Shown one piece after another: positions 1 through 64,000 of a stretch of DNA of 64,000 nucleotides. The first letter of the stretch is position 1. Each line of letters starts with the position of its first letter. A program made the position numbers and the translations under genes. This DNA comes from Candidatus Brocadia pituitae (GTDB lineage Bacteria > Planctomycetota > Brocadiia > Brocadiales > Brocadiaceae). Below the pieces are notes generated by a model, which was given only the letters and a program-made list of their open reading frames with translations, did no database searches and was not told the origin of the DNA. Where the stretch lies: contig AP021856.1 in NCBI GenBank assembly GCA_017347445.1, positions 2,984,613 to 3,048,612 on the forward strand. Direction: 5' to 3'.

Positions 1-1019
1 TGTTTTTTAGCAAATAGCTCGTTACAGATTTCTTTGAACTCAATATTATTGAAACCCACGACAGAACCGTCATTATCCTTCCTGACATCCAAATATCCGA
101 GCATCTCCTTGCCTGCCCTGTTGATGAATGCTATTTTCCCCTGGGTATCCATTACGACAACACCGTCAACCATCCCCTCTATGAGGGCAGGCGCTTGTAA
201 TGCTGCTTCGTTCAAATATTTTTCAAGGCAATTCATATGATACTTTTTTGCCGCATTTTTACAAATATCGGAGGCCGTTATTTCGTCAAACGGCTTCACG
301 ATATAGTCATCCGCACCCATCTTCATCACATGAATCACCATCGCTTCCGAACCACGGTCAGCTATGACAACAACCACGGCATCAGGCAGCGTATTCTTTA
401 TCTGTTTTAGCATCTCCGATTCGTTTGATGTCGCCATATCAAAGGACAAAAACACAAGCTGCGGTCTTTCCTCCCCCAGGATATGCACAACCTCTTTTCT
501 CTCATGTATCGCTAAAATGTCATACCCTTCCGCACTCACAACATTTCCCAATATCCTCACGGCATCGGCATCATTTGCAGCAACCAGTGCCTTTGCCGGA
601 TATTGGAAGGTACTGGTCTTGACAGCAATGGGCTTTTCTGGATAAATTTTATGGTAAATCAGATGGAGTAAATCTTCCTTTGCAACCGGCGCATGAAGGA
701 TACCATAAGCGCCTGCCGACCTCGCCAATTGAGACGCAAAACAGTTTTGATGCGTTTCCGACAGCAGAACGACAGGAACGTTGTTGCCATTCCTGCATGC
801 AGCAGACTTCATGATTCTGCATAGCTGAAATCCATCCAACACCGGCAGATCTACATCCAGGATAGCAAAGTCCGGTGTGGAATCATGAAGATGTTTTAAG
901 ACTTCATCTCCGTTGGTTGCAATCACTATATCGGTAAATCCATGTTGTCTCAAATAACCGGCAATGTCTCCATACGTTTCTCTGCCATCCGTTGCAAATA
1001 ATATTTTCGTATGTATCAT
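1..1019 (-). CDS. Double receiver-PAS response regulator, 3' end cut by window edge
   Basis: I read this by translating the minus strand from ATG at 1017-1019 (MIHTKILFATDG) without a stop to base 1. Residues about 1-125 form a receiver domain with the phosphoacceptor in AILDVDLPVLDG. Residues about 140-260 form a second receiver that keeps the fold (MGADDYIVKPFD) but reads LVFLSFDM where the phosphoacceptor Asp is expected, so it is probably not phosphorylated. A PAS domain follows (VVVMDTQGKIAFINRAGKEM) and runs off the window, so an output domain such as a kinase or cyclase may lie outside. An AGGA sits only a few bases before the ATG, a weak ribosome site. The partner and output are unknown. 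Confidence 0.8.
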   Translation of the reverse strand, partial: MIHTKILFATDGRETYGDIAGYLRQHGFTDIVIATNGDEVLKHLHDSTPDFAILDVDLPVLDGFQLCRIMKSAACRNGNNVPVVLLSETHQNCFASQLARSAGAYGILHAPVAKEDLLHLIYHKIYPEKPIAVKTSTFQYPAKALVAANDADAVRILGNVVSAEGYDILAIHERKEVVHILGEERPQLVFLSFDMATSNESEMLKQIKNTLPDAVVVVIADRGSEAMVIHVMKMGADDYIVKPFDEITASDICKNAAKKYHMNCLEKYLNEAALQAPALIEGMVDGVVVMDTQGKIAFINRAGKEMLGYLDVRKDNDGSVVGFNNIEFKEICNELFAKK

Positions 1020-1103
1020 CGTTCCTATTTATACCCAATCTGATTCACTATGTTTCCAGGCGCAGTACAACCGCATCCCCACGGCAAAGAGGGAACAAGG
1101 CAT

Positions 1104-1232
1104 TAGTTAAAACCATGCAAAAAAGTAGAGGCGAAGCATTTGCCAGTTTTGGTATGAATGCATGTATGCCCATTATAGCAAATGCTTCGCCCCTACACTG
1201 CGCGGCAAACATCAGCCATTCTTGGAATTTTC
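1104..1232 (-). repeat. MITE-like element, family A copy 1 (reverse, one end lost)
   Basis: In reverse orientation this matches the copy at 4849-4997: a core inverted repeat of the type GTAGGGGCGAAGCATTTGC around a spacer with CATACATGCATTCATA, preceded by an arm like TTCCAAGAATGGCTGATG. The end that should carry the terminal repeat is replaced by the start of copy 2, which suggests nesting or fusion. The other end is degenerate. Confidence 0.65.
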
Positions 1233-1364
1233 GTAACAGTTTTGCTTTTTGAAAAGTTTCCAAAATAACAACGTTTTATGTGCCGTGTAGGGGCAGGTTT
1301 CAAACCTGCCCCTACAATAAATAATATCATTCATGCAAAATGTTTTCAAAAAACTACCCTGTTA
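1233..1364 (+). repeat. MITE-like element, family A copy 2 (core type B)
   Basis: It begins GTAACAGTTTTGCTTTTTGA and ends TTTTCAAAAAACTACCCTGTTAA, an imperfect terminal inverted repeat. The centre is the palindrome GGGGCAGGTTTCAAACCTGC (type B core). The left arm resembles that of type A copies (GTGCCGTGTAGGGG). It lies between the partial regulator and sdhA. Confidence 0.7.
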
Positions 1365-1405
1365 AGCAAAAAGGAGGTTTTTCCCAGGATAATGCTATAA
1401 CGCCG

Positions 1406-3130
1406 CTAATATTTTCTCTCCTGCGGTTCAAATGGTCCGATAGTAACAGGTTTATAATCCAGTCTCACGCCCTCAGGGGTAAAATATGCCAGCGTGTGTT
1501 TCAGCCAAACCCTGTCGTCTCGTTTCGGAAAATCAGTCCGGAAATGAGACCCCCTGCTCTCCTCACGCGCCAATGCTCCTGCAACAACGGCTGCAGCAAC
1601 ATCAAGACTTCCCTTCAGTTCTAATGCCCATGCAAGGCTGAGGTTGGCCCGTTTACCGGTATAATGCAACTTAATGTGCTTATACCGATCCTGCAAGATT
1701 TTGATGTCGTTCACAGCTTCTTTCAAGTAAGAGGCTTCACGGAAGATACCCGCCTTATTATCCAGCACTTTGTTGAGGGCAACCTTGATATCAACAGGAA
1801 TTTCATTCCCCCCTGATTTACCTAATGCATCAATCCTTTCCTCTGCGCGCTTTAAGGCGCCGGTGAGGGCATTTTCACCCTTTTTCCCGCCTAATCCCTG
1901 CACATACTTTGCAACATTGCCGCCCACAATCGCACCGAAGACAATTGTATCCAATAATGAATTTCCCCCCAACCGGTTGGCCCCATGCACACTCACACAC
2001 GCCGCCTCTCCGGCTGCGTAAAAACCTTTTATGGCTGTTTCTCCTTCTGTGTTACAATCAATCCCGCCCATCGTATAATGCTGACCTGGCTGAATAGGAA
2101 TGAGATCGGTCACAGGATCTACCCCGGTAAATTCTAAACAGATATCCCGTATGCCCGGCAATCTCTGGATAATTTTTTCTTTCCCCAAGTGTCTTAAATC
2201 CAGATGTACATACTTATTGTCGAAACCACCTCCTGCCATAATTTCGCGCATAATGTTCCTTGCAATGATGTCGCGGGGGGCCACTTCCATATCTTTTTTT
2301 GAATCAGGGTATTTGGCTAAAAAACGCTCACCTTTGTTATTCAGGAGAAAACCACCTTCACCACGGCAGCCTTCGGTAATCAAAATGTTTTTACCCAATA
2401 AGGTAGTGGGATGAAACTGGATAAACTCCATATCCTTGAGCGGCACACCCGCCCAATAGGATAAGGCCATACCCATGCCGGTATTAATCAGGGCATTCGT
2501 GCTGTTTCCGTAAATACGGCCAACACCTCCCGTGGCAAATATTACCGCCCCAGCTTGGAATGCCTCCAATTGCCCGCTCATCAAATCCAGAGCGACCACG
2601 CCTGCACAAACCCCATCTTCAACCACCAGTTCCACAACCAGCCATTCCTCATAGATCACCATCTCTTTCCGCTCAGATGCATGTTTAAATTTGATGGTTT
2701 GTTGATATAAGGTATGTAAAAGGGCGTGTCCCGTTGTATCTGCAACGTAGCAGGTACGAGGAAAACCAGCGCCACCAAAAGGCCGCTGGGCAATCTTCCC
2801 TTCAGAAGTCCGGCTGAAAGGGCACCCCCAGTGCTCCATCTCATAGATGCGTTCGGCAGCTTCCCTGGTCATGCGGATAACGGCATCCTGGTCCGCCAGG
2901 TAATCGCTTCCTTTTACCGTATCGAAGGCGTGCTTTTCCCAGGTGTCGTACATACCGCGTGGATGATTACCCAGTGGAGCATTAATTCCGCCCTGAGCAG
3001 CAACAGAATGCGACCGGATGGGGTGCACCTTGGAAATCACCGCAACCTTCGCATTATGCTGATTGAGTGCAATGGCAGCCCTCAGGCCCGCCAACCCTCC
3101 GCCGACGACGATAGCATCATGATAAATCAT
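1406..3130 (-). CDS. sdhA: Succinate dehydrogenase/fumarate reductase flavoprotein subunit
   Basis: 574 residues. This is the catalytic FAD subunit of complex II, interconverting succinate and fumarate on the cytoplasmic side of the membrane. The N-terminus has the dinucleotide-binding VVGGGLAG (about 8-15). His41 in RSHSVAAQGG matches the covalent FAD histidine of the family. FIQFHPTTL, TEGCRGEGG, YTMGGI and GANRLGGNSL are active-site and FAD-contact motifs. Length is normal for the family. The two membrane anchors lie upstream on the same strand, but the expected iron-sulfur gene is absent from the 380-base gap and from the rest of the window. A quinol:fumarate reductase role cannot be excluded from the sequence. 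Confidence 0.95.
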   Translation of the reverse strand: MIYHDAIVVGGGLAGLRAAIALNQHNAKVAVISKVHPIRSHSVAAQGGINAPLGNHPRGMYDTWEKHAFDTVKGSDYLADQDAVIRMTREAAERIYEMEHWGCPFSRTSEGKIAQRPFGGAGFPRTCYVADTTGHALLHTLYQQTIKFKHASERKEMVIYEEWLVVELVVEDGVCAGVVALDLMSGQLEAFQAGAVIFATGGVGRIYGNSTNALINTGMGMALSYWAGVPLKDMEFIQFHPTTLLGKNILITEGCRGEGGFLLNNKGERFLAKYPDSKKDMEVAPRDIIARNIMREIMAGGGFDNKYVHLDLRHLGKEKIIQRLPGIRDICLEFTGVDPVTDLIPIQPGQHYTMGGIDCNTEGETAIKGFYAAGEAACVSVHGANRLGGNSLLDTIVFGAIVGGNVAKYVQGLGGKKGENALTGALKRAEERIDALGKSGGNEIPVDIKVALNKVLDNKAGIFREASYLKEAVNDIKILQDRYKHIKLHYTGKRANLSLAWALELKGSLDVAAAVVAGALAREESRGSHFRTDFPKRDDRVWLKHTLAYFTPEGVRLDYKPVTIGPFEPQERKY

Positions 3131-3196
3131 GAAATTTTTCCTTGAGATACAAAATATTATGTTTCTCTCATTTGTTCTTGCAAATATTTTTCAATT

Positions 3197-3457
3197 CTAT
3201 CCTTTTGGTAATTTTTTTAATACAGAAACCAAATGGTCACCATCAGCAAACATAAAAGGTGTAAATATCTTGAACCTTTCTTTGCCTTCAGGAAAAATTT
3301 CTATTTTCCCGCATATCTTCTTTTTAAATTCACTTACTATGAAAGCAATATCCATTTTATCTTTTGTTTGAAAAAGGATTTCATAATTGCGAGGGAATTC
3401 TTTTCGCTCCTTTATAAGATTGGATATCTCCATATCGTTAAGAATTATATCCGCCAT
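3197..3457 (-). CDS. Short protein resembling the N-terminus of DUF1828; possibly a remnant
   Basis: 86 residues from ATG at 3457 (MADIILND); an inner ATG at 3433 is an alternative. Neither has a clear ribosome site. The middle reads FKIFTPFMFADGDHLVSVLK, which resembles the start of DUF1828 proteins, but these are normally longer, so this may be a truncated copy. It sits between the complex II anchor and flavoprotein genes, where sdhB would be expected, and contains no iron-sulfur cysteine motif. I assign no function. Confidence 0.35.
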   Translation of the reverse strand: MADIILNDMEISNLIKERKEFPRNYEILFQTKDKMDIAFIVSEFKKKICGKIEIFPEGKERFKIFTPFMFADGDHLVSVLKKLPKG

Positions 3458-3512
3458 AAAATATTTACCGCAAGGACGGTAATGGTTTTCAACGATACTT
3501 CTCTTTCCGACA

Positions 3513-3887
3513 TTACCAAAGCACCGTCTTAACGCCAACAGCGGCAATCACGAGAAAGGCAAAAATTGATATCCACAATAACTTCTTTTGACTGCGGGTG
3601 ACACCGCAAAAATCAACCACCGTAATCCGTATTCCGTTGACCAGGTGTATCGCTACGGTAAGGAGTAACACATATTGAAACAGATACCCAAATTTCGTAT
3701 CAAATTTACTAATTGCATAATCGTAGGCATCTTTTCCCCGGAAAACAGAGCTGAGGGTCCAGATATGTAAAAAAAGAAACACGGTAACCACAACACCGGT
3801 AATGCGATGGACCCAGAAGGCGTACATGCCGGCATTTCTGTTTTTTAAAAGATCTTGAAAGGCTTCCTTGACATTCCGGATATTCAT
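3513..3887 (-). CDS. sdhC: Succinate dehydrogenase cytochrome b556-type membrane anchor
   Basis: 124 residues with three predicted membrane helices (about 29-47, 66-86, 102-121). HRITGVVVTVFLFLHIW and VAIHLVNGIRITVVDF match the Sdh_cyt family, with His residues that can ligate haem b. It is the quinone-side anchor of complex II. It follows the second anchor gene by 9 bases and precedes sdhA by about 380 bases. Assignment as SdhC rather than SdhD rests on the HRxTG motif, which is typical of SdhC. Confidence 0.85.
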   Translation of the reverse strand: MNIRNVKEAFQDLLKNRNAGMYAFWVHRITGVVVTVFLFLHIWTLSSVFRGKDAYDYAISKFDTKFGYLFQYVLLLTVAIHLVNGIRITVVDFCGVTRSQKKLLWISIFAFLVIAAVGVKTVLW

Positions 3888-3896
3888 TGCTGATAC

Positions 3897-4265
3897 CTAA
3901 AACCCACTATTTGTGGTTGTTGCAAACCAAATAAGGATATATACCCCGACACCAAAGAGGGTAATTCCCGTCAACCAGAGCACCCCCTTCACGAATTGTA
4001 CGATTCTTTCATGCCATGAAAAATCTGCAAATATGCCCCATAATCCATTCAAGCCATGAAAAACAACCAGCGCAAGGAGGCAGATATGAAAGGCGATCCA
4101 TCCCGGCGAACAAAACCGGTGGACAATTTCATCGTAATAGCGGGAGGCATACCTGCTGGGGCTAAAATGAAAGACAAAGAAATGAATCGCCATTCCTACC
4201 ACCAGCAATATGGCAGTAATTCTCTGCAAAAACCACGACCAGTAGCCACGTTTTTCAATGTTCAT
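3897..4265 (-). CDS. sdhD: Succinate dehydrogenase second membrane anchor subunit
   Basis: 122 residues, with three membrane helices (about 12-32, 55-78, 90-112). His residues in AIHFFVFHF and in FHICLLALVVFHGLNGLWGI resemble those of SdhD-type anchors. The gene overlaps pyrE by 11 bases and is followed by the SdhC-type gene, so the two anchors are co-transcribed with pyrE. Low sequence conservation makes the C/D naming tentative. Confidence 0.75.
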   Translation of the reverse strand: MNIEKRGYWSWFLQRITAILLVVGMAIHFFVFHFSPSRYASRYYDEIVHRFCSPGWIAFHICLLALVVFHGLNGLWGIFADFSWHERIVQFVKGVLWLTGITLFGVGVYILIWFATTTNSGF

Positions 4266-4833
4266 TATTTTTGTACAAATTCATTAAATCATCTCGTGCA
4301 AAGATCGATTCAAAAGGGATTTTTTTTCTTTCAATATTTTCCCGACCACCTTCCTGTCTGTCCACCAGGGCAACAGCCTTAATGACATCCAGCTTTGACT
4401 CCCTGGCGCGGTCAATGGCATCTATCGTTGATTGACCGGTGGTTACGACATCATCGACAATGATAACCTTGTCCCCTTCCCGCACATTACCTTCAATCCA
4501 TTTCATTAATCCATGTTCCTTGGCCTTTTTTCGCACCACAAAGGCATTAATCGCATCGTCCTGCATGCCGCTGACCATGGCGGTAGCAAAGGCAATTGGG
4601 TCTGCGCCCAAAGTCAGCCCCCCAATGGCATGGATATGAAACGGCTTGACCTTATGATAAAAAAGGTGTCCGATTAAGAGCATGGCCTCCGGGTCTAACG
4701 TTGTCGTCTTGCAATTAATGTAATAGTTGCTCATCCTTCCCGACACCAGTTTAAAGATAGGCTCTTCACTATATTTGAAGGATTTTTGCAAAAGAATTTC
4801 AAGTAGTCGCTTTTCAGCTTTAACGAGGTTCAT
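4255..4833 (-). CDS. pyrE: Orotate phosphoribosyltransferase
   Basis: 192 residues. The enzyme joins orotate to PRPP, giving OMP in pyrimidine synthesis. The PRPP-binding loop VIIVDDVVTTGQS (about 122-134) and the orotate-contact region FKLVSGRMSNYYINCK are clear. The catalytic flexible loop KKAKEHG follows FVVR. Length is typical for short PyrE. The start has only a weak AGG before it. The 3' end overlaps the complex II anchor gene, which links pyrimidine synthesis and complex II in one transcript, as dihydroorotate oxidation also feeds the quinone pool (inference). Confidence 0.93.
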   Translation of the reverse strand: MNLVKAEKRLLEILLQKSFKYSEEPIFKLVSGRMSNYYINCKTTTLDPEAMLLIGHLFYHKVKPFHIHAIGGLTLGADPIAFATAMVSGMQDDAINAFVVRKKAKEHGLMKWIEGNVREGDKVIIVDDVVTTGQSTIDAIDRARESKLDVIKAVALVDRQEGGRENIERKKIPFESIFARDDLMNLYKNNEH

Positions 4834-4848
4834 AGCCTAATAATTTTC

Positions 4849-4997
4849 GTAACAATTTAGTTTTTTGAAAAATTCCAATAATGGTGATGTTTGACGTGCA
4901 GTGTAGGGCGAAGCATTTGTAATAATTGGCATACATGCATTCATACATAAACTGGCAAATGCTTTGCCCCTACTTTTTCAAAAAACTAAATTGTTAC
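4849..4997 (+). repeat. MITE-like element, family A copy 3 (core type A)
   Basis: It has terminal inverted repeats GTAACAATTTAGTTTTTTGA and its complement ending AACTAAATTGTTAC, nearly perfect over about 24 bases. The core has GTAGGGCGAAGCATTTG facing CAAATGCTTTGCCCCTAC. It fills most of the gap between mdh and pyrE; the bases 5000-5160 after it are AT-rich with no gene seen. Confidence 0.85.
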
Positions 4998-5166
4998 TAA
5001 TTTTCAAATCTCAAATACCAAAGTCCAAATAAATTCCAAATATCAGATTCCAAGATAATCCAATCCATTCATTTGAAATTTTGTGCTTTTCTATTTGAAT
5101 TTATTTGGTATTTGGAATTTGTTGTTTGGTACTTATCAAAGCAATCAATCTTTTACAAACAATACA

Positions 5167-6330
<1,164 letters not shown>

Positions 6331-6404
6331 TCATTTTAACATGTGGATAGATAATGCAAGGCGGACACACAACAAGCGCAAGGTATTAAGCAGTATTGCA
6401 AAAA

Positions 6405-6540
6405 CACGGACAAGCATACAGACTGGGTCAAATGAGTATTTTGCGGTTATATATAGCAGTTGTAAATTTACACACTACAATATGATGTACAGCAATCTCT
6501 AAAAAATGGCCATTTGACCCAGTCTGATAGCTTGTCCGTG
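6405..6540. repeat. 136-bp element with compound terminal inverted repeats
   Basis: Both ends carry CACGGACAAGC followed, 3 bases inward, by CAGACTGGGTCAAATG, and the right end is the exact complement of both blocks. The 76 bases between are AT-rich and hold no open frame. The structure is that of a non-autonomous mobile element. Together with the hairpin at 6274 it accounts for much of the 520-base gap between mdh and the TMTC-like gene. Confidence 0.75.
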
Positions 6541-6622
6541 CCACTCCGTTAGATTATGGCGACTCTGTATCAAGTTGATAAATCACACATTGTAAGCTGC
6601 TTGAGTATCTCCGGGATGCACA

Positions 6623-9004
6623 CTACTCATTTCTCAGCGGGGTCACCGGCTTCTTTATCAATCCAAGGTCTGATACGATTGCGTATATGTCCGCATTCCT
6701 GAGATAATTCGGGTCGTATTTCAGCATTTCTCTCAGGTGTGATCGTGCCCGTTCCTTATCCCCTTTCGCAAAGTAGATCATTCCAATATTCTTGTGTGCA
6801 CTTGCATTGCGGGGATCGTAACTGACAGCTGCGAGGAATTCCTGCTGTGCCAGATCAAATAATCCCTTTTGGCAATAGATAGCCCCAAGATTATTGTGGG
6901 CATTGGCATGACCCGGTTGTAACCGCAATGCCTCTTTCAGTTCAGAAACCGCATAATCTAAATCCCCCCTTTCGGTATACACATATCCCAGGTTGCTATG
7001 CGCCTCTGCAAAACCGGGTGAGACCGACAATGCCTTTTGATAATACTTCACGGCCTCATCGGACGTACCCTTTCTCATATACGCACTGCCCAGATTGTTA
7101 AAAACCTGCGGGTTATACATTCCTAACCTGATGGCTTTTTGAAAATAACCGATGCTGTCATCCGGCAAACCTTTTTTAATAAAGGCATTTCCCAGGTTGT
7201 AATAGGCCTGGGGAAATTGAGGCTTCAGCTTTATCGCCACAGAATACTCTGCAATGGCCTTGTCGATGAATCCCTTGTCCATATACATTGTTCCCAGGCT
7301 ATTGTGTCCTTCGGGATAATTCTGGTTCAAGCTAACCGCCTCTTCCAGTTCACGAACCGCCCTGTCTAAACGCCCCTGCTTATAGAAGTAATTTCCCAAA
7401 TTATTATGGGCATCGTAATTGTAGGGTTGCTCTTTCAGAATCCTGGTCCAAAAGGTATACTCATTCTGCCAATCCCTGTTTCTCAAAAGGGTCATTATTG
7501 AAAACGATGCACAGAGTGCTACGATAAACGCCACAGAAACATGTCTGCAACGGTTGTGTTGATGAAAGGAAACAGGGCATTGTTTGCCTTTAGGCGATGG
7601 TACCGGTGCTGCACTTAATAAAAGACCACTGATAACAACACAAAATCCGGCTACAGGGAGGTAAAGGTACCGGTCTGCCATAATGTGTCCAATGGGAATA
7701 ATATTCAGCACCGGCAGCAGCGCCACAAAGAAACACAGCATGAACAGGCCGTATATCCGGGGCATATTGATAATAGTATTCGATAAATACATCTCTTTTG
7801 TCGTATATCCTTTAAAAGGGATTGGGGTTCGGGAATCAGGGGTCTGGCTTTTAACTTCCGACACCCGATCCCTGACCTCAGCCCCCCGACCCCACTTTAT
7901 CACCCTGAAAAGAATACTGGCCACCGCAATAAGAAGAATCCCACTTGCAAGAAAAGAGAGGTTAAAAACTGAGGTGACGGGAGTAATCGTATAGTCGGCA
8001 TTCAGCCGGAACGGGAAAAACATAAGTTTTACGTATGACGCCAGGATCTTTACCATCGTCATAAAATTGATCGCAACACTGTCCTGCACATAACCAACAG
8101 ATACCTCCACCGGGTTTTTTAAGACAACAAAGCGGAGCAACACATAGAAGAGGCTGATGAGTACGTATCCAAGGTAATAGCAGAAAAAATCGTTAATCCA
8201 CCCTGACTTCACATGGCTTACCGGTTTATGCCCGTTTGCCAGGAAGGGAAAGGAATGAATCGCCGCCCCTCGATAGGAATACGATGGATGAGGTTCTTTC
8301 TTCATACACAATGCCCAGTAGAGAAAAATAAACAAAGGAGTTACTATCGCCGTCTCTTTAGAAAAGAGGCTGAGCAGATAGGCGAAAAGGGCAATTGCAT
8401 AAAAAATCCTCTTTCTCAGCCAGGGTGCATACCGGACAGAACCATCTTTATCCTCCGCGATCATCTTCCTGTTTTGTAAGAATGAACGGAAGGATTTGTT
8501 TCCGTATGGATCGCAACGATTTCGGCCTGATTGAATCAAACAAAGGCATGATACCAGAGTAAACAGGGCAACCAGGAGATCTTCCCGGTAGCTTATGGCA
8601 TTCACCGCCTCCGTTCCACACGGATGAATTGAAAACAGCACTGCCGAAAGCAATGCAACAGAGCGTATCCGTATCAGCCGGACAGTCAGGGAATAAAGGA
8701 GTACCCCATTTATCGTATGAAGGATTACATTGGTCAAATGATAACCAAAGGGGTTCAGTTGCCAGATCGCCCAGTCTGCGAAATAGCTCAGGGTAACGAG
8801 AGGACGGTAGCTTAATTCATTGGAAAGGTGGAAGTACTCTTTACTAAATATTTTTGGTACATTATGGAGTGTCCGGATAAAATAATTATCTTCAATCACT
8901 CCAATATCATCGTAGACAAATCCGCTGTGAAGTGAATTCAGGAAAATCCCTGCCGATATGACCGCTATAAGGATATAAGGAAGTTTGGGATATTTTCTTT
9001 CCAC
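6623..9004 (-). CDS. TMTC-like membrane protein with C-terminal TPR repeats
   Basis: 793 residues. The N-terminal half (about 1-520) has many membrane helices and an early luminal/periplasmic acidic motif FVYDDIGVIEDN, typical of GT-C-fold glycosyltransferase-like TMTC proteins. The rest (about 530-780) is a run of about eight TPR units (AHNNLGNYFYKQG, GHNSLGTMYMDKG, AYYNLGNAFIKKG and so on). Known TMTC relatives transfer sugars to proteins from a lipid donor; that function here is inference. A Ser/Pro/Arg-rich stretch (about 373-400) between two helices is encoded by repeat-like DNA near 7815-7895 and looks like an in-frame insertion. It lies downstream of phoU, separated by a repeat-rich gap. 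Confidence 0.8.
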   Translation of the reverse strand: MERKYPKLPYILIAVISAGIFLNSLHSGFVYDDIGVIEDNYFIRTLHNVPKIFSKEYFHLSNELSYRPLVTLSYFADWAIWQLNPFGYHLTNVILHTINGVLLYSLTVRLIRIRSVALLSAVLFSIHPCGTEAVNAISYREDLLVALFTLVSCLCLIQSGRNRCDPYGNKSFRSFLQNRKMIAEDKDGSVRYAPWLRKRIFYAIALFAYLLSLFSKETAIVTPLFIFLYWALCMKKEPHPSYSYRGAAIHSFPFLANGHKPVSHVKSGWINDFFCYYLGYVLISLFYVLLRFVVLKNPVEVSVGYVQDSVAINFMTMVKILASYVKLMFFPFRLNADYTITPVTSVFNLSFLASGILLIAVASILFRVIKWGRGAEVRDRVSEVKSQTPDSRTPIPFKGYTTKEMYLSNTIINMPRIYGLFMLCFFVALLPVLNIIPIGHIMADRYLYLPVAGFCVVISGLLLSAAPVPSPKGKQCPVSFHQHNRCRHVSVAFIVALCASFSIMTLLRNRDWQNEYTFWTRILKEQPYNYDAHNNLGNYFYKQGRLDRAVRELEEAVSLNQNYPEGHNSLGTMYMDKGFIDKAIAEYSVAIKLKPQFPQAYYNLGNAFIKKGLPDDSIGYFQKAIRLGMYNPQVFNNLGSAYMRKGTSDEAVKYYQKALSVSPGFAEAHSNLGYVYTERGDLDYAVSELKEALRLQPGHANAHNNLGAIYCQKGLFDLAQQEFLAAVSYDPRNASAHKNIGMIYFAKGDKERARSHLREMLKYDPNYLRNADIYAIVSDLGLIKKPVTPLRNE

Positions 9005-9059
9005 TGAAGATGATGGGTCATTGAATCAGACCTTTGACCACTTATTGAAAGTGAACATC

Positions 9060-9156
9060 GAACCGCAGAACAAGGAATTTAGTAGGGACACGGTGCTCCG
9101 TGTCCCTTCATCATTCAACATTCCTTGTTCGATATCCGGCGTACTGCTTTTCAATG
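9060..9156. repeat. Palindromic repeat, family B copy 1
   Basis: GAACAAGGAAT and ATTCCTTGTTC form outer inverted repeats about 64 bases apart, and inside them GGGACACGG and CCGTGTCCC form a second hairpin. The outer flank GGCGTACTGCTTTTCAATG is also shared with the copy at 18238-18336. A short relic is near 31237. Confidence 0.75.
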
Positions 9157-9182
9157 TAAAGCGACGAGGCTCGTCGCTCTAC

Positions 9183-9240
9183 ACCCCCCCCTCTTTCCCC
9201 TCGTAAACGGGGGGATTATGGGGGGTAATTGAAATTCCTT
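9183..9240. repeat. G/C-run repeat (family C)
   Basis: A C-run, CCCTCGTAAACGGGGGGATT and a GGGGGGTAATTGAAATTCC tail. The same arrangement recurs at 14681-14758, 35540-35600, 59829-59995 and 61325-61430. It lies directly downstream of phoU. Confidence 0.6.
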
Positions 9241-9245
9241 ATCCA

Positions 9246-9917
9246 TTAAATCTCTTCCAGGCTCGTGTTGCGGTGCTTGACGACCTTGGCCTTTACGATA
9301 TAGATAACTTCTTCAGCAATATTGGTAGAATGGTCGGCAATCCTTTCCAGATGACGGGAAATCAGAATCAGATGCACTGCCCGTGTTATGTTTGCCGGAT
9401 TCTGCATCATATAGGTCAACAACTCCCTGAATATCTGATCATTCAGGGAATCTACGGTGGAATCACGTTCATAAACAGCTCTGGCAAGTGCCGTATCCTT
9501 GTTTACGAATGCATCTATGCTGTCTTTGACCATGGTTTGGGTAATGGTCGCCATCCTGGGGATATCAATAAGCGGTTTCAGTTGTGGCTCCTGGTTCAGC
9601 GGGATCACGCGTTCTGCAATGTTGACAGCGAGATCGCCCATGCGTTCGAGATTGCTGGTGATCTTAATTGCAGAGGTAATAAACCGGAGATCGATGGCAA
9701 AAGGCTGCTGTAGCGCCAGCAAGTCCACGCATTGCTTTTCAAGTTCCAATTCCAGGGTATCCACCTGTTCGTCATTTTTCACGACCAAACGGGCCAATTC
9801 ACTATTTCTCTCAATCAGTGATTTCACGGCATTGGCAATAGCCGTCTCCACCAGAGAAGCCATCTGAATAAGGTTTTTCCTCAGTAACCCTAGTTGTTGA
9901 TCAAAATGACGTTCCAT
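9246..9917 (-). CDS. phoU: PhoU-like phosphate regulatory protein
   Basis: 223 residues from ATG 9917 (MERHFDQQLG), the usual PhoU N-terminus. A TTG start at 9959 would add 14 residues and looks less likely, though neither has a good ribosome site. Two PhoU three-helix repeats are visible, with metal-binding acidic motifs around ITSNLERMGDLAVNIAE and LISRHLERIADHSTNIAEE. It dampens the Pho response through PhoR and the Pst transporter in known cases; none of these genes is in the window. Its upstream neighbour is modC. Confidence 0.92.
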   Translation of the reverse strand: MERHFDQQLGLLRKNLIQMASLVETAIANAVKSLIERNSELARLVVKNDEQVDTLELELEKQCVDLLALQQPFAIDLRFITSAIKITSNLERMGDLAVNIAERVIPLNQEPQLKPLIDIPRMATITQTMVKDSIDAFVNKDTALARAVYERDSTVDSLNDQIFRELLTYMMQNPANITRAVHLILISRHLERIADHSTNIAEEVIYIVKAKVVKHRNTSLEEI

Positions 9918-10075
9918 AACCTTTTCACTAACCCGAATAATGTAATTCAAAAGAGACAAAATAAGGGGTGATAAACCTCTTTGTTGTTATATTATACACT
10001 CTTAGCTGTCCGTGCAATAAAAATCCCGTATATCCAGCAAACCCGTGCTCCCTGCTGTATATTTCTCAACATATC

Positions 10076-10954
10076 TTACGTTTCTGTTAAGACCTTACAC
10101 AAGATCACATCAGAAGACTTGGCGCCGATCACCACATTGTCGCCAATTCTTAGGTTCAAACGACTCACTTCTTCCGTATCGATGAGGGTCTTAAAATACT
10201 GGGTTTCGTGCAGAACGATAACCGCCGCCATGATGGAGTCGAATTCTATATCTACGACCTTCCCTACGACCTGAATACGGGTGCTTAGCCTCCTTCCCAT
10301 GAATACATCTTCAGGTGTTCCCTGTTTTGTGACCCTGCCATACTCCAGCACAACCACATAGTCAGCCAGTTTGTACACCTCCGTTACATCATGGGTTACA
10401 TAGAGTGTGGTTATGCGAAGCTGTTTTATGATCCGCTTTAAATCCTCCTGTAGTTGCCTGCGCGTTTCCCAATCCAGCGCTGAAAGCGGTTCGTCCAGGA
10501 GCAGAATATCCGGTCTTCTGGCCAGTGCACGGGTCAGGGCAACCCTTTGTTTTTGTCCTCCAGACAATTGACCGGGATAGTAACGTTCGTATCCGGACAA
10601 CCCTACCAGGGATAAAAGGTCTTTTGCCTCTTTCAATCTCTTTTTTTCTTTTATTCCATACGCGACGTTTTTTTCCACCGTTAAATGGGGAAATAGGGCA
10701 AAGTCCTGGAATACAAACCCCACGGAACGTTGCTGGGGAAGGAGGTTTATTGCTTTTGACTCATCATACCACACGTCTTCTCCTTTATGGATCATCCCAC
10801 CGTCAGCCCTTTCCAGACCAGAAACCAGGCGCAATACACTCGACTTTCCCGCCCCGGAAGGACCAAATAAAGCGGTTACTTTTTCATGAGGAATATCAAA
10901 GTTTACATCTAGCCCAAATTTTTTCCAGGTCTTTTTAACACGGACTTTTATCAA
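10076..10954 (-). CDS. modC: Molybdate ABC transporter ATP-binding protein
   Basis: 292 residues. It powers molybdate import with ModB. Walker A is GPSGAGKSS (about 31-39), the signature is QLSGGQKQR and Walker B is ILLLDEP, with the H-loop YVTHD. The C-terminal 65 residues form a TOBE (Mop-like) domain, as in ModC. The start is TTG at 10954, supported by GGAGG seven bases upstream. It is the last gene of porin-modA-mop-modB-modC, 21 bases after modB. The substrate could be tungstate as well as molybdate. Confidence 0.93.
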   Translation of the reverse strand: MIKVRVKKTWKKFGLDVNFDIPHEKVTALFGPSGAGKSSVLRLVSGLERADGGMIHKGEDVWYDESKAINLLPQQRSVGFVFQDFALFPHLTVEKNVAYGIKEKKRLKEAKDLLSLVGLSGYERYYPGQLSGGQKQRVALTRALARRPDILLLDEPLSALDWETRRQLQEDLKRIIKQLRITTLYVTHDVTEVYKLADYVVVLEYGRVTKQGTPEDVFMGRRLSTRIQVVGKVVDIEFDSIMAAVIVLHETQYFKTLIDTEEVSRLNLRIGDNVVIGAKSSDVILCKVLTET

Positions 10955-10975
10955 GACAAGACCTCCACGTCACCA

Positions 10976-11647
10976 CTAGAACATGCGCAGAAGAAAACGT
11001 CTATTTACAAAATAGACCACGGTGAGTATTACAAATGAAAATGCCAGTAAAATGGCTGCATAAATATTCGCAGTTCCGTAATTCAACACCTGTACCTCAT
11101 CATAGATAGCTACTGAGGCAACCTTTGTGATTCCTGGAATATTCCCGCCAATCATAAGGACAACTCCAAATTCACCCACGCAATGTGCAAAGGAGAGTAT
11201 GCAGCCTGTGATAACACCTTGCCTGGAGAGAGGAAAAATAACGAAAAGAAAGGTATATAACTTGGATCTGCCCAGGCTCCATGATGCCTCAAGCAATTTT
11301 TTGTCCACCCCGCTAAAAGCCAATTGAAATGGCCGTATTGCAAAAGGCAGGTTATAAATAAACGAACCCACAACAAGCCCTTGAAAGGAGAAGGCGAGCG
11401 TCTTGTGAAACACACTTTCATACCAGCGACCAACAAAACTGTTTCCCCCAAGAGCCATAAGAAGATAGAAACCCAGGACAGTCGGAGGAAGAACAAGGGG
11501 CAAGGCTACCACAGACTCAACGAAAAATTTGCCGCGAAACCTTGAAGAGGCAAGCCAGTAGGCAAAAGGGATACCCAGGACAAATAATAAAAGTGTTGTA
11601 ATGGTAGAAAGCTTTAGGGTTAAAAGGAAAGGAGTCGCGAAATCCAT
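10976..11647 (-). CDS. modB: Molybdate ABC transporter permease
   Basis: 223 residues with five or six membrane helices, forming the membrane channel of the importer. The segment LLEASWSLGRSKLYTFLFVIFPLSRQGV holds the EAA coupling loop that contacts ModC. The N-terminus (FLLTLKLSTITTLLLFVLG) is typical of ModB. The start is ATG 11647; the ribosome site is weak. It is separated from mop by about 200 bases containing a strong hairpin. Confidence 0.93.
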   Translation of the reverse strand: MDFATPFLLTLKLSTITTLLLFVLGIPFAYWLASSRFRGKFFVESVVALPLVLPPTVLGFYLLMALGGNSFVGRWYESVFHKTLAFSFQGLVVGSFIYNLPFAIRPFQLAFSGVDKKLLEASWSLGRSKLYTFLFVIFPLSRQGVITGCILSFAHCVGEFGVVLMIGGNIPGITKVASVAIYDEVQVLNYGTANIYAAILLAFSFVILTVVYFVNRRFLLRMF

Positions 11648-11763
11648 AGGAAAATAATCCTGTAGTTTAAAAGCAGTTAGCCCATATACGCCAGTACATA
11701 CAGTATCTTACATAATAACGATTAGTATGCAACCAGTTAATATAATTTAACGTGTATAATTTC

Positions 11764-11800
11764 ACATACAGCCACCGTCTAGGGCACGGTGGCTGTATGT
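11764..11800. terminator. Perfect 15-bp stem hairpin between mop and modB
   Basis: ACATACAGCCACCGT pairs perfectly with ACGGTGGCTGTATGT around the loop CTAGGGC. It is inside the molybdate operon, 48 bases after the mop stop codon. No T-run follows on the minus strand, so it is at best an unusual terminator; it may instead stabilise or attenuate the transcript between mop and modB. Confidence 0.5.
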
Positions 11801-11847
11801 AAGTTGTTACTTCCTTCTGTTTGATACGACTTCTTGTTTTCTTCCGG

Positions 11848-12057
11848 TTAATCTACCATAATCATCACGTTGGAAGCCTTGATAACCGCGTAAACTTCCT
11901 TACCTTTAGCTAGTTTCATTGTTTCTGCGGAGTGCTTAGTAATTACCGACACAATTTCACCCCCTCCCGTCAATTCTATATCCACTTCCGTGTCCACCAT
12001 ACCATGCTTCACCTCTTTCACCTTGCCCTTCAAAATATTACGAGCGCTGATCTTCAT
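11848..12057 (-). CDS. mop: Molbindin, single Mop domain
   Basis: 69 residues from ATG 12057 (MKISARNILKG), which has AGGAG seven bases upstream; this is the usual size of single-Mop molbindins. The Mop/TOBE pattern ARNILKGKV, EVDIELTGGGEIVSVIT and AVIKASNVMI is complete. Such proteins assemble into hexamers that store molybdate in the cytoplasm. It lies between modA and modB in the transporter operon, so captured molybdate is likely buffered by its product. Confidence 0.93.
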   Translation of the reverse strand: MKISARNILKGKVKEVKHGMVDTEVDIELTGGGEIVSVITKHSAETMKLAKGKEVYAVIKASNVMIMVD

Positions 12058-12080
12058 GCCTTTTCTCCTCACTTCTGGAG

Positions 12081-12173
12081 TCAGTTCCAGATCACTGATT
12101 CCAATAATAAACTTAGGACATCTGGGTCCTCAGGGAAAACGAATTTTCCCTTTTCAAGCAATTTTATTTCCAT
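12081..12173 (-). CDS. Possible 30-residue small protein between modA and mop
   Basis: ATG 12173 opens a short frame (MEIKLLEKGKF...) ending in TGA at 12081. A GAGG lies about 11 bases upstream, somewhat far. It fits exactly into the modA-mop gap. I recognise no family, and a frame this short can arise by chance. Confidence 0.2.
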   Translation of the reverse strand: MEIKLLEKGKFVFPEDPDVLSLLLESVIWN

Positions 12174-12194
12174 ATGATAAATATTCCTCATCGA

Positions 12195-13001
12195 CTATGG
12201 GAGTAAATAACCGTATTTGGAGAATATTTTTTCCCCCTTTTTCCCCTTCACAAATTCCAGGAATTTCCTGACACCCGGATTGTCCTTGCCTCTTTGCAGG
12301 ACAACATAGGCTTGTCCAAGTTTGTTATACGATTCGGCAGGGATGACCCAATAGTCTCCTTCATTTTCCAATTTTGGCGAAATCGCCTGAGACAGGGCGA
12401 TAATGCCCACGTCGGCTGCGCCTGACTGGACAAATTGAGCCGTTTGCGAGATGTTTTCCCCGAAGACCAGTTTATCCTGAACCTTGTCCCACAATCCGTA
12501 GTGTCGAAGCGCCTCCTCTGCCGCCATGCCATACGGCGCGAGCCTTTGGTTTGCGATGGCCAGCTTTTTAACTTTTGGGTCTAAAACGAGATCCAATCCC
12601 TTTTGGGGATTGAATGCGGATTTCTTTGGTATCCAGAGCACAATGCTTCCAAAGGCGTAAATCGTACTCCCCCCCTTTACCGCCAGACCTTCCCCTTCGA
12701 GACGCGCAGGATAGGTCGTATCGGCTGAGAAAAAAATATCGAAAGGCGCCCCCTGTTTAATCTGGGCAAAGAAATTGCCGGAAGAACCGTACGACACTTC
12801 CGCATCGATGGAGGGGTATCTCTTCTCGAATCCTTTGCAGATATCATTCATGGCAGGATTCAGGTTGGCGGCTGCCGCAATAAGGATTTTTTCATCCGCG
12901 CAAACCTCATGGTGAAAAGCTATGAATAAAGATAGTAACCAGGTAACACATACTATCGGAATAAAATTCATAACCCGTCTCTTGTGTATTCTTAAAAACA
13001 T
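12195..13001 (-). CDS. modA: Molybdate-binding periplasmic protein
   Basis: 268 residues from ATG 13001; GAGGAGG lies upstream, and an adjacent GTG at 13004 is too close to it. A signal peptide (about 1-35) is followed by KILIAAAANLNPAMNDI, the ModA N-terminal pattern with the Ser/Ala oxyanion-binding region. YGSSGNFFAQIKQGAPFDIFFSAD is the second strongly conserved block. It delivers molybdate or tungstate to ModBC. It begins 11 bases after the porin gene, so the two are co-transcribed. Confidence 0.94.
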   Translation of the reverse strand: MFLRIHKRRVMNFIPIVCVTWLLSLFIAFHHEVCADEKILIAAAANLNPAMNDICKGFEKRYPSIDAEVSYGSSGNFFAQIKQGAPFDIFFSADTTYPARLEGEGLAVKGGSTIYAFGSIVLWIPKKSAFNPQKGLDLVLDPKVKKLAIANQRLAPYGMAAEEALRHYGLWDKVQDKLVFGENISQTAQFVQSGAADVGIIALSQAISPKLENEGDYWVIPAESYNKLGQAYVVLQRGKDNPGVRKFLEFVKGKKGEKIFSKYGYLLP

Positions 13002-13012
13002 CACGTCCTCCT

Positions 13013-14500
13013 CTAAAAGATCATTTGATATTGTAGTCTGATTCTGTTTTCGTCTTTATCTTCACCTGTGGTTTCTGTTACAAAGTGACCTACGTCAGTC
13101 TGTACCTTTTGCCGATTTCCCCGGATGTAATAATTGACGCCAACTGTATACTCCGTCTGTACATCATCCCGCACATCCTCATTAGGATCGAGCATGGAGT
13201 AACGGGCTGCAAGTTCCAGTTTTTTGGGCAGTACAAAATACCCCGCCTGGGTATAGAGACCGTCTGAGGTTACAGAATCACCATCGTCTTCAGGGTCATT
13301 CTCCCTTATATAATATTCACTATCCCACGTAAACCCCCTGTACCTCACACCAAGGTCAACGTTGCCGATTGCGGAATCGGTGTCCTCCAGCTTCTTGTCG
13401 TTCTCCTTCGCATTGTAAACGAATGATGCGCCAATTACGGCCTTGAAATTTTCTTCGTATTTCATGTCCGTCTCATTCCAGCCCGATGCTAAATTGTTAG
13501 CATCGCACCATCCAAAAGGATAATACCGTGCGGCAAGCACATACATGAGTTCATTGTCGGTGTTTTCATCCCGGCCAAACGCTTTTGAGGGATTCTGGCC
13601 AGCGCCACGGAAAACGGCTGCGTGGTATTCCATGTGGCCATCAAAGGGCTTTCCATAGAGGTCAACACCGTAATCGCGGTCCTGCTTAAAGTTGTCGCTG
13701 GCGATGGACCTATCCATGAGCAGAAGTTTAAAGCCTGATGAATTCCATTGACGGTTTGCCGGTACCTTAAAATACCCGGCCTTTACACTAAACGCTTCCT
13801 CGGCTGCCGCTGGCGTCCACCAGATAAAATAATCCCTCAGATTCGCCTCGAAGCTGTCTGCATCAAGTTCCACATTATAAAACAGATCCTTGCTATAGAT
13901 ATTGCCGGCAAAGCAAACCCTTGCCCTGCGCAGATCGATATCGGTTATATCACCTTCATCAAAATCCTCATCTTTATCCTTGTAGGTAAAGCGCATCTGG
14001 GTTCTGAAACCTATGTTTAAAGAATAGTTTCCATCCCGTGTTTGAAAGCCTATGGAGGCCTTTTCTCTATCGGGCAGGTAGTAGCCGTTAACCGGTTCAT
14101 ACTTGCCGGGCAAGCCTAATCCCAATTTTTCCCGTGCCTCATCTGATGCGAGGTAATTCCCCACCTCCTGCTTTACTTCTTGCTTAACCTCTTCTTTAAT
14201 CTCTTCTTTTGCAACGGTCACAGGTTTTTCACTCATGGACTCGACGCGGATTTTCAGTTCTTTGATTTGCTCCTGCTGGCTTAATGCTAATGTCTCCATC
14301 TGTTTCATCATTTTTTGCTGGACCAAAAAAGCCTCTTCCATCCGTTTTAATTGACTTTTCAGTTCATCCGTTTCACTTTTAAAGGCATCCCTGTCCTGAA
14401 CTATCTCTTGGGCAATTGTATCCTGTGCTTTTCCGGTAAAACATAGAACACAAAATACCATAGCCAGTGATACACCACACTGAAACCACCTATTTCTCAT
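13013..14500 (-). CDS. Outer-membrane porin of the phosphate-selective porin O/P type
   Basis: 495 residues. A signal peptide (about 1-30) is followed by a coiled coil (about 35-95; KSQLKRMEEAFLVQQ) and then a Lys/Glu-rich hinge. The rest is a beta-barrel with alternating aromatic strands (GFRTQMRFTYKDKDEDF, LRRARVCFAGNIYSKDLFYNVELDAD) typical of the porin O/P family, ending in Phe as outer-membrane barrels do. The start at 14500 has AAGGAGG at good spacing. Being first in the mod operon, it is likely the outer-membrane route for molybdate (inference); family members otherwise carry phosphate or other anions. A decayed copy of its N-terminus lies at 15721-15879. Confidence 0.85.
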   Translation of the reverse strand: MRNRWFQCGVSLAMVFCVLCFTGKAQDTIAQEIVQDRDAFKSETDELKSQLKRMEEAFLVQQKMMKQMETLALSQQEQIKELKIRVESMSEKPVTVAKEEIKEEVKQEVKQEVGNYLASDEAREKLGLGLPGKYEPVNGYYLPDREKASIGFQTRDGNYSLNIGFRTQMRFTYKDKDEDFDEGDITDIDLRRARVCFAGNIYSKDLFYNVELDADSFEANLRDYFIWWTPAAAEEAFSVKAGYFKVPANRQWNSSGFKLLLMDRSIASDNFKQDRDYGVDLYGKPFDGHMEYHAAVFRGAGQNPSKAFGRDENTDNELMYVLAARYYPFGWCDANNLASGWNETDMKYEENFKAVIGASFVYNAKENDKKLEDTDSAIGNVDLGVRYRGFTWDSEYYIRENDPEDDGDSVTSDGLYTQAGYFVLPKKLELAARYSMLDPNEDVRDDVQTEYTVGVNYYIRGNRQKVQTDVGHFVTETTGEDKDENRIRLQYQMIF

Positions 14501-14520
14501 GTATCCTCCTTTTTGCTATT

Positions 14521-14542
14521 GTTGCATTATTCATGATAGAAT
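14521..14542. promoter_or_regulatory. Diverged palindrome in the porin leader, counterpart of the site at 15899
   Basis: GTTGCATTATTCATGATAGAAT lies 20 bases before the porin start, at the same distance as the clearer palindrome before the decayed porin copy. The centre (CATT...AATG) is symmetric but the outer bases are not, so it is a weak operator candidate. Confidence 0.25.
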
Positions 14543-14680
14543 GATGATAAATAAAAATGAATGTCCGAATTCAAAGGAATCCACCCTGCAAGACATCTTA
14601 AAAGATTGTTCCGAAAACAACATATCTTTGGCTGTACACCGCATTTCTGTTTTGCTACAGCAACTGTGGGTAATTAAATG

Positions 14681-14758
14681 TTTGGGAATTTCAATCACCC
14701 CCCATAATCCCCCCGTTTACCGGGGGAAACAGGGGGGGGAAAGTCGCCGAAGGCCTAG
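14681..14758. repeat. G/C-run repeat (family C)
   Basis: GGAATTTCAATCACCCC, a C-run, GTTTACCGGGGGAAAC, a G-run and GTCGCCGAAGGCCTA. It is the inverted form of the copies at 61325 and 9183. The surrounding bases 14543-14943 hold no gene I can support. Confidence 0.6.
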
Positions 14759-14943
14759 TTTAAAAACAGACCAACGTAATTTTTTTAAAAACTTTCAACA
14801 AAAAATATCTTACGTACCGTCTGGGGGCAAGTTTAAAATTACCCCCCAGGGGTGGCATGTACCTGCGTCCCAGATGCTTGCCTATTGCACGAAAGGTATG
14901 TTATTCCAGCACTTCTATTTCTCAATCGCATAGCAGCCGTAAG

Positions 14944-15498
14944 TTACGGGGCAGAAGCGACATAAATCATGGCGATATTATCTACGTTCCTTCCACCCGA
15001 TTTGTCTCCGGGAACGAGCAGTCGTGCCATCCCCTCTGTGTCGTCGAGAGGCTGGCCGTCGCCAGTTGCGAAGGCAACAAGAACCTGTTGATGTCCGAAA
15101 TCGGACATCAGTTCCCCCAACGAAATAACGACCTCGTAACAATCCGTGGCTCTGACTAATACAGCTTTTCTGAGTATATCGTTCTTGTGGGTTGAGTCGG
15201 TGATGATTACAGCTTCATTTAACAAATCAATCAGAGGCACACCGATATACTCCTTTGTGACAAGGCCTTGACTGCCGGAATAATAGCTGACGGTTATGTG
15301 TCTGGACTTCGGGTGCTGTTGCAAATCAGACAGATTATACGTACGACGGTTTTCCACCTTTCCGTTCAAACGAAATGAATCGGAATAACCGCCCAGACAA
15401 GGATCCTCTTGAGCCAGAACAACCTCCATACGAGATGAGATTGTTAAAAAGAAAAGACTGATTATTAACCAACTAAAAATTGAAAAAGTTCTCACCAT
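14944..15498 (-). CDS. Exported protein with sulfite-oxidase-type molybdopterin fold
   Basis: 184 residues with a signal peptide (about 1-30). The remainder follows the small oxidoreductase molybdopterin-binding fold: FRLNGKV near the start, YNLSDLQQHP, YIGVPLIDLL, VRATDCYEVVISLGEL and the end block ARLLVPGDKSGGRNVDNI. The cysteine in DCYE is not clearly the Moco-ligand cysteine of sulfite oxidase, and the protein is short, so it may not bind cofactor. AGGAGG precedes the start. Its position beside the molybdate operon suggests a link to Mo metabolism, but no enzyme activity can be assigned. Confidence 0.65.
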   Translation of the reverse strand: MVRTFSIFSWLIISLFFLTISSRMEVVLAQEDPCLGGYSDSFRLNGKVENRRTYNLSDLQQHPKSRHITVSYYSGSQGLVTKEYIGVPLIDLLNEAVIITDSTHKNDILRKAVLVRATDCYEVVISLGELMSDFGHQQVLVAFATGDGQPLDDTEGMARLLVPGDKSGGRNVDNIAMIYVASAP

Positions 15499-15572
15499 TT
15501 CCCTCCTGTAACTTTTATGTTTCCCGTTGTCAGGTCAACCTGAAATAGGTACGGTAATACAAGTTATTCCGT

Positions 15573-15665
15573 TTAAGTCCCCCTTAATAAAGGGGGATTC
15601 AGGGGGTTGTTCTTTTTCTGGAAACTTTACAACCCCCGCGCCCCCTTTTCTAAGGGGGATTTTTT
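15573..15665. repeat. Palindromic CCCCTTA/TAAGGGG repeat
   Basis: CCCCCTTAATAAAGGGGG followed by GGGGGTTGT, a spacer, ACAACCCCC and CCCCCTTTTCTAAGGGGG. It is an inverted pair of hairpins; the same block recurs at 56105-56160. Confidence 0.6.
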
Positions 15666-15720
15666 GCTTCTACCTCCCCAAAAACCGCTCAAATAAAATG
15701 AAAATTCCTATACAATTAAA

Positions 15721-15879
15721 TTAATTTCATGCCTACGGTTGTCGCATTGGTAACGTTTTCCATTCGTTCTCGAATCTGTACAATGTCCTGAGCAATTGCA
15801 TGATGTGGTATTCCACCGGTATATGCAACACAAAATCCCGTTGCCAGCGACAAACGATAGGTAAACCTCAATCCCGCAT
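15721..15879 (-). pseudogene. Decayed N-terminus of a second mod-type porin
   Basis: From ATG 15879 a TGA appears at the fourth codon. In the next frame (from a TTG at 15871) the translation RLSLATGFCVAYTGG...AIAQDIVQIRER aligns with the intact porin N-terminus (VSLAMVFCVLCFTGK...TIAQEIVQDRD) and then stops at 15721. The upstream DNA also matches the leader of the intact porin. So a second porin gene was duplicated here and has lost most of its body. Confidence 0.6.
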
Positions 15880-15898
15880 ATCCCCTCCTTTCGTTATT

Positions 15899-15920
15899 GT
15901 TATGCCATCAATGACATAAC
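15899..15920. promoter_or_regulatory. Palindrome GTTAT-N12-ATAAC, candidate ModE-type operator
   Basis: GTTATGCCATCAATGACATAAC is a near-perfect inverted repeat 20 bases upstream of the decayed porin start. The spacing GTTAT-N12-ATAAC equals that of the E. coli ModE operator as I remember it, and a ModE-type HTH gene lies at 18401-18745. Binding has not been shown; the sequence only gives symmetry and context. Confidence 0.4.
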
Positions 15921-16023
15921 GCATATACATAAAAACGGGCATCAGTTTTTAACGTGGCCCGCTTTATAAATTTTCTGAAAACAACTTATTCTTGGCTGCA
16001 CACCTCTTTCCAATCCTTTTATG

Positions 16024-16431
16024 CTATATTTCCTTCGACAATATCAGTTCAGTTGATTTTACAATGGCGATAACGTCATCGCCTTCTTTGATATTCATTT
16101 CCTTCAGAGAGGCATTGGTGATAATGGCATGAAGCATATCACCCTGGGATTCTACAAAGATCTTCGACAATACATCCCCCTGAATAATCTGCCTTATCAT
16201 CCCCCTGGCCATGTTCCTGGCGCTCAACATCCCTGTAAATGCCTTTGCAATCATGATATCTGTGCCCTTGACCAACACCGAAATAGTATCACCCACCAGG
16301 AGATGCATATCCTCACACGAAGCCCTGGTGATAACGACACTCAGCGGTATCTCCTTCCAGAGGATTTGAACGTGGGCATGGATTTGCCCTTGAGTTATAT
16401 TGACAATTGTTCCGCAAAGTCTGTTTGCCAT
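16024..16431 (-). CDS. Two-domain Mop (TOBE) molybdate-binding protein
   Basis: 135 residues made of two tandem Mop domains (about 1-68 and 69-135). The first has ANRLCGTIVNITQG and VVITRASCEDMHLLVGDTISVLVKGTDIMIAK, the second SARNMARGMIRQIIQG and AIITNASLKEMNIKEGDDVIAIVKSTELILSK. Di-Mop proteins bind several oxyanions at subunit interfaces. It probably stores molybdate or tungstate in addition to the single-Mop protein at 11848. It is separated from the mod operon by the molybdopterin-fold gene and the porin relic, and bounded upstream by the IS element. Confidence 0.88.
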   Translation of the reverse strand: MANRLCGTIVNITQGQIHAHVQILWKEIPLSVVITRASCEDMHLLVGDTISVLVKGTDIMIAKAFTGMLSARNMARGMIRQIIQGDVLSKIFVESQGDMLHAIITNASLKEMNIKEGDDVIAIVKSTELILSKEI

Positions 16432-16444
16432 ATACGATCACCAT

Positions 16445-16590
16445 GAATTAGGTTGCCTTTGGCAACGACTTTAAATCTCCCCTCTAAAAAGAGGAGCCGG
16501 GGGTGTGTTATGACATTATGTACACACCCCTTAATCCCCTCTTTCTAGAGGGGAAACTGTTATTGGAATTCCTGAACATTTAATTAGGGG
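16445..16590. repeat. Palindromic intergenic repeat (family C relative), disrupted by IS
   Basis: It contains TTAGGTTGCCTTTGGCAACGAC, CCCCTCTAAAAAGAGGAG, a GGGTGTGT...ACACACCCC inverted pair and CCCCTCTTTCTAGAGGGG, then GGAATTCCTGAACATTTAATTAGG. A matching AATTAGGCCTTTGGCAACTT follows the IS right end, so the IS apparently landed in this repeat. Confidence 0.55.
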
Positions 16591-16692
16591 GTTTATATCA
16601 TAACATCGTGAACTTAAAAAATATCATAACATCGTGAACTTTGTAGAAGATCGTCTAAACTTTCTCCAAAAACATTTTTGGAGGAGGAGACG

Positions 16693-17982
16693 ATGGAGAA
16701 TCATAGAGAATATGAGAAACGGCACCAAGCGATTCAGTTGTATAAAAAGGGGCACGGATTCAATAAGATACTTCAGTTGGTACAAAGGAGTCGTGGATGG
16801 CTGCATAAATGGCTTAGAAGATACAAAGAATACGGGAATAAAGGTCTCAAAGATCGCAGTCGTGCACCGAGACGAATTTGGAGAAAAATATCTGGGCGAT
16901 TGATAAAGAAAATACTTTCTCTTCGGGAAGAACTGGAGACTCACAAGACACGCCGTTCTGCTTTTTCTGGGATAGGAGCGGAAGTTATCCACTGGGAACT
17001 CGAACAGAAGAAGATACGGGATATTCCATCGATACCTACTATTGCACGAATACTTTCTCGATATGGGAAAACAGGCAATAAACAAGGACGTAAGGAAAAG
17101 GGGAAAAAACACCCCTACCCTTACTTTAAAGCTGAAAAGATGGGAGAACTCCACCAGACTGATCTTGTGGGGCCAAGATATCTCAGGGGTACTGACAAGG
17201 TTATCCGGTTTTATACGTTTCATACGGTTGATGTTGCAGGACGTACTGTCTGGGCGAGTCAGTTTACCGACAAACAGTCGATTTCTCTGTGCAAACATCT
17301 GCTTGAGGCATGGAGAAACCTTGGAATCCCAGAGGCATCGCAGATGGACAATGAAATGGCTGCCACGGGAGGTGGGAGATATCCGTACAGTATTTCTCAG
17401 GTTATTCGCCTTCATCTGCTTTTGGGTATTCACGTGGTATTTATTCCACAAGGCGAGCCGGGAAGAAATGCCACGGTTGAGAGTTTTAACGATCTTTGGC
17501 AGGAAAGGGTACTGAGAAGACATAGGTGTCTCTCCCTTGCACGATTGAAGAAAGTCAATGAGCGGTTTCTGAGGTACTATCAGTATAAAAAACCGCACCG
17601 AGGACTTACTCAAAAAGACCATGGTACGCGGTTTCCTGGAGTACTGAGAGACTCTTTGTGGGAGTCTCTGAAACAGATACCCATAGGGTTCAATCTCGAA
17701 CCTTACCTGGATGCACGGGGTTGTTTGGATATTCCCGTTGCAAAAGGGAATATCTCCTTTATAAGGAAGGTAGGCACGCATGGTAAAGTTGAAATTAACG
17801 GTAATCAATACTTTATCAGGAAGAAGCTTGAAGGGCAGTACCTTGTTGCAACCATTTTTACGCAACACAAGAAACTGGTGGTAAAACACGAGGGTAAGAC
17901 GATCAAGACTTTTTCTTTTCCCATAAAGGGTCATATAATCGATTCCTTACGGAAAGACAAAAAGAAACGACAAACCTTATAA
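16693..17982 (+). CDS. DDE transposase, IS481-like
   Basis: 429 residues from ATG 16693, with GAGGAGGAG just upstream; a TTG at 16678 is unlikely. The N-terminus (about 1-65) is a helix-turn-helix (KRHQAIQLYKKGHGFNKILQL...GWLHKWLRRY). The integrase core has Asp157 (LHQTD), Asp219 (SQMDN) and Glu263 (NATVESFNDLW), spaced as in DDE enzymes. The C-terminal 80 residues form a small beta-rich domain (KVEINGNQYFIRK). The frame is intact, so the copy may be active. A long open frame on the opposite strand is only its shadow. Confidence 0.92.
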   Translation: MENHREYEKRHQAIQLYKKGHGFNKILQLVQRSRGWLHKWLRRYKEYGNKGLKDRSRAPRRIWRKISGRLIKKILSLREELETHKTRRSAFSGIGAEVIHWELEQKKIRDIPSIPTIARILSRYGKTGNKQGRKEKGKKHPYPYFKAEKMGELHQTDLVGPRYLRGTDKVIRFYTFHTVDVAGRTVWASQFTDKQSISLCKHLLEAWRNLGIPEASQMDNEMAATGGGRYPYSISQVIRLHLLLGIHVVFIPQGEPGRNATVESFNDLWQERVLRRHRCLSLARLKKVNERFLRYYQYKKPHRGLTQKDHGTRFPGVLRDSLWESLKQIPIGFNLEPYLDARGCLDIPVAKGNISFIRKVGTHGKVEINGNQYFIRKKLEGQYLVATIFTQHKKLVVKHEGKTIKTFSFPIKGHIIDSLRKDKKKRQTL

Positions 17983-18065
17983 AACCTATTTCTCAGGGGA
18001 CACAACAGATTATTGTAGAGAGAGTACGAGTTTGTTTTCGTTACACATTGTTTAATTTTTTTGGC

Positions 18066-18124
18066 GGGCAGGCATGGTTAACTCCAGTCGTCCTACGGAC
18101 TCCTTCCGTTAACCATGCCTGCCC
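18066..18124 (+). terminator. Long hairpin after the transposase gene
   Basis: GGGCAGGCATGGTTAAC (18066-18082) pairs perfectly with GTTAACCATGCCTGCCC (18108-18124). It lies 83 bases after the transposase stop, inside the IS right end, and may stop read-through; no long T-run follows. Confidence 0.5.
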
Positions 18125-18237
18125 TTTATCTGATTATGTTCACGATGTTATGATATTTCTGAGCATTAAAAATCAGTTCACGATGTTATGATAGCAACCA
18201 ATTAGGCCTTTGGCAACTTAATTTAAAGAGAAGATCA

Positions 18238-18336
18238 AACCGCAGAACAAGGAATTTAGTAGGGACACGGTGCTCCGTGCCCCTACTTCATCATTCAACA
18301 TTCCTTGTTCGATATTCGGCGTACTGCTTTTCAATG
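18238..18336. repeat. Palindromic repeat, family B copy 2
   Basis: It is nearly identical to 9060-9156: AACAAGGAATTTAGTAGGGA, an inner hairpin GGGACACGG/CCGTGCCCC, ACATTCCTTGTTCGATATTC and GGCGTACTGCTTTTCAATG. Confidence 0.75.
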
Positions 18337-18400
18337 GAGAACGAAGAAATTCTTCTCTCTGCAACAACTTTGAAATTCCTATACATCAGGTATGAACGCA

Positions 18401-18745
18401 TCACTGCGACTTCTCGTTTTCAAAAATACGCTTGAATTCTTTTTCCATCAATACGGTTATCCTGCCGGTGTATTTCTTGTATTTCGATATCAGTTCCTTT
18501 GCCTCTGACGTCAGGGTTGCCCCGCCCCCACCCTTCCCCCCAGTAGTAACCTCCAGTAATTTTATACCCAATGCCTTCTCTGTGGCCTTGATCTTTCCCC
18601 AGGCAGCCCGGTACGACATACCCAGTTCTTTTGCCGCCGCATTCAAGGATCCCAGGCGCTCTACCGCCTCCAACAGCATCCGTCGCCCATCAGCAAAGGC
18701 GACACCCCCATTTTCTTCAAACCATATCTTACATTTCACCTTCAT
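18401..18745 (-). CDS. ModE-type winged-helix regulator lacking the molybdate-binding domain
   Basis: 114 residues, equal to the N-terminal DNA-binding part of ModE. FADGRRMLLEAVERLGSLNAAAKELGMSYRAAWGKIK is the LysR-like helix-turn-helix of ModE, and TTGGKGGGGATLT is the wing. There is no Mop domain, so it cannot sense molybdate alone; the separate Mop proteins might act with it (inference). No clear ribosome site is visible. A broken copy of the same gene lies at 23041-23199, on the other side of the rnk/ABC block. Confidence 0.85.
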   Translation of the reverse strand: MKVKCKIWFEENGGVAFADGRRMLLEAVERLGSLNAAAKELGMSYRAAWGKIKATEKALGIKLLEVTTGGKGGGGATLTSEAKELISKYKKYTGRITVLMEKEFKRIFENEKSQ

Positions 18746-19112
18746 ATTTGTGAAGTATTTCTAAAGTATTCATTATGTCTTAAAAGACACAATGTTGTCA
18801 AGGAAATATTTTCCCTCTGGACATTTTTTTACAAAAAGGAAAAAATGAACCATTTCATCCAACGAATATACACCTCCGTGCTTCTCACGTTGTGGCGCTT
18901 TACCTGAATTGCGTCACTCACCCGATTTAACAATTTAAGCCAGGACATGAAATACACTGGCATATTTCGGTAATTTAAGGTAGAGTAAAAAGATATTCGT
19001 AATACGCTATTGGACGCCCTTATCGCGTCTGACGGCGTTATTTTCGTGCAATCAGCATAAAACCAGCGTGCTCATTCCGACAAATAGTTATAATATTCAT
19101 AGTAAGCGTATA

Positions 19113-19251
19113 ATGACAATTGTCATTTCGGGGGGCGCTAGCCCGAAGCAATCTTAATAATGCGATTGCTTCACGTAGTTCACACTAAGCAAAGCGCATG
19201 CGCCCGCAATGACCAGGATAGAGTAAACGTATTTCATACGTTTACTCTATC
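19113..19251. promoter_or_regulatory. Cluster of perfect palindromes upstream of rnk
   Basis: In the 550-base gap before rnk there are ATGACAATTGTCAT (19113-19126), GAAGCAATC facing GATTGCTTC (19145-19172) and GATAGAGTAAACGTAT facing ATACGTTTACTCTATC with a 3-base loop (19217-19251). The last is a strong hairpin 46 bases before the rnk start. Candidate roles are operator, transcript leader structure or insertion border. Bases 18746-19112 hold no gene I can support. Confidence 0.45.
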
Positions 19252-19296
19252 CCGTATTATGGTTGATAACCGATCTGTTAGAAAGGATTGAATGTT

Positions 19297-19710
19297 ATGA
19301 GTAATAAACCCATTCAGATTACTGAGGCCGATCTCCACCGTTTAAAGAAACTGATTGAGGAGGCCCCTGCCGATTATCGTGAAAGTGACTACCTTCCCCG
19401 CCTGCAAGCAGAAATCGACCGGGCGGAAATTGTATCACCCCAGGCGGTGTCGCAGGCGGTCATCACCATGAATTCTACCGTAGTACTACAGGATCTGGAG
19501 ACAGGGGAAGAAGAGACTTACACCCTGGTGTTTCCTGAGAATGCCGACATCGCTCGCGGCAAAATCTCCATCCTGGCTCCTATCGGCACCGCGATGTTGG
19601 GGTACGAAGTCGGCAATACCTTTGAATGGAAAGTACCGGCCGGTAAGAGGCGTTTGAAGGTCAAGCAGATTCTCTATCAGCCGGAGGCAGCGGGTGATTA
19701 CCATTTATAG
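19297..19710 (+). CDS. rnk: Rnk/GreA-type regulator of nucleoside diphosphate kinase
   Basis: 137 residues from ATG 19297, with AGGA about nine bases upstream; a TTG at 19288 overlaps that site. The N-terminus (about 1-50) is the short Rnk coiled coil (ITEADLHRLKKLIEEAP...YLPRLQAEIDRAEIV). The C-terminus (about 55-137) is the GreA/GreB FKBP-like domain (NSTVVLQDLETGEEETYTLVFP, LAPIGTAMLGYEVGNTFEWKVP). Rnk relatives bind RNA polymerase. The gene opens a block of visibly higher GC than its neighbours, followed by ABC transporter genes. Confidence 0.85.
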   Translation: MSNKPIQITEADLHRLKKLIEEAPADYRESDYLPRLQAEIDRAEIVSPQAVSQAVITMNSTVVLQDLETGEEETYTLVFPENADIARGKISILAPIGTAMLGYEVGNTFEWKVPAGKRRLKVKQILYQPEAAGDYHL

Positions 19711-19851
19711 GCAATGCATTTCAGGTGTTAATCGCTTTGACATCAAGGATCAGCAGCACATCAAACGCTCCGTTCAACTTCAGCTCAATGTCCCTGCTGG
19801 TCTTATCTGCTGGTATCAAATCCAAAAGACACTCCATTTCCGGAGATGACT

Positions 19852-21579
19852 ATGCGGCGATTCCGGTTCAGCCCAGCGCTGCCCAAAACTCCGGCATTCA
19901 CTCCTGGCGACGGCCTGATTCTGCTTGGTCTCGTCACGATTCTTTACGCTGGAACGCGTTTGGCATTCAACGCTCCAGTCGTTATCGCCGGGCCGCATAT
20001 TTCTCTCTCGCCGTTGGCGTTGCCGTGGTATGCCTTGTTCTCAGTTGGGCGCATGATGGCAGCATATTTCCTCTCCCTGCTGTTTAGTCTGTTTTACGGC
20101 TATGCCGCTGCCCGCAATCGTACTGCCGGGACCGTGCTCATGCCTTTGCTGGACGTTTTGCAGAGCGTTCCTATTCTCTCGTTTCTGCCTGTTGTGTTGC
20201 TTAGTCTCACGACTATCCTGCCAGAAGGCTTTGCCGCAGAACTTGCGGCCATCGTCCTTATCTTCACCTCTCAGGCGTGGAACATGACGTTTAGCTTCTA
20301 TCAGTCCATAACCACCATTCCCAACGAACTGCGCGAGGCCGCCGCCATCTATCGTTTTTCCTTCTGGTTGCGTTTCTCAACCCTCGAATTGCCTTTCGCA
20401 GCAATCGGGTTGCTCTGGAACAGCATGATGAGCTGGTCTGGCGGTTGGTTTTTCCTCATGGCTGCTGAAATCTTCCATGTTGGTGCACGCGATTTCCGTT
20501 TGCCGGGTCTCGGTTCATATTTGCAAACCGCTGCCAATGAGGCCAACTTGCGGGCTATCGTGATGGGTATAGCGTCGTTGGTGCTGGTCATCATCTTTCT
20601 AGATCAGTTTGTTTGGCGACCATTGATAGCGTGGACAGACAAGTTCAAAGTAGAAATGGCGGAGGGTGGTGAACCGCCCGCCTCGTGGTTTTTCGAGATG
20701 CTTTCCCGGTCATGGCTTGTGAAGCAGTTCCGGGCCCGGGTACGGCGACCATTCAGCACATGGATTGATGGAAGACTCCGGAGACTCTCAAACGGGAAGG
20801 TCGCCACGCCAAAAGTTGTCCCACGCAGTAGGCGGCCATCATGGACACGGATCGTGCCTGCCAGCATTTTTGCAGTCGCCGCGCTGTATGGCATCTATCG
20901 GACTGCAACCTTGCTGCTTACCCTGCCCGCCGTAGCGTGGGGTCAGTTAGGCATCGGTCTGGCGGCAACATTAGCCCGCGTCACCGTCTCATTACTCATT
21001 GCCATGCTATGGACGATTCCCGTCGGCGTCCTCATCGGGACAAATCGACGGTGGGCAAATCTTCTTCAACCCGTCGTGCAAATTGTCGCGGCGATTCCGG
21101 CGACCGCTCTGTTCCCGGTATTACTTTTGGTGTTATTGCAAACGGCGAACGGCCTGAACATCTCGGCTATTGCGCTGATGCTGATGGGTGCACAGTGGTA
21201 TCTGCTGTTCAATGTGATAGCAGGAGCGGCAGCCATCCCCCAGGACTTGCGCCATACCACCGACCTGCTAAGGCTATCCTCATGGGATCGCTGGCGCACA
21301 TTGATTATGCCGGCAGTTTTTCCTTATATCGTCACCGGCGCAATTACGGCCAGCGGCGGCGCATGGAATGCCAGCGTCGTTGCCGAGTATGTGGAGTTTG
21401 GCGGACAAACTCACACTACCGCCGGAGTCGGGGCTCTTATCGCACAAGCAACAGGCAGAGGCGATTATGCGCTGCTGCTTGCCGCAACTTTAGCCCTCGC
21501 ATCCGTCGTCGTTTTCATCAATCGCACCTTCTGGCTGAGACTATATCGCCTGGCCGAAGAACGTTATCGTATGGAATAA
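19852..21579 (+). CDS. NitT/TauT-type ABC transporter double permease
   Basis: 575 residues from ATG 19852, preceded by CGGAG at six bases; the ATG at 19846 abuts that site. Two binding-protein-dependent transport permease domains are fused (about 60-265 and 350-560). Each has the EAA-like loop: ELREAAAIYRFSFWLRFSTLELP and DLRHTTDLLRLSSWDRWRTLIMP. Relatives move nitrate, sulfonate, taurine or bicarbonate, but no substrate-binding protein is present, so the substrate is unknown. It is followed by its ATPase after 19 bases. GC content is higher than in the flanking genes. Confidence 0.85.
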   Translation: MRRFRFSPALPKTPAFTPGDGLILLGLVTILYAGTRLAFNAPVVIAGPHISLSPLALPWYALFSVGRMMAAYFLSLLFSLFYGYAAARNRTAGTVLMPLLDVLQSVPILSFLPVVLLSLTTILPEGFAAELAAIVLIFTSQAWNMTFSFYQSITTIPNELREAAAIYRFSFWLRFSTLELPFAAIGLLWNSMMSWSGGWFFLMAAEIFHVGARDFRLPGLGSYLQTAANEANLRAIVMGIASLVLVIIFLDQFVWRPLIAWTDKFKVEMAEGGEPPASWFFEMLSRSWLVKQFRARVRRPFSTWIDGRLRRLSNGKVATPKVVPRSRRPSWTRIVPASIFAVAALYGIYRTATLLLTLPAVAWGQLGIGLAATLARVTVSLLIAMLWTIPVGVLIGTNRRWANLLQPVVQIVAAIPATALFPVLLLVLLQTANGLNISAIALMLMGAQWYLLFNVIAGAAAIPQDLRHTTDLLRLSSWDRWRTLIMPAVFPYIVTGAITASGGAWNASVVAEYVEFGGQTHTTAGVGALIAQATGRGDYALLLAATLALASVVVFINRTFWLRLYRLAEERYRME

Positions 21580-21598
21580 CTCACACCGGAGAGATCAC

Positions 21599-22900
21599 AT
21601 GACGGCAACTGCCTCCCTCAATCACGATGACAATCTGCTGCAGCTTCAAAATGTTACCAAAGCCTATGGGCGCGAGGCAAAGCGGTTTATCGCCATGCGG
21701 GACGTTAACCTGAGTCTCAGGCGGGGCGAATTTGTATGTTTGGTTGGGCCGTCGGGTTGTGGAAAATCCACCCTGTTGCGGATTGCCACCGGATTAAACC
21801 CAGCGACCTCCGGTGCGGTGTTGTATCGGGGACAGACGCTCAATGGCGTGAATCCATACGCCACAATTGTTTTTCAGACGTTTGCGCTATTTCCGTGGCT
21901 AACGGTTCTGGAAAACGTGGAAATCGCCCTCAAGGCTCGCCGCATGCCACCTGCTGAACGCACCATGCGCGCATTGAAACTCATTGATACCGTGGGCATG
22001 AACGGCTTCGAATCGGCCTATCCCCGAGAACTTTCCGGCGGTATGCGTCAAAAAATAGGCTTTGCCCGTGCGATGGCTATGGAGCCGGAATTGCTCTGCC
22101 TGGACGAGCCTTTTTCCGCTCTGGACGTACTTTCTGCCGAGGCCTTGCGCGGCGAATTAATGGAACTCTGGCTCAGCAAATCCATTCCCACACAGGCAAT
22201 CCTGATGGTCACACACAACATTGAAGAAGCAATACTCATGGCCGACCGGATCGTGGTCATGGGCAAAAACCCCGGACGCATCGTTGCCGATATTGCTGTC
22301 AATCTTCGCCATCCGCGCCATCGCAAAGACAGCGCTTTTCAAACCATGGTGGATAAAGTATACACCGCCGTTGCGGGTGAAACCAAATCGGAAAAGGAGA
22401 CCCTTGGCACTGCGCCCGGACAACCAGGCGAGAAACGTATGTTGCCCGACGTGCGACTGGAAGCGCTCGCCGGCCTGTTGGAAAGACTATCCGAAGAGAA
22501 CGGACGCTTTGATCTTTATCGCATGGGCGGTGAACTGACGTTAGAATTGGATGACCTCTTGCCGATTGTGGAAGCAGGCGAACTGCTGGGCTTCCTCACC
22601 GTCCACGCAGGTGATTTGCTGCTCTCCACACCCGGGCAAGCCTATGCAGAGGCCAGCATTCTGGCCCGCAAGGAAATAATAGCGGGGCGGGTTTTGCGTC
22701 TGCCCGTTATTGCCTGGATTTATAAGACACTGCGAAGCGATGACAATAAGCGTGTCGCCCGGGATTACTTCTATGACAAGCTTCAGGACGATTTCGGCGA
22801 TTTAACCGAAAAACTATTGGACATTGCCATCAGATGGGGGCGACAAGCTGAGTTGTTTGCTTATAATAGTGACACAGGCGAGCTGTTCTTAGAGAGTTGA
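21599..22900 (+). CDS. NitT/TauT-type ABC ATPase with AAA-associated C-terminal domain
   Basis: 433 residues. The N-terminal 260 residues are an ABC ATPase: Walker A GPSGCGKST, signature RELSGGMRQK, Walker B LLCLDEPF and switch His in MVTHN. The C-terminal part (about 285-430; LAGLLERLSEENGRFDLYRMGGELTL) matches the AAA-associated C-terminal domain found in some of these ATPases, which may be regulatory. It forms a two-gene unit with the double permease. Its final codons abut repeat hairpins at 22905. Confidence 0.88.
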   Translation: MTATASLNHDDNLLQLQNVTKAYGREAKRFIAMRDVNLSLRRGEFVCLVGPSGCGKSTLLRIATGLNPATSGAVLYRGQTLNGVNPYATIVFQTFALFPWLTVLENVEIALKARRMPPAERTMRALKLIDTVGMNGFESAYPRELSGGMRQKIGFARAMAMEPELLCLDEPFSALDVLSAEALRGELMELWLSKSIPTQAILMVTHNIEEAILMADRIVVMGKNPGRIVADIAVNLRHPRHRKDSAFQTMVDKVYTAVAGETKSEKETLGTAPGQPGEKRMLPDVRLEALAGLLERLSEENGRFDLYRMGGELTLELDDLLPIVEAGELLGFLTVHAGDLLLSTPGQAYAEASILARKEIIAGRVLRLPVIAWIYKTLRSDDNKRVARDYFYDKLQDDFGDLTEKLLDIAIRWGRQAELFAYNSDTGELFLES

Positions 22901-22904
22901 GTGG

Positions 22905-22987
22905 CACGGACAAGCTTTGCTTGTCCGTGATTGCATGCAAAGTGGTCCGGATCTTGTTACCACACGGACAAACGGAGTTTGTCCGTG
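22905..22987. repeat. Two CACGGACAA-family hairpins
   Basis: CACGGACAAGC/GCTTGTCCGTG (22905-22929) and CACGGACAAAC/GTTTGTCCGTG (22963-22987), each with a 3-base loop. They lie just after the ABC ATPase stop codon and could slow transcription or protect the mRNA end. Confidence 0.65.
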
Positions 22988-23040
22988 CCACCACGACATT
23001 GGACTGCAACCAACATTGCTCCGCCCTTTTGCTGTAGTAA

Positions 23041-23199
23041 TCGCGAGAGACTTTATGCCGGGCATCTTCTCTATCGCCTTGATCTTTCCCCATGCAACCC
23101 GACGCGAGATACCCTATTCCTTTGATGCAGCAGGTAAGGAGCCCAAACGGCCTGCGGTCTCCGGCATCATCCGCCGTCCCTCAGCAAAGACTACACCAC
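23041..23199 (-). pseudogene. Broken copy of the ModE-type regulator
   Basis: The minus strand reads VVFAEGRRMMPETAGRLGSLPAASKE, then a stop, then GISRRVAWGKIKAIEKMPGIK. This aligns with AFADGRRMLLEAVERLGSLNAAAKE-LGMSYRAAWGKIKATEKALGIK of the intact gene at 18401. Start, wing and end are missing. It directly follows the htpG stop codon. Confidence 0.75.
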
Positions 23200-23200
23200 A

Positions 23201-25111
23201 TCAAATAATAATCCTCTTCCCCTCACCAAGCACGGCCTTTGTCAGTTCCTCCATAAGGTCGTTCAGGCGAGATACCATTGACGTAGGATCAAAGACAACC
23301 CCGTCCTGCATTAATGCATTCTCAAAGAGCTGGTGCGCTATCTTTTCGATGAGTGGCTGACAACTGGGATTTTCATTCATCCGGGACAGATTCTGGATCA
23401 TCCGGTTTTTCCGGTTAATTTCCATAATCTTTTTGGATATCTTATAATTGCTATCCGCCATTTGTATCAGTTTCTGGACGTGGACGCTGGGTACCCCGTC
23501 AGGGTTTACCAGGCAACAGGGACTATCGACCAGCCGGTTTGACTCCTTAACGTCAATGACCCTGTCCGCCAGGGTTACCTTGATCGTCTTCAGGAGATGT
23601 TTAAATATTTCCTCGTAATTCTGAGGTTCTTCTGAGGTATCAACAATCTTTTTGTCGCTATCCTTGAGCAGATCCAGATTTGCCTGGTCGGCAGAGCGAA
23701 TCGGTACTTTCTCAAATTCATGAAGACCGGAAAGGATAAATTCATCATTGGGATCGGTCAAATACAGCACTTCCACCTCTTTTTTCCGGAATATCTCCAG
23801 ATAGGGGCTTTTTTCTATCGTTTCACGGTTCACCGCCGTTATGTAATAAACCTCCTTCTGTTCGGGTTTCATCCTCCCTACGTATTCCTTCAGGGAAACC
23901 AGTCCGCTGGCGTCTGCACATTGTGAGGAATTAAACCTCAGCAGGTGCGACAGGGTATCCCTGTTTTCGAAATCAAAGTGCACGCCCTCTTTGAGAATCC
24001 GGCCAAATTGCCTCCAGAAGGCTTCGTATTTTTCCTTTTCATTTTTGTCCAGATCCTGCAGCAGGGTTATGATCTGCTTCACAAGAATACTCTTCATCTT
24101 CTGAATCATCCTGTTGTCCTGGAATGTCTCACGGGAGATATTCAAGGGGATATCCGCTGAGTCTACCACCCCGCGGATAAACCTCAGATATTCGGGCAAG
24201 AGCATCTTGCAGTCGGACTGAATGAGGATTTTATTGGAATAGAGCTGAAGCCCGTGTTCCAGTTTCTTAAAGCCGTAGGTTTCATAATTGGTCGATGGAC
24301 AATACAATATGCTGGAGAACTGGATGGGGGCCTCCGCAGAGGTATGCAGCCGGAAGAGCGGGGTATCTTCCGTATTGGAGATAAACTTATAAAATTCATT
24401 GTATTGTTCATCCGTGATATTCTTTTTCGGTTCCTTCCAGATAGCCGTGATTTGGTTGGCCCTTTCACCACAGACCATAATGGGAAAACTGACAAAATTT
24501 GAATATTTTTTGATAATCGACTGGATTCTGGATTTATCGAGATATTCCTTTTCATCATCTTTGAGATGCACGACAATATCAGTCCCGCGCTTCTCCTTTT
24601 CGACCGGATTCAAAAAATATTTTCCCGTCCCGTCCGAATGCCATTCATACGCCGGTTCGTCCTTTTTGTATGACCGGGTTCTGATCCTGACGTCATCGGC
24701 AACCATAAACACCGAATAGAAACCCACTCCGAACTGGCCGATGATGCTTGAATCTTTCCGTGCCTGCTCCGACAGGTTCGCAATGAATTCCAACGACCCT
24801 GATTTCGCAATAGTCCCTACATTCTGAACAACTTCATCCCGTGTCATTCCGATGCCGGAGTCGCTGATCGTTAGGATCTTGTTTTTTTCATCTACGTCTA
24901 TATTGATTTCCAGGGACTGGTCTCTTCCCTCGTAATCAGGATTTGAGAGTGAGTAATACCGCATCTTGGTCAGCGCGTCTGAGGCATTTGAGATGAGTTC
25001 CCTGAGAAAAACCTCCTTGTGGGTATAAAGGGAGTGCGACAGAATGTTTAATAATTTTTTAATTTCTGCCTGAAACTCAAAACTTTCTCCGTGTTTTATC
25101 TCTTCGGTCAT
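23201..25111 (-). CDS. htpG: Chaperone HtpG (Hsp90)
   Basis: 636 residues, the normal size of bacterial Hsp90. The GHKL ATPase motifs are FLRELISNASDAL (about 38-50), SDSGIGMTRDEV and GQFGVGFYSVFMVADDV. The middle domain carries ISRETFQDN (catalytic Arg region) and the C-terminal dimer domain ends the protein. AGGAG lies six bases before the ATG. It is a cytoplasmic folding chaperone. No chaperone partner genes adjoin it. Confidence 0.97.
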   Translation of the reverse strand: MTEEIKHGESFEFQAEIKKLLNILSHSLYTHKEVFLRELISNASDALTKMRYYSLSNPDYEGRDQSLEINIDVDEKNKILTISDSGIGMTRDEVVQNVGTIAKSGSLEFIANLSEQARKDSSIIGQFGVGFYSVFMVADDVRIRTRSYKKDEPAYEWHSDGTGKYFLNPVEKEKRGTDIVVHLKDDEKEYLDKSRIQSIIKKYSNFVSFPIMVCGERANQITAIWKEPKKNITDEQYNEFYKFISNTEDTPLFRLHTSAEAPIQFSSILYCPSTNYETYGFKKLEHGLQLYSNKILIQSDCKMLLPEYLRFIRGVVDSADIPLNISRETFQDNRMIQKMKSILVKQIITLLQDLDKNEKEKYEAFWRQFGRILKEGVHFDFENRDTLSHLLRFNSSQCADASGLVSLKEYVGRMKPEQKEVYYITAVNRETIEKSPYLEIFRKKEVEVLYLTDPNDEFILSGLHEFEKVPIRSADQANLDLLKDSDKKIVDTSEEPQNYEEIFKHLLKTIKVTLADRVIDVKESNRLVDSPCCLVNPDGVPSVHVQKLIQMADSNYKISKKIMEINRKNRMIQNLSRMNENPSCQPLIEKIAHQLFENALMQDGVVFDPTSMVSRLNDLMEELTKAVLGEGKRIII

Positions 25112-25327
25112 ACATCACTCCTGTGAATAAGTACATGTTAATATTCAGTTTCTTGTCCTAGTTCGTAAAATAAGACTAGAAAATAACAAATCTGCCAGAA
25201 ATTGTCAATACCATCACACGTTCCCGTCGCTCCTAATTCCAGCAAAAAACTGTGTCGGGTTCGTGCTTGACACCGTAAACACGGCATGATAAACTTCACA
25301 AAAATTTGAATGAGATTCTTCGCTTCT

Positions 25328-25356
25328 CTCAGAATGACAAACAGTGTCATTCTGAG
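25328..25356. repeat. CTCAGAATGACA hairpin
   Basis: CTCAGAATGACA and TGTCATTCTGAG form a 12-bp stem with loop AACAG. Related half-sites occur at 30870-30965 and near 43880. It lies in the gap between htpG and glyQ. Confidence 0.6.
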
Positions 25357-25392
25357 GGAGTGACGCGACGAAGAATTTTTGTTTGAAATTTC

Positions 25393-25527
25393 ATAACAAT
25401 TTAGTTTTTTGAAAAAGAATATCCATATATCATCGATATTACGGTAGGGGCAGGTTTCAAACCTGCCCCTACCTAGCGATGGCATACCGTGTCGTTATTG
25501 AAATTTTTCAAAAGACTAAAGTGTTAC
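25393..25527 (+). repeat. MITE-like element, family A copy 4 (core type B)
   Basis: Terminal repeats ATAACAATTTAGTTTTTTGA and CTAAAGTGTTAC, with central palindrome GGGGCAGGTTTCAAACCTGC flanked by GTAG/CTAC. It is closely similar to the copy at 29240. A short C/G-run repeat (about 25575-25618) separates it from glyQ. Confidence 0.85.
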
Positions 25528-25637
25528 CGAAAATTGAAATTCCTGTATCTTAAAATCATTCTTTTTAGAGTAAGTTTTTACACCCCCCTGCACCCCCTCC
25601 TTGCCAGGGGGGGGATTTGATTGCGGCGTGCTGCGTT

Positions 25638-26537
25638 ATGACTTTTCAGGAAATTATCTTAAAACTACAAAACTATTGGGCTGATTACGGTTGTGTCCTG
25701 TGGCAGCCCTATGACATCGAAAAGGGCGCAGGCACGTTTAACCCTGCAACATTTCTGAGGGCGCTGGGACCTGAACCATGGAAATGCGCTTACGTAGAAC
25801 CCTCACGGCGCCCAACCGATGGCAGATATGGAGAAAATCCTAACCGATTACAACATTATTACCAATTCCAGGTAATCATAAAGCCAGCCCCTGACGACTC
25901 ACAGGATCTTTATTTGAACAGTTTACGGTTTTTAGGCATTGACCTTGTAAAACACGACGTGCGGTTTGTCGAAGACGACTGGGAATCCCCTACCCTTGGC
26001 GCCACGGGACTTGGCTGGGAGGTGTGGCTGGATGGCATGGAGGTCACGCAGTTTACCTATTTCCAGCAGGTAGGCGGTTTTGAACTCGAACCTATTACCC
26101 TTGAACTTACCTACGGGCTCGAACGCATTGCTATGTTCATCCAGGAAAAAGAATCGGTATTCGATCTTGAATGGGTGAAAGGCTATACGTATGGCGATAT
26201 CCATAAACAGGATGAAGTCCAGTTTTCCACCTATAATTTTAAGGTGGCAGACACTGCCATGCTTTTCCAGTTTTTTGAGGCATACGAAAAAGAATGCCAG
26301 AGGCTTCTCAAGGAAGACCTGGTACTGCCCGCCTATGATTACGTCTTAAAATGTTCACATGCGTTTAATATGCTGGATGCCCGGGGAGCTATTGGAGTCA
26401 CGCAGCGTACCGGCTATATTGGAAGGGTAAGAAACCTTGCCCGGCGTTGTGCGGAAAGTTACGTTCAGTTACGCGAGGCACTGCATTGGCCGCTCCTCAG
26501 GGATATACCACCTATACCAACTCAAGATGGTCAGTGA
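25638..26537 (+). CDS. glyQ: Glycyl-tRNA synthetase alpha subunit
   Basis: 299 residues from ATG 25638 ([18 protein letters not shown]), the usual GlyQ N-terminus; a TTG at 25617 is less likely. [37 protein letters not shown] and [20 protein letters not shown] are class II synthetase motifs. The subunit holds the catalytic core of the alpha2-beta2 enzyme. The beta subunit gene (glyS), often adjacent, is not in this window. No good ribosome site is visible. Confidence 0.95.
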
Positions 26538-26565
26538 TCAGGAATAAATACCACGTCACTGCAAC

Positions 26566-27930
26566 TTATTCTTGTCCTCGTAAGCATGCCGTAAAGATCT
26601 TTTTCAATCCGTCAATGACATAAAGCGCTTCGTCAGTCTTGTGCTTTATGATTAAATGCTCTTTACCCTTTTTCACTAAACTATCAGCCTTTGTAAATAA
26701 TTGATATTGCCTTTTATTAAATACCACGGGTCTCATGGGTTTATAGACAGTAGCAAATTCCTGCACCAGCTTCTTGTTTAAATCGCCGAGGCCGTCCTTG
26801 TTCAGTGCGGACAGGAAACTCGCTGGTTGTTGAATCATGGATTCGACCCGAGATTTGTCCAGGATTGCAGGCAGGTCGCATTTATTCATAACGGGAATTA
26901 TCGCATGGACAGATTCCCGTTGTGGTGCATCGCCGGGGGCTTCCGGTAGAAGCCATGCATGTAAGGTGCGCAGGATTTCATCGTCTTCCTTGTCAAAAGG
27001 TCTTGAGTTGTCGAATACCGCAATTACCTTATCGGCGCGCCGAAGTTGTTCCTGCGTTATATCAATGCTCAAGGCCTCCAGCTCGTCACCGGCCTCGCGT
27101 ATGCCAGCCGTATCTACCAACTCAAAGGGGATACCATCAACCGAAATAAACTCGCTTACATAATCCCGCGTTGTTCCTGGTTCATGATGCACCAGCATCC
27201 GCTCTTCTCCCAAGATAGCGTTGATGAGGGTCGATTTACCCACATTGGGCTTTCCCAGGATCACCAGGACTTGTGGCATAGTCAATGCCATGCCGAAAGA
27301 TGCCGTCTCCAACAACCCCCGAACAAGTTTGGTCAGGAAAGAAACGCATGTGTCATTGTGACAAATTTCACCTTCCCGGAAAAAGTGCCCTATCTCCTCA
27401 ATGATTTCCAACCCTTGTTTCAGTACCCCTGACAATGCCCCGGCATATTGATCCAGCAACACCTTTACACCTAGCCTTGTCCGTGCGTGGACGATTTCCT
27501 GAAGCGCCTCTCTTTGGACAAAATCAATTCTGGCGTGCTCAAAGGACTGTGATACTAATGAATTCCACGGAGCGCCTTCTGCACCCGCAGACTGCATGCA
27601 TTCATAAATACGCATCAGGACGCGAATCCCACCGTGACAATTTACTTCTACTACATCTTCTCCGGTGAAACTGTCTTCCTGCTTTATGACATGTACAATA
27701 ACCTCATCAATCTTCTGCCCGCGCTCCTCGATATGCCCATAATAGAGCCTTTGACTCGCAGCCTCCGTCAGATCGGCAATCCCTTTTCCCTGAAACACCT
27801 TGCCGACAATCCCCAGGGCATTCCAACCTGATACAAGAATCTTGCCGATGCCACCTTCACCTAAGGGAGTCACCAGGGACGCTATCGCCTTCCGGTCTTT
27901 ACGTGTATCTGTTTTTTGTCCGTCTATCAT
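26566..27930 (-). CDS. mnmE: tRNA modification GTPase MnmE
   Basis: 454 residues, the family's usual length. It acts with MnmG to install the carboxymethylaminomethyl group at wobble uridine. The N-terminal folate-binding domain (SLVTPLGEGGIGKILVSG; GEDVVEVNCHGG) is followed by a G domain with GKPNVGKST (G1), DTAG (G3) and NKCD (G4). The C-terminus reads FTACLRGQE where most MnmE proteins end with the catalytic Cys in FCIGK; the Cys is kept but the tail is altered. It is convergent with glyQ. Confidence 0.95.
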   Translation of the reverse strand: MIDGQKTDTRKDRKAIASLVTPLGEGGIGKILVSGWNALGIVGKVFQGKGIADLTEAASQRLYYGHIEERGQKIDEVIVHVIKQEDSFTGEDVVEVNCHGGIRVLMRIYECMQSAGAEGAPWNSLVSQSFEHARIDFVQREALQEIVHARTRLGVKVLLDQYAGALSGVLKQGLEIIEEIGHFFREGEICHNDTCVSFLTKLVRGLLETASFGMALTMPQVLVILGKPNVGKSTLINAILGEERMLVHHEPGTTRDYVSEFISVDGIPFELVDTAGIREAGDELEALSIDITQEQLRRADKVIAVFDNSRPFDKEDDEILRTLHAWLLPEAPGDAPQRESVHAIIPVMNKCDLPAILDKSRVESMIQQPASFLSALNKDGLGDLNKKLVQEFATVYKPMRPVVFNKRQYQLFTKADSLVKKGKEHLIIKHKTDEALYVIDGLKKIFTACLRGQE

Positions 27931-28008
27931 TTCTCAGCATCTTCGGCAGTAAGGCTGTCCCTTCTTACTCTTGCAAAAACTCATTTGTGCCATCTTTAAA
28001 CCAATGGA

Positions 28009-29184
28009 CTATTTCCCCTTTTGCCTTTGGTGATACAACGGCGACATCTCCCGCAGGCGTTCAATGGTAGGGGGAAGTTTTTCCAGGATATATTTGACAT
28101 CCTCGCCGGAATTGTCAATGCCTAAGCTAAAAAGCACGGTGCCCTGGGCAAGGGCAGCGTCAACACCGGTAGCCATAATAACATGTGACGCCTTCAGTGA
28201 TCGTGACGTGCAAGCAGAACCGCTGGAAATCGCAATACCCTGCATATCGAGGAAGAGCAATATCGATTCCCCTTCAATATACTCAATACACAAGCTCAGG
28301 TTACCAGGGAGATGATTCTTTGGATGGCCATTTACATAGACATGATGAATATGCTGTAATATCCCGTCTCTTAACAGGTTTCTCAAGGTTTGAACCTTAT
28401 CCATGCGTTGGGGCATTTCGGCCTTTGCCAGCTCTGCCGCCTTACCCATGCCCACAATGCCGATAATATTTTCCGTCCCCGCCCTGCGTCCACCCTCCTG
28501 TACTCCACCTTCCAGGAAGGGAAGTATCCTCACGCCTTCCCGTACATATAATGCCCCAATCCCTCCCGGTCCATAGAATTGATTTGCAGACATGCTCAGG
28601 GCATCGACCTGCACATCCCTGACATCGATTGGGATATTTCCTGCTGCAGCAACGGCATCAGAATGGAAAAGGATTCCCTTTTCTTTGGTAAATGCCCCGA
28701 TTTCTTTTATTGGCTCAATCGTTCCGATCTCTCCGTTGGCATACATGATGGACACCATGGTTGTGGTATTTTTCACGGCCTTTTTAATGTCATCTGGATT
28801 TACCATCCCATATTTATCAACAGGTAAATAGGTAACTTCGTACCCCGATTTCTCTAGTGATTTTAAGGGATTTAGCACGGAAAAATGTTCGATTTGCGTG
28901 GCAATAACATGGTTCCCCTTTTTTTTATGTGCAGCAAGTATGCCTTTCAGGGCAAAATTATTGGCCTCCGTGCCGCTAGACGTGAATACGATCTCATTTG
29001 GTTTTGCGTTAATAAGACCGGCGACCTGTCCCCGCGCTGACTGAATAGCATCGCTGGTAGCCCTTCCGAATTGATGGAGATTCGAGGGATTGCCAAACCC
29101 ATCCTTTAAAAATGGCAGCATTGCCTCGATAACTTTCGGGTGTATGGGCGAACCCGATACATTGTCCATATATATTTTTGTCAT
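28009..29184 (-). CDS. Cysteine desulfurase homologue (NifS/IscS type) without the PLP lysine
   Basis: 391 residues, class V aminotransferase fold. The active-site Cys loop is present (SSGSACTSRSLKASH) as are TSSGTEANNFALKG and IEHFSVLNPL. The PLP-lysine motif, SxHKxxGPKG in IscS, reads SANQFYGPGG here, so the Schiff-base Lys is Gln and the preceding His is Asn. HSDAVAAAGN also lacks the Gln that contacts PLP. I checked these codons on the DNA (28570-28600). It may be a scaffold for iron-sulfur assembly or use PLP differently; some archaeal IscS proteins also lack this Lys. No iscU-like gene lies nearby. Confidence 0.85.
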   Translation of the reverse strand: MTKIYMDNVSGSPIHPKVIEAMLPFLKDGFGNPSNLHQFGRATSDAIQSARGQVAGLINAKPNEIVFTSSGTEANNFALKGILAAHKKKGNHVIATQIEHFSVLNPLKSLEKSGYEVTYLPVDKYGMVNPDDIKKAVKNTTTMVSIMYANGEIGTIEPIKEIGAFTKEKGILFHSDAVAAAGNIPIDVRDVQVDALSMSANQFYGPGGIGALYVREGVRILPFLEGGVQEGGRRAGTENIIGIVGMGKAAELAKAEMPQRMDKVQTLRNLLRDGILQHIHHVYVNGHPKNHLPGNLSLCIEYIEGESILLFLDMQGIAISSGSACTSRSLKASHVIMATGVDAALAQGTVLFSLGIDNSGEDVKYILEKLPPTIERLREMSPLYHQRQKGK

Positions 29185-29239
29185 AAAATTTTCTTCCTGA
29201 ATAGAGTGAAAAAATGAATCACCACATGTTAAAATTATT

Positions 29240-29378
29240 GTAACAATTTAGTTTTTTGAAAAACAATATCCATGTATCATCGACATTACGGTAGGGGCAG
29301 GTTTCAAACCTGCCCCTACATAACGACGGCATACCGTTGTCATTGTTGTTGAAATTTTTCAAAAGACTAAATTGTTGC
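29240..29378 (+). repeat. MITE-like element, family A copy 5 (core type B)
   Basis: GTAACAATTTAGTTTTTTGA at the left, AAAAGACTAAATTGTTGC at the right and the GGGGCAGGTTTCAAACCTGC palindrome in the centre. It lies upstream of the desulfurase gene. The rest of the gap to 29602 is AT-rich with no gene seen. Confidence 0.85.
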
Positions 29379-29602
29379 TGATTTTCATATTATACCATCT
29401 TCTTGTTTTAATCCAACCATTTAATAGTATCATGAGGTACAATCAATCAAAAGATCTTCAATACTTACGAAATATTTGAAAAATGAGGATTTGATTAATC
29501 ACCAAAAGATGGTATAGTGTTGGGAATATGGTTTTTCAGTGCTTGCTTTATCATATTACCTTGTCCCCTGTACCTACTTCATTTTGTGCAAGGTTATTTA
29601 CC

Positions 29603-30844
29603 ATGAACGTTATTAAGGGTTTCATTACCTATCTGTTTCAGAAAGGTTTTGGCAGAGTCGCTTTATTCCTTTTATCTTTACTCATTTTTCTGCCCATGAA
29701 TGCCTTTTCAGAAACTGACCGGTTAAAGAGTTTTCCAGAGCAGGTTGCCAATGACGACATCATACACATACCAACCGGTGAAAAGGTGCAGTTCGCTCAT
29801 TTGCAAAATTTCCTGGATTGTGCCCGTGTCATCTACGTTGGAGAAATCCATGCGAATAAGGCGTCGCATCAGGTTCAATTGAAGGTGCTCAAGGCCTGCT
29901 ATGAAAAATTTGGAAATACACTTACCGTCGGGATGGAGATGTTTACACGACCGTATCAACCTTTTTTAGATCAATGGACCGCGGGTGAAATTGACGAACA
30001 AAAATTCCTGGAAGAGACCCAATGGGACAAAGAATGGGGATACGATTATCTCCTGTACAAAGACATCTTTGACTTTGTTCGTGAAAAGAAGATCCCCCTT
30101 CTCGCTTTGAATGCGCCAAAGGACATGGTGCGCATGGTGAGTAAAAAAGGCCTGAAGAATTTAAGCGAGGAAGAAAGAAAGTCGCTTCCTGAAATTGATA
30201 CCTCTGATTTCTTTCACCGTGTCTATCTGGAACGGGCAGTCCGTGAACATGCGAACCATGCGGTCGATTTGGAAAGATATAATGACGTCCAGAGTTTATG
30301 GGAAGAACACATGGCACAGACGATTGTAAACTATCTGTCCTCATGGGAAGGCAAGGACAAGAGGGTGCTTGTATTCGCCGGAAACGGCCATATCATATAC
30401 GATTTTGGCATTCCTGCGAGGGTGTTTCGGCGCAATTTCCTGCCGTATTACACGATTTATCCAGCCGAATTTCAGGGAAATAAACCGACCTCTGACCAAA
30501 ACTTGTTTTTGCCAGATATTCCCCTGGAACCTGCTGATTTTGTATGGGTTATCCCTCCTCAGGCAATGCAGGAAAAGAGGATCTATCTGGGGGTTCAGAT
30601 CCAAAAAACCGGCGATAATAAACTGATTATAGAAGCAATAACGCCTGAAAGTCCCGCCCAAAAGGCTGGGTTTCAGACAGGCGATGCTATTATTTCCATC
30701 GATGGAAAAATGGTGAAAAGCGTTCTGGAACTGGTTCATTACCTCCAGACAAAACAGTTTGGAGAGACCTGCACGGTGGTAATCGAACGGAACGGAAACA
30801 CTATTTCTAGTGAAGCCACCCTTTTTGAAATAAAACATCCATGA
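29603..30844 (+). CDS. Exported ChaN-type protein with C-terminal PDZ domain
   Basis: 413 residues from ATG 29603, which starts a signal peptide (about 1-38) after CAAGG; the longer frame to 29528 lacks a ribosome site. Residues about 55-300 form a ChaN domain (VIYVGEIHANKASHQVQLKVL; VFAGNGHIIYDFGIPARV), known in haem-binding lipoproteins and protease-like Tiki proteins. The C-terminal 90 residues are a PDZ domain (YLGVQIQKTGDNKLIIEAITPESPAQKAGFQTGD). It may handle haem or peptides at the cell envelope. The exact role is unknown. Confidence 0.82.
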   Translation: MNVIKGFITYLFQKGFGRVALFLLSLLIFLPMNAFSETDRLKSFPEQVANDDIIHIPTGEKVQFAHLQNFLDCARVIYVGEIHANKASHQVQLKVLKACYEKFGNTLTVGMEMFTRPYQPFLDQWTAGEIDEQKFLEETQWDKEWGYDYLLYKDIFDFVREKKIPLLALNAPKDMVRMVSKKGLKNLSEEERKSLPEIDTSDFFHRVYLERAVREHANHAVDLERYNDVQSLWEEHMAQTIVNYLSSWEGKDKRVLVFAGNGHIIYDFGIPARVFRRNFLPYYTIYPAEFQGNKPTSDQNLFLPDIPLEPADFVWVIPPQAMQEKRIYLGVQIQKTGDNKLIIEAITPESPAQKAGFQTGDAIISIDGKMVKSVLELVHYLQTKQFGETCTVVIERNGNTISSEATLFEIKHP

Positions 30845-31336
30845 GTCTCCGGCTCGCGAAAGACAATAGAAAATGTCACCCTGAGCCGAAGACAAATGAT
30901 CTTGCAACCGAGCTTCTTCGCGGAGTTTATACTGAACGAAGTAAATGTGCTCAGAATGACAAAAAGCAAAGGGCTCAGAATGTCAGCGTTGGTGTATTTA
31001 TCGATGCAAAAAATTTGGAAGAGCTGACAGATTGATAGCAATTCTGTCCACCCCCTAACCCCCGCCAGCGGGGGACAAGTACAGACATCCATTCGTGGTG
31101 TCCTGGTCAGTAGAAGGGGTTGATGGTAATGATAGATTTTCAGTAAACAGACAAAAGATTCAGTAAGTTCATGGTTCGGGATTAATCTTTGAACGGTGGC
31201 ATGCGGAAACCCGGAATCTTTTTTATTAGAAAACCTCCGAATGCAAAATTCCTTGTTCAATATTCATTATTCACTTTTTTATCTATTTCTGGTTATGGCT
31301 TATAGATAACTTTTATCATTCATTTCAACACGTATT
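30845..31336. other. Gene-free gap with decayed repeats
   Basis: This contains GTCACCCTGAGC and GCTCAGAATGAC half-sites of the CTCAGAATGACA family, a CCCCCTAACCCCCGCCAGCG G/C-run and a short family B relic (AATTCCTTGTTCAATATTC). I see no gene, tRNA or clear promoter. The short frames here have no family similarity. Confidence 0.5.
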
Positions 31337-34021
31337 ATGCAAACAGGCCTATCACCACAATATAACCCCAAAGAGATCGAAGACAAATGGTACCATGTTT
31401 GGGAGAAAGAGGGGAGTTTTCACAGCGTACCGGACACGTCGAAGGAACCCTATACTATTGTTATTCCTCCGCCCAATGTGACCGGCGTCCTTCATATGGG
31501 ACATGCCCTGAATAACATCCTGCAGGATATTCTCATCCGCTGGAGACGTATGCAGGGTTACAATGCACTCTGGATGCCTGGCACAGATCATGCCGGTATT
31601 GCCACCCAAAATGTGGTTGAACGGGAACTGGGAACCAAGCGAATCAAGCGCGATCATCTGGGGCGGGAACGTTTTATTGAAGAAATCTGGAAATGGAAGG
31701 ATAAGTACGGTTCGACCATTATTCAGCAATTAAAAAAATTAGGGAGTTCATGCGACTGGGCACGTGAGCGATTCACCATGGACGAAGGTCTTTCTGCCGC
31801 GGTAAAAGAAACCTTTGTACGACTCTTCAAGCGTGGATTAATTTACAAGGGCACCTACATCATTAACTGGTGCCCCCGCTGCCGCACCGCCCTCGCCGAC
31901 GACGAGGTCGAACACGAGGAGCACGAAGGTCACCTGTGGCATATAAAATATCCTTTCAAAGACGCCCCGCATCTCTTTCTGATTGTGGCTACGACACGCC
32001 CGGAAACCATGTTGGGAGACGTTGCCGTGGCGGTTAACCCGAGGGACGACCGTTATAAGGACATGGTTGGGGAAATCCTTACCCTGCCCATTATCGGGCG
32101 TGACCTGCCGGTCATTGCTGATGAATTTGTCGATCCGTCCTTTGGAACGGGCGCCGTGAAGGTTACCCCAGCACATGACCCAAACGACTTCGAAATAGGC
32201 AAGAGGCACAACTTAACTCCTGTTGTTATTATGCAGGAAAATGGCGTTATGAATGAATGTGCCGGGGACTACGAGGGAATGGACAGATTTGAGTGCAGGG
32301 ATGCCTTAGTAGAAGAGTTAAAGTTAAAAAAATTTATTGAGATGGTCACCCCTCATCAGCATTCGGTAGGGCATTGTTATCGCTGTCACTGCGTTATCGA
32401 ACCATACCTTTCCGAGCAGTGGTTCATCAGGATGCGCCCTCTTGCAGATGCTGCTATCAAAGCCTCTCAGAAAAAATCCGTTACCTTCTTCCCCGAACGT
32501 TGGGAAAAGATATACCTCAGCTGGCTGGAAAATGTCCGCGACTGGTGTATTTCAAGGCAGATTTGGTGGGGTCATCGTATTCCTGCGTGGTATTGCCAGG
32601 AGTGCGGAGAAATTACGGTAACCGTGGATACCCCTGTGAAGTGCTCAAAATGCAGCAGTATCACCCTGAAACAGGATGAGGATGTGCTTGATACCTGGTT
32701 TAGCTCTGCCTTATGGCCTTTTTCTACCATGGGTTGGCCGGCGGAAACACCGGAGCTACGGTACTACTACCCAACCTCTACCCTTGTTACCGACCGGGGA
32801 ATCATCTATTTCTGGGTAGCACGCATGGTCATGATGGGTCTTGAAATAATGAACCACGTTCCATTCAAGAACGTCTATATCCACGGAACCATCCTCGATG
32901 AACAGGGCCGGAAGATGAGTAAATCGCTGGGGAACGGTATAGATCCCCTTGTCATGATCGACCAATACGGTGCAGATGCTTTGCGGTTTTCGATTATTGT
33001 CCTGACCACAGAAGGCCAGGACATTAAGCTCTCAGAGAGCAGGTTTGAGATGGGACGCAACTTCACCAATAAATTGTGGAATGCTGCGCGTTTTGTTATG
33101 ATGAACCTGGAAGAAAAAACCCCGGAAGAAGTCCATCTCGCACCGTCTGATTATCAATTTGAAGACAAGTGGATTCTCAGCCGGCTCAATACAACGATCA
33201 AGGCATGCACCTTGTACCTGGAACAATTCAAATTCAATGATGCCGCCATGAAGATTTACGATTTTACCTGGCATTCATTCTGCGACTGGTACCTGGAGAT
33301 AGTAAAGATTCGCCTGTATGAACCGGTGAGTCCACGAGATAAAAAGGTTGCGCAAACGATACTTGCAAACGTGCTGTCTCAGATATTACACCTGCTCCAT
33401 CCCTTCGTACCTTTTATCACCGAGGAATTATGGCACAATTTAAAAAAGGCGATCCTGGAAAACAAGATTACTATCCGGAAAGCGTTGCAGAGCAAGTATC
33501 TTATGTGCAATCCGTGGCCTCGGGAAGAGAAACAATACGAAGATGCCATCGCCGAAGAAAATATGGTTGTTCTCCAGGACGTTATCCGGGCAATCCGAAA
33601 TATACGCAACAAGATGAACATCAGAGAAAAGCAAAAACTGAACGCCGTGATCGCCGTCACCGGAGATGGCGAATATGATTTGAGAGAACATTCAGGTCTG
33701 CTGAAACGGATGGCAAACATTGACCATCTGGAAATCGGCAGAGACCTTACCAGGCCTGCTAATTCCGCCAGTGAGGTTATCGGAAAGATACAGGCATTTG
33801 TACCCCTCGGGGGAATTATTGATCCGGTCGTAGAAAAGGAGCGCCAATTAAAACACCTGCAGCAACTCGAAAATCACTTAATCGTGGTACGGCATAAACT
33901 GGAAAATAAAGATTTTGTGGCAAAGGCGCCGGCCCATGTGGTTGCCATGGAACAAAATCGTGAAAAGGAATTGTTAGAGCAACTATCAAAAATAAAGCTT
34001 ATTTTAAAAGACCTTGGATAA
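31337..34021 (+). CDS. valS: Valyl-tRNA synthetase
   Basis: 894 residues, class I. The HIGH motif is HMGH (53-56, in PPPNVTGVLHMGHALNN) and KMSKS is GRKMSKSLGNG near residue 526. The editing domain has the family pattern TTRPETMLGDVAVAVNP. The C-terminal coiled coil that binds tRNA follows VPLGGIIDPVVEKERQLKHLQQ. It charges tRNA-Val in the cytoplasm. No ribosome site is visible before the ATG. It is followed after 6 bases by the FGE-type gene. Confidence 0.97.
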   Translation: MQTGLSPQYNPKEIEDKWYHVWEKEGSFHSVPDTSKEPYTIVIPPPNVTGVLHMGHALNNILQDILIRWRRMQGYNALWMPGTDHAGIATQNVVERELGTKRIKRDHLGRERFIEEIWKWKDKYGSTIIQQLKKLGSSCDWARERFTMDEGLSAAVKETFVRLFKRGLIYKGTYIINWCPRCRTALADDEVEHEEHEGHLWHIKYPFKDAPHLFLIVATTRPETMLGDVAVAVNPRDDRYKDMVGEILTLPIIGRDLPVIADEFVDPSFGTGAVKVTPAHDPNDFEIGKRHNLTPVVIMQENGVMNECAGDYEGMDRFECRDALVEELKLKKFIEMVTPHQHSVGHCYRCHCVIEPYLSEQWFIRMRPLADAAIKASQKKSVTFFPERWEKIYLSWLENVRDWCISRQIWWGHRIPAWYCQECGEITVTVDTPVKCSKCSSITLKQDEDVLDTWFSSALWPFSTMGWPAETPELRYYYPTSTLVTDRGIIYFWVARMVMMGLEIMNHVPFKNVYIHGTILDEQGRKMSKSLGNGIDPLVMIDQYGADALRFSIIVLTTEGQDIKLSESRFEMGRNFTNKLWNAARFVMMNLEEKTPEEVHLAPSDYQFEDKWILSRLNTTIKACTLYLEQFKFNDAAMKIYDFTWHSFCDWYLEIVKIRLYEPVSPRDKKVAQTILANVLSQILHLLHPFVPFITEELWHNLKKAILENKITIRKALQSKYLMCNPWPREEKQYEDAIAEENMVVLQDVIRAIRNIRNKMNIREKQKLNAVIAVTGDGEYDLREHSGLLKRMANIDHLEIGRDLTRPANSASEVIGKIQAFVPLGGIIDPVVEKERQLKHLQQLENHLIVVRHKLENKDFVAKAPAHVVAMEQNREKELLEQLSKIKLILKDLG

Positions 34022-34027
34022 GAAACT

Positions 34028-35401
34028 ATGAAACAACACTATTGGATTTCTTTCGTATCGGTAATGATGATATATTTTGTTTTGATTTCAGTCATCCATG
34101 CAGGGGAGCCTCCCGCAAAGGCATTGACGAAAAAGTGTCCGGCGTGCAATAAATTATTTTCAGAAGAAACAAAATTTTGTGGTGAAGACGGGACCAAATT
34201 AACAGATATTGCACAGAGAATGATATGCCCGCAGTGTAAAAAAGAAGGTGTTTCCGGTGAAAAATTCTGTAAAGAACACGGGAAGAAACTTGTTCCCGCA
34301 GAAGGAGTCACACACGCCCAGGATGCCGATACGATAAAGCAAAAGAAAGAACTTGCGAAAAAATATTATAAAGAGGGCACGGATTTTTGCGATGCCGAGT
34401 CATATGATTCGGCTATAGAGTCGTATAAAAAGGCGGAAGAGGCCTTTCCTGATTTTCCGGCGCTTCATTACAATATGGGGTGGCTTTACAGCAAACTGGG
34501 AAATGTGGAACAGGCTATTCGTCACTTGCAAAAATATATTGTCCTTGCCCCTGATGCCAGCGATATTACCGAGGTACAGAGTTATATCGTCGTTCTGAAA
34601 AACGCACAGGAAAAATACAAACAAGTTATGGATACCTTTAAAAACAGGGATGATACCATGGAGAAAGCGCTCACGGAACAAAAGAAAAAACAGGGAAGTG
34701 TCATGGTGCCAGCCGGTGAATTCGTCATGGGTACGAACGAAGCGCGTGAAGACTCCTATCCGGAACATCGGGTCTACCTCGATGCATTTGAAATCGATCG
34801 CTATGAGGTAACGAATGCACAATACTGGGAGTTTTTAGCGTATATGAAGAAGACAAACGATCACAGCAAATGCTTTAAAGCAGAGCCCAGCGGAAAGGAC
34901 CATACTCCCCGGTTCTGGGAGAATGAGTACTACAATAATCCGGACTATCCCATTGCCCGGGTTGATTGGTATGATGCGTATGCATATGCCGCCTGGGCTG
35001 GGAAACGGCTTCCAACGGAGGCAGAATGGGAAAAGGCAGCACGGGGATTAGACGGAAGAAAGTTCCCGTGGGGAAACGAATGGGACCCCGTCCGGTGTAA
35101 TCTCAGCGGCGATCCAAAACCTGTTGGCAGCAATGAAAGCGGGAAGAGTGTTTATGGTTGTTATGATATGTCAGGCAGCGTCCATGAGTGGTGTGCTGAT
35201 TGGTATTTGGATTCCTATTACGCAGAAGCGCCTTCCAGGAATCCTAAAGGTCCTGACCATGGTCTTAGACGGGTCATACGGGGAGGATCGCGTTTTTCAC
35301 AGCCATTTCAGGTAAGAACAAACACCAGGAAATCTGAACAACCGGATTTATTTAATGTAGCGTTGGGGTTTCGTTGTGCAAAGGATGTAAAGTCAAAGTA
35401 A
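34028..35401 (+). CDS. Exported zinc-ribbon/TPR protein with FGE-sulfatase domain
   Basis: 457 residues. A signal peptide (about 1-28) is followed by two zinc ribbons (CPACNKLFSEETKFC and CPQCKKEGVSGEKFC), a TPR region (about 110-185) and an FGE/SUMF1-type domain (about 225-455). The last has MVPAGEFVMGTNEAREDSYPEH, RLPTEAEWEKAARG and VHEWCADWY, ending VIRGGSRF...GFRCAK. The domain occurs in formylglycine-generating enzymes and in many planctomycete proteins without known catalysis. No sulfatase gene is near. It follows valS by 6 bases and probably shares its transcript. Confidence 0.85.
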   Translation: MKQHYWISFVSVMMIYFVLISVIHAGEPPAKALTKKCPACNKLFSEETKFCGEDGTKLTDIAQRMICPQCKKEGVSGEKFCKEHGKKLVPAEGVTHAQDADTIKQKKELAKKYYKEGTDFCDAESYDSAIESYKKAEEAFPDFPALHYNMGWLYSKLGNVEQAIRHLQKYIVLAPDASDITEVQSYIVVLKNAQEKYKQVMDTFKNRDDTMEKALTEQKKKQGSVMVPAGEFVMGTNEAREDSYPEHRVYLDAFEIDRYEVTNAQYWEFLAYMKKTNDHSKCFKAEPSGKDHTPRFWENEYYNNPDYPIARVDWYDAYAYAAWAGKRLPTEAEWEKAARGLDGRKFPWGNEWDPVRCNLSGDPKPVGSNESGKSVYGCYDMSGSVHEWCADWYLDSYYAEAPSRNPKGPDHGLRRVIRGGSRFSQPFQVRTNTRKSEQPDLFNVALGFRCAKDVKSK

Positions 35402-35539
35402 TTTCGTCAAAATACTGGAACCATCCGGGGATATTTTTTGTTTTAAAAATAGTATTATAGTGCATCGGAATTTCAATCCGGCCTCTTTTTGAAGCAGAGA
35501 GGAAGAAAAGCTCATAGCTCATGTAGAGCCTTACTATGC

Positions 35540-35600
35540 TTATAGTCCCTCCGTTTATGGGGAGAAACAGGGGGAAATATCGCCGAAGGCCTAATTAAGG
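35540..35600. repeat. G/C-run repeat (family C)
   Basis: TCCCTCCGTTTATGGGGAGA, AACAGGGGGAAAT and CGCCGAAGGCCTAATTAAGG. The rest of the 35402-35666 gap holds no gene I can support. Confidence 0.5.
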
Positions 35601-35666
35601 TATTGCGTTGATTAACGTCATTGTGTATCGTACCTTTAATAATGTTTTTTTGAAAGGAGTGAATAC

Positions 35667-35984
35667 GTGAAGCGGATAGGTTATTTTGCAGGTATCGTTG
35701 CTATTATAGGTATAGTTTTGTGCTCTTACACAGGCAAAGCCACATATGCCTCCAGTTGTTGTGGTACGAAGGAGGCGTCTGCTGCTGAAAAGGCAGATGC
35801 AAAGTGTTTAGTTTGTGGAAAAGCCGTTGAAAAAGACAAAGGTGTAAAGGTAGAATGCGAAGGGAAATCAGTCACTTTATGCTGCAATGACTGCGCAGCC
35901 GCATTTAAGAAGGACCCTTGCAAATTTTGTGATGATGAAAAATGTGATAAACGGAAGGAACATCACAAAGAAGGACATCATTAA
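35667..35984 (+). CDS. Small exported Cys/His-rich protein, likely metal-binding
   Basis: 105 residues from GTG 35667, with AAGGAG seven bases upstream. A signal peptide (about 1-28) precedes SSCCGTKEA. The region AKCLVCGKAVEKDKGVKVECEGKSVTLCCNDCAAAFKKDP resembles YHS/TRASH metal-binding domains, and the C-terminus is Cys/His-rich (CKFCDDEKCDKRKEHHKEGHH). It may bind copper, iron or another metal in the periplasm or anammoxosome. It has its own promoter region and a strong terminator, so it is a single-gene unit. Confidence 0.75.
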   Translation: MKRIGYFAGIVAIIGIVLCSYTGKATYASSCCGTKEASAAEKADAKCLVCGKAVEKDKGVKVECEGKSVTLCCNDCAAAFKKDPCKFCDDEKCDKRKEHHKEGHH

Positions 35985-36023
35985 GGAAGGACACTACCGT
36001 TGTAACTTCAGAAAAGTAATTGC

Positions 36024-36068
36024 AAAAGGCGTTCTTGCATCGGAGAGATGCAAGAACGCCTTTTTTTT
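36024..36068 (+). terminator. Strong rho-independent terminator
   Basis: AAAAGGCGTTCTTGCATC pairs with GATGCAAGAACGCCTTTT around GGAGA, followed by a run of T. It ends the Cys/His-rich gene 40 bases after its stop codon and, facing a convergent gene at 36080, may act both ways. Confidence 0.92.
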
Positions 36069-36079
36069 GTGAGAAAACA

Positions 36080-36427
36080 TTAAACCAACTCTTTAATCTT
36101 GTCTTTCAGCTCCTTCAGATTTGAAGACTTGACAATATACGCATCAGCAGCCCACGACATAAAATCATCTTTATAACGGCTATACGCGGTGTTAATAATA
36201 ATGGGAATTTTTTTATGTTCACTTAATATTTTCCCCATCGCTTCAATGCCGTTCATCTTTGGCATTGTGATATCCATGACAATCAGGTCGGGCAATTGCT
36301 CCCTTACTTTTTTTATCGCTTCCAGGCCATCCCGCGCGGTAATGATTTTATACCCCTCCAACGACAGCTCCTGCTCGTAAAGTAAGAGTTGATTTTTATC
36401 GTCTTCGACAACAAGAATTGTTTTCAT
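36080..36427 (-). CDS. Single-domain response regulator
   Basis: 115 residues, CheY-like receiver only. ILVVEDDKNQ holds the acidic pair, LIVMDITMPKMNG the phosphoacceptor Asp and the KSS near the end the conserved Lys (AYIVKSSNLKEL). There is no output domain, so it may signal by protein contact or through another protein. It lies 20 bases downstream of a histidine kinase gene, its likely partner. Confidence 0.9.
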   Translation of the reverse strand: MKTILVVEDDKNQLLLYEQELSLEGYKIITARDGLEAIKKVREQLPDLIVMDITMPKMNGIEAMGKILSEHKKIPIIINTAYSRYKDDFMSWAADAYIVKSSNLKELKDKIKELV

Positions 36428-36447
36428 CTCTCATCCTCCTTGAAAAG

Positions 36448-38166
36448 TTAAGCCGTCACATTTTTTATCGGCAAGGAAATAGAAAATGTCGTTCCCTCCT
36501 TTGGTACACTTTTTATTTTTATAAAACCATTATGATCATCAATGATCTTTTGCGACACAGCCAATCCAACACCAGTTCCATCTACCTTTGTCGTAAAAAA
36601 AGGAGTGAAGAGGTTTTGCAGAATTTCCGGCGTCATGCCTTCCCCTGTATCGGTAAAATCTATTTTTATATATTCGTCTTCTGTCATGCTCTCTACTGTT
36701 AATTTCCCACCCTGAGTCATGGATTCGGCAGCATTTTTTATCAGATTTAAAAATACCTGTTTCATTTGTGTTTGATCAACGATAATCTTAGGTATCGAAG
36801 GGTCAAATTTTTTACTTACCTGGATATGGGCGCTTTTTAAATATGGTCCCATCAAACAACAGGTATTTTCCAAAAGCTCGTTTATTTGGATTGACGTCTT
36901 TAGCGTTTCAATCGGCTTACTAAAATCCATAATATTTGCAAGGATTTTTTCCAGGCGGTTCACTTCTTCCGTAATAATCTCCGTGTGTTGTTTCACCTTT
37001 TTATGATCAGCATATTCCCGCATTAGGATGCGAGCAAAACCCCCGATTGTTACGAGGGGATTCCTGATCTCATGGGCAATATATGCCGCCATATTTCCAA
37101 TAACAGCAAGTCTTTCCGAGCGAATCAGCCTTTCTCTGGTTTCTTTGAGCTGTTGATTTTTTTCCCATAATTTTCTATATGTTTCCGCATTTGCAAAGGC
37201 CAATGCCACCCGGCTTGCAAAAATGCTCAAAAGTTCAACTTGTTCCTCGGTTATCGGTTTACGGTTGTAAGCATTATCCGCACAAATTGCGCCAATTGCA
37301 TCGCCTTCAACTACTAAAGGTACGCAAATGAACTCATTTACACCAACTGCATTTACAAATTTTTTATCAATCTGGTCATTGGAAAAGGCGTTTCTCTCCA
37401 GAATCATTTTTTTTGTTTTTACGCATGAAACAATAATCTCTTTTTCATCCGTTAAAGAAAACGCCATCAATCGGGTAGTCTTGTGCAACGGCGTATCGTA
37501 ATGACGCGTTTTCTCCGATGCGTCAATAAGATCATCCAGGTTTTCATTCTTATGCGCTATCTCACTCCAAATCTTGTTTGCCTCTTCAAGACTGGAAGGC
37601 CCCACGGCCATTTTACCATAGATGACGTTCTGTTCCTTATCTACCAGAAAGAGTCTTGCACGGTTAAATCCCAGCGCAGAGCCGGCAGTAACACAGGTCA
37701 AGGCCAAATGAAGCAGCCGGTCAATTTGCAACATCCCCTGCATCACCTCTGCAAATTTTCGCAACAAAGAAATCCTGCGAACCTTCTCTTCCTGCTGGGT
37801 AATGTCTAATGAGACTTTAAGTAAATAAGCAATGTTATTTCCACCGTCTCTCACGGGTGTGGTAATGTTTCTAATATATTTTCTTACCCCACTCTCAGTA
37901 ATAAGCTGGATTTCATTGGATGTTTTTTTACCGGTAGAAAGTGCCTGCAGAACGGAACAATGCCGTGAATCCTGGCATTCGCAGGCATATACCTCACGAC
38001 ACTTTCGACCTACAGGATTATAATGCAAATTCAGCATATTGGGGAGAGTCTTATTCACCCAAATAATAGTAAGATCTTTATCCAGTACGGATAATCCGGC
38101 GTCGAGCGCATCCGTAAGCATATTGATAACGTTGTCACCACAATCTTTTAAAATGTGAGATACCAT
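36448..38166 (-). CDS. PAS-GAF sensor histidine kinase
   Basis: 572 residues, with no membrane segment, so likely cytoplasmic. A PAS domain (about 15-125) contains a Cys cluster (CREVYACECQDSRHC) that could bind a metal or cluster. A GAF domain follows (about 140-335) with ICVPLVVEGDAIGAICADN. The kinase core has the H-box MAAYIAHEIRNPL and the ATP-binding motifs NLIKNAAESM, DTGEGM and GTGVGLAVS. The phosphate probably passes to the adjacent single-domain regulator. The signal is unknown. Confidence 0.9.
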   Translation of the reverse strand: MVSHILKDCGDNVINMLTDALDAGLSVLDKDLTIIWVNKTLPNMLNLHYNPVGRKCREVYACECQDSRHCSVLQALSTGKKTSNEIQLITESGVRKYIRNITTPVRDGGNNIAYLLKVSLDITQQEEKVRRISLLRKFAEVMQGMLQIDRLLHLALTCVTAGSALGFNRARLFLVDKEQNVIYGKMAVGPSSLEEANKIWSEIAHKNENLDDLIDASEKTRHYDTPLHKTTRLMAFSLTDEKEIIVSCVKTKKMILERNAFSNDQIDKKFVNAVGVNEFICVPLVVEGDAIGAICADNAYNRKPITEEQVELLSIFASRVALAFANAETYRKLWEKNQQLKETRERLIRSERLAVIGNMAAYIAHEIRNPLVTIGGFARILMREYADHKKVKQHTEIITEEVNRLEKILANIMDFSKPIETLKTSIQINELLENTCCLMGPYLKSAHIQVSKKFDPSIPKIIVDQTQMKQVFLNLIKNAAESMTQGGKLTVESMTEDEYIKIDFTDTGEGMTPEILQNLFTPFFTTKVDGTGVGLAVSQKIIDDHNGFIKIKSVPKEGTTFSISLPIKNVTA

Positions 38167-38266
38167 GACGACCCACTCTTTCTCTATGCCAAGCGAAAAA
38201 AAATATTGTCCTTATTTTTTTCATGTTCCCTTACATAATCAGATTGACGATTCATTCCTATTCCGT

Positions 38267-39751
38267 TCAGTATCCAGAAACAGGTTGTTCTTCCTGTACC
38301 AGCTTTTGATAAAGCGCAAGGTAGCCTGTTGCACTTTTTTCCAAAGACCAGTCCTGTGACATCCCATTTTTCATAAGATTTGTCCATTGGTTCTTATCTC
38401 TAAAAAAATCCATAGCCCGTACAATCGTGGCAAATAACAAGTCTGCGTTATACTCCTTAAAGCAAAATCCATTTGCCTTTCCTGTACTCACAGGCTCCAA
38501 ACGAGCGTCAGTAATGGTATCGGCAAGTCCGCCCGTGCTTCGCACAATGGGAACAGTCCCGTACTTTAAGCTGTACAATTGATTTAGCCCACACGGCTCA
38601 TAGCGTGACGGCATTAAAAAAATATCAGCACCCGCCTCAATTTCATGCGCTGAACGCTCATCAAAGTTCAATTGTACCGCTACTTTCTTCGGATATGTTG
38701 TTGCATACCGCCGAAACAATTCGTGATACCACGGATCACCAGTTCCCAATAAAACAAATTGCAGATCCATTTTCATCAAGTCCTGGAATTTATCCGCAAC
38801 CAAATCCAAACCTTTTTGGTTTGTCAAGCGTGTGATCATTCCAATCAGGGGACAATCCCGTTCCGGCAGTTTGTATTTCCTTTGCAAAGCCTTTTTACAA
38901 AGTTGTTTCCCACGCAGTTTTGTTAATCCATAATTTGCACAAATATACTTATCGGTTTCCGGATTCCACAGGGTATAATCAATTCCATTCATAATTCCGT
39001 AAATATCTTTTGTGCGTTCTCTCAGCACCCCATCAAGACCTACCCCATATTCAGGCGTTTGTATCTCTTCAGCATACGTTTTACTTACGGTAGTAATCAG
39101 GTCACTAAAGACGATGCCACCCTTCAGGAAATTTAATTTGCCGTAAAATTCCAGTTGCTTTGAGTTGAAAAGACTCCAATCCAGCCCCGTTAGTTTCATG
39201 TCCCAATGCCAAAACCAGCCTTGGTATGCAAGGTTGTGAATGGTTATAACTGATCGTGTTTTTTTGAAAAATGACCTCCCGGCGTACCTCGTCTTCAAAT
39301 AGACCGGAACAAGACCTGTCTGCCAATCATTACAGTGCACAATATCCGGATGTACTCTGAGTTTTTCAATAACCTCAAGAGCTCCCTGTGCAAAAAAAAT
39401 AAACCGTTCACTATTATCCTCAAAATCCTTCATTGTCCCCGGATAATTATACAAGCCATCGCGCCCGTAATATTGTTCATTATCCAAAAAATAGATAGAC
39501 ACCGGAGATTCCGGTAAATACCCCTTATAGACAAATCCGGTTATCAATTTTTTACCAATTTTTACCTCAAACTGAATGTCAGTCTTTACCAAAGGATAAC
39601 TACTTTCTTTTATCCTGCGATAAAGGGGCATAAGCACAATGATTTCTACCCCCAATTTTTGCAAGTTCCTGGGAATTGTCCCGGCCATATCAGCCAGACC
39701 ACCGGTTTTTGCAAAAGGCACGACTTCAGATGATAAATAGACAACGTTCAC
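38267..39751 (-). CDS. glgA: Glycogen synthase (GT5)
   Basis: 494 residues. It extends alpha-1,4-glucan from ADP-glucose. KTGGLADM (15-22) is the ADP-glucose-binding motif; [19 protein letters not shown] and the C-terminal [35 protein letters not shown] are GT5 signatures. The start codon overlaps the end of the galT-like gene by four bases, so translation is coupled. Anammox bacteria store glycogen, which fits. Confidence 0.95.
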
Positions 39752-40773
39752 GATCGTATAGCGGCTGCTTGGTTTTCTATATTGACATCTCTGAGAAATG
39801 CTGCAGCGTTCTCCGGCGAAACGGTATTAATATAAAAACCACTCCCCCATTCGAAACCAGCAACCCTGGTTAAACGCGGAATGATCTCGATGTGCCAGTG
39901 ATAATGCTCTATCTCTCCAAAAGTAAACGGCGTCGTATGAATAATATAATTATAGGGGGGAAACTCCAGTGCGGTCTCAAGCTTGAGAAGAACGGTACGT
40001 AATACCTGCGCCAATTCTTCTGTTTCAAGCTTTTGGAGATTCTCAAAGTGAGAGGAATGGGTCTTTGACAGAATCCATACTTCAAAGGGGAACCGGGAGG
40101 CATATGGCGCAAACGCAACAAACATATCTTCTTCAAATACAATCCGTGTACCGGTTGATAGTTCCTGATGAACCATATCACAAAAAAGACAGCGGCCGCG
40201 GTATTTATAAAACTCTTCACACCCACTCATTTCATGCATAACCGTTATAGGAACAATAGGGGTAACAATTAATTGCGAATGAGAGTGTTCCAAGGTTGCG
40301 CCAGCAGCCGTTCCGACATTTTTGAAAAGCAACCCATAGTTGAATCGTCTGTCTTTTTTCAGATCAACAAGACGGTCCCGGTATGTCCATAATATTTCCT
40401 CAACCTGCTTGTTCTCAAGCTCTGTCAAAGAGGCAATATGTTTTGGACTTTCAATAATTACCTCATGAGCTCCAACACCGTGCATTGAGTCATAGATACC
40501 CTCACCATGTTTATTTAAATTCCCCTCTATTCTTAACGCAGGAAATTTGTTCGGCACGACCCTTACGCTCCATCCCTTTGTATTAGCTTGAGTCCCTTTT
40601 TCCCTATACGCCATAATCTCAGGCGGTGTTTTATCCTCATTACCCTCACAAAAAGGGCAAAATCCCCCTTTTATGAACTGCGGTTCCGACTTAAAATCGG
40701 TCGGTCGCATAGCCCTTTCTGTAGCAATAATCACCCAACGACCTGAAATAGGGTCTTTTCTGAGTTCCGGCAT
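39748..40773 (-). CDS. Galactose-1-phosphate uridylyltransferase-like protein (GalT family)
   Basis: 341 residues. The GalT N-terminus ([23 protein letters not shown]) and zinc cysteines (CPFC, CLFC) are present. The nucleotidylated His motif reads HSHSQ instead of the HPHGQ of E. coli GalT. This branch includes ADP-glucose phosphorylases as I recall, and the gene is translationally coupled to glgA, an ADP-glucose user. So the substrate may be ADP-glucose rather than UDP-galactose (inference). A decayed glycoside hydrolase lies upstream. Confidence 0.85.
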
Positions 40774-40851
40774 GTTTCATTACCCTCCACTGACCTGCCA
40801 AAATAATCTGAGAACCGTTTTCTTATACTTGTCACATTACTTTTTTAAAAC

Positions 40852-41330
40852 CTATTGATGGTACAAAAGAGCTGAATACCGTCCTGCGTGGTATTCTCTG
40901 AATAACGCCATTTTCCAGCACCAACTTAATAAAGAATGCCACATCAATGCCCGGCAAAAGGCCATTCGAAGCAAAAGGGAAAAAATAATGCTGAAATAGT
41001 CACTCTTGTTACCATTATTGCTTTTATTTCTGGCCGTACACCCTTTTTTCCCATATTGGAGAAGTAAGTTCTTCTTAAAATTCACCGTTATAAACAAATT
41101 TTTTGTATCGAATCCAAAGAGTACGCTATAAACGGGCTGCTCAGATGCCCTATGGGTAATCTCGTTCTGAGATGACAACGTTGTGTCTTGTGGTTGATTC
41201 AAAAGGAAAGTGCGGGTATCTTCTAATACATCCCATGCAGCATTCTTTTTTTCGTATCCAATCCATGAACCAGGAACAAGATGATGGATACACTCATTCG
41301 ATTATCTTTATAATATGGCTGATGCCAGTA
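40852..41330 (-). pseudogene. Decayed C-terminal part of a GH57 glycoside hydrolase
   Basis: The minus strand reads HLVPGSWIGYEKKNAAWDVLEDTR, like the GH57 block around GSWI...IWIGHEEDNLAWDYL. Next comes YSVLFGFDTKNLFITVNF (GH57 C-terminal beta domain), then in a shifted frame LFFPFCFEWPFAG and, shifted again, IDVAFFIKLVLENGVIQRIPR. The order matches the end of GH57 amylase-like proteins, but two frameshifts and a missing catalytic half make it nonfunctional. It sits beside galT-like and glgA genes, a setting in which GH57 genes are common. Confidence 0.5.
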
Positions 41331-41344
41331 AGATGCGATCGTGA

Positions 41345-42709
41345 TCATTGAGATTCAATAGTTTGTGGATATTTTTTCATTGGTACTTTTGGATGGGCGA
41401 TCCGTTTCCAGTATTCATTGAATTGAAACGTTGGGCTATGTTCACTATCATGACATTTCAGACACGTTGCCTCATCTGTTGAACCGTAGTCATCGTTTAC
41501 ATTTTCTCTGTGTTTATTCCCAGGGCCATGGCAACTTTCGCACCCTACATGAATTAAGTTCTGATATTTTTCATCATTTAAAAAACCAGATATCTCACCA
41601 TATCCTGTCGTATGACACTGAATGCACTCCGGATCGTACTGATGTCCATCGTCAACCAGGGTATTATAGGCGGTGCCATGTGTCGTTTTGTACCAGTGAT
41701 CGTATATCATTTTATGACACACACTACAAGCAAAACTCCCTGTATAAGCTAACCCGTTGGGAAGGGGCGCTTGCGGTGTTTTATTTAGCAACCCTTCTTC
41801 TTTTAATATGTTTTGATATTCCCGTAATAAGGAAACCATTTCTTGCGACTCCGGATAAGAATTGTCTAAGGGAACAACTTCAACCGACTTTCTTTCTATT
41901 GTCTTCTTATTTACTCCGTACTTTGCTATTCCAATAAACCTGCCACCCATCCCAGGAGAAACAAGCGGGGTATTGTGAACATAGGTTATTGCGTCCTTTG
42001 GTTCCTCGATATTATGACCGGTAATAATTAATCCTATTTCCGGAAAAGATTTTGCAATTTCCCTCGATTCCTCCATGGGTGCGTGCGAAAGTAACACAAT
42101 GAGATTTACCTTGTTCTTCAATTGTTTGACGAAAGGCTTTAGGGCCTTTACGGGTTCGGAGATAGTTACATATTCATTCATATGGTGTTCAAGAAAAGAC
42201 TTCGATAGAATACCCAAAAAGGCTATCTTTACACCGTTATCGGGATCCAAAGATTCTTTTACAACGGATTGATTGATTTTTACAGGAAATGGAGCTTTTA
42301 TACTTACATTGGTGGAAAGAAATTCCATGTTCTGTGACTGAGACAAAAAACTGAGTACCCGCGGGCTCATCTCAATATCCTTTTCACCAAGATTATGAAG
42401 TACATAGCCCATGAACCCAAGGGCACGACAGAGCGTCTCCATTTTTATCTCATCTTGCCTGCCGCTACCTTTCGTAAGATCGCCAAGACTTGCTGGGAAG
42501 ACTTGATTTTTTTGTTTTTTTAATAAATCTATGAATGCATCTCTCCTGGAAATACCTCCCAGTTGCCCTTCGTAGCAACCGCAAGGTTGCAAAGCGCCCA
42601 ATTCCTCACCAGAAAATAGTATTGCAATCTCACTTGAAGAGGCATATATCGTATCAGGCGGAACAGAAACAAAAAAAACTATGGACAAAGACAATAACAA
42701 CATCTTCAT
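41345..42709 (-). CDS. Metallophosphatase-like protein fused to a tetrahaem cytochrome c
   Basis: 454 residues from ATG 42709; a TTG at 42718 is an alternative. A signal peptide (about 1-22) is followed by a 5'-nucleotidase/metallophosphoesterase-type domain (about 25-290; LQPCGCYEGQLGGISRR, ASLGDLTKG, LLSHAPMEES, LIITGHN). The C-terminal part (about 320-454) has four CxxCH haem sites: CSVCH, CIQCH, CESCH and CLKCH, in a cytochrome c554-like arrangement. Several metal ligands of true nucleotidases look altered, so the first domain may not be a phosphatase. It follows the DUF1573 gene by 16 bases, downstream of hydrazine synthase. Confidence 0.82.
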   Translation of the reverse strand: MKMLLLSLSIVFFVSVPPDTIYASSSEIAILFSGEELGALQPCGCYEGQLGGISRRDAFIDLLKKQKNQVFPASLGDLTKGSGRQDEIKMETLCRALGFMGYVLHNLGEKDIEMSPRVLSFLSQSQNMEFLSTNVSIKAPFPVKINQSVVKESLDPDNGVKIAFLGILSKSFLEHHMNEYVTISEPVKALKPFVKQLKNKVNLIVLLSHAPMEESREIAKSFPEIGLIITGHNIEEPKDAITYVHNTPLVSPGMGGRFIGIAKYGVNKKTIERKSVEVVPLDNSYPESQEMVSLLREYQNILKEEGLLNKTPQAPLPNGLAYTGSFACSVCHKMIYDHWYKTTHGTAYNTLVDDGHQYDPECIQCHTTGYGEISGFLNDEKYQNLIHVGCESCHGPGNKHRENVNDDYGSTDEATCLKCHDSEHSPTFQFNEYWKRIAHPKVPMKKYPQTIESQ

Positions 42710-42725
42710 AAAGACCAATACCTAC

Positions 42726-43760
42726 CTATCCTTTTACTTCTCCACGTATCGGAATTTGAATAATCGGTTGAATACTGCTGTTTGTATATATCTTTAAGCT
42801 CCCGGTAATCTTCCCAATTGACGAATTTTTCCCTAATATTACATCAATCTTTTTACTGGTAGCATTTAATTCAGACACGGTGTAGTCTATTACACTCGGA
42901 TCTATCTCGATCTTTTCAATTTTTACATCCTTATTTACAAAATTTACAATAACCGTTTTGTTTATTTCCCTATCTTTTGTTACTTTACCGAAAGACACTG
43001 TTTCAGGATAAAAAGTAATGTCTCCAATAATCTCGCCATAAAATGGTACGTCTAGTCTTTCCTGTTTACTACTGCTGGTATAAACAAAAATAATCCCACT
43101 CAATTTACCAATGTAATCATAGTTAGCAAGAGTAACCAGGAAGCGATGCATACTCCGATCATCGGTTTTCTCCTTTTTAATTGAAATATAGGGATTCGGA
43201 GATTCAGCTTTTTTTATATCAATTTTCAATTCTGGTATTGTCTTTACTTCAATGCTCCTGGCACAGGAATCACCTTTCCTGATGATACCAAAATTAATCT
43301 GTTTCGGTTTCACGCTAACTTCTTCAATCACTTCCCCGGCAATCGTGAGTTTTACCGAAGAATTTTTTGGGTCGTTCGAGTTCACGGTGACTGATTTTGA
43401 CACCTTTCCTACATAACGACCAGGATTAAACTTAACCTTTATTTCTCCCGTTTCATCTTTTAACAGATGACTTTTTGATGCTAAGGCCGCAGTACAACCG
43501 CATGATGATTTGACATTGTTTACAATCAACTCACTGGTCCCCTGATTTTTAAATTTAAATCCATACTCTACAATCTCACCGATATAGATTTTACCAAAAT
43601 CATGGGTTTGCTTTTCAAATACTATTTTCGGTTTGTCTGTCGTCTCTTCCATACCAATGTTTTCATCTTTAACACCATCAGATGCAAAGGCACTGTAATA
43701 TAAGGATGAAACTAACACTGTCTGTATGATAACCAAATGCACGGCAATTATTCTCATCAT
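42726..43760 (-). CDS. Exported DUF1573 protein
   Basis: 344 residues from ATG 43760, with AAGGAG nine bases upstream. A signal peptide (about 1-28) precedes repeated Ig-like folds: THDFGKIYIGEIVEYGFKFKNQGTSELIVNNV with SCGCT, then two weaker copies (KPKQINFGIIRKGDS, YPETVSFGKVTKDRE). DUF1573 has no established function. It is co-transcribed with the tetrahaem protein and lies downstream of hzsA beyond a hairpin. Confidence 0.85.
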   Translation of the reverse strand: MMRIIAVHLVIIQTVLVSSLYYSAFASDGVKDENIGMEETTDKPKIVFEKQTHDFGKIYIGEIVEYGFKFKNQGTSELIVNNVKSSCGCTAALASKSHLLKDETGEIKVKFNPGRYVGKVSKSVTVNSNDPKNSSVKLTIAGEVIEEVSVKPKQINFGIIRKGDSCARSIEVKTIPELKIDIKKAESPNPYISIKKEKTDDRSMHRFLVTLANYDYIGKLSGIIFVYTSSSKQERLDVPFYGEIIGDITFYPETVSFGKVTKDREINKTVIVNFVNKDVKIEKIEIDPSVIDYTVSELNATSKKIDVILGKNSSIGKITGSLKIYTNSSIQPIIQIPIRGEVKG

Positions 43761-44016
43761 ATTAAATAACTCCTTACCGAGAAAAAGGTGTTTATACAAT
43801 TCCGCAGAGAACATAACATATATTTAATTCGATATTTTTCGTTTTTAGGCAATATTAATACATCAGATGCTTCGTTTCTCACAGAATGACATTTTCGCAT
43901 TAGTCTGTTATTTTAATAGAGCAAAACGAGCGAATATTCTCAACTTAGAAATCCCAACCCTTAAATTAGTTTATCCTTTTCACTAAATAAAATCAATCCT
44001 CTTTCTCTATAAACAC

Positions 44017-44061
44017 GAAGAGCTGGGCAGCGGGGGTATACCCCACCGAACCCAGCTCTTC
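44017..44061 (-). terminator. Hairpin ending the hydrazine synthase operon
   Basis: GAAGAGCTGGG (44017-44027) pairs with CCCAGCTCTTC (44051-44061), with an inner GGGGT-ATA-CCCC stem. It lies 67 bases after the hzsA stop codon. Only a short T-rich stretch follows on the minus strand, so termination may be partial. The gap 43761-44016 otherwise shows no gene. Confidence 0.65.
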
Positions 44062-44127
44062 ATCGTTACCCTTCCATGTTCCTGAGTTTTTCACCCTGAC
44101 AACCGGCTCAGGGTCTTCGCTCCGGTA

Positions 44128-46560
44128 TTATCTTGCTTGATACCCCGGATACAAATCAGGACCCTGGATGTTATCCCACTGTGCACCAATATCAATCCAC
44201 TCGACAAACAAATACCTCTCGTCCTGCGTGAGGAACTTGTCATGCATTACCCTTCCCTCAACCGGGAATACACCGTCTCTCGGACTAAACTGACTCAATG
44301 CCGTCTCATACAGCCTCCAGATTAACAAGCTGTTGATGGCAGAGGAAGGATTAACATACTTCCCTCCAAGATTCGTGTCCTTGCCCCTCTGCGGCGCAAG
44401 TAAACTGTTGTATGCACGGCTGAATGCCGACACTCCATCCACACCCACTAACTCCGCTCCACCCGATAAGTCCAGCGGACTGCCTGCATTATGGCAGCTT
44501 GCACACTTCACATCGATGATCGGCTGAAGATCCCTGCGGAAATCCACCGTCCTCCTCTTCTCATCCGTTAAACCTTCCACCGGCTGAGACGTCGTTCCTG
44601 ACGGACCTCCATAATACACGTCCGAAGGCACCACCACGTCATCCCCATGCTTTACCCCCTGATAGATACCACTCCTGTCAAACTTCAGGTATCCAAACGC
44701 AAAAGGTGAATCATAGTGACTCCGGTCATCATACCACCAATTGTACAACGCCTTCGTATGCTGATTCTGGAATGCCCTGCCACGGTATGACCCATCATGA
44801 CATCCACTGCATATCCTGCCATGATACGGCCTTAAATACGCCCATGTCAGCGCTGTCTGCACTGCCATTCCCCTCTCATCAAGGTTCTGGATGTAGTATG
44901 ACGTGTCTGCCGTCTGAGACGTTACCACAGAACCATCATCCTCCACATACTGATAACCGATGATCCGCCTCTGCTGGAACGCCGTTCCTGAGTTACTGCT
45001 CGACCGGCATCCACCCAAAAGATGACTGCCTGCACCAACCTTAAACCGGGATGCATCCGGCTCTACCGCCTGCACTCCCTGCACAATTCTTACCGCCTTC
45101 ACATCACCACGCTTCGTATCCTTCGCCTTCTGATGCGGATACGGTCCTACCGGAAGATCCGTCAGCGTCGTGTCAAAACAAATCCACGTAGCCCACGAAT
45201 GCGGATACCCTTCCACCTTCACCTGATCAAACGGCTGATACGTCACCGTCGTTACCCCAAAGTTCTTTCCCGCCGTAAAGGTGTTTATCCACCTCGGCTT
45301 GTACTTCACATAAATCGGCGCCGGCTGATGATCGTTCCACTCAGGATCATTGTGCACCAATTCCCCTGCCTTACCATTCTTGCAATCAAACCAATAAATC
45401 CCAAAATCACCACGCTCCGCATACGACACCAACATCCTGTCGTCCGGAAGCGGATACGGACTCCGGTACAATCCACCATCATCCTTCGTCAGTCTCTCAT
45501 AGGTCTTGTTATACGGCGCATCCCAACTGACTGATGCCAGCTGACCTACTCCCCAATTCATATACGGAGACTCTACATACACCAGCTTCCTTTCTCCAAA
45601 CGTGATCTTGGCCTGTGACTTGCCACATGCACCGCCAATCTCATCATCACAGTTTCCATAGATCGGTCTCGGATACGCACCGTCCCAGTTATCCACACAC
45701 AGCATTACCCTGCCCTTTCCGCCTGCCCTGCTGCCATTGGCCTGCGTGCTGGAGAACAGGATGTTCCCATCCGGCGTCGTCGTCGGATCAAAGTTGGAAC
45801 TGATGTTGTAGGTAATCTGGTCTATCGTCGTGTTTATGCTCGGAAACTCTATACCCGACAGCACATGACCCGTAATTCTCTCCGTCACGTGACCGCCCTG
45901 GGTATCCAACCTGAACAGGTTATACGCATACGGATTATGAAGCTCATCCATGACGCCGTCCGGAGAACCAGCAAAGATGATGAACCCGGTCTTCTCTACC
46001 GTGCCACGTTCCTTCCAGTCTCCTTCAAAATACCGGTCACGCCATATGATGCGACCCTGTCCTTCCTCAATACTGCCTGCTGCATAATAGATCGGCGACC
46101 GGCATGTCCCCTTATAATCAGTCATCTGCCTCAGACCACTGCCGTCTATGTTCATCTCCCATATCTGGCATCCGCCGCCCTTCTTGTGTACTCCAGCAAA
46201 CGCAAACTTCTTACCGTCCCAATACGTGCAAGGATCAAAGGCCGTCGCAAAATCATTCGTCAACACCTTCAATTCCTTCGTATTTAAATTGTACAACACG
46301 ATCCGGCTACCCTCTGACACATAGTGCGGATAATTCTGATACGGATCGCCCTTCGCCGTCCTCGGTGACTGCGTGAACAACAGCGCATCCACCGGACCCT
46401 GCACTTCCTTCGACATCCCGCTATAATCAGTCCATAAGGCCTTTCCCTGCTTCGAACCACCTACCATTACCTGGTTGCCCGATGCAAAGACGCTCCCACA
46501 GACCAACGCTCCTGCCATGATCGCAGACGCAACCACTCCTCCTATTTTCCTCTTACTCAT
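44128..46560 (-). CDS. hzsA: Hydrazine synthase alpha subunit
   Basis: 810 residues from ATG 46560, with AGGAGAAGG upstream; the longer frame to 46599 has no ribosome site. It is the dihaem catalytic subunit joining hydroxylamine (from NO) and ammonia to hydrazine inside the anammoxosome. A signal peptide (about 1-27) is followed by an N-terminal propeller-like region (LYNLNTKELKVLTNDF, IWEMNIDGSGLRQMT). The haem sites are CSGCH (584-588) and CASCH (686-690). Tyr592, four residues after the first haem His, corresponds to the unusual Tyr591 haem ligand of Kuenenia. It is the last gene of hzsC-hzsB-hzsA, 92 bases after hzsB. Confidence 0.97.
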   Translation of the reverse strand: MSKRKIGGVVASAIMAGALVCGSVFASGNQVMVGGSKQGKALWTDYSGMSKEVQGPVDALLFTQSPRTAKGDPYQNYPHYVSEGSRIVLYNLNTKELKVLTNDFATAFDPCTYWDGKKFAFAGVHKKGGGCQIWEMNIDGSGLRQMTDYKGTCRSPIYYAAGSIEEGQGRIIWRDRYFEGDWKERGTVEKTGFIIFAGSPDGVMDELHNPYAYNLFRLDTQGGHVTERITGHVLSGIEFPSINTTIDQITYNISSNFDPTTTPDGNILFSSTQANGSRAGGKGRVMLCVDNWDGAYPRPIYGNCDDEIGGACGKSQAKITFGERKLVYVESPYMNWGVGQLASVSWDAPYNKTYERLTKDDGGLYRSPYPLPDDRMLVSYAERGDFGIYWFDCKNGKAGELVHNDPEWNDHQPAPIYVKYKPRWINTFTAGKNFGVTTVTYQPFDQVKVEGYPHSWATWICFDTTLTDLPVGPYPHQKAKDTKRGDVKAVRIVQGVQAVEPDASRFKVGAGSHLLGGCRSSSNSGTAFQQRRIIGYQYVEDDGSVVTSQTADTSYYIQNLDERGMAVQTALTWAYLRPYHGRICSGCHDGSYRGRAFQNQHTKALYNWWYDDRSHYDSPFAFGYLKFDRSGIYQGVKHGDDVVVPSDVYYGGPSGTTSQPVEGLTDEKRRTVDFRRDLQPIIDVKCASCHNAGSPLDLSGGAELVGVDGVSAFSRAYNSLLAPQRGKDTNLGGKYVNPSSAINSLLIWRLYETALSQFSPRDGVFPVEGRVMHDKFLTQDERYLFVEWIDIGAQWDNIQGPDLYPGYQAR

Positions 46561-46652
46561 CTGTTGGCCTTCTCCTTTCACTGTTTTCGTAATACTCACA
46601 AATATTCTTCAGTTTCAACGGGCAAACGTACCAACTGCCCCTCTTTTATCCC

Positions 46653-47678
46653 TTATAATGCCTTCAGGAACTCAACCAGGTCCTGCATCTCCTGTGCTGT
46701 CAAATGCGACGTCCTTCCATGCATGTCCTTGTCATTCACCGTGTTGTTGATCGTGTCTATCAACAGCCTGGCGCTCCCGTCATGGAAATACGTCCCCGAT
46801 GCATAGATGTCCCTCAAGGTCGGCGTGTCAAACTCCTTCACCAGGTCCAACCCAATGATCGGCGTGTCACTCTCCTCACCATATGGATCCTCACCAGCCT
46901 CCAGCGCCTTCAGATTAAACACCTTCCCCGGCGTTGAACGGAAACCCTTCACCCCTACACGGCCCGTCCCTACGTCATGGGTCTGCGCATCGCTAAACAG
47001 CGCCTTCGGATCACTCACATCACCAGGATGGCACTCCGCACATCCAACATTCGGATCATTGAATATCTTCTCGCCCCTCTTCTGCGCATCCGACAGCGAA
47101 CCATCCGCATTCCTGAACGGACTTCCCGTGAACTCCAATGCCCTGATGTAGCAGATCAGCGCCTCTAACCTCAACGGAGAAAAGTTCTCACTCCGGAACA
47201 CAAACCCAGGGTCTCTTCCGCACACCCTGTCCAATGAACTCGTTGCTCCTACTATCTCATCCGGATGGCCGGTAAACCCCTCATGCCTGAACGGCGGCAA
47301 ATACCTCCCGCCTCGGATATACTTCGTGTTCTTCCAGCTTCCCCATCCCTCATCTCCAAGGTCCCAAATCAACCCCGTTGTCTGCCCCCTCTCGTAATGA
47401 CAGCTCGCGCAGGAATACTCACCCTGCAAATTCCACGATGCATCATTGAACTGAAACTGCCCGTACCTTACCAACTCACTCTTGTACGGTGAGTGCTTTA
47501 CCCGGTAATGCACCTCCGGCACCGTCAGTGGCTCCGCCCTCGGCAGCGGCTCCCACTCAGGTCCCGTCTGGATCGTCGCAACCACTTGCGGCGTCCCCGC
47601 CATTAACTGACCAGTCGTCACTACCCCAAACAACCCAAGGGCAGCTACCAAACCGATCTTTTTTATTCCACTTCTCAT
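46653..47678 (-). CDS. hzsB: Hydrazine synthase dihaem peroxidase-like (gamma) subunit
   Basis: 341 residues, with AAGGAGGAG before the ATG and a signal peptide (about 1-28). The fold follows dihaem cytochrome c peroxidases: CASCH (90-94), CAECH (213-217), TPTLRDIYASGTYFHDGSARLL and the C-terminal LTAQEMQDLVEFLKAL. In the complex this subunit is thought to reduce NO to hydroxylamine. The gene is called hzsB (kuste2860 in Kuenenia), while the structural paper names its product the gamma subunit. It lies 84 bases after hzsC, with its own strong ribosome site. Confidence 0.96.
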   Translation of the reverse strand: MRSGIKKIGLVAALGLFGVVTTGQLMAGTPQVVATIQTGPEWEPLPRAEPLTVPEVHYRVKHSPYKSELVRYGQFQFNDASWNLQGEYSCASCHYERGQTTGLIWDLGDEGWGSWKNTKYIRGGRYLPPFRHEGFTGHPDEIVGATSSLDRVCGRDPGFVFRSENFSPLRLEALICYIRALEFTGSPFRNADGSLSDAQKRGEKIFNDPNVGCAECHPGDVSDPKALFSDAQTHDVGTGRVGVKGFRSTPGKVFNLKALEAGEDPYGEESDTPIIGLDLVKEFDTPTLRDIYASGTYFHDGSARLLIDTINNTVNDKDMHGRTSHLTAQEMQDLVEFLKAL

Positions 47679-47762
47679 AATTCTTGTCTCCTCCTTAATG
47701 AATTGCTCTGTTTCCGAATTCTTACCGTTTCCTACGCTTACCTCACTTCACCACCAACTCCG

Positions 47763-48893
47763 TTAATCCACCGGCGTCCTTATCACAGACACGTTGTTGG
47801 AAAAGTAATTGGCTGCATAACAATACTTGCCATCCGGCGATAAACACACCGAACTTGGCCCAAGACCCGTAGTCACCCTGGCCACCAGATACTCCCTCAC
47901 AAACCCAAGATCATCCCTGAGATAATCCAGCTCCGACTGTGAGTTCCCACGGACAACATTCAGCACCTTGCCCATGTCAAGGATCGTTACCCGATGCATC
48001 CCTCTTATTCCAATATACAAATACCTCCCCTTCGGATCCATCGCCAATCCATACGGATTACCATCATAGTTATTGAGCTCGTCTAACGGCAACCGTGCCA
48101 CCTTACCGCCAGCCTTCGTCTCCAACACTGCGATGTTGTTCGTAAATACCTGCCCGTTCTCTGCCTCACACACCGGCAACCAATTCTTTGGGGTCTCATA
48201 CGTCACTACCACATACTGCCCATCAGGCGTATATATCACATCCCTCAAATTCGCACTCTCACGAATTACCCGCTTCTCGGTTACCCTGCCTGTATCTACG
48301 TCAATAAAGTTCACGCTCCGGTTGATCGAACCGACCGTGTCATTTATCACCGCAAGCGTCTTGCCATCCGGCGATATGTCCAATGTCCTTGGACCGTAAT
48401 CACTCGTGTAGATCGACCTCGTCTTCTCCATCTTCCCCGTATCTATCACGTCGATCGTATTCCACATGCACCCAGAACATGCCACATATGCCGTCCTACC
48501 GTCCTTCGTGATCCTTATCCCGCTCGGCCAGTCACCTACCTTGATCTCCTTGACTACCTGCTTGCGCGCTATATCGATCACCGACACACTGTCGCTCTCC
48601 GCATTACAAACAAACAAAAACGCATTGTCTGGTGTCATTGCAGATGCCTCAGGCTGCACTCCTACCGACACCTCACCCGTCACCTTCTGCGTCCGGGCAT
48701 CCACAAACGTCACGCTATGCCCCGACTGATTACATATATACAACGTACCTCCATCCGGTGACGTCGTGATGTGAAACGGACCAGGCAGATCCGTCTTCAC
48801 ATGCGTGCCCTGGATAAATCCAGCGCCCGACACTCCCCCTACCGACAGCACCGCTCCTACTACCGCAGCCCCTAGCCATACTCTTCCTTTCAT
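47763..48893 (-). CDS. hzsC: Hydrazine synthase beta-propeller (beta) subunit
   Basis: 376 residues from ATG 48893, since the upstream ATG at 48920 lies before the AGGAGGG ribosome site. A signal peptide (about 1-24) leads into a seven-bladed YVTN-type propeller: HITTSPDGGTLYICNQSGHSVTFVD, AMTPDNAFLFVCNAESDSVSVID and similar blades. It has no CxxCH; the sequence CSGCM looks like a haem motif but lacks the His. The gene is hzsC (kuste2859 type); its product is the beta subunit in the crystal structure. It is first in the operon. Confidence 0.95.
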   Translation of the reverse strand: MKGRVWLGAAVVGAVLSVGGVSGAGFIQGTHVKTDLPGPFHITTSPDGGTLYICNQSGHSVTFVDARTQKVTGEVSVGVQPEASAMTPDNAFLFVCNAESDSVSVIDIARKQVVKEIKVGDWPSGIRITKDGRTAYVACSGCMWNTIDVIDTGKMEKTRSIYTSDYGPRTLDISPDGKTLAVINDTVGSINRSVNFIDVDTGRVTEKRVIRESANLRDVIYTPDGQYVVVTYETPKNWLPVCEAENGQVFTNNIAVLETKAGGKVARLPLDELNNYDGNPYGLAMDPKGRYLYIGIRGMHRVTILDMGKVLNVVRGNSQSELDYLRDDLGFVREYLVARVTTGLGPSSVCLSPDGKYCYAANYFSNNVSVIRTPVD

Positions 48894-49376
48894 CGCTCTT
48901 CCTTCCCTCCTAATCTTCATCTTTAGGAATATAAGTCTAAACCTTTTTTATACAGCATTTCCGCAACTTATACAACAGCAACTCTTACCACGCAACAAAT
49001 TTTTCGACCACCCCCTTTCGCACGTAATTAATGGAGCTTCACTTTTTTAACACTACAAACTTGTTATATTCAAAAAAGACCGAAACGCCTTTCGAACATG
49101 GCAAGACAAAAAGATCCGTGCTAATAGTAATTGAGCAACATCCGTACCGTGCTTAACGATTAAAATTTATTCAACGTAACTCTTTGTCAATACGTCCATT
49201 GTAATTATTACAAAACAAAGATCTTTTTAGTCAAAAGACCATAAACGGTCACCACAAATGCTATTATTTCAGAAAAACAATCCCTATCTATTTGCTAAAA
49301 AACAACATAAGGTGTGACTATTTATGGTCACGCCTTTTTAGAATGTTGCCACGTTTAATGAATGAATTGAGTTATC
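48894..49376. promoter_or_regulatory. Upstream region of the hzs operon
   Basis: This AT-rich gap of about 480 bases has no gene. It must hold the hzs promoter unless transcription reads through from the regulator gene. A hairpin GGTGTGAC/GTCACGCC (about 49320-49341) lies near its far end, flanked by T-runs on both strands. I could not find a convincing sigma-54 (GG-N10-GC) or sigma-70 site by eye. Confidence 0.45.
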
Positions 49377-49528
49377 GTAATAATTTAGTTTTTTGCAAAC
49401 TTCCAAACAATAGCAATGTTTGTCGTGCCGTGTAAGGGCGAAGCATTTGCTATGAAGGACATGATCACGTTCTCACCAAAACGGGCAAATGCCTGGCCCC
49501 TACTTTTTCAAAAAACCAAAATTATTAC
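49377..49528 (+). repeat. MITE-like element, family A copy 6 (core type A)
   Basis: GTAATAATTTAGTTTTTTGC at the left and CAAAAAACCAAAATTATTAC at the right form the terminal repeats. The core has GTAAGGGCGAAGCATTTGC facing GCAAATGCCTGGCCCCTAC. Its right end covers the TAA stop codon (49525-49527) of the regulator gene, so the element supplies the end of that coding frame. Confidence 0.85.
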
Positions 49529-50907
49529 GATTTATCAAACAATTGCAGCTTAACCAATCTGTTACGAAGCGTAGTGCGGGGGACGCCTAATATCTCTGCC
49601 ATTTTTACCTGATTGCCATTCGTCTTTTGATGTGCCCAGTGAATAAGTTTTTTTTCCACTTCTGTAAGTGCGTCTTGCAAGTTTATCGCCTGTGTATGAG
49701 ATAAATCCATTGATAATAAATCTGTATTTGTATTACCCTTTCTCAGATACTCAGGAAGGGTTTCCAAAGAGATGCCCTTTGATTTGGAGAATGCAATAGC
49801 GTGTTCAATGACATTTTCAAGCTCTCTTACATTGCCGGGCCAATCGTAAGCCATCAAAACCGCTTTTACCTCCGGTGAAACATCCGGCAAGGCATCTTCA
49901 TACTGGGACACAAATTTTTTCAAAAAGTAGTTGATCAACAACGGGATATCTTCCTTTCGTTCCCGTAATGGCGGTATGCTGATTTGCACCACATTCAACC
50001 GATAGAACAAATCTTCCCGAAAGTAACCTTCCTTTACCCGTTCCAAAAGGTCTTTTTTCGTTGCGCAGATAATTCTCACATTGACGCCAAGGGTTTCTTC
50101 GCCTCCGACCCTTTCAAATGTCCTTTCCTGAAGCACGCGCAAGAGTTTGACCTGCATATCCACAGGTATATCGTCGACGTCATCCAAAAAAATTGACCCC
50201 CCATCCGCCAACTCAAATCTTCCCCGCCGCGTCTTAAATGCGCCCGTAAATGCCCCCTTCTCATGACCGAAGAGCTCACTTTCCAGGATTTCTCTGTTCA
50301 ATGCGGCACAACTCACCCTGATAAACGGACCCATTTTCCTGCTGCTGTGATAATGAATAGCACCGGCTATCTTTTCCTTTCCGGTTCCGCTTTCTCCCCG
50401 TATGAGAACGGTGGTATCCCTTTCAGAAACACCCTTTACAATCTCGAGCACCTTTTTCATCGATTCACTATTTCCGACAACATTGCAGAATTCAAACTCA
50501 GCCTGAATTTCACCTCTGAGACGATTTACTTCTGCAGCCGTATTCTTATGGTGAAGCGCCCTCTGAAGTTTGATAATCAACTCATCCGTAGAAAAAGGCT
50601 TTGCAATATAATCGTATGCACCATCTTTAATAGCAGATACGGCGCTTTCAAGGGTACCGTAGGCCGTCATGATAACAACAATTATCTCCTGATTGTATTT
50701 TTTAATTTCCTTGAGAAGCTCCATACCGTTCATGCCGGATAACCTTAAATCCGTCACTACCACGTCGTAGTCTTCAGACATAACCATCTTCAAACCCTCG
50801 GTTGCATTGTCCACCGACCTCACCTGATACCCTTCCTTCTTCAATTGACTCTCCAAGGATATCCGCATAAGTTTTTCGTCATCTACGATCAGCACTTTAC
50901 TGCTCAT
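49525..50907 (-). CDS. NtrC-family sigma-54-dependent response regulator
   Basis: 460 residues. The receiver (1-120) has Asp53 in [13 protein letters not shown]. The AAA+ domain has GESGTGKE (Walker A), the sigma-54-contact loop EKGAFTGAF and the Walker B region [13 protein letters not shown]. The C-terminus is a Fis-type helix-turn-helix ([23 protein letters not shown]). It activates sigma-54 promoters after phosphorylation. It lies 24 bases downstream of a histidine kinase and upstream of hzsCBA on the same strand, so hydrazine synthase is a candidate target (inference). Confidence 0.95.
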
Positions 50908-50931
50908 AGTATCGCTCCCTGATATTTTGCA

Positions 50932-53262
50932 TTATGCCGCTACCGTTACTTTTCTCACCGGAAAACAGACATAAAATGTCGTTCCTTCCCCTGGATTACT
51001 CTTCACGATAATACTTCCGTTATGGTTGTCTACAATCCTCTTGCTAATCGCAAGCCCCAATCCACTTCCCATCTCCTTTGTGGTAAAAAACGGATTAAAT
51101 ATTTTATTGAGAATTTCTTCCGGAATCCCCGACCCCGTGTCAGCAATTGCAACCTGTATACTGGACGGATGAAAGTCGCAAGACCCGGTCTTTATTGTAA
51201 GCGCACCACCTTCCGGCATGCTATCCAATGCATTAACGATAATATTAATAATGACTTGAGATATGTTGTCGGCGTCACCGTAAATCTCAGGCAAATCAAG
51301 AGACAATTCCTTCTCCAGCCGGATACCGCACTCTTTTATCCGATGGCCCACAAACCGCAGTGAATTTTCAACAATTTCATTTAAGCTGTGATTGGACATG
51401 TGTGTAGAATATGGTCTGGAAAACGCCATTAACTGTTTTACAATAACTTCAATCCGTTTCAGACCCTCTGACATTAAATCCAGAAATTCCTGATTTTGTA
51501 ATATATTCTCAGGCTCTTTCTTCATCATTTTTACAAAATTCTGCAACCCGCCTAACGGATTGTTCACTTCATGGGCCACCCCGGCAGCCAACTCTCCCAC
51601 CGCGGCTAAACGCTCGGCCTGAATCAGCTGCAACTCCATTTTTTTTCTCTCGGTAATATCCCGGCATATCCACTGGATGGTCTTCCTTTTACCATATTCA
51701 ATCACACTGGCGCTGATACTCGTTGGAGTAAGCCTGCCGTCAACATGCTGGCAATCAACGTTATCCAGCATACCGGAACCGGTCTCGTTTATCGTCAACC
51801 ACAATTGCCTTGTCTTCTCACGATCGTATTCCGGAACAATTTCCCATATCTTTGTATCATGTAATTCATTTTTCAAATACCCTGATAGCTCCTCTGCTCT
51901 TTTGTTCAAATCAACGATCTGCGCAGAATCGGCAGCCAGGGTAAAAATGGCATCGTTGGCAAGGTTAATTGATTCCCGGTATCTTTCCTCAGACTCTCTC
52001 AGTTGCACGGTACGCTCACGAATCTTTTGTTCAAGCCCTGCATATGACCCTTCCAGCTTTTCGGCCATGTTATTGAATTCCGATGCAAGAACGCCCACTT
52101 CATCTTCAGAATTAATGGGAATGCGATGCCCAAGATTCCCCTTCCCTATTGCATGTGCACCCTGAACCAGACGGGATATAGGATGGGTAATTCCGTGTGC
52201 CAAAACAAGGACGATAACAATGATGATGAATACACTTACCATCGCCAGGGTAATGACCTGATCCTTCAATTCCATAATCGACTTAAAGGCCTCAGAGGTA
52301 TCTTGTTTTACGATGAGTCCCCACTTCAACTGTGGTATATAGCGAAAGGCCAGGAGAACTTCAACCCCCCTGTGATCAACGCTCCTAATAATGCCTTCCT
52401 CTCCGGCATCTAACATAAAAGATTCCGGCGTTATTGAATTCACCGGAATACTCATTTCCAGTGCCGTATTAGCAAGATGCCGCGTATTGTTAAGAAATTG
52501 CAGATGATTACCCTTGCGACGCACCAGGATGGTCTCGCCCGTTTCCCCCCTACCGGGCCAATCCTGCAATAACGACCCTATGGCATCATTCGTGTTTACC
52601 CGGATAATGACAATGCCATTGATCACGTCTGTTTCTTCCATGGTAATCGGATCCGTTCTTTTCATCGTGCCAAAAAGGGTCATTCCTATCCGTTTTGTGT
52701 ATTCTGAATAGTGGATATCTTTAAACGGCAGGCCATTCCGTCCCAGCACATCAAGATAATACGGGTAATCTTCATCAAGCAATCCGATATTTGATTCGGC
52801 TGTAGACATCACAATCTCGCCATTTTCTATATCCAGCATTGATATTTCATCGCAATAAATAAACTTTTCCTTGAGTTTCCCCAGATATTCTGAAAGTCTT
52901 TTGTAATAGACCTCGCCAATTTCAGACTCCTTCATCCTCTCAACAGAGCGGAATGCCTTTCTTAAATAAAGGAGATTAGAAAATGACACTTCCAAGGATT
53001 TGTTTGTCGAAAGAACGCCAATATCAACCACCCGCTCCTGCAACCAGTTGCTCAGTTGCGCCTTTTTTAGTTCGGCAATCGAGGTCAGCTTTTCTATGAC
53101 CATGTCGTTCAATGCCCTTTTCCCGCGGTTGTACGCCGTACTGCTCACAATCAGTATGGGCATCGTCGTCATGAGGATGAAATAGCAGATAAGCTTAACC
53201 TTGATGCTCTTAAAAAAGCGAAAGAAACCTTTTGTTCTGCCCTTATTTTTCATCATCTCCAT
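50932..53262 (-). CDS. Membrane sensor histidine kinase
   Basis: 776 residues. An N-terminal membrane helix (about 24-45) and a second (about 335-358) enclose a periplasmic Cache-type sensor region. HAMP follows (HPISRLVQGAHAIGKGNLGHRIP), then a PAS domain with AIFTLAADSAQIVDLNKRAEEL. The kinase core has AAGVAHEVNNPLGGLQNF (H-box) and the ATP-binding motifs VINALDSMPEGG, DTGSGIPEE and GSGLGLAISKRI. It is paired with the NtrC-type regulator gene immediately downstream. The ligand is unknown; a small molecule in the periplasm or anammoxosome is plausible. Confidence 0.93.
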   Translation of the reverse strand: MEMMKNKGRTKGFFRFFKSIKVKLICYFILMTTMPILIVSSTAYNRGKRALNDMVIEKLTSIAELKKAQLSNWLQERVVDIGVLSTNKSLEVSFSNLLYLRKAFRSVERMKESEIGEVYYKRLSEYLGKLKEKFIYCDEISMLDIENGEIVMSTAESNIGLLDEDYPYYLDVLGRNGLPFKDIHYSEYTKRIGMTLFGTMKRTDPITMEETDVINGIVIIRVNTNDAIGSLLQDWPGRGETGETILVRRKGNHLQFLNNTRHLANTALEMSIPVNSITPESFMLDAGEEGIIRSVDHRGVEVLLAFRYIPQLKWGLIVKQDTSEAFKSIMELKDQVITLAMVSVFIIIVIVLVLAHGITHPISRLVQGAHAIGKGNLGHRIPINSEDEVGVLASEFNNMAEKLEGSYAGLEQKIRERTVQLRESEERYRESINLANDAIFTLAADSAQIVDLNKRAEELSGYLKNELHDTKIWEIVPEYDREKTRQLWLTINETGSGMLDNVDCQHVDGRLTPTSISASVIEYGKRKTIQWICRDITERKKMELQLIQAERLAAVGELAAGVAHEVNNPLGGLQNFVKMMKKEPENILQNQEFLDLMSEGLKRIEVIVKQLMAFSRPYSTHMSNHSLNEIVENSLRFVGHRIKECGIRLEKELSLDLPEIYGDADNISQVIINIIVNALDSMPEGGALTIKTGSCDFHPSSIQVAIADTGSGIPEEILNKIFNPFFTTKEMGSGLGLAISKRIVDNHNGSIIVKSNPGEGTTFYVCFPVRKVTVAA

Positions 53263-53463
53263 CTACCCGTTCAAGATTTGTTGACCTCTTATCCAAAATT
53301 ATATTCATACCAAACCCCTAAATAAAGCGAATTTTCCTGCCTGTCACAGAAAATCTCTTGCACAAAACATTCTTTTTATTGACATATCAAACTATTTATA
53401 TTATTTTACGTACGTAATTTCGTGTTACCCCACAAAACTTTTTGTCCACAACAGGTAAAAACA

Positions 53464-54630
53464 ATGCAGAGAAAAAATACAACCTGTCTTACGATGATCA
53501 TTTTCAGCACATGCCTCACTCTTTCGAAATGCATGCCCATTCAGGCAGAAGACCATAAAACTCCGTGGCAAATGTTCAGAGGAGATGTCCGGCATACAGG
53601 CCAAAGCGCTCATAAAGGATCGCAGACGAACACCTTGAAATGGTCGTACAAAATAGACACCCGCATTACCTCCTCTCCGGCTATAGCATCAGATGGCACG
53701 GTCTATTTTGGCTCTGTTGACGGCAGGCTCTATGCCGTTAATCCTGACGGCACCACAAAATGGGCATTCCAGGCAGGCAGCGAAATAACCGCATCACCGG
53801 CCATTGGAAATGACGGGACAATTTACATCGGTTCGCGGGATAAAAAAATGTATGCAGTCACACCGGACGGAAAGCCCAAATGGACATACACCGTGGGAGA
53901 CATCATTCTTTCTTCTGCAACAGTTACCTCTGACACCCTGTATTTTGGTTCTAACGATAATACCCTCTACGTCCTTACCCTCGATGGCAAATTAAAATGG
54001 AAATATACCGCCAAGAGCAATATAACGGCATCGCCTGCAGTATGCACAGATGGCACCGTCTACTTGTACGAGATCAGCGGGGCGCTCCATGCATTGTCAT
54101 CTGATGGAGTTGAAAAATGGATGAAACGCGTTGGAACCGGCGTATACGATTCCTATTCTTCGCCATCAATCGGATCAGATGGAACGGTGTATGTGGGGAC
54201 AGACAGTGGAAGATTAGTCGCCTTAAAACCAGACGGCAATATAAAATGGTATGTCAACACAGGAAAGGCCGTCCATTGCAGCCCTGCCATCGCAACAGAC
54301 GGAACCATTGTCTTCGGGTCTTACAGCGGGATGGTATATGCAGTTACCCCAGATTGCAAACTCAAATGGAGTTTTAAGACCAACACCTGGGTGGAGTCCT
54401 CTCCTGCCATTGATGCGGAAGGGAGTATTTATGTTGGTTCAAGCGACGGAAGGCTCTACGCCATCAATGCAAACGGCACGCTGAAATGGTCATTTCAGAC
54501 CAAGGGTGAAATCGAATCCTCTCCTGCCATAGGACACGACGGCACTGTTTACATCGGATCAAACGACACCCATCTCTATGCCATAGGCAATACCACAGAG
54601 GCCACACCAGCGCCCCTATTTGAAAAATAA
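53464..54630 (+). CDS. Exported PQQ-type beta-propeller repeat protein
   Basis: 388 residues from ATG 53464, with AGG eight bases upstream; a GTG at 53422 is unlikely. A signal peptide (about 1-29) is followed by WQMFRGDVRHTGQS and about eight near-identical blades of about 38 residues, each like SSPAIASDGTVYFGSVDGRLYAVNPDGTTKW. Such folds resemble PQQ dehydrogenases or BamB, but no catalytic residues can be named. It is divergent from the sensor kinase gene. It may bind a partner protein in the cell envelope. Confidence 0.85.
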   Translation: MQRKNTTCLTMIIFSTCLTLSKCMPIQAEDHKTPWQMFRGDVRHTGQSAHKGSQTNTLKWSYKIDTRITSSPAIASDGTVYFGSVDGRLYAVNPDGTTKWAFQAGSEITASPAIGNDGTIYIGSRDKKMYAVTPDGKPKWTYTVGDIILSSATVTSDTLYFGSNDNTLYVLTLDGKLKWKYTAKSNITASPAVCTDGTVYLYEISGALHALSSDGVEKWMKRVGTGVYDSYSSPSIGSDGTVYVGTDSGRLVALKPDGNIKWYVNTGKAVHCSPAIATDGTIVFGSYSGMVYAVTPDCKLKWSFKTNTWVESSPAIDAEGSIYVGSSDGRLYAINANGTLKWSFQTKGEIESSPAIGHDGTVYIGSNDTHLYAIGNTTEATPAPLFEK

Positions 54631-54702
54631 CCTCATTATTTTTCCTTCAAGAATTTCTTCTGTTTTGCACTCCCGGACAACCAGCAAAGACAGCCTACTC
54701 AC

Positions 54703-55962
54703 TCAGGGGTAGAGTCCGCGTACCGAGATTGCGTCTGCAACCCTTTTTACCGCAATTATCATGGCCGCGGTGCGCATGCTCAATTTTTTGTCCCGAGAAA
54801 GGGCATACGACTCTTCGTAGGTACGGTCCAGGATATTCTTAAGTTTTGCATTCACTTCGTGTTCACACCAAAAATAGCATTGCACGTCCTGCACCCATTC
54901 GAAATATGAAACAATCACACCACCCGCATTCGCCAGGATATCAGGAACTACGGGTATTTTGCGTTCAGCCAATAGCCGATCGGCTTCTATGGTTGTGGGT
55001 CCGTTGGCGCCCTCAACGACGAGCTTTGCCCGTATTTTGCCGGCATTCTCTTTGGTAATTTGATTACCCATCGCCGCCGGCACCAGCACATCGCACGGCA
55101 GTTCCAGCAACGACTCATTGGTAATCCCTTCGGCATGCGGAAAATGATCGAAGGATCCGTTTTCGTGATAATATTTCATAAGGGCAGTATGGCTAAGTCC
55201 CTTTTGATTATAGACACCCCCCTTCGAGCTGCTCACGGCAATAATCTTGCATCCCATTTCACCGAGAAATTTCCCAACGGCTGATCCTACATTCCCGTAT
55301 CCCTGGATTGTAACCTTCAGGTTCTTTAGATTCATCTTCCTGTATTTGACGGCATTCGCAATCGTATAGGCAATACCAAGGCCCGTCGCGTCTGCCCTTC
55401 CCAAGGAGCCACCAACATTGATGGGTTTACCGGTAACGATCCCCGGTGTGCAATAGCCGTTATTTATGCTGTACGTGTCCATCATCCATGCCATAATTTG
55501 CTCATTGGTATTTACGTCAGGGGCGGGGATATCCTTTTCAATTCCGATGATGGGCATAATTGCATACGTATAACGGCGCGTAAGCCTTTCCAGCTCTCCT
55601 TTTGAAAGGGTTTTGGGACTGCAAACAATACCGCCCTTGGCACCCCCAAACGGCACTCCGGACAGAGAACACTTCCATGTCATCTCCATCGCCAGCGCCT
55701 TTAAGTCGTCGATGGTAAGTTCCGGGTGATACCGCACGCCGCCTTTATAAGGACCACGCGCCGCATTGTGCTGCACCCGGAATCCGGTAAAAACCCGCAA
55801 AAAACCATCATCCATCCGTATGGGAACGGAGACGGTTAGCGTCCGGTCAAAATTTCTGAGCACTTGACGGATGTCTTCGGAAAGCTGCATCAATTTCGAT
55901 ACCTGATCGAATTGTGCTAATGCAGTTTCCCATGCATTTGGCATTACGTCGTTTTTTGGCAT
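54703..55962 (-). CDS. gdhA: Glutamate dehydrogenase
   Basis: 419 residues, hexameric GDH type. It interconverts glutamate with 2-oxoglutarate and ammonium. GPYKGGVRYHPE, the catalytic Lys in GVPFGGAKGGI, DIPAPDVNTNEQIMAWMMD and the NAD fold IQGYGNVGSAVGKFLGEMG are all present. GGAAGG lies before the ATG. In an organism rich in ammonium it probably serves assimilation. It stands alone, with a repeat-filled gap upstream. Confidence 0.96.
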   Translation of the reverse strand: MPKNDVMPNAWETALAQFDQVSKLMQLSEDIRQVLRNFDRTLTVSVPIRMDDGFLRVFTGFRVQHNAARGPYKGGVRYHPELTIDDLKALAMEMTWKCSLSGVPFGGAKGGIVCSPKTLSKGELERLTRRYTYAIMPIIGIEKDIPAPDVNTNEQIMAWMMDTYSINNGYCTPGIVTGKPINVGGSLGRADATGLGIAYTIANAVKYRKMNLKNLKVTIQGYGNVGSAVGKFLGEMGCKIIAVSSSKGGVYNQKGLSHTALMKYYHENGSFDHFPHAEGITNESLLELPCDVLVPAAMGNQITKENAGKIRAKLVVEGANGPTTIEADRLLAERKIPVVPDILANAGGVIVSYFEWVQDVQCYFWCEHEVNAKLKNILDRTYEESYALSRDKKLSMRTAAMIIAVKRVADAISVRGLYP

Positions 55963-56094
55963 TTAGCCTTCCTTTTGCAAAATTACATCGCGCCCCGTAT
56001 GGCGTTTCATTCAAATGTTTACCGTAGTCGCAACCTTTAGGCTGCGTTATTTCAAGGAATTTCAAAGTTTGTATCATGGCAACCAGACAACCAC

Positions 56095-56160
56095 ATGATT
56101 CCCCCTTTTCTAGGGGAACTTGAGGAAATCCCCCTTAATAAAGGGGGCAAGGGGGTTGTT
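56095..56160. repeat. Palindromic CCCCTTA/TAAGGGG repeat
   Basis: CCCCCTTTTCTAGGGG, then CCCCCTTAATAAAGGGGG, then AAGGGGGTTGTTTTAAGC. It is the same family as 15573-15665. Confidence 0.55.
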
Positions 56161-56262
56161 TTAAGCAGCGTTGCTGTGTATCTAAAAGTCGTTGCCACAG
56201 GCGGCCTAATTCATTTTTACGCAGGCTATCATACACGGACATATCAATGTTTTAATGAAACG

Positions 56263-56285
56263 CCGATACCGGTGAACGGTATCGG
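56263..56285. repeat. Perfect hairpin CCGATACCG/CGGTATCGG
   Basis: A 9-bp stem with loop GTGAA lies in the gap between the cysteine dioxygenase-like gene and gdhA. There is no T-run, so its role is unknown. The rest of the gap 55963-56375 shows no gene. Confidence 0.45.
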
Positions 56286-56375
56286 TCGTGAGATGAACCC
56301 GGCACAAGAGATTCCGACTCAGTTAATCCTTTACGGTTCCCCCCCGGAGGAGAGGAATGCTCTGGCCGGAAAACT

Positions 56376-56888
56376 TTAAAACCCTTTCATATCTGCAGTC
56401 CATTTTTCGACAGTGGTATTTTCCAGATTGTAGAGATTCATTAACGTCAGTGGGGGAAAATAGATATTCATCATAACCAATCCCCCCGTGTCGGCATTTG
56501 ATACGCGATGAATGGTTGCAGGGTTTACGTAAGAAAATTCCTCCGTACGAAACCTGCGGGTAAAGGTTGAAACAATCATACCGGTAGGTTGCTTGTTGAA
56601 CAACTCCTCTGTCATCATGCCCTGGCGTATGATGGTAGCGCCAATCGAGCCCCCATGATCATGTATCGGGGTATTTTGCCCTCTCTGAAAGCAAAGCACT
56701 GAGACCTCACACTTACTGCTGACATGAATGACATTTCTCTTATATCTCTCTTCTGAAAAATTTACATACTCGTCAATAGGAACCTGCCTTCCATCCATTT
56801 CCCGCAGGCATTTTTTTAGCACATCAGGGGATGGATTATCCGGCAAAGATTCCAGACGATTGACAAACGATCTTAAATTGATATCCAT
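56376..56888 (-). CDS. Cysteine dioxygenase-type thiol dioxygenase
   Basis: 170 residues, cupin fold of the cysteine dioxygenase family. CFQRGQNTPIHDHGGSIGAT holds two iron-ligand His residues, and the third is probably in NPATIHRVSNAD. Length is slightly below mammalian CDO. It probably oxidises a small thiol with O2, which is notable in an anaerobe. It begins 2 bases after the dihaem peroxidase gene stop, so both are one operon. The thiol substrate (cysteine, 3-mercaptopropionate or other) cannot be told. Confidence 0.8.
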   Translation of the reverse strand: MDINLRSFVNRLESLPDNPSPDVLKKCLREMDGRQVPIDEYVNFSEERYKRNVIHVSSKCEVSVLCFQRGQNTPIHDHGGSIGATIIRQGMMTEELFNKQPTGMIVSTFTRRFRTEEFSYVNPATIHRVSNADTGGLVMMNIYFPPLTLMNLYNLENTTVEKWTADMKGF

Positions 56889-56890
56889 CC

Positions 56891-57943
56891 TTAAAAACCC
56901 ACCGGCACCTTAGGAAAGGCAAGCGGTGCGCTCTGATATGTAATCCGCACCATTTCTCCCGTCAAAGCCTTCATAAATTCAATAAGATCGCCAACCTCCT
57001 GACCGGTTAAATTCAGGCCATGAATGTCGGGACTCTTGTTTTCACTTCTCCCGCCGCCTCCATTATAAAACTGTACGACTTCAAACAACGTGGGAAAATA
57101 TCCATTGTGCATATAAGGACCTGTTTCAGCAACATTCCTCAGCGTGGGTGTCTTAAATGCCCCCTTATCAGTGTCATTCATGGTAACGTTATAGCGTCCC
57201 AAATCTTCTTTAAGCGGACCATCTGCCGGCACACCAATATTATGAAATTTATTATCAGTAAAATTCGGCCCGTTATGGCATTTGATACACTCTGCCTTGC
57301 CCTGAAATAAGTCCATGCCTCGCTTTGCCGATTCGCTCAGAGCACGCACATCACCTTGCATATAGCGGTCAAAAGGGGAATTTGCGTAGATAACGGTTCG
57401 TTCAAAGGCAGCAATTGCCTTGGCGATGCCGTCAGCGGTGACTCCGGTACCAAATACCTCCTGGAACGCCTTGACATAGTCGGGAATTCCACTGAGCTTT
57501 CGTACAACATTATCGAGTGTTTCACACATCTCATTCGGATTTTGGATAGGGCCTAACGCCTGTTCTTCTAACGTAGCCGCACGGCCATCCCAAAACTGGA
57601 ATTCATTGTAAGCGGCATTAATGACCGTAGGTGAATGCCTTCCGCCTTCCTTTGATGCCGGGCCACCCAGCGCCCTGGGCAAACCATCTGTAAAGCCAAA
57701 AACCGGATTGTGACAGGTAGCGCAACTAATCCAGTTATTTCCGGAAAGCCGGGGGTCAAAATAGAGCTTCTTGCCCAATTCTACCTTTGCCTCGGTTTGT
57801 GGATTATCCGCCGGAAAAGTTACTGGCGGCAAGGGGCCAATAGGCGGGAAAAGCGGAAAATCACCAGCGGAAATTCCCTGCATTGTTAAAAGTAGTCCAA
57901 AGATACCCCCAAAAAACGATTTTGCAATTCTTATCATATTCAT
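56891..57943 (-). CDS. Dihaem cytochrome c peroxidase (CcpA/MauG family)
   Basis: 350 residues. A signal peptide (about 1-27) precedes CATCH (74-78) and a second site CIKCH. VELGKKLYFDPRLSGNNWISCATCHNP and FKTPTLRNVAETGPYMHNGYFPTLFEVVQFYNGG are family signatures. Such enzymes reduce hydrogen peroxide with electrons from small cytochromes c; MauG-type members modify proteins instead. AGGAGG lies nine bases before the ATG. It is followed by the thiol dioxygenase gene, an oxygen- or peroxide-related pairing. Confidence 0.92.
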   Translation of the reverse strand: MNMIRIAKSFFGGIFGLLLTMQGISAGDFPLFPPIGPLPPVTFPADNPQTEAKVELGKKLYFDPRLSGNNWISCATCHNPVFGFTDGLPRALGGPASKEGGRHSPTVINAAYNEFQFWDGRAATLEEQALGPIQNPNEMCETLDNVVRKLSGIPDYVKAFQEVFGTGVTADGIAKAIAAFERTVIYANSPFDRYMQGDVRALSESAKRGMDLFQGKAECIKCHNGPNFTDNKFHNIGVPADGPLKEDLGRYNVTMNDTDKGAFKTPTLRNVAETGPYMHNGYFPTLFEVVQFYNGGGGRSENKSPDIHGLNLTGQEVGDLIEFMKALTGEMVRITYQSAPLAFPKVPVGF

Positions 57944-57973
57944 CCCGACAAACCTCCTTTTATGAAAATTATG

Positions 57974-58738
57974 TTAATGCACAGAAAAACCACCATCCAC
58001 GCAAAGAACCTGTCCGGTAATGTAATCTGATGCCTTTGATGCCAGAAAAACAACCGCTCCCGAAAGGTCAGCGGGCTTGCCAATCCTCTTTAAAGGTATC
58101 CTGGAAAGTATGATATTTTTCACCTTTTCATTCTCCAGCATGGTCCTCGTCAACTCTGTCTCCATGGTATAGGGGGCAAGGGCATTTACCGTAACATGAT
58201 ATTTTGCCCATTCCATGGCCAGCGCCCTTGTCAATTGGATTACCCCGCCCTTGCTTGTGCAGTATGCCGCAGAGCTGCCGGCTCCGAATAACCCCAGGAC
58301 AGAACTCACATTTATGATCTTCCCCTGTTGTCTTTCTACCATATATTTTCCCACAGCCTTTGAGCACAGAAAGGTACTGGTAACATTAATCTCAAACATC
58401 TTGTGCCAATCATCTAATGAGAATTCAAGGAATGGGCCGCCAAGAAACGTACCAACGTTATTAACCAGGATATCAATTGTTTTTAATTCCTTCAACACTT
58501 TTTCCACCATCATACCCACATCTTCCTGTCGGGTAACATCCGCAACGATAGGTATCGATTGTACGCCGTTTTCCTGAATCTCATGCACGGTAGCTTCAAG
58601 ATCAGGCCGCGTGCGGCTCACGACGGCTACATGGGCGCCTGATTCAGCGAGCGCCAGGGCCATCGATTTTCCCAGGCCTTTCCCGGCGCCTGTAATCAAT
58701 GCGACTTTGTCGCGCAGACTAAAGAGTTCAACACACAT
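57974..58738 (-). CDS. Short-chain dehydrogenase/reductase, FabG-like
   Basis: 254 residues, classical SDR. The cofactor motif is TGAGKGLG (17-24) with SR after the second strand (VAVVSRTR), suggesting NADP. NNVG and the catalytic Ser-Tyr-Lys (SSVLGL...AAYCTSK) are present, with VCVDGGFSVH at the end. It may be a 3-oxoacyl-ACP reductase or act on another carbonyl. It lies 18 bases after the membrane cytochrome gene, which is an unusual partner. Confidence 0.88.
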   Translation of the reverse strand: MCVELFSLRDKVALITGAGKGLGKSMALALAESGAHVAVVSRTRPDLEATVHEIQENGVQSIPIVADVTRQEDVGMMVEKVLKELKTIDILVNNVGTFLGGPFLEFSLDDWHKMFEINVTSTFLCSKAVGKYMVERQQGKIINVSSVLGLFGAGSSAAYCTSKGGVIQLTRALAMEWAKYHVTVNALAPYTMETELTRTMLENEKVKNIILSRIPLKRIGKPADLSGAVVFLASKASDYITGQVLCVDGGFSVH

Positions 58739-58756
58739 ATGCTTTTCTTCCGTTTC

Positions 58757-59695
58757 TTATCGTATAAGGAAATCACTACGCTGTTTCATGTTGAGAATTT
58801 CTTCTTTGTTTTGACCAAGTTCATGCCTTGCAAGCACCTTGCTTAAGTAGTAATTCACCTGACGTGCCTCAAAATCATCCAACAATAAAGGGTCAAAAGA
58901 CCTCATCAATTCGATCGTATTTGTCCATTCAACCGGTGTTTTCCTGGAGGTAAATACCCGTTCAATAGCGTGGCACTTGTGGCATTTTTCTAAAATGATC
59001 CTCATGCCAACCTGTATATCCATCTTTGTTTCATCAATTCCCAGGTTTTTTACCAGATAGCCCAAGGCATTTAATGCCTCCCGATCATTCATGAATACAG
59101 GATCTTTTGCGCGCATGCGCGCCACGTAATCCCGCCAACCAGCCTCCGATTTGGCATATGCATATACCCTTTCCAGCGAATGACAGGTAGCGCATTTCTG
59201 CTGGACGATCTTTCTCCCCATGTTTACATTGACCCACACCAGCCTTCCCTTATCAGACAGAGAAACATATTGGCTTTTGATTGCGGAAATGATATACAAT
59301 CCTGCATAGAGAGGAACCTGCAAGTAAACAGCAATCAGAAGAATCATACCGTAAAACGGCAGACGATTATAAAACTTTTTGAAAAGTCTTACGATACCTA
59401 TCTTGATGACGATCAGGGGGAAAATAGCGATGCCAATATAGGCATGAATAACCGCCTTTGGCGGCAAGGCATTAAACTCTCCTAGTTTCTTGAACATGAT
59501 AACGCAAATAAATAAATAGAGGGCTAAAAAAAAATACCCTATGATACGATGTGCACGCTGAAAAAATTTTAGATATTTGGAGGGAGTAATTTGTCCAATG
59601 GCAATGAGAACAACTATAGCATTAATAATACCAATACCCAATAGACCAAATGCTAATAGAGAATTTGTCACTGGTTTCAATTCTAAAAAATTCAT
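58757..59695 (-). CDS. Membrane protein with fused dihaem cytochrome c domain
   Basis: 312 residues. Four membrane helices (about 11-34, 49-70, 81-103, 113-138) include AHRIIGYFFLALYLFICV and VIHAYIGIAIFPL, with His residues placed as in b-type haem proteins. The C-terminal domain (about 160-290) has two CxxCH sites, CATCH (168-172) and CHKCH (238-242), each followed by a similar helix (LERVYAYAKSEAGWRDYVARMR; IERVFTSRKTPVEWTNTIELMR), so it arose by duplication. It could pass electrons between quinone and periplasmic carriers (inference). It precedes the SDR gene by 18 bases. Confidence 0.8.
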   Translation of the reverse strand: MNFLELKPVTNSLLAFGLLGIGIINAIVVLIAIGQITPSKYLKFFQRAHRIIGYFFLALYLFICVIMFKKLGEFNALPPKAVIHAYIGIAIFPLIVIKIGIVRLFKKFYNRLPFYGMILLIAVYLQVPLYAGLYIISAIKSQYVSLSDKGRLVWVNVNMGRKIVQQKCATCHSLERVYAYAKSEAGWRDYVARMRAKDPVFMNDREALNALGYLVKNLGIDETKMDIQVGMRIILEKCHKCHAIERVFTSRKTPVEWTNTIELMRSFDPLLLDDFEARQVNYYLSKVLARHELGQNKEEILNMKQRSDFLIR

Positions 59696-59828
59696 ATTTA
59701 TCTACTTTTTCATCATTACGGTCTGATCTACAGATTTTAAAAGCCACAATATGCCGAATTTTTATCTTTTAGCAACGCTTATTGAATTGGGCTGGATTTT
59801 AAAAGGCAAATACCCAACGACTTTTTTA

Positions 59829-59995
59829 CCCACCCCTAAATCCCCTCTCAAGAGGGGACTTCTCAAATTCCCCTCTTGAGAGGGGTAGGGGTGGGTAAGG
59901 CAATAACAAAAAGTTTGAAATCCCTAATCATTTAATTAGGTACTCGACGACTTCCCTCCCGTAAACTTGGAGGATTATGGAAGGTGCTTGAAATT
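59829..59995. repeat. Compound palindromic repeat (family C and CCCCTCT pairs)
   Basis: ACCCACCCCTAAATCCCCTC is answered by GAGGGGTAGGGGTGGGT, with TCAAGAGGGGACTTCT and CCCCTCTTGAGAGGGG between. TAATCATTTAATTAGGTACT, CGACGACTTCCC and GAAATTCCTATACTTCAGG follow. It fills much of the 59696-60042 gap; no gene was seen there. Confidence 0.6.
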
Positions 59996-60042
59996 CCTAT
60001 ACTTCAGGGTTGCCATGTTTTTATAAACATCGCATGCAATCT

Positions 60043-61125
60043 TTACCGGCCAAAACTAATCCCAATCGATTCCGCCACCTTTACTAATCCTTCCTCCGTT
60101 GGCACCATTTTCTGGCCCAGAGCGACCTCGCTCAGGGGAACAGACTCAATCTTTTTTCCCCGCAAACAAACCATCTCGCCGAACTTTTTCCTGGCAACCA
60201 GGTCAACCGCGGATACACCAAATTGCGTTGAGAGGATGCGATCGAAGGCGCAGGGAGACCCCCCCCGTTGTAAGTGTCCCAGGACGGTCACGCGCACCTC
60301 CATGCCATAACTGTGGAGATTCTTCCCAACTTTATCTCCGATGCCACCAAGACGTTCAGCACTGCCACCCGCTTCTCCACGATGCAACACAGTAACATCA
60401 CCCCCTAAGGGTTTTGCACCTTCAGACACGACCACGATACTCGATCTGCCTCCGCCCTTTCTACGATCCATAATCTTACGCCCCACCTTTTCAATGTCAA
60501 AGTGGATTTCAGGAATAAGAATCGCGTCCGCACCGCCTCCGATGCCAGTTTCTAAGGCGATCCAACCCACATAACGGCCCATAACCTCTACCACCATAAC
60601 CCGGTGATGACTTTCTGCGGTGGTGTGTAAACGGTCGAGTGCGTCGGTAGCTGTTTGCACCGCGGTATGAAATCCAAACGTAACATCCGTGGCCAGAATA
60701 TCATTGTCGATAGTCTTTGGCACCCCAACAACCGGACAGCCAAGTTTAAACAATTCATAGGCAATCTTCAGTGTGCCATCACCCCCAATAACAATCAGGG
60801 CATCTAAACCCATGGATTGGATAGTGCTCACCACCTCCCGCGAGATATTCCGCACCTCAGACTTCCCGTCTTTTGCAACCTTATATTGAAAGGGGTTTGA
60901 CCTGTTCGTTGTGCCCAGAATGGTCCCACCAATCGGGAGAATTCCGCGAATGTTCCATGGTGTTAAATCGCGCGTTTTATTTGGCAAAACGAGGCCGTCA
61001 AAACCGTCCTCGATTCCAATTATCCGGTAGTTGTACTTCACCGTTGCCGATTTAACAACGGCGCGGATGACGGCATTCAGTCCGGGGCAATCGCCTCCAC
61101 CTGTCAAGACACCAACGTTCTTCAT
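60043..61125 (-). CDS. pfkA: 6-phosphofructokinase
   Basis: 360 residues. It phosphorylates fructose 6-phosphate in glycolysis. GVLTGGGDCPGLNAVIR, IGGDGTLKIA, PKTIDNDI (catalytic Asp), MGRYVGWIAL and GHLQRGGSPCAFDR are family motifs. It has Gly in GGDG, as ATP-dependent enzymes do, but Lys in PKTIDND, as pyrophosphate-dependent enzymes do. This mixed pattern occurs in some ATP enzymes of actinobacteria, so the phosphate donor is uncertain. Confidence 0.93.
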   Translation of the reverse strand: MKNVGVLTGGGDCPGLNAVIRAVVKSATVKYNYRIIGIEDGFDGLVLPNKTRDLTPWNIRGILPIGGTILGTTNRSNPFQYKVAKDGKSEVRNISREVVSTIQSMGLDALIVIGGDGTLKIAYELFKLGCPVVGVPKTIDNDILATDVTFGFHTAVQTATDALDRLHTTAESHHRVMVVEVMGRYVGWIALETGIGGGADAILIPEIHFDIEKVGRKIMDRRKGGGRSSIVVVSEGAKPLGGDVTVLHRGEAGGSAERLGGIGDKVGKNLHSYGMEVRVTVLGHLQRGGSPCAFDRILSTQFGVSAVDLVARKKFGEMVCLRGKKIESVPLSEVALGQKMVPTEEGLVKVAESIGISFGR

Positions 61126-61259
61126 TGCATACTGCTTCCTTTCGTATCATGTGTATAACTAAAGAGGAGACAATTGCCTCACTGCCCTACCGAAGACGGC
61201 AGAAAAGGCAACTGTCATAACAGAAATTTCTGACCGGATGTGTGAGTATGGTTTTTTTA

Positions 61260-61430
61260 TTAGGCCTTCGGCAACTTTTAACAGTGTAGCGGCAATTCAT
61301 GAATTGCCACTACAGGGGCGGTTTGAAATTCCTTAGCATTTAATTAAACCTTCGGCGACTTCCCCCCCTGTTTCCCCCCCGTAAACGGGGGGGGTTATGG
61401 GAGGGGGTAATTGAAATTCCTATACTTTTA
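61260..61430. repeat. Palindromic repeat block (family C and a GTAGCGGCAATTC hairpin)
   Basis: GTAGCGGCAATTCATGAATTGCCACTAC is a hairpin near 61286-61313. It is followed by CATTTAATTAAACCTTCGGC, a C-run, GTAAACGGGG and GGGGTAATTGAAATTCCTAT. It fills the gap between pfkA and the small cytochrome gene. Confidence 0.55.
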
Positions 61431-61450
61431 ATTACAGAAAACCACGCACC

Positions 61451-61813
61451 TCATGATCTCTTTTTCGGAGCAAGTTTTCGTACATACCTGGCCAGGACCT
61501 GTATCTCCTCAGGTTTTAGCTTATCACTCCACCGGGGCATCTTGTTCTTGCCATTCATAATAGCATTTAATATCTCATCGTCTTTTCTCTTGCTCTGCCA
61601 CTCCTGGTCTGCAAGATTGGGTGCTTTCAACTCACGCCCCCTCTTCGTACCTTTACCATCCTCACCATGACAGGTGGCGCAATGATATTCAAACAATTTT
61701 TTGGGATTAACCTCTTCTCCCTCTTGCCCAAGCACAGGGGAAAATCCTGAATATAAGCCAAAAACAGCAAGAAAAAAAACGCCACAAACTACCGCTCGTT
61801 TCCCTTCGCTCAT
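61451..61813 (-). CDS. Small exported monohaem cytochrome c
   Basis: 120 residues. A signal peptide (about 1-29) precedes LFEYHCATCHGEDGKGTKRG, with one CxxCH. The likely second haem ligand is Met in GKNKMPRWSDKL, as in class I cytochromes c. It ends with KPEEIQVLARYVRKLAPKK. It is probably a soluble electron carrier in the periplasm or anammoxosome. A second related gene lies just upstream at 61871. Confidence 0.92.
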   Translation of the reverse strand: MSEGKRAVVCGVFFLAVFGLYSGFSPVLGQEGEEVNPKKLFEYHCATCHGEDGKGTKRGRELKAPNLADQEWQSKRKDDEILNAIMNGKNKMPRWSDKLKPEEIQVLARYVRKLAPKKRS

Positions 61814-61870
61814 ATCTCAAAACTCCTCACGGTAAAACCGATAAAAATCTGCTTCTGTTCACCTGAGTTT

Positions 61871-62221
61871 TTATTTCTTTCCAAAACCCCTGATGATGGG
61901 AACTAACGCCTTAATTTCCTCCTGGGTCATCTTTTCTTTAAAGGGCATCATCTTCTCCGGTGTTCCATTGTTAATTTGCTTAATAATCTGTTCGTCTGTT
62001 GTCTTTGCCTGCCATTCTGCATTAGCAAACTCACGCGCCCCCAGACCTGTTCCAAGGTCTGTAGGATGGCCATTCTCTCCATGACAGGTCTTGCAATGGC
62101 TCATATACAATTTTGTTGCATCAATATCCCCAGCCCTTGAAATCGATGTCCCGGAAAAATAAGCAATTGCCCCTGCCATGACGGCCAACGATATTCCTGA
62201 AAAAATCCCTCTCTTTTTCAT
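61871..62221 (-). CDS. Small exported monohaem cytochrome c
   Basis: 116 residues. A signal peptide (about 1-30) is followed by YMSHCKTCHGENGHPTDLGTG (one CxxCH) and the probable Met ligand in TPEKMMPFKEKMTQEEI. It resembles the cytochrome at 61451 in length and layout (WQAKTTDEQIIKQINNG against WQSKRKDDEILNAIMNG), so the two are likely a duplicated pair with different partners or potentials. They are 58 bases apart on one strand. Confidence 0.92.
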   Translation of the reverse strand: MKKRGIFSGISLAVMAGAIAYFSGTSISRAGDIDATKLYMSHCKTCHGENGHPTDLGTGLGAREFANAEWQAKTTDEQIIKQINNGTPEKMMPFKEKMTQEEIKALVPIIRGFGKK

Positions 62222-62342
62222 CTCTTTTCCTCCTTAAAATTTGATAAAAAACACTACGAAACTATCTACCCTGATGGCCATAACGTAACTGAGCCACTTA
62301 TCAGAGAATCAATCCTAAATTCACCGTATTCGCCGGCATATC

Positions 62343-62537
62343 TTATTCCTCATACGTAAGAACCCGGATAATGCCCATAGTGCCGCCGTCATTGTTCGTG
62401 GTGCTATCGCACACAGAAATCACCTTTTTAATCTTCCCCTGCTGAAGAAATTCATTTACTAACCTATCCAGTTCCACAAGCTCATTATGGACTTGAAAGA
62501 TCTTGAGGGGCGAAGTAAACGTTTTCACCTTCACCAT
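62343..62537 (-). CDS. Small conserved-looking protein of unknown function
   Basis: 64 residues, starting MVKVKTFTSPLKIFQVHNEL. It ends GTMGIIRVLTYEE, with a predicted alpha/beta pattern (strand, helix LDRLVNEFLQQG, strand KKVISVCDS, strand). It has no signal peptide or membrane segment. It lies between superoxide reductase and small cytochrome genes on the same strand. I recall similar short proteins but no function. The surrounding stop-start spacing and clean start support a real gene. Confidence 0.6.
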   Translation of the reverse strand: MVKVKTFTSPLKIFQVHNELVELDRLVNEFLQQGKIKKVISVCDSTTNNDGGTMGIIRVLTYEE

Positions 62538-62575
62538 ACAACGACTCCTTCATAAAAATATGCACGGATATCAAT

Positions 62576-62944
62576 TTATTTAGTCACATCCACCTCTTTT
62601 GTGCCCTCCCAGATACCATGGAGGTTACAGCGGCTAAATACCCGAAGCGTTCTCTTTCCCTGATGATGCAAAACAACGCTTAGCGACACCTCCGGCTTGT
62701 TGAGTTCAGCAGTAAAATCGACACGCGAGATATAGATGTGGCCGCAATACAGGTCTACAAACTGAATGAAGTGACCATTTTCCATTACGTGAGGCACCTC
62801 TCCTACCTTTATGGTAACCGTAAATGGCTGCCCCACCTTGACAACTTCCGGTACGGAAATCACGGGCACATGTTTTTTTGCCGTGTCCGCAGGGCCGGCC
62901 GCTAAGGTGTTGACCTGACAAAACAACGTACTCTCTGATGTCAT
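62576..62944 (-). CDS. Superoxide reductase, neelaredoxin type
   Basis: 122 residues. It reduces superoxide to hydrogen peroxide at a mononuclear iron site. Likely ligands are His25 (KKHVPVI), His52, His58 (PHVMENGHF), Cys106 and His109 (RCNLHG). The Glu two residues before the first His in the archaeal enzyme is Lys here; a few known SORs also lack it. GGGGAGG precedes the ATG. There is no N-terminal desulforedoxin domain. It is followed by a small gene and preceded by a ferredoxin gene, a possible electron donor. Confidence 0.9.
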   Translation of the reverse strand: MTSESTLFCQVNTLAAGPADTAKKHVPVISVPEVVKVGQPFTVTIKVGEVPHVMENGHFIQFVDLYCGHIYISRVDFTAELNKPEVSLSVVLHHQGKRTLRVFSRCNLHGIWEGTKEVDVTK

Positions 62945-62974
62945 TGTTTCCTCCCCATTAAAATTATTTGAAAA

Positions 62975-63175
62975 TTAAATACTGCTTTTATACAGAGGCG
63001 CAGATACCCTCTTGATCGCTTTCACAGGGCATACCGGGATGCATCTTCCGCATTGGTTGCAGGTGTGCTGCATAATCTCTGCCTTCTCCGTCTTCATAAC
63101 GATTGACCCCACAGAACAAACGTGCAGACATTCTTCACAACCAACGCATTCAGCCTTATCTACAACAATAATCAT
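62975..63175 (-). CDS. 2[4Fe-4S] ferredoxin
   Basis: 66 residues with two cluster motifs: CVGCEECLHVC and CNQCGRCIPVCP. It is a cytoplasmic low-potential electron carrier. The extra C-terminal tail (KRVSAPLYKSSI) is short. It lies 30 bases upstream of the superoxide reductase gene on the same strand, so it may supply electrons to that enzyme (inference). Confidence 0.93.
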   Translation of the reverse strand: MIIVVDKAECVGCEECLHVCSVGSIVMKTEKAEIMQHTCNQCGRCIPVCPVKAIKRVSAPLYKSSI

Positions 63176-63237
63176 TTGAATGTCTCAAGGGGGGAATGAT
63201 CATGCATCCTTTTGCCCCCTGCAAAAGGGTAAAAGAT

Positions 63238-63648
63238 TTATTCGGCCTTGACTTCTATCTTCCGCGGTTTTATATGCTCTGCCTTGGGCAGGACAAGAGA
63301 CAAAACGCCATCCAACATCTTCGCTTCAATTTTATCACGATTAATTGCGTCTGAGATAACAAAATGCCGGTGATAGTGCCCAATCGCATATTCGTTATAC
63401 AACACCTTCTCGTCACGATACGCCTCTTGTGAAACCTCACCATTGATAACTAACTCGTTGTCACGGAGATCAATCGTAATGTGCTCCGTGTCTACTCCCG
63501 GCATGTCGATCAAAATTGTGAAATTGTCAGGTGTTTCATAAATATCAGACTGCGGGAAATACCAGTCACCCTTTCCCGTTAGAACGCATTTGTCAGGAGC
63601 AATCTTCTTTTTTTCAACTGTGGGATGTTCCCTTATTTCCATGGTCAT
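63238..63648 (-). CDS. Hsp20-type small heat-shock protein
   Basis: 136 residues from ATG 63648, with AAGGAG close upstream; the frame extends to 63663 with MKRRT. The alpha-crystallin domain (about 35-130) has IYETPDNFTILIDMPGVDTEHITIDLRDNELVINGE and the C-terminal VLSLVLPKAEHIKPRKIEVK with the conserved LxLPK-like end. It protects unfolding proteins in the cytoplasm. It follows another Hsp20 gene directly, so the pair is co-expressed and may form mixed oligomers. Confidence 0.93.
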   Translation of the reverse strand: MTMEIREHPTVEKKKIAPDKCVLTGKGDWYFPQSDIYETPDNFTILIDMPGVDTEHITIDLRDNELVINGEVSQEAYRDEKVLYNEYAIGHYHRHFVISDAINRDKIEAKMLDGVLSLVLPKAEHIKPRKIEVKAE

Positions 63649-63662
63649 GGTTCTCCTTTTCA

Positions 63663-64000
63663 CTAGGCTTTCTGAATTACTACCTGCTTGGGTTTTGCCT
63701 CGGCGGCCCTCGGGAGCGTTACCAGCAAAACGCCGTTTTTGTATGAGGCCGTTACCTCTTCCACATCGGCTTTTTCAGGCAACATAATGGAACGCGCAAA
63801 TGTCCCATAGCTCCGTTCCCGGCGTAAATAGGTTGTTTTTACACCAAAGGCAACCGGTTTTCTTTCCCCCTTAATCGTTAAAACGTCGTCCATCACCTGG
63901 ATGTCCAGATCGCTGATCCTGATTCCGGGAAGTTCCGCACGAACGAAAACACTCGATTCATTTAACGACACAATAATCGGAGGGAATTCCATTGCTGCAT
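63663..64000 (-). CDS. Hsp20-type small heat-shock protein, 5' end probably beyond window
   Basis: The alpha-crystallin domain begins at FPPIIVSLNESSVFVRAELPGI and ends LLVTLPRAAEAKPKQVVIQ. An ATG lies at 63992, but the upstream codons in frame stay open to the window edge, and Hsp20 proteins usually have about 30 more N-terminal residues, so the true start is probably outside. It is the first of a pair with the gene at 63238. Confidence 0.88.
   Translation of the reverse strand, partial: AAMEFPPIIVSLNESSVFVRAELPGIRISDLDIQVMDDVLTIKGERKPVAFGVKTTYLRRERSYGTFARSIMLPEKADVEEVTASYKNGVLLVTLPRAAEAKPKQVVIQKA

Follow-up and report, generated by a model that had tools for sequence, protein, structure and literature searches.

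Probable IS66-type MITEs with variable palindromic interiors in the genome of Candidatus Brocadia pituitae

Copies in the analysed window

The window, the whole stretch of 64,000 nucleotides analysed here (G000:C1:2984613-3048612, with G000 denoting the genome that carries it), contains six short copies with palindromic cores, one of which (4849-4997) sits between pyrE and mdh (Table 1). The two core types that had been predicted are both correct, with three copies each: type A matches lie at 1128, 4905 and 49435, type B matches at 1290, 25447 and 29294. Terminal repeats of about 24 bp had been assigned to all six copies, and five of them have recognisable ends. The copy at 1104 comprises a type A core and an arm, but shows 7-8 errors compared to the end motif, and its right arm ends at the start of copy 2 (1233). 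It is also true for the window that no transposase with these ends is present. Other palindromes (CACGGACAAAC..., GTAGGGACACGGTGCTCCGTGTCCC...) are located outside IS66-type ends at 6270-6305, 6405-6540, 9044-9183, 18221-18363 and 22901-22991.

Table 1. Elements, cores and target duplications in the window, in window positions.
Position	Strand	Feature
1125..1232	-	Truncated type A copy: core 1125-1196 and arm; terminal repeats unrecognisable; arm abuts next element
1233..1365	+	B2-type element of 133 bp; terminal repeat on the right degenerate; target duplication not seen
1287..1315	.	Type B core GTAGGGGCAGGTTTCAAACCTGCCCCTAC
4841..4848, 4998..5005	+	Target-site duplication TAATTTTC (perfect, 8 bp) on both sides of the 4849-4997 element
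4849..4997	+	Type A element, complete at 149 bp; its 20-bp terminal inverted repeats are perfect
4903..4973	.	Core hairpin (type A) in the copy at 4849, GTAGGGCGAAGCATTTG...GCAAATGCTTTGCCCCTAC
25393..25527	-	Type B1 element, 135 bp; flanks diverged
25444..25472	.	Type B core
29240..29378	-	Type B1 element, 139 bp
29291..29319	.	Type B core
49377..49528	+	Type A element, 152 bp; flanks GAGTTATC / GATTTATC, 7/8 alike

Abundance of the end motif

The 20-bp end motif GTAACAATTTAGTTTTTTGA, searched with at most 3 mismatches, occurs 8 times in the window compared to 0.01 matches expected. Genome-wide (a single contig of 4,075,302 bp) there are 185 matches, and only 2 for the reversed motif used as control, so that the terminal repeats occur far above chance. 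Copy counts are based on pattern searches and on the sequence stretches around the matches. Among the matches listed we reconstructed about 50 complete end pairs of 117-374 bp, plus one of 64 bp. Being short (64-374 bp), non-coding and bordered by reconstructed terminal inverted repeats, these elements have the characters of MITEs.

Exact matches to the ends in named genomes, among those listed, stem mainly from Candidatus Brocadia, Jettenia, Kuenenia, Loosdrechtia and unnamed Planctomycetota, with a few otherwise-labelled records; in viral contigs no exact match was found. The 64-bp element (G000:C1 654410-654473; L010 987-1050) consists of little besides its two terminal repeats, is flanked by a perfect ATAATTCG duplication and represents a shortened version of a 373-bp type. 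Longer end pairs of 1.4-4.1 kb, present in G000 and in relatives, were considered as a possible transposon and rejected, the three with ORFs listed holding ordinary host genes. Lone end motifs were seen just before the start codons of a dinB-like and a radC-like gene (L057 near 1510 and L074 near 1485, respectively), with no second end nearby in either case.

Target duplications and orthologous sites

The flanks of the end pairs are alike at a width of 8 bp (mean identity 0.74, compared to 0.39±0.02 after shuffled pairing), and the peak appears at this width only. In G000, 13 of these 8-bp duplications are perfect and 29 of 50 rows, one row being a compound pair, agree in at least 7 of 8 positions. 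Among 69 pairs from relatives, 26 have a perfect duplication and 39 reach at least 7/8 (13 of them at 7/8). Such duplications also flank elements with several rarer cores that are neither A nor B. Duplications on elements with differing cores indicate that the whole element was moved and not the core alone.

Comparison of orthologous sites points in the same direction. In G008 the pyrE-mdh element is present with the same duplication (94% identity over the region). It is missing from 8 of the 9 relatives of the genus with readable synteny (G001-G007, G010), whose spacers hold other sequence and are too diverged for an exact single-target junction to be visible. For G009 no syntenic match to this region was found. 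Occupation of the same orthologous place in all relatives, which would have spoken against movement, is thus not what we observed, this copy being shared with one of the nine readable relatives. The spacer holds a free GTAGGGGC-type palindrome in G004 and G006 and a GGTGGGCATCGCCCACC palindrome in G007.

Clean empty sites, for which joined flanks served solely as queries, were detected in G007 for the copies at 151806 (B2) and 1293307 (B1), with the single 8-bp targets GAAATCTT and GAAAAATC, respectively. At the site of the type A copy at 3532758, G007 has AAGAATTT-GTAAC-AAGAATAT, a deletion footprint. This fits a near-precise loss by deletion between the short direct repeats GTAACAA at both ends. 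In G008 the two flanks of this site lie 150 bp apart, as if filled. With target duplications, empty sites and lineage-specific presence, the mobile, MITE-like character proposed in the original prediction is supported.

An IS66 transposon with nearly identical ends

When 33 genomes of the family were searched by profile for IS66 transposases, inspection of the element ends revealed IS66-family elements of 2412-2413 bp (G004, G041, G045) and 2368 bp (G020). These elements of the relatives possess perfect 24-bp inverted ends GTAACACTTTAGTTCTTTGAAAAA, and eight copies are surrounded by perfect 8-bp duplications (one in G041, four in G004, three in G020). The end consensus of the MITEs, 23 bp long, is identical to these ends at 21 of 23 positions. 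An IS66 element with exactly the MITE ends (GTAACAATTTAG) was not found among the genomes searched, the IS differing at 2 of 23 positions. Similarity between the MITEs and the IS66 element is confined to the first ~26 bp.

The element that was read whole (L216) has two long ORFs, encoding a transposase with the domain DDE_Tnp_IS66 (PF03050, E=9e-38) plus zf-IS66 and a DruA-domain protein (PF14236, 3e-40). DDE_Tnp_IS66, GTAA-type ends and an 8-bp duplication characterise the element of the relatives as a member of the IS66 family. In its GTAAC-type ends and its 8-bp duplications it matches published IS66 elements: ISDge4 has GTGACTACTCAGCA/GTAACTGCTCAGCA ends and an 8-bp duplication (PMC12898284), and IS66 elements with 8-bp duplications are listed in PMC3281130. 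Ends, duplication and both transposase domains resemble the ISBst12-like group, but the autonomous element of the relatives carries the DruA-domain gene in addition, and the MITEs retain just ~26 bp per end. The layout with two long ORFs is compatible with the group that has a single transposase ORF, such as ISBst12 (PMC12898284). The DruA-domain gene lies beside the IS66 transposase at L216:2720-3601, with copies in G004, G020 and G045; otherwise the domain takes its name from the Druantia defence system.

In G000 only one decayed copy exists (L078), near 2767520-2770272, with a 1-bp deletion in its end. Its transposase is left in separate pieces matching residues 170-228 and 354-523 of the intact protein. 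On the first scan none of the four IS66 matches of G000 had shown an end match, and L078 was recognised as the decayed copy afterwards. A full-length element with a transposase, which the original prediction proposed to look for, thus exists with nearly identical ends as IS66 in the relatives, and G000 keeps a relic of it. A second IS66 end type, GTAACTATTCAGCG, is flanked by perfect 8-bp duplications in L211, L226 and L228, and in L198 an apparent MITE with ends of this type is nested inside a type A element.

Diversity of the palindromic cores

Sorting the cores genome-wide yielded more than the two predicted types. At least nine palindromic interiors occur within the same ends in G000, and further types in relatives. 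Besides core A (GGGGCGAAGCATTTGC) and core B (GGGGCAGGTTTCAAACCTGCCCC) there are interiors around CTCCCAAACTCCTGTTTGGGAG, CACGGACAAGC, GCGCGGGTGG, CCCCTCTTTTTAGAGAGG, GGTGGGCATCGCCCACC and GCTCCGTTAGGAGCG and the 373-bp type; some of these are single-copy, and the GGTGGGCATCGCCCACC case (L042) has one recognised end only.

Cores A and B each constitute a dispersed repeat of its own, found outside the ends as well. Among 61 A cores of G000, 33 have two ends, 19 one end and 9 none; for the 30 B cores the values are 22, 3 and 5, and in both cases the class without ends may include copies with badly decayed ends. B cores without ends are found in G024, G025, G028, G031 and G036, which belong to other families (13-29 cores each), and ends (up to 295) without B core in at least eight genomes, G001, G002, G005, G009, G012, G018, G020 and G030. 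Core B is therefore distributed independently of the ends among the genomes.

Exchange of modules

Three subfamilies are clean, namely A (~150 bp), B1 (~136 bp) and B2 (133 bp). Copy 2 of the window had been regarded as a hybrid of an A arm and a B core. This view is not supported: it is an ordinary member of B2, a subfamily with 7 left arms recovered across the genome. The B2 left arm is clearly homologous to that of B1, none of 3000 shuffles scoring as well, whereas its resemblance to the A arm is only weak, with 24 of 3000 shuffles doing equally well.

The idea of swapping survives at the level of the family, where many palindromes share the same ends and core B is independent of them, but loses copy 2 as its evidence. 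At 654924-655062 a recombinant carries a B1 left arm and a B2 left arm around one B core. A target duplication was looked for at this recombinant and none was seen, as expected of recombination between two copies. In L042 a type A arm is joined to the GGTGGGCATCGCCCACC palindrome. Together, these two cases indicate that exchange has happened. Two core-less elements in relatives resemble deletion derivatives rather than empty ancestors.

Interpretation and alternative explanations

These elements are very probably non-autonomous IS66-type MITEs, whose constant ends would be moved in trans by an IS66 transposase and whose palindromic interiors vary. An IS66-family transposase acting in trans would recognise the ~24-bp ends (GTAACAATTTAGYTTTTTGAAAA), and the MITE would insert into AT-rich intergenic DNA, thereby duplicating 8 bp. 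The mobiliser may be the IS66 element of the relatives or a closely related one whose ends are exactly those of the MITEs. The ends alone are conserved across types, which leaves the interior free to change. Cores may be gained when free palindromes insert into MITEs and when copies recombine with each other. Present activity in G000 is probably little or none, given that its own transposase of this type is broken. A more speculative extension, which we put forward tentatively and consider rather doubtful, is that the IS66-type ends are a general vehicle: independent dispersed palindromes would enter the MITEs, amplify along with them and be exchanged between copies through recombination at the hairpin they share, and what is conserved inside would be a structure (the hairpin tip) instead of a sequence.

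Alternatively, selection might maintain the hairpin cores as structured RNA or DNA, be it as terminators, as mRNA-protecting structures or as an aid to transposition, so that the element would be a portable regulatory hairpin and not passive cargo. In line with this, 83% of the interiors fold far better than shuffled sequences (z<-3), compared to 4% of control segments, and they do so across core sequences; furthermore, all 55 A/B elements examined are intergenic. However, the elements are not strongly concentrated between convergent genes: 8 lie in convergent, 9 in divergent and 36 in tandem spacers, compared to 1, 5 and 19, respectively, for the spacers of the window, numbers too small for a reliable comparison. 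Nowhere in the window is there an Rfam match. Moreover, cores also occur free, and the same spacer holds different palindrome types across species, as for independent repeats. We therefore regard selection on the hairpins as unlikely.

That the cores are of REP/REPIN type and moved by a Y1 (RAYT) transposase, with the IS66-like ends being secondary, is considerably less likely still. Free palindromic cores do exist, the free A and B cores being short, dispersed and mostly intergenic like small dispersed palindromic repeats and REPINs (PMC3116915), and G000 has 11 Y1_Tnp matches. However, core palindromes adjoin none of the 8 Y1 loci examined among these 11 matches, the few core or end matches there being distant, and no RAYT association was seen. 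For the main core types, ends and 8-bp duplications mark the whole element as the moving unit, and most A/B copies adjoin at least one IS66-type end, whereas REPINs lack such ends.

Origin of the cores as relics of different internal deletions of IS66 rather than as captured repeats is highly improbable: MITEs are usually born by internal deletion of an IS and the 64-bp element was shortened with its duplication intact, but beyond ~26 bp no match between MITE interiors and the IS66 element was found, and the B core occurs without ends in genomes of other families.

Comparison with other MITEs

Non-autonomous IS66-type MITEs would have a counterpart in MITEPsy1 of Pseudomonas syringae (PMC3189936), which is likewise short and non-coding, shares its ends with an IS and generates a target duplication of constant length. 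MITEPsy1 has 4-bp duplications and a single form of 100 nt (PMC3189936), whereas here one end type encloses at least nine unrelated palindromic interiors. The kind of family is thus already known; what is new is the many interchangeable palindromic interiors. We found no description of the family in the literature on anammox MITEs, IS66 MITEs and Brocadia mobile elements, a survey that covered subscription journals little.

The results connect a large family of these genomes, made up of short repeats, with one lineage of IS66 transposons and show that short dispersed palindromes are able to travel inside MITEs. This offers a route, open to testing, by which two kinds of repeats that are usually handled separately could spread. 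With copies at differing stages (filled, empty, footprint, recombinant), it becomes possible to measure insertion, loss and exchange.

Free palindromes outside the elements

Presence and absence of free cores in relatives was mostly uninformative due to mosaic spacers; two free cores are shared with G008. At G000:C1 3997232-3997330 two free palindromes, type A followed by GTAGTGGCAATTCATGAATTGCCACTAC, are fused head to tail. The fusion is also present in G008, and the matching spacer of G007 holds different palindromes. At 3836142-3836170 (G000:C1) and in L335, a B-type palindrome apparently forms an in-frame part of a gene, in G000 as well as in G008, where, judged by eye, it reads ...GFKPAPT...

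Follow-up and report, generated by a model that had tools for sequence, protein, structure and literature searches.

Ever since its structure was determined, the role of the lysine-less IscS of archaea has been puzzling. The protein of Archaeoglobus fulgidus is described in PMC7585200 as having no desulfurase activity and as supplying a cysteine ligand, and the same account describes IscS1 of Methanosarcina acetivorans as lacking the catalytic lysine and as being paired with IscU. In E. coli, the IscU and TusA sites of IscS are reported to be adjacent, and the cysteine of TusA to lie 4 A from Cys328 (PMC11302665).

The window that we analysed is a stretch of 64,000 nucleotides from the genome of Candidatus Brocadia pituitae, which is a single contig (C1) of 4.08 Mb. 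The window encodes an IscS homologue (Table 1) which, judged by its sequence, is the bacterial counterpart of the lysine-less IscS of A. fulgidus and belongs to a known kind. Our main reading, to which we give a probability of about 0.6, is that it is a desulfurase-dead IscS kept as a partner of IscU, and that its Cys325 would take sulfur from TusA for IscU, ligate the cluster, or do both.

We take K206, H205, Q183, R354 and C328 to be the numbering of the key residues of E. coli IscS, with R354 binding the substrate carboxylate and the other roles as given in Table 1, and this numbering was transferred to the window protein by means of conserved motifs. The window protein has DALSMSANQFYGPGGIGALYV where group I cysteine desulfurases carry S-x-H-K. 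The preliminary description had read this motif as SANQFYGPGG, the glutamine that contacts PLP as an alanine and the catalytic cysteine loop as intact, and the codons, which are clear on the DNA, confirmed each of these readings: the Schiff-base lysine is replaced by Gln202, Gln183 by Ala179, and the loop SSGSACTS is complete around Cys325. Two losses came in addition to those already described, His205 being replaced by Asn201 and Arg354 by Leu351; Asp176, His100, Asn150 and Thr237 are retained. Cysteine desulfuration by the window protein is very unlikely, because both the Schiff-base lysine and the substrate arginine are absent.

Table 1. Coordinates, within the window, of the iscS homologue and of the codons at its active-site positions
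Feature	Positions	Strand	Codon	Basis or corresponding site
Lysine-less IscS homologue	28009..29184	-		ORF and translation, 391 aa
Gln202	28579..28581	-	CAA ('ttg' on + strand)	Site of K206, the lysine that forms the Schiff base with PLP
Asn201	28582..28584	-	AAT	Site of His205
Ala179	28648..28650	-	GCT ('agc' on + strand)	Site of Gln183
Leu351	28132..28134	-		Site of the substrate-carboxylate Arg354
Cys325	28210..28212	-	TGC ('gca' on + strand)	Sulfur-carrying loop cysteine, site of C328

We searched 59 genomes of the order, and the loci fetched from them gave 70 aligned class-V rows of at least 330 residues once six shorter fragments had been dropped. The lysine is missing from 55 of these 70 rows, which ruled out chance or a sequencing error as the explanation of its absence. 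A check of the homologues, which the preliminary description had proposed, found the glutamine at this site conserved in 42 of the 55 lysine-less rows, while the other 13 carry threonine (nine), proline (two), alanine (one) or serine (one) and never a lysine. The Gln183 site is an alanine in 55/55 of the lysine-less rows, the His205 site is an asparagine in 40, the Arg354 site is a leucine in 40, a threonine in 13 and a histidine in two, and the cysteine, aspartate and histidine are all kept in every one of them. Among the 13 NifS/IscS-like rows of the order that have the lysine, Gln183 is present in 13 and the arginine in 12, the remaining row being truncated at that point; the last two of the 70 rows are distant class-V enzymes, which also have the lysine. 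Thr72 and Thr237 are kept, or nearly so, in the family, and the loop cysteine is present in all 168 distinct lysine-less sequences of the wider survey given below.

The NG86 dN/dS ratio of the window gene was 0.035 to 0.069 against its relatives (six of eight congeners or family members gave a defined ratio), and it was 0.037 to 0.086 among the same relatives. The window gene is under strong purifying selection, since these ratios are about 0.03 to 0.09. A decaying pseudogene would account for the missing catalytic residues and for an iscS that stands apart from its operon partners in the host, but it is hardly credible when the ORF is full-length, dN/dS is so low and the cysteine is kept in 168/168 sequences, and we rejected it on the grounds of selection and conservation. 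The earlier proposal of a sulfur-handling scaffold rather than a PLP enzyme is supported, as far as sequence goes, by the residue losses, the conserved cysteine and the purifying selection.

Comparison with family models placed the window protein in Aminotran_5 of Pfam (264.8 bits), and its best NCBIfam equivalog was NifS TIGR03402, for which it scored below the cut-off (515.2 against 530.75 bits); the cut-off of IscS TIGR02006 was also missed (404 against 643.2 bits). An AlphaFold2 model, made from an input alignment of lysine-less sequences only, had a pLDDT of 87.3 and a pTM of 0.87, with low values at the cysteine loop and at residues 225-236, and VIA-align of this model against human Nfs1, E. 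coli IscS and A. fulgidus IscS gave Z of 51-54. Some lysine-less aminotransferase-fold enzymes bind PLP or PMP without a Schiff-base lysine, and the window protein might be a PLP or PMP protein of different chemistry, with its cofactor bound in this manner. The fold is intact in the model and Thr237 is kept or nearly so, and a cofactor may be bound, because the PLP site retains Asp176, His100 and Thr72. However, Arg354 is lost in 167 of the 168 lysine-less sequences and the lysine is replaced by ten different residues (Q, D, T, R, P, E, M, A, L and S), which argues against a shared new catalytic residue and makes a different PLP chemistry improbable.

Within the order, most genomes of the family to which the window belongs (f1) carry an iscS-iscU-tusA operon, often with a Uma2-family gene after iscS. 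Among the 29 distinct loci of f1, IscU was found within 1.5 kb in 25 and TusA within 1.5 kb in 22, and several of the misses were contig ends. Two further families of the order have the pair or the trio intact (iscS-iscU-tusA at L051 and L052, iscS-iscU at L053). Family f4 contains two lysine-less paralogues: the clade-A paralogue adjoins uvrD and had neither IscU nor TusA within 1.5 kb at any of its 11 loci, and the second had neither within 1.5 kb at any of its 12. The second f4 paralogue (L054-L065, with T, P or S at the lysine site) has a thioredoxin adjoining it at 12/12 loci and a CcdA-like membrane protein at 10/12.

Hydrazine synthase alpha (PF18582) is present twice in the host genome, one copy being in the window at about 44794-45108 (-), and the host is therefore an anammox bacterium; PF18582 was found in 38 of the 59 genomes of the order against 0/14 control genomes. 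A second desulfurase with the lysine, which the preliminary description had suggested looking for, was found as an intact NifS (Gln, His, Lys, Arg and Cys) directly following a three-domain NifU in a nifU-nifS operon, so that an ordinary desulfurase is available to this cell. A third class-V protein of the host genome is more distant and carries GHKG. The intact NifS is 47% identical to the window protein, from which it differs by having Lys, Gln, His and Arg and by adjoining NifU. Class-V enzymes are dimers, and this identity would fit a dead subunit that heterodimerises with NifS and tunes it, but the relatives of the window protein are linked to an IscU of their own and NifS-NifU form a separate operon, for which reasons we regard such a heterodimer as very improbable.

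The IscU partner gene is not adjacent to the window iscS (C1:3012621-3013796). A Uma2-IscU-TusA block without iscS (Pfam Uma2, NifU_N and TusA) is located at C1:3230303-3231584, corresponding to 6304-7585 of L102, with IscU at C1:3230891-3231322 and TusA at C1:3231342-3231584, which puts IscU-TusA (at about 3.231 Mb) roughly 0.2 Mb from the window gene; a rearrangement has therefore split the operon in the host genome. As to a possible MIS-type pair, an IscS-like and an IscU-like gene are both present in this genome but apart.

The gene beside iscS in the window (26566-27930, -) encodes a divergent MnmE paralogue that ends in CLRGQE, without the C-terminal FCIGK motif; another MnmE of the host genome ends in FCIGK (L076). 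With the paralogue as query, matches were found in 36/39 genomes of the order at E <= 1e-40. A functional link between iscS and this paralogue was considered and rejected: near the iscS of the relatives, a single weak MnmE-like match (L095) was seen among the examined loci, and the adjacency in the window therefore looks incidental.

We then extended the survey to other bacteria and to archaea. A scan of named genomes seeded with A. fulgidus IscS2 gave 80 loci, and the same losses were found with an aspartate at the lysine site in Bathyarchaeota, Thermoplasmatota and Rokubacteria, with a glutamine or a proline in Dehalococcoidia and Smithella, and also in an unplaced bacterium and in a Nitrospirae bacterium (with an arginine at the lysine site). 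Wider searches added 115 loci (30 from 343 genomes, 30 from 246, 30 from 245 and 25 from 250), and because these are the best-scoring loci only, the linkage fractions given here are not population frequencies. One linkage rule (one TusA profile, 1.5 kb, same strand) was applied to all 266 distinct IscS/NifS-like rows, one of which was gapped in the count of residue states.

The results of this survey showed that TusA was adjacent in 120 of the 168 lysine-less rows and in 6/7 rows that keep the lysine but have a changed Gln183 or Arg354, against 0/90 rows in which all three residues are intact. IscU or NifU was adjacent in 132 of the 168 lysine-less rows and in 59 of the 90 intact ones. By kind, TusA was adjacent in 46/52 rows with an aspartate at the lysine site and in 50/61 of the other lysine-less rows from outside the order. 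A DsrE-family gene (confirmed with Pfam DsrE and DrsE_2) was found within 2.5 kb in 59/168 lysine-less rows against 0/90 intact rows, and none was found within 2.5 kb of a lysine-less iscS in the anammox order. The partner IscU retains its cysteine motifs, and CPxP is kept in 115 of 125 TusA sequences. Counts of the SPLY motif were set aside, the regular expression having missed 39/168 sequences, and the count of a zinc-ribbon neighbour family was discarded after its profile had drifted to 260 hits.

The Fisher test on the TusA table (p = 3e-34) assumes independent rows, and the rows are related. A tree-aware test of the TusA link (two of 58 rows dropped for want of a record) was not significant, and its sign test cannot reach significance because the tree offers only two independent contrasts. 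The TusA association is confounded by ancestry. In the Nitrospirota rows L255, L258-L261 and L140, the lysine is kept, Gln183 is replaced by Met or Cys and Arg354 by Leu or Gln, and the genes adjoin IscU and TusA; these proteins are possible intermediates, and they suggest that the substrate-binding residues were lost ahead of the lysine. A further row of the class with the lysine kept and Gln or Arg changed, L077, is a distant enzyme that keeps the arginine and is without TusA. One lysine-less row, L169, has a leucine for the lysine, keeps the glutamine and the arginine and is without TusA, and could represent an independent event or an error.

The phylogenetic position of the two groups was determined on a tree built without the signature columns. 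On this tree, lysine-less proteins of the archaeal type formed one clade (SH-aLRT 99) beside the intact enzymes of archaea (98), and the lysine-less proteins of bacteria formed another with their lysine-keeping relatives (SH-aLRT 99). A further tree gave the same split between archaea and bacteria with supports of 93 and 95. The best tree therefore has two origins, as the same losses, each with TusA, occur in two clades that stand apart. Forcing a single origin cost 13.8 log units and was not rejected by the AU test (p = 0.285; 58 chosen rows), so that convergence from two origins is favoured, not shown.

The main rival to our reading is a pure scaffold or ligand, in which the window protein shapes IscU and gives a cysteine ligand, free sulfide is the source of sulfur and tusA serves tRNA thiolation or Moco synthesis. 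The A. fulgidus IscS is a precedent for it, as described in PMC7585200, and at the locus of the crystallised A. fulgidus IscS2, IscU is present and no TusA was found within about 4 kb. It keeps its place as main rival because sulfide alone is reported to feed IscU in anaerobic E. coli lacking IscS (PMC13015791). However, among the surveyed rows the adjacency of TusA is confined to genes with lost substrate residues, and it occurs in the archaeal clade as well as in the bacterial one; we consider a pure scaffold unlikely.

In the reading that we prefer, an IscS-type protein of fold-type I, without desulfurase chemistry, would be retained for its partnership with IscU, the scaffold of Fe-S assembly. 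Cys325 would be charged by persulfidated TusA, in effect the IscS-TusA step of E. coli run backwards, and would then hand the sulfur to IscU, and/or serve as a ligand of the nascent [2Fe-2S] cluster, the role that it has in the IscS-IscU structure of A. fulgidus. The sulfur of TusA could come from the NifS of the same cell or, where DsrE-type proteins are present, from inorganic sulfur through them; in some lineages these sulfurtransferases would join TusA in the supply. The loss of activity, the complex with IscU and the direction of transfer from TusA through Cys325 to IscU are what we infer here, as is the assignment of the unlinked IscU-TusA pair as the probable partner of the window IscS in the host genome. 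That the relatives usually adjoin IscU and tusA genes suggests that cluster sulfur comes from a carrier and not from cysteine, and the linkage is compatible with TusA as the donor or, equally, as the acceptor. This reading is weakened by the f4 loci that have neither partner gene nearby, by the distance between the window iscS and IscU-TusA, by the A. fulgidus IscS2 locus, where no TusA was found within about 4 kb, by the confounding with ancestry and by the retained residues of the PLP site.

More tentatively, and with somewhat less confidence than an even chance would give, the data could reflect a widespread route to Fe-S clusters in anaerobic bacteria and archaea, with no cysteine desulfurase acting at the scaffold. 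It would be made up of a dead IscS together with IscU and TusA and, in many cases, DsrE proteins, a system in which the arginine and the glutamine were lost before the lysine and which arose at least twice. Sulfane sulfur of TusA, drawn from an inorganic or separate pool, would pass along this route to the loop cysteine of the dead IscS and from there to IscU.

What appears to be new is the wide spread of lysine-less IscS in anaerobes, the joint loss of its substrate residues, the lysine-keeping intermediates and the link to tusA. Among titles and abstract openings of the open-access literature, we found none on TusA linked to a lysine-less IscS, which makes the novelty provisional, and none on a lysine-less IscS in anammox bacteria. 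The tusA linkage in archaea and bacteria offers a concrete and testable donor for the missing sulfur. It suggests that cysteine is not the direct sulfur source of IscU in many anaerobes, anammox bacteria included, and many genes annotated as cysteine desulfurases probably do not encode one.

Comparison with the known systems showed that the window protein resembles A. fulgidus IscS2 (PDB 4eb5, 4eb7 and 4hvk), with 46% identity, a replaced lysine and a kept cysteine, and A. fulgidus IscS2 is paired with IscU as are the relatives of the window protein; the two proteins differ at the lysine site, which is Asp199 in A. fulgidus and Gln202 in the window protein. The likeness to the archaeal lysine-less IscS, which had been drawn in the preliminary description, held for the shared losses (Gln to Ala, His to Asn and Arg to Leu), but the best trees place the two in separate clades, with the reservation of the AU test given above. 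A. fulgidus has two lysine-less IscS copies in its genome, and the other copy lies in a tusA-dsrE-iscS-iscU-dsrE operon (L299 3190-6365 (-), in an A. fulgidus-like genome). The likeness to IscS1 of M. acetivorans is drawn from its published description, and IscS1 is archaeal whereas the window protein is bacterial. The minimal iron-sulfur (MIS) system MisS-MisU is similar in being a two-gene pair of an IscS-like and an IscU-like protein (PMC12442378), but MisS is described as a type I cysteine desulfurase, whereas the window protein is without those residues and is TusA-linked in its relatives. The same fold (Z about 52) recurs in the E. coli IscS-TusA and IscS-IscU systems, which bring together partners of the same three types. 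Active IscS donates sulfur to TusA in E. coli, whereas persulfide formation from cysteine is not expected of the window IscS, and the flow of sulfur would therefore be reversed with respect to E. coli.
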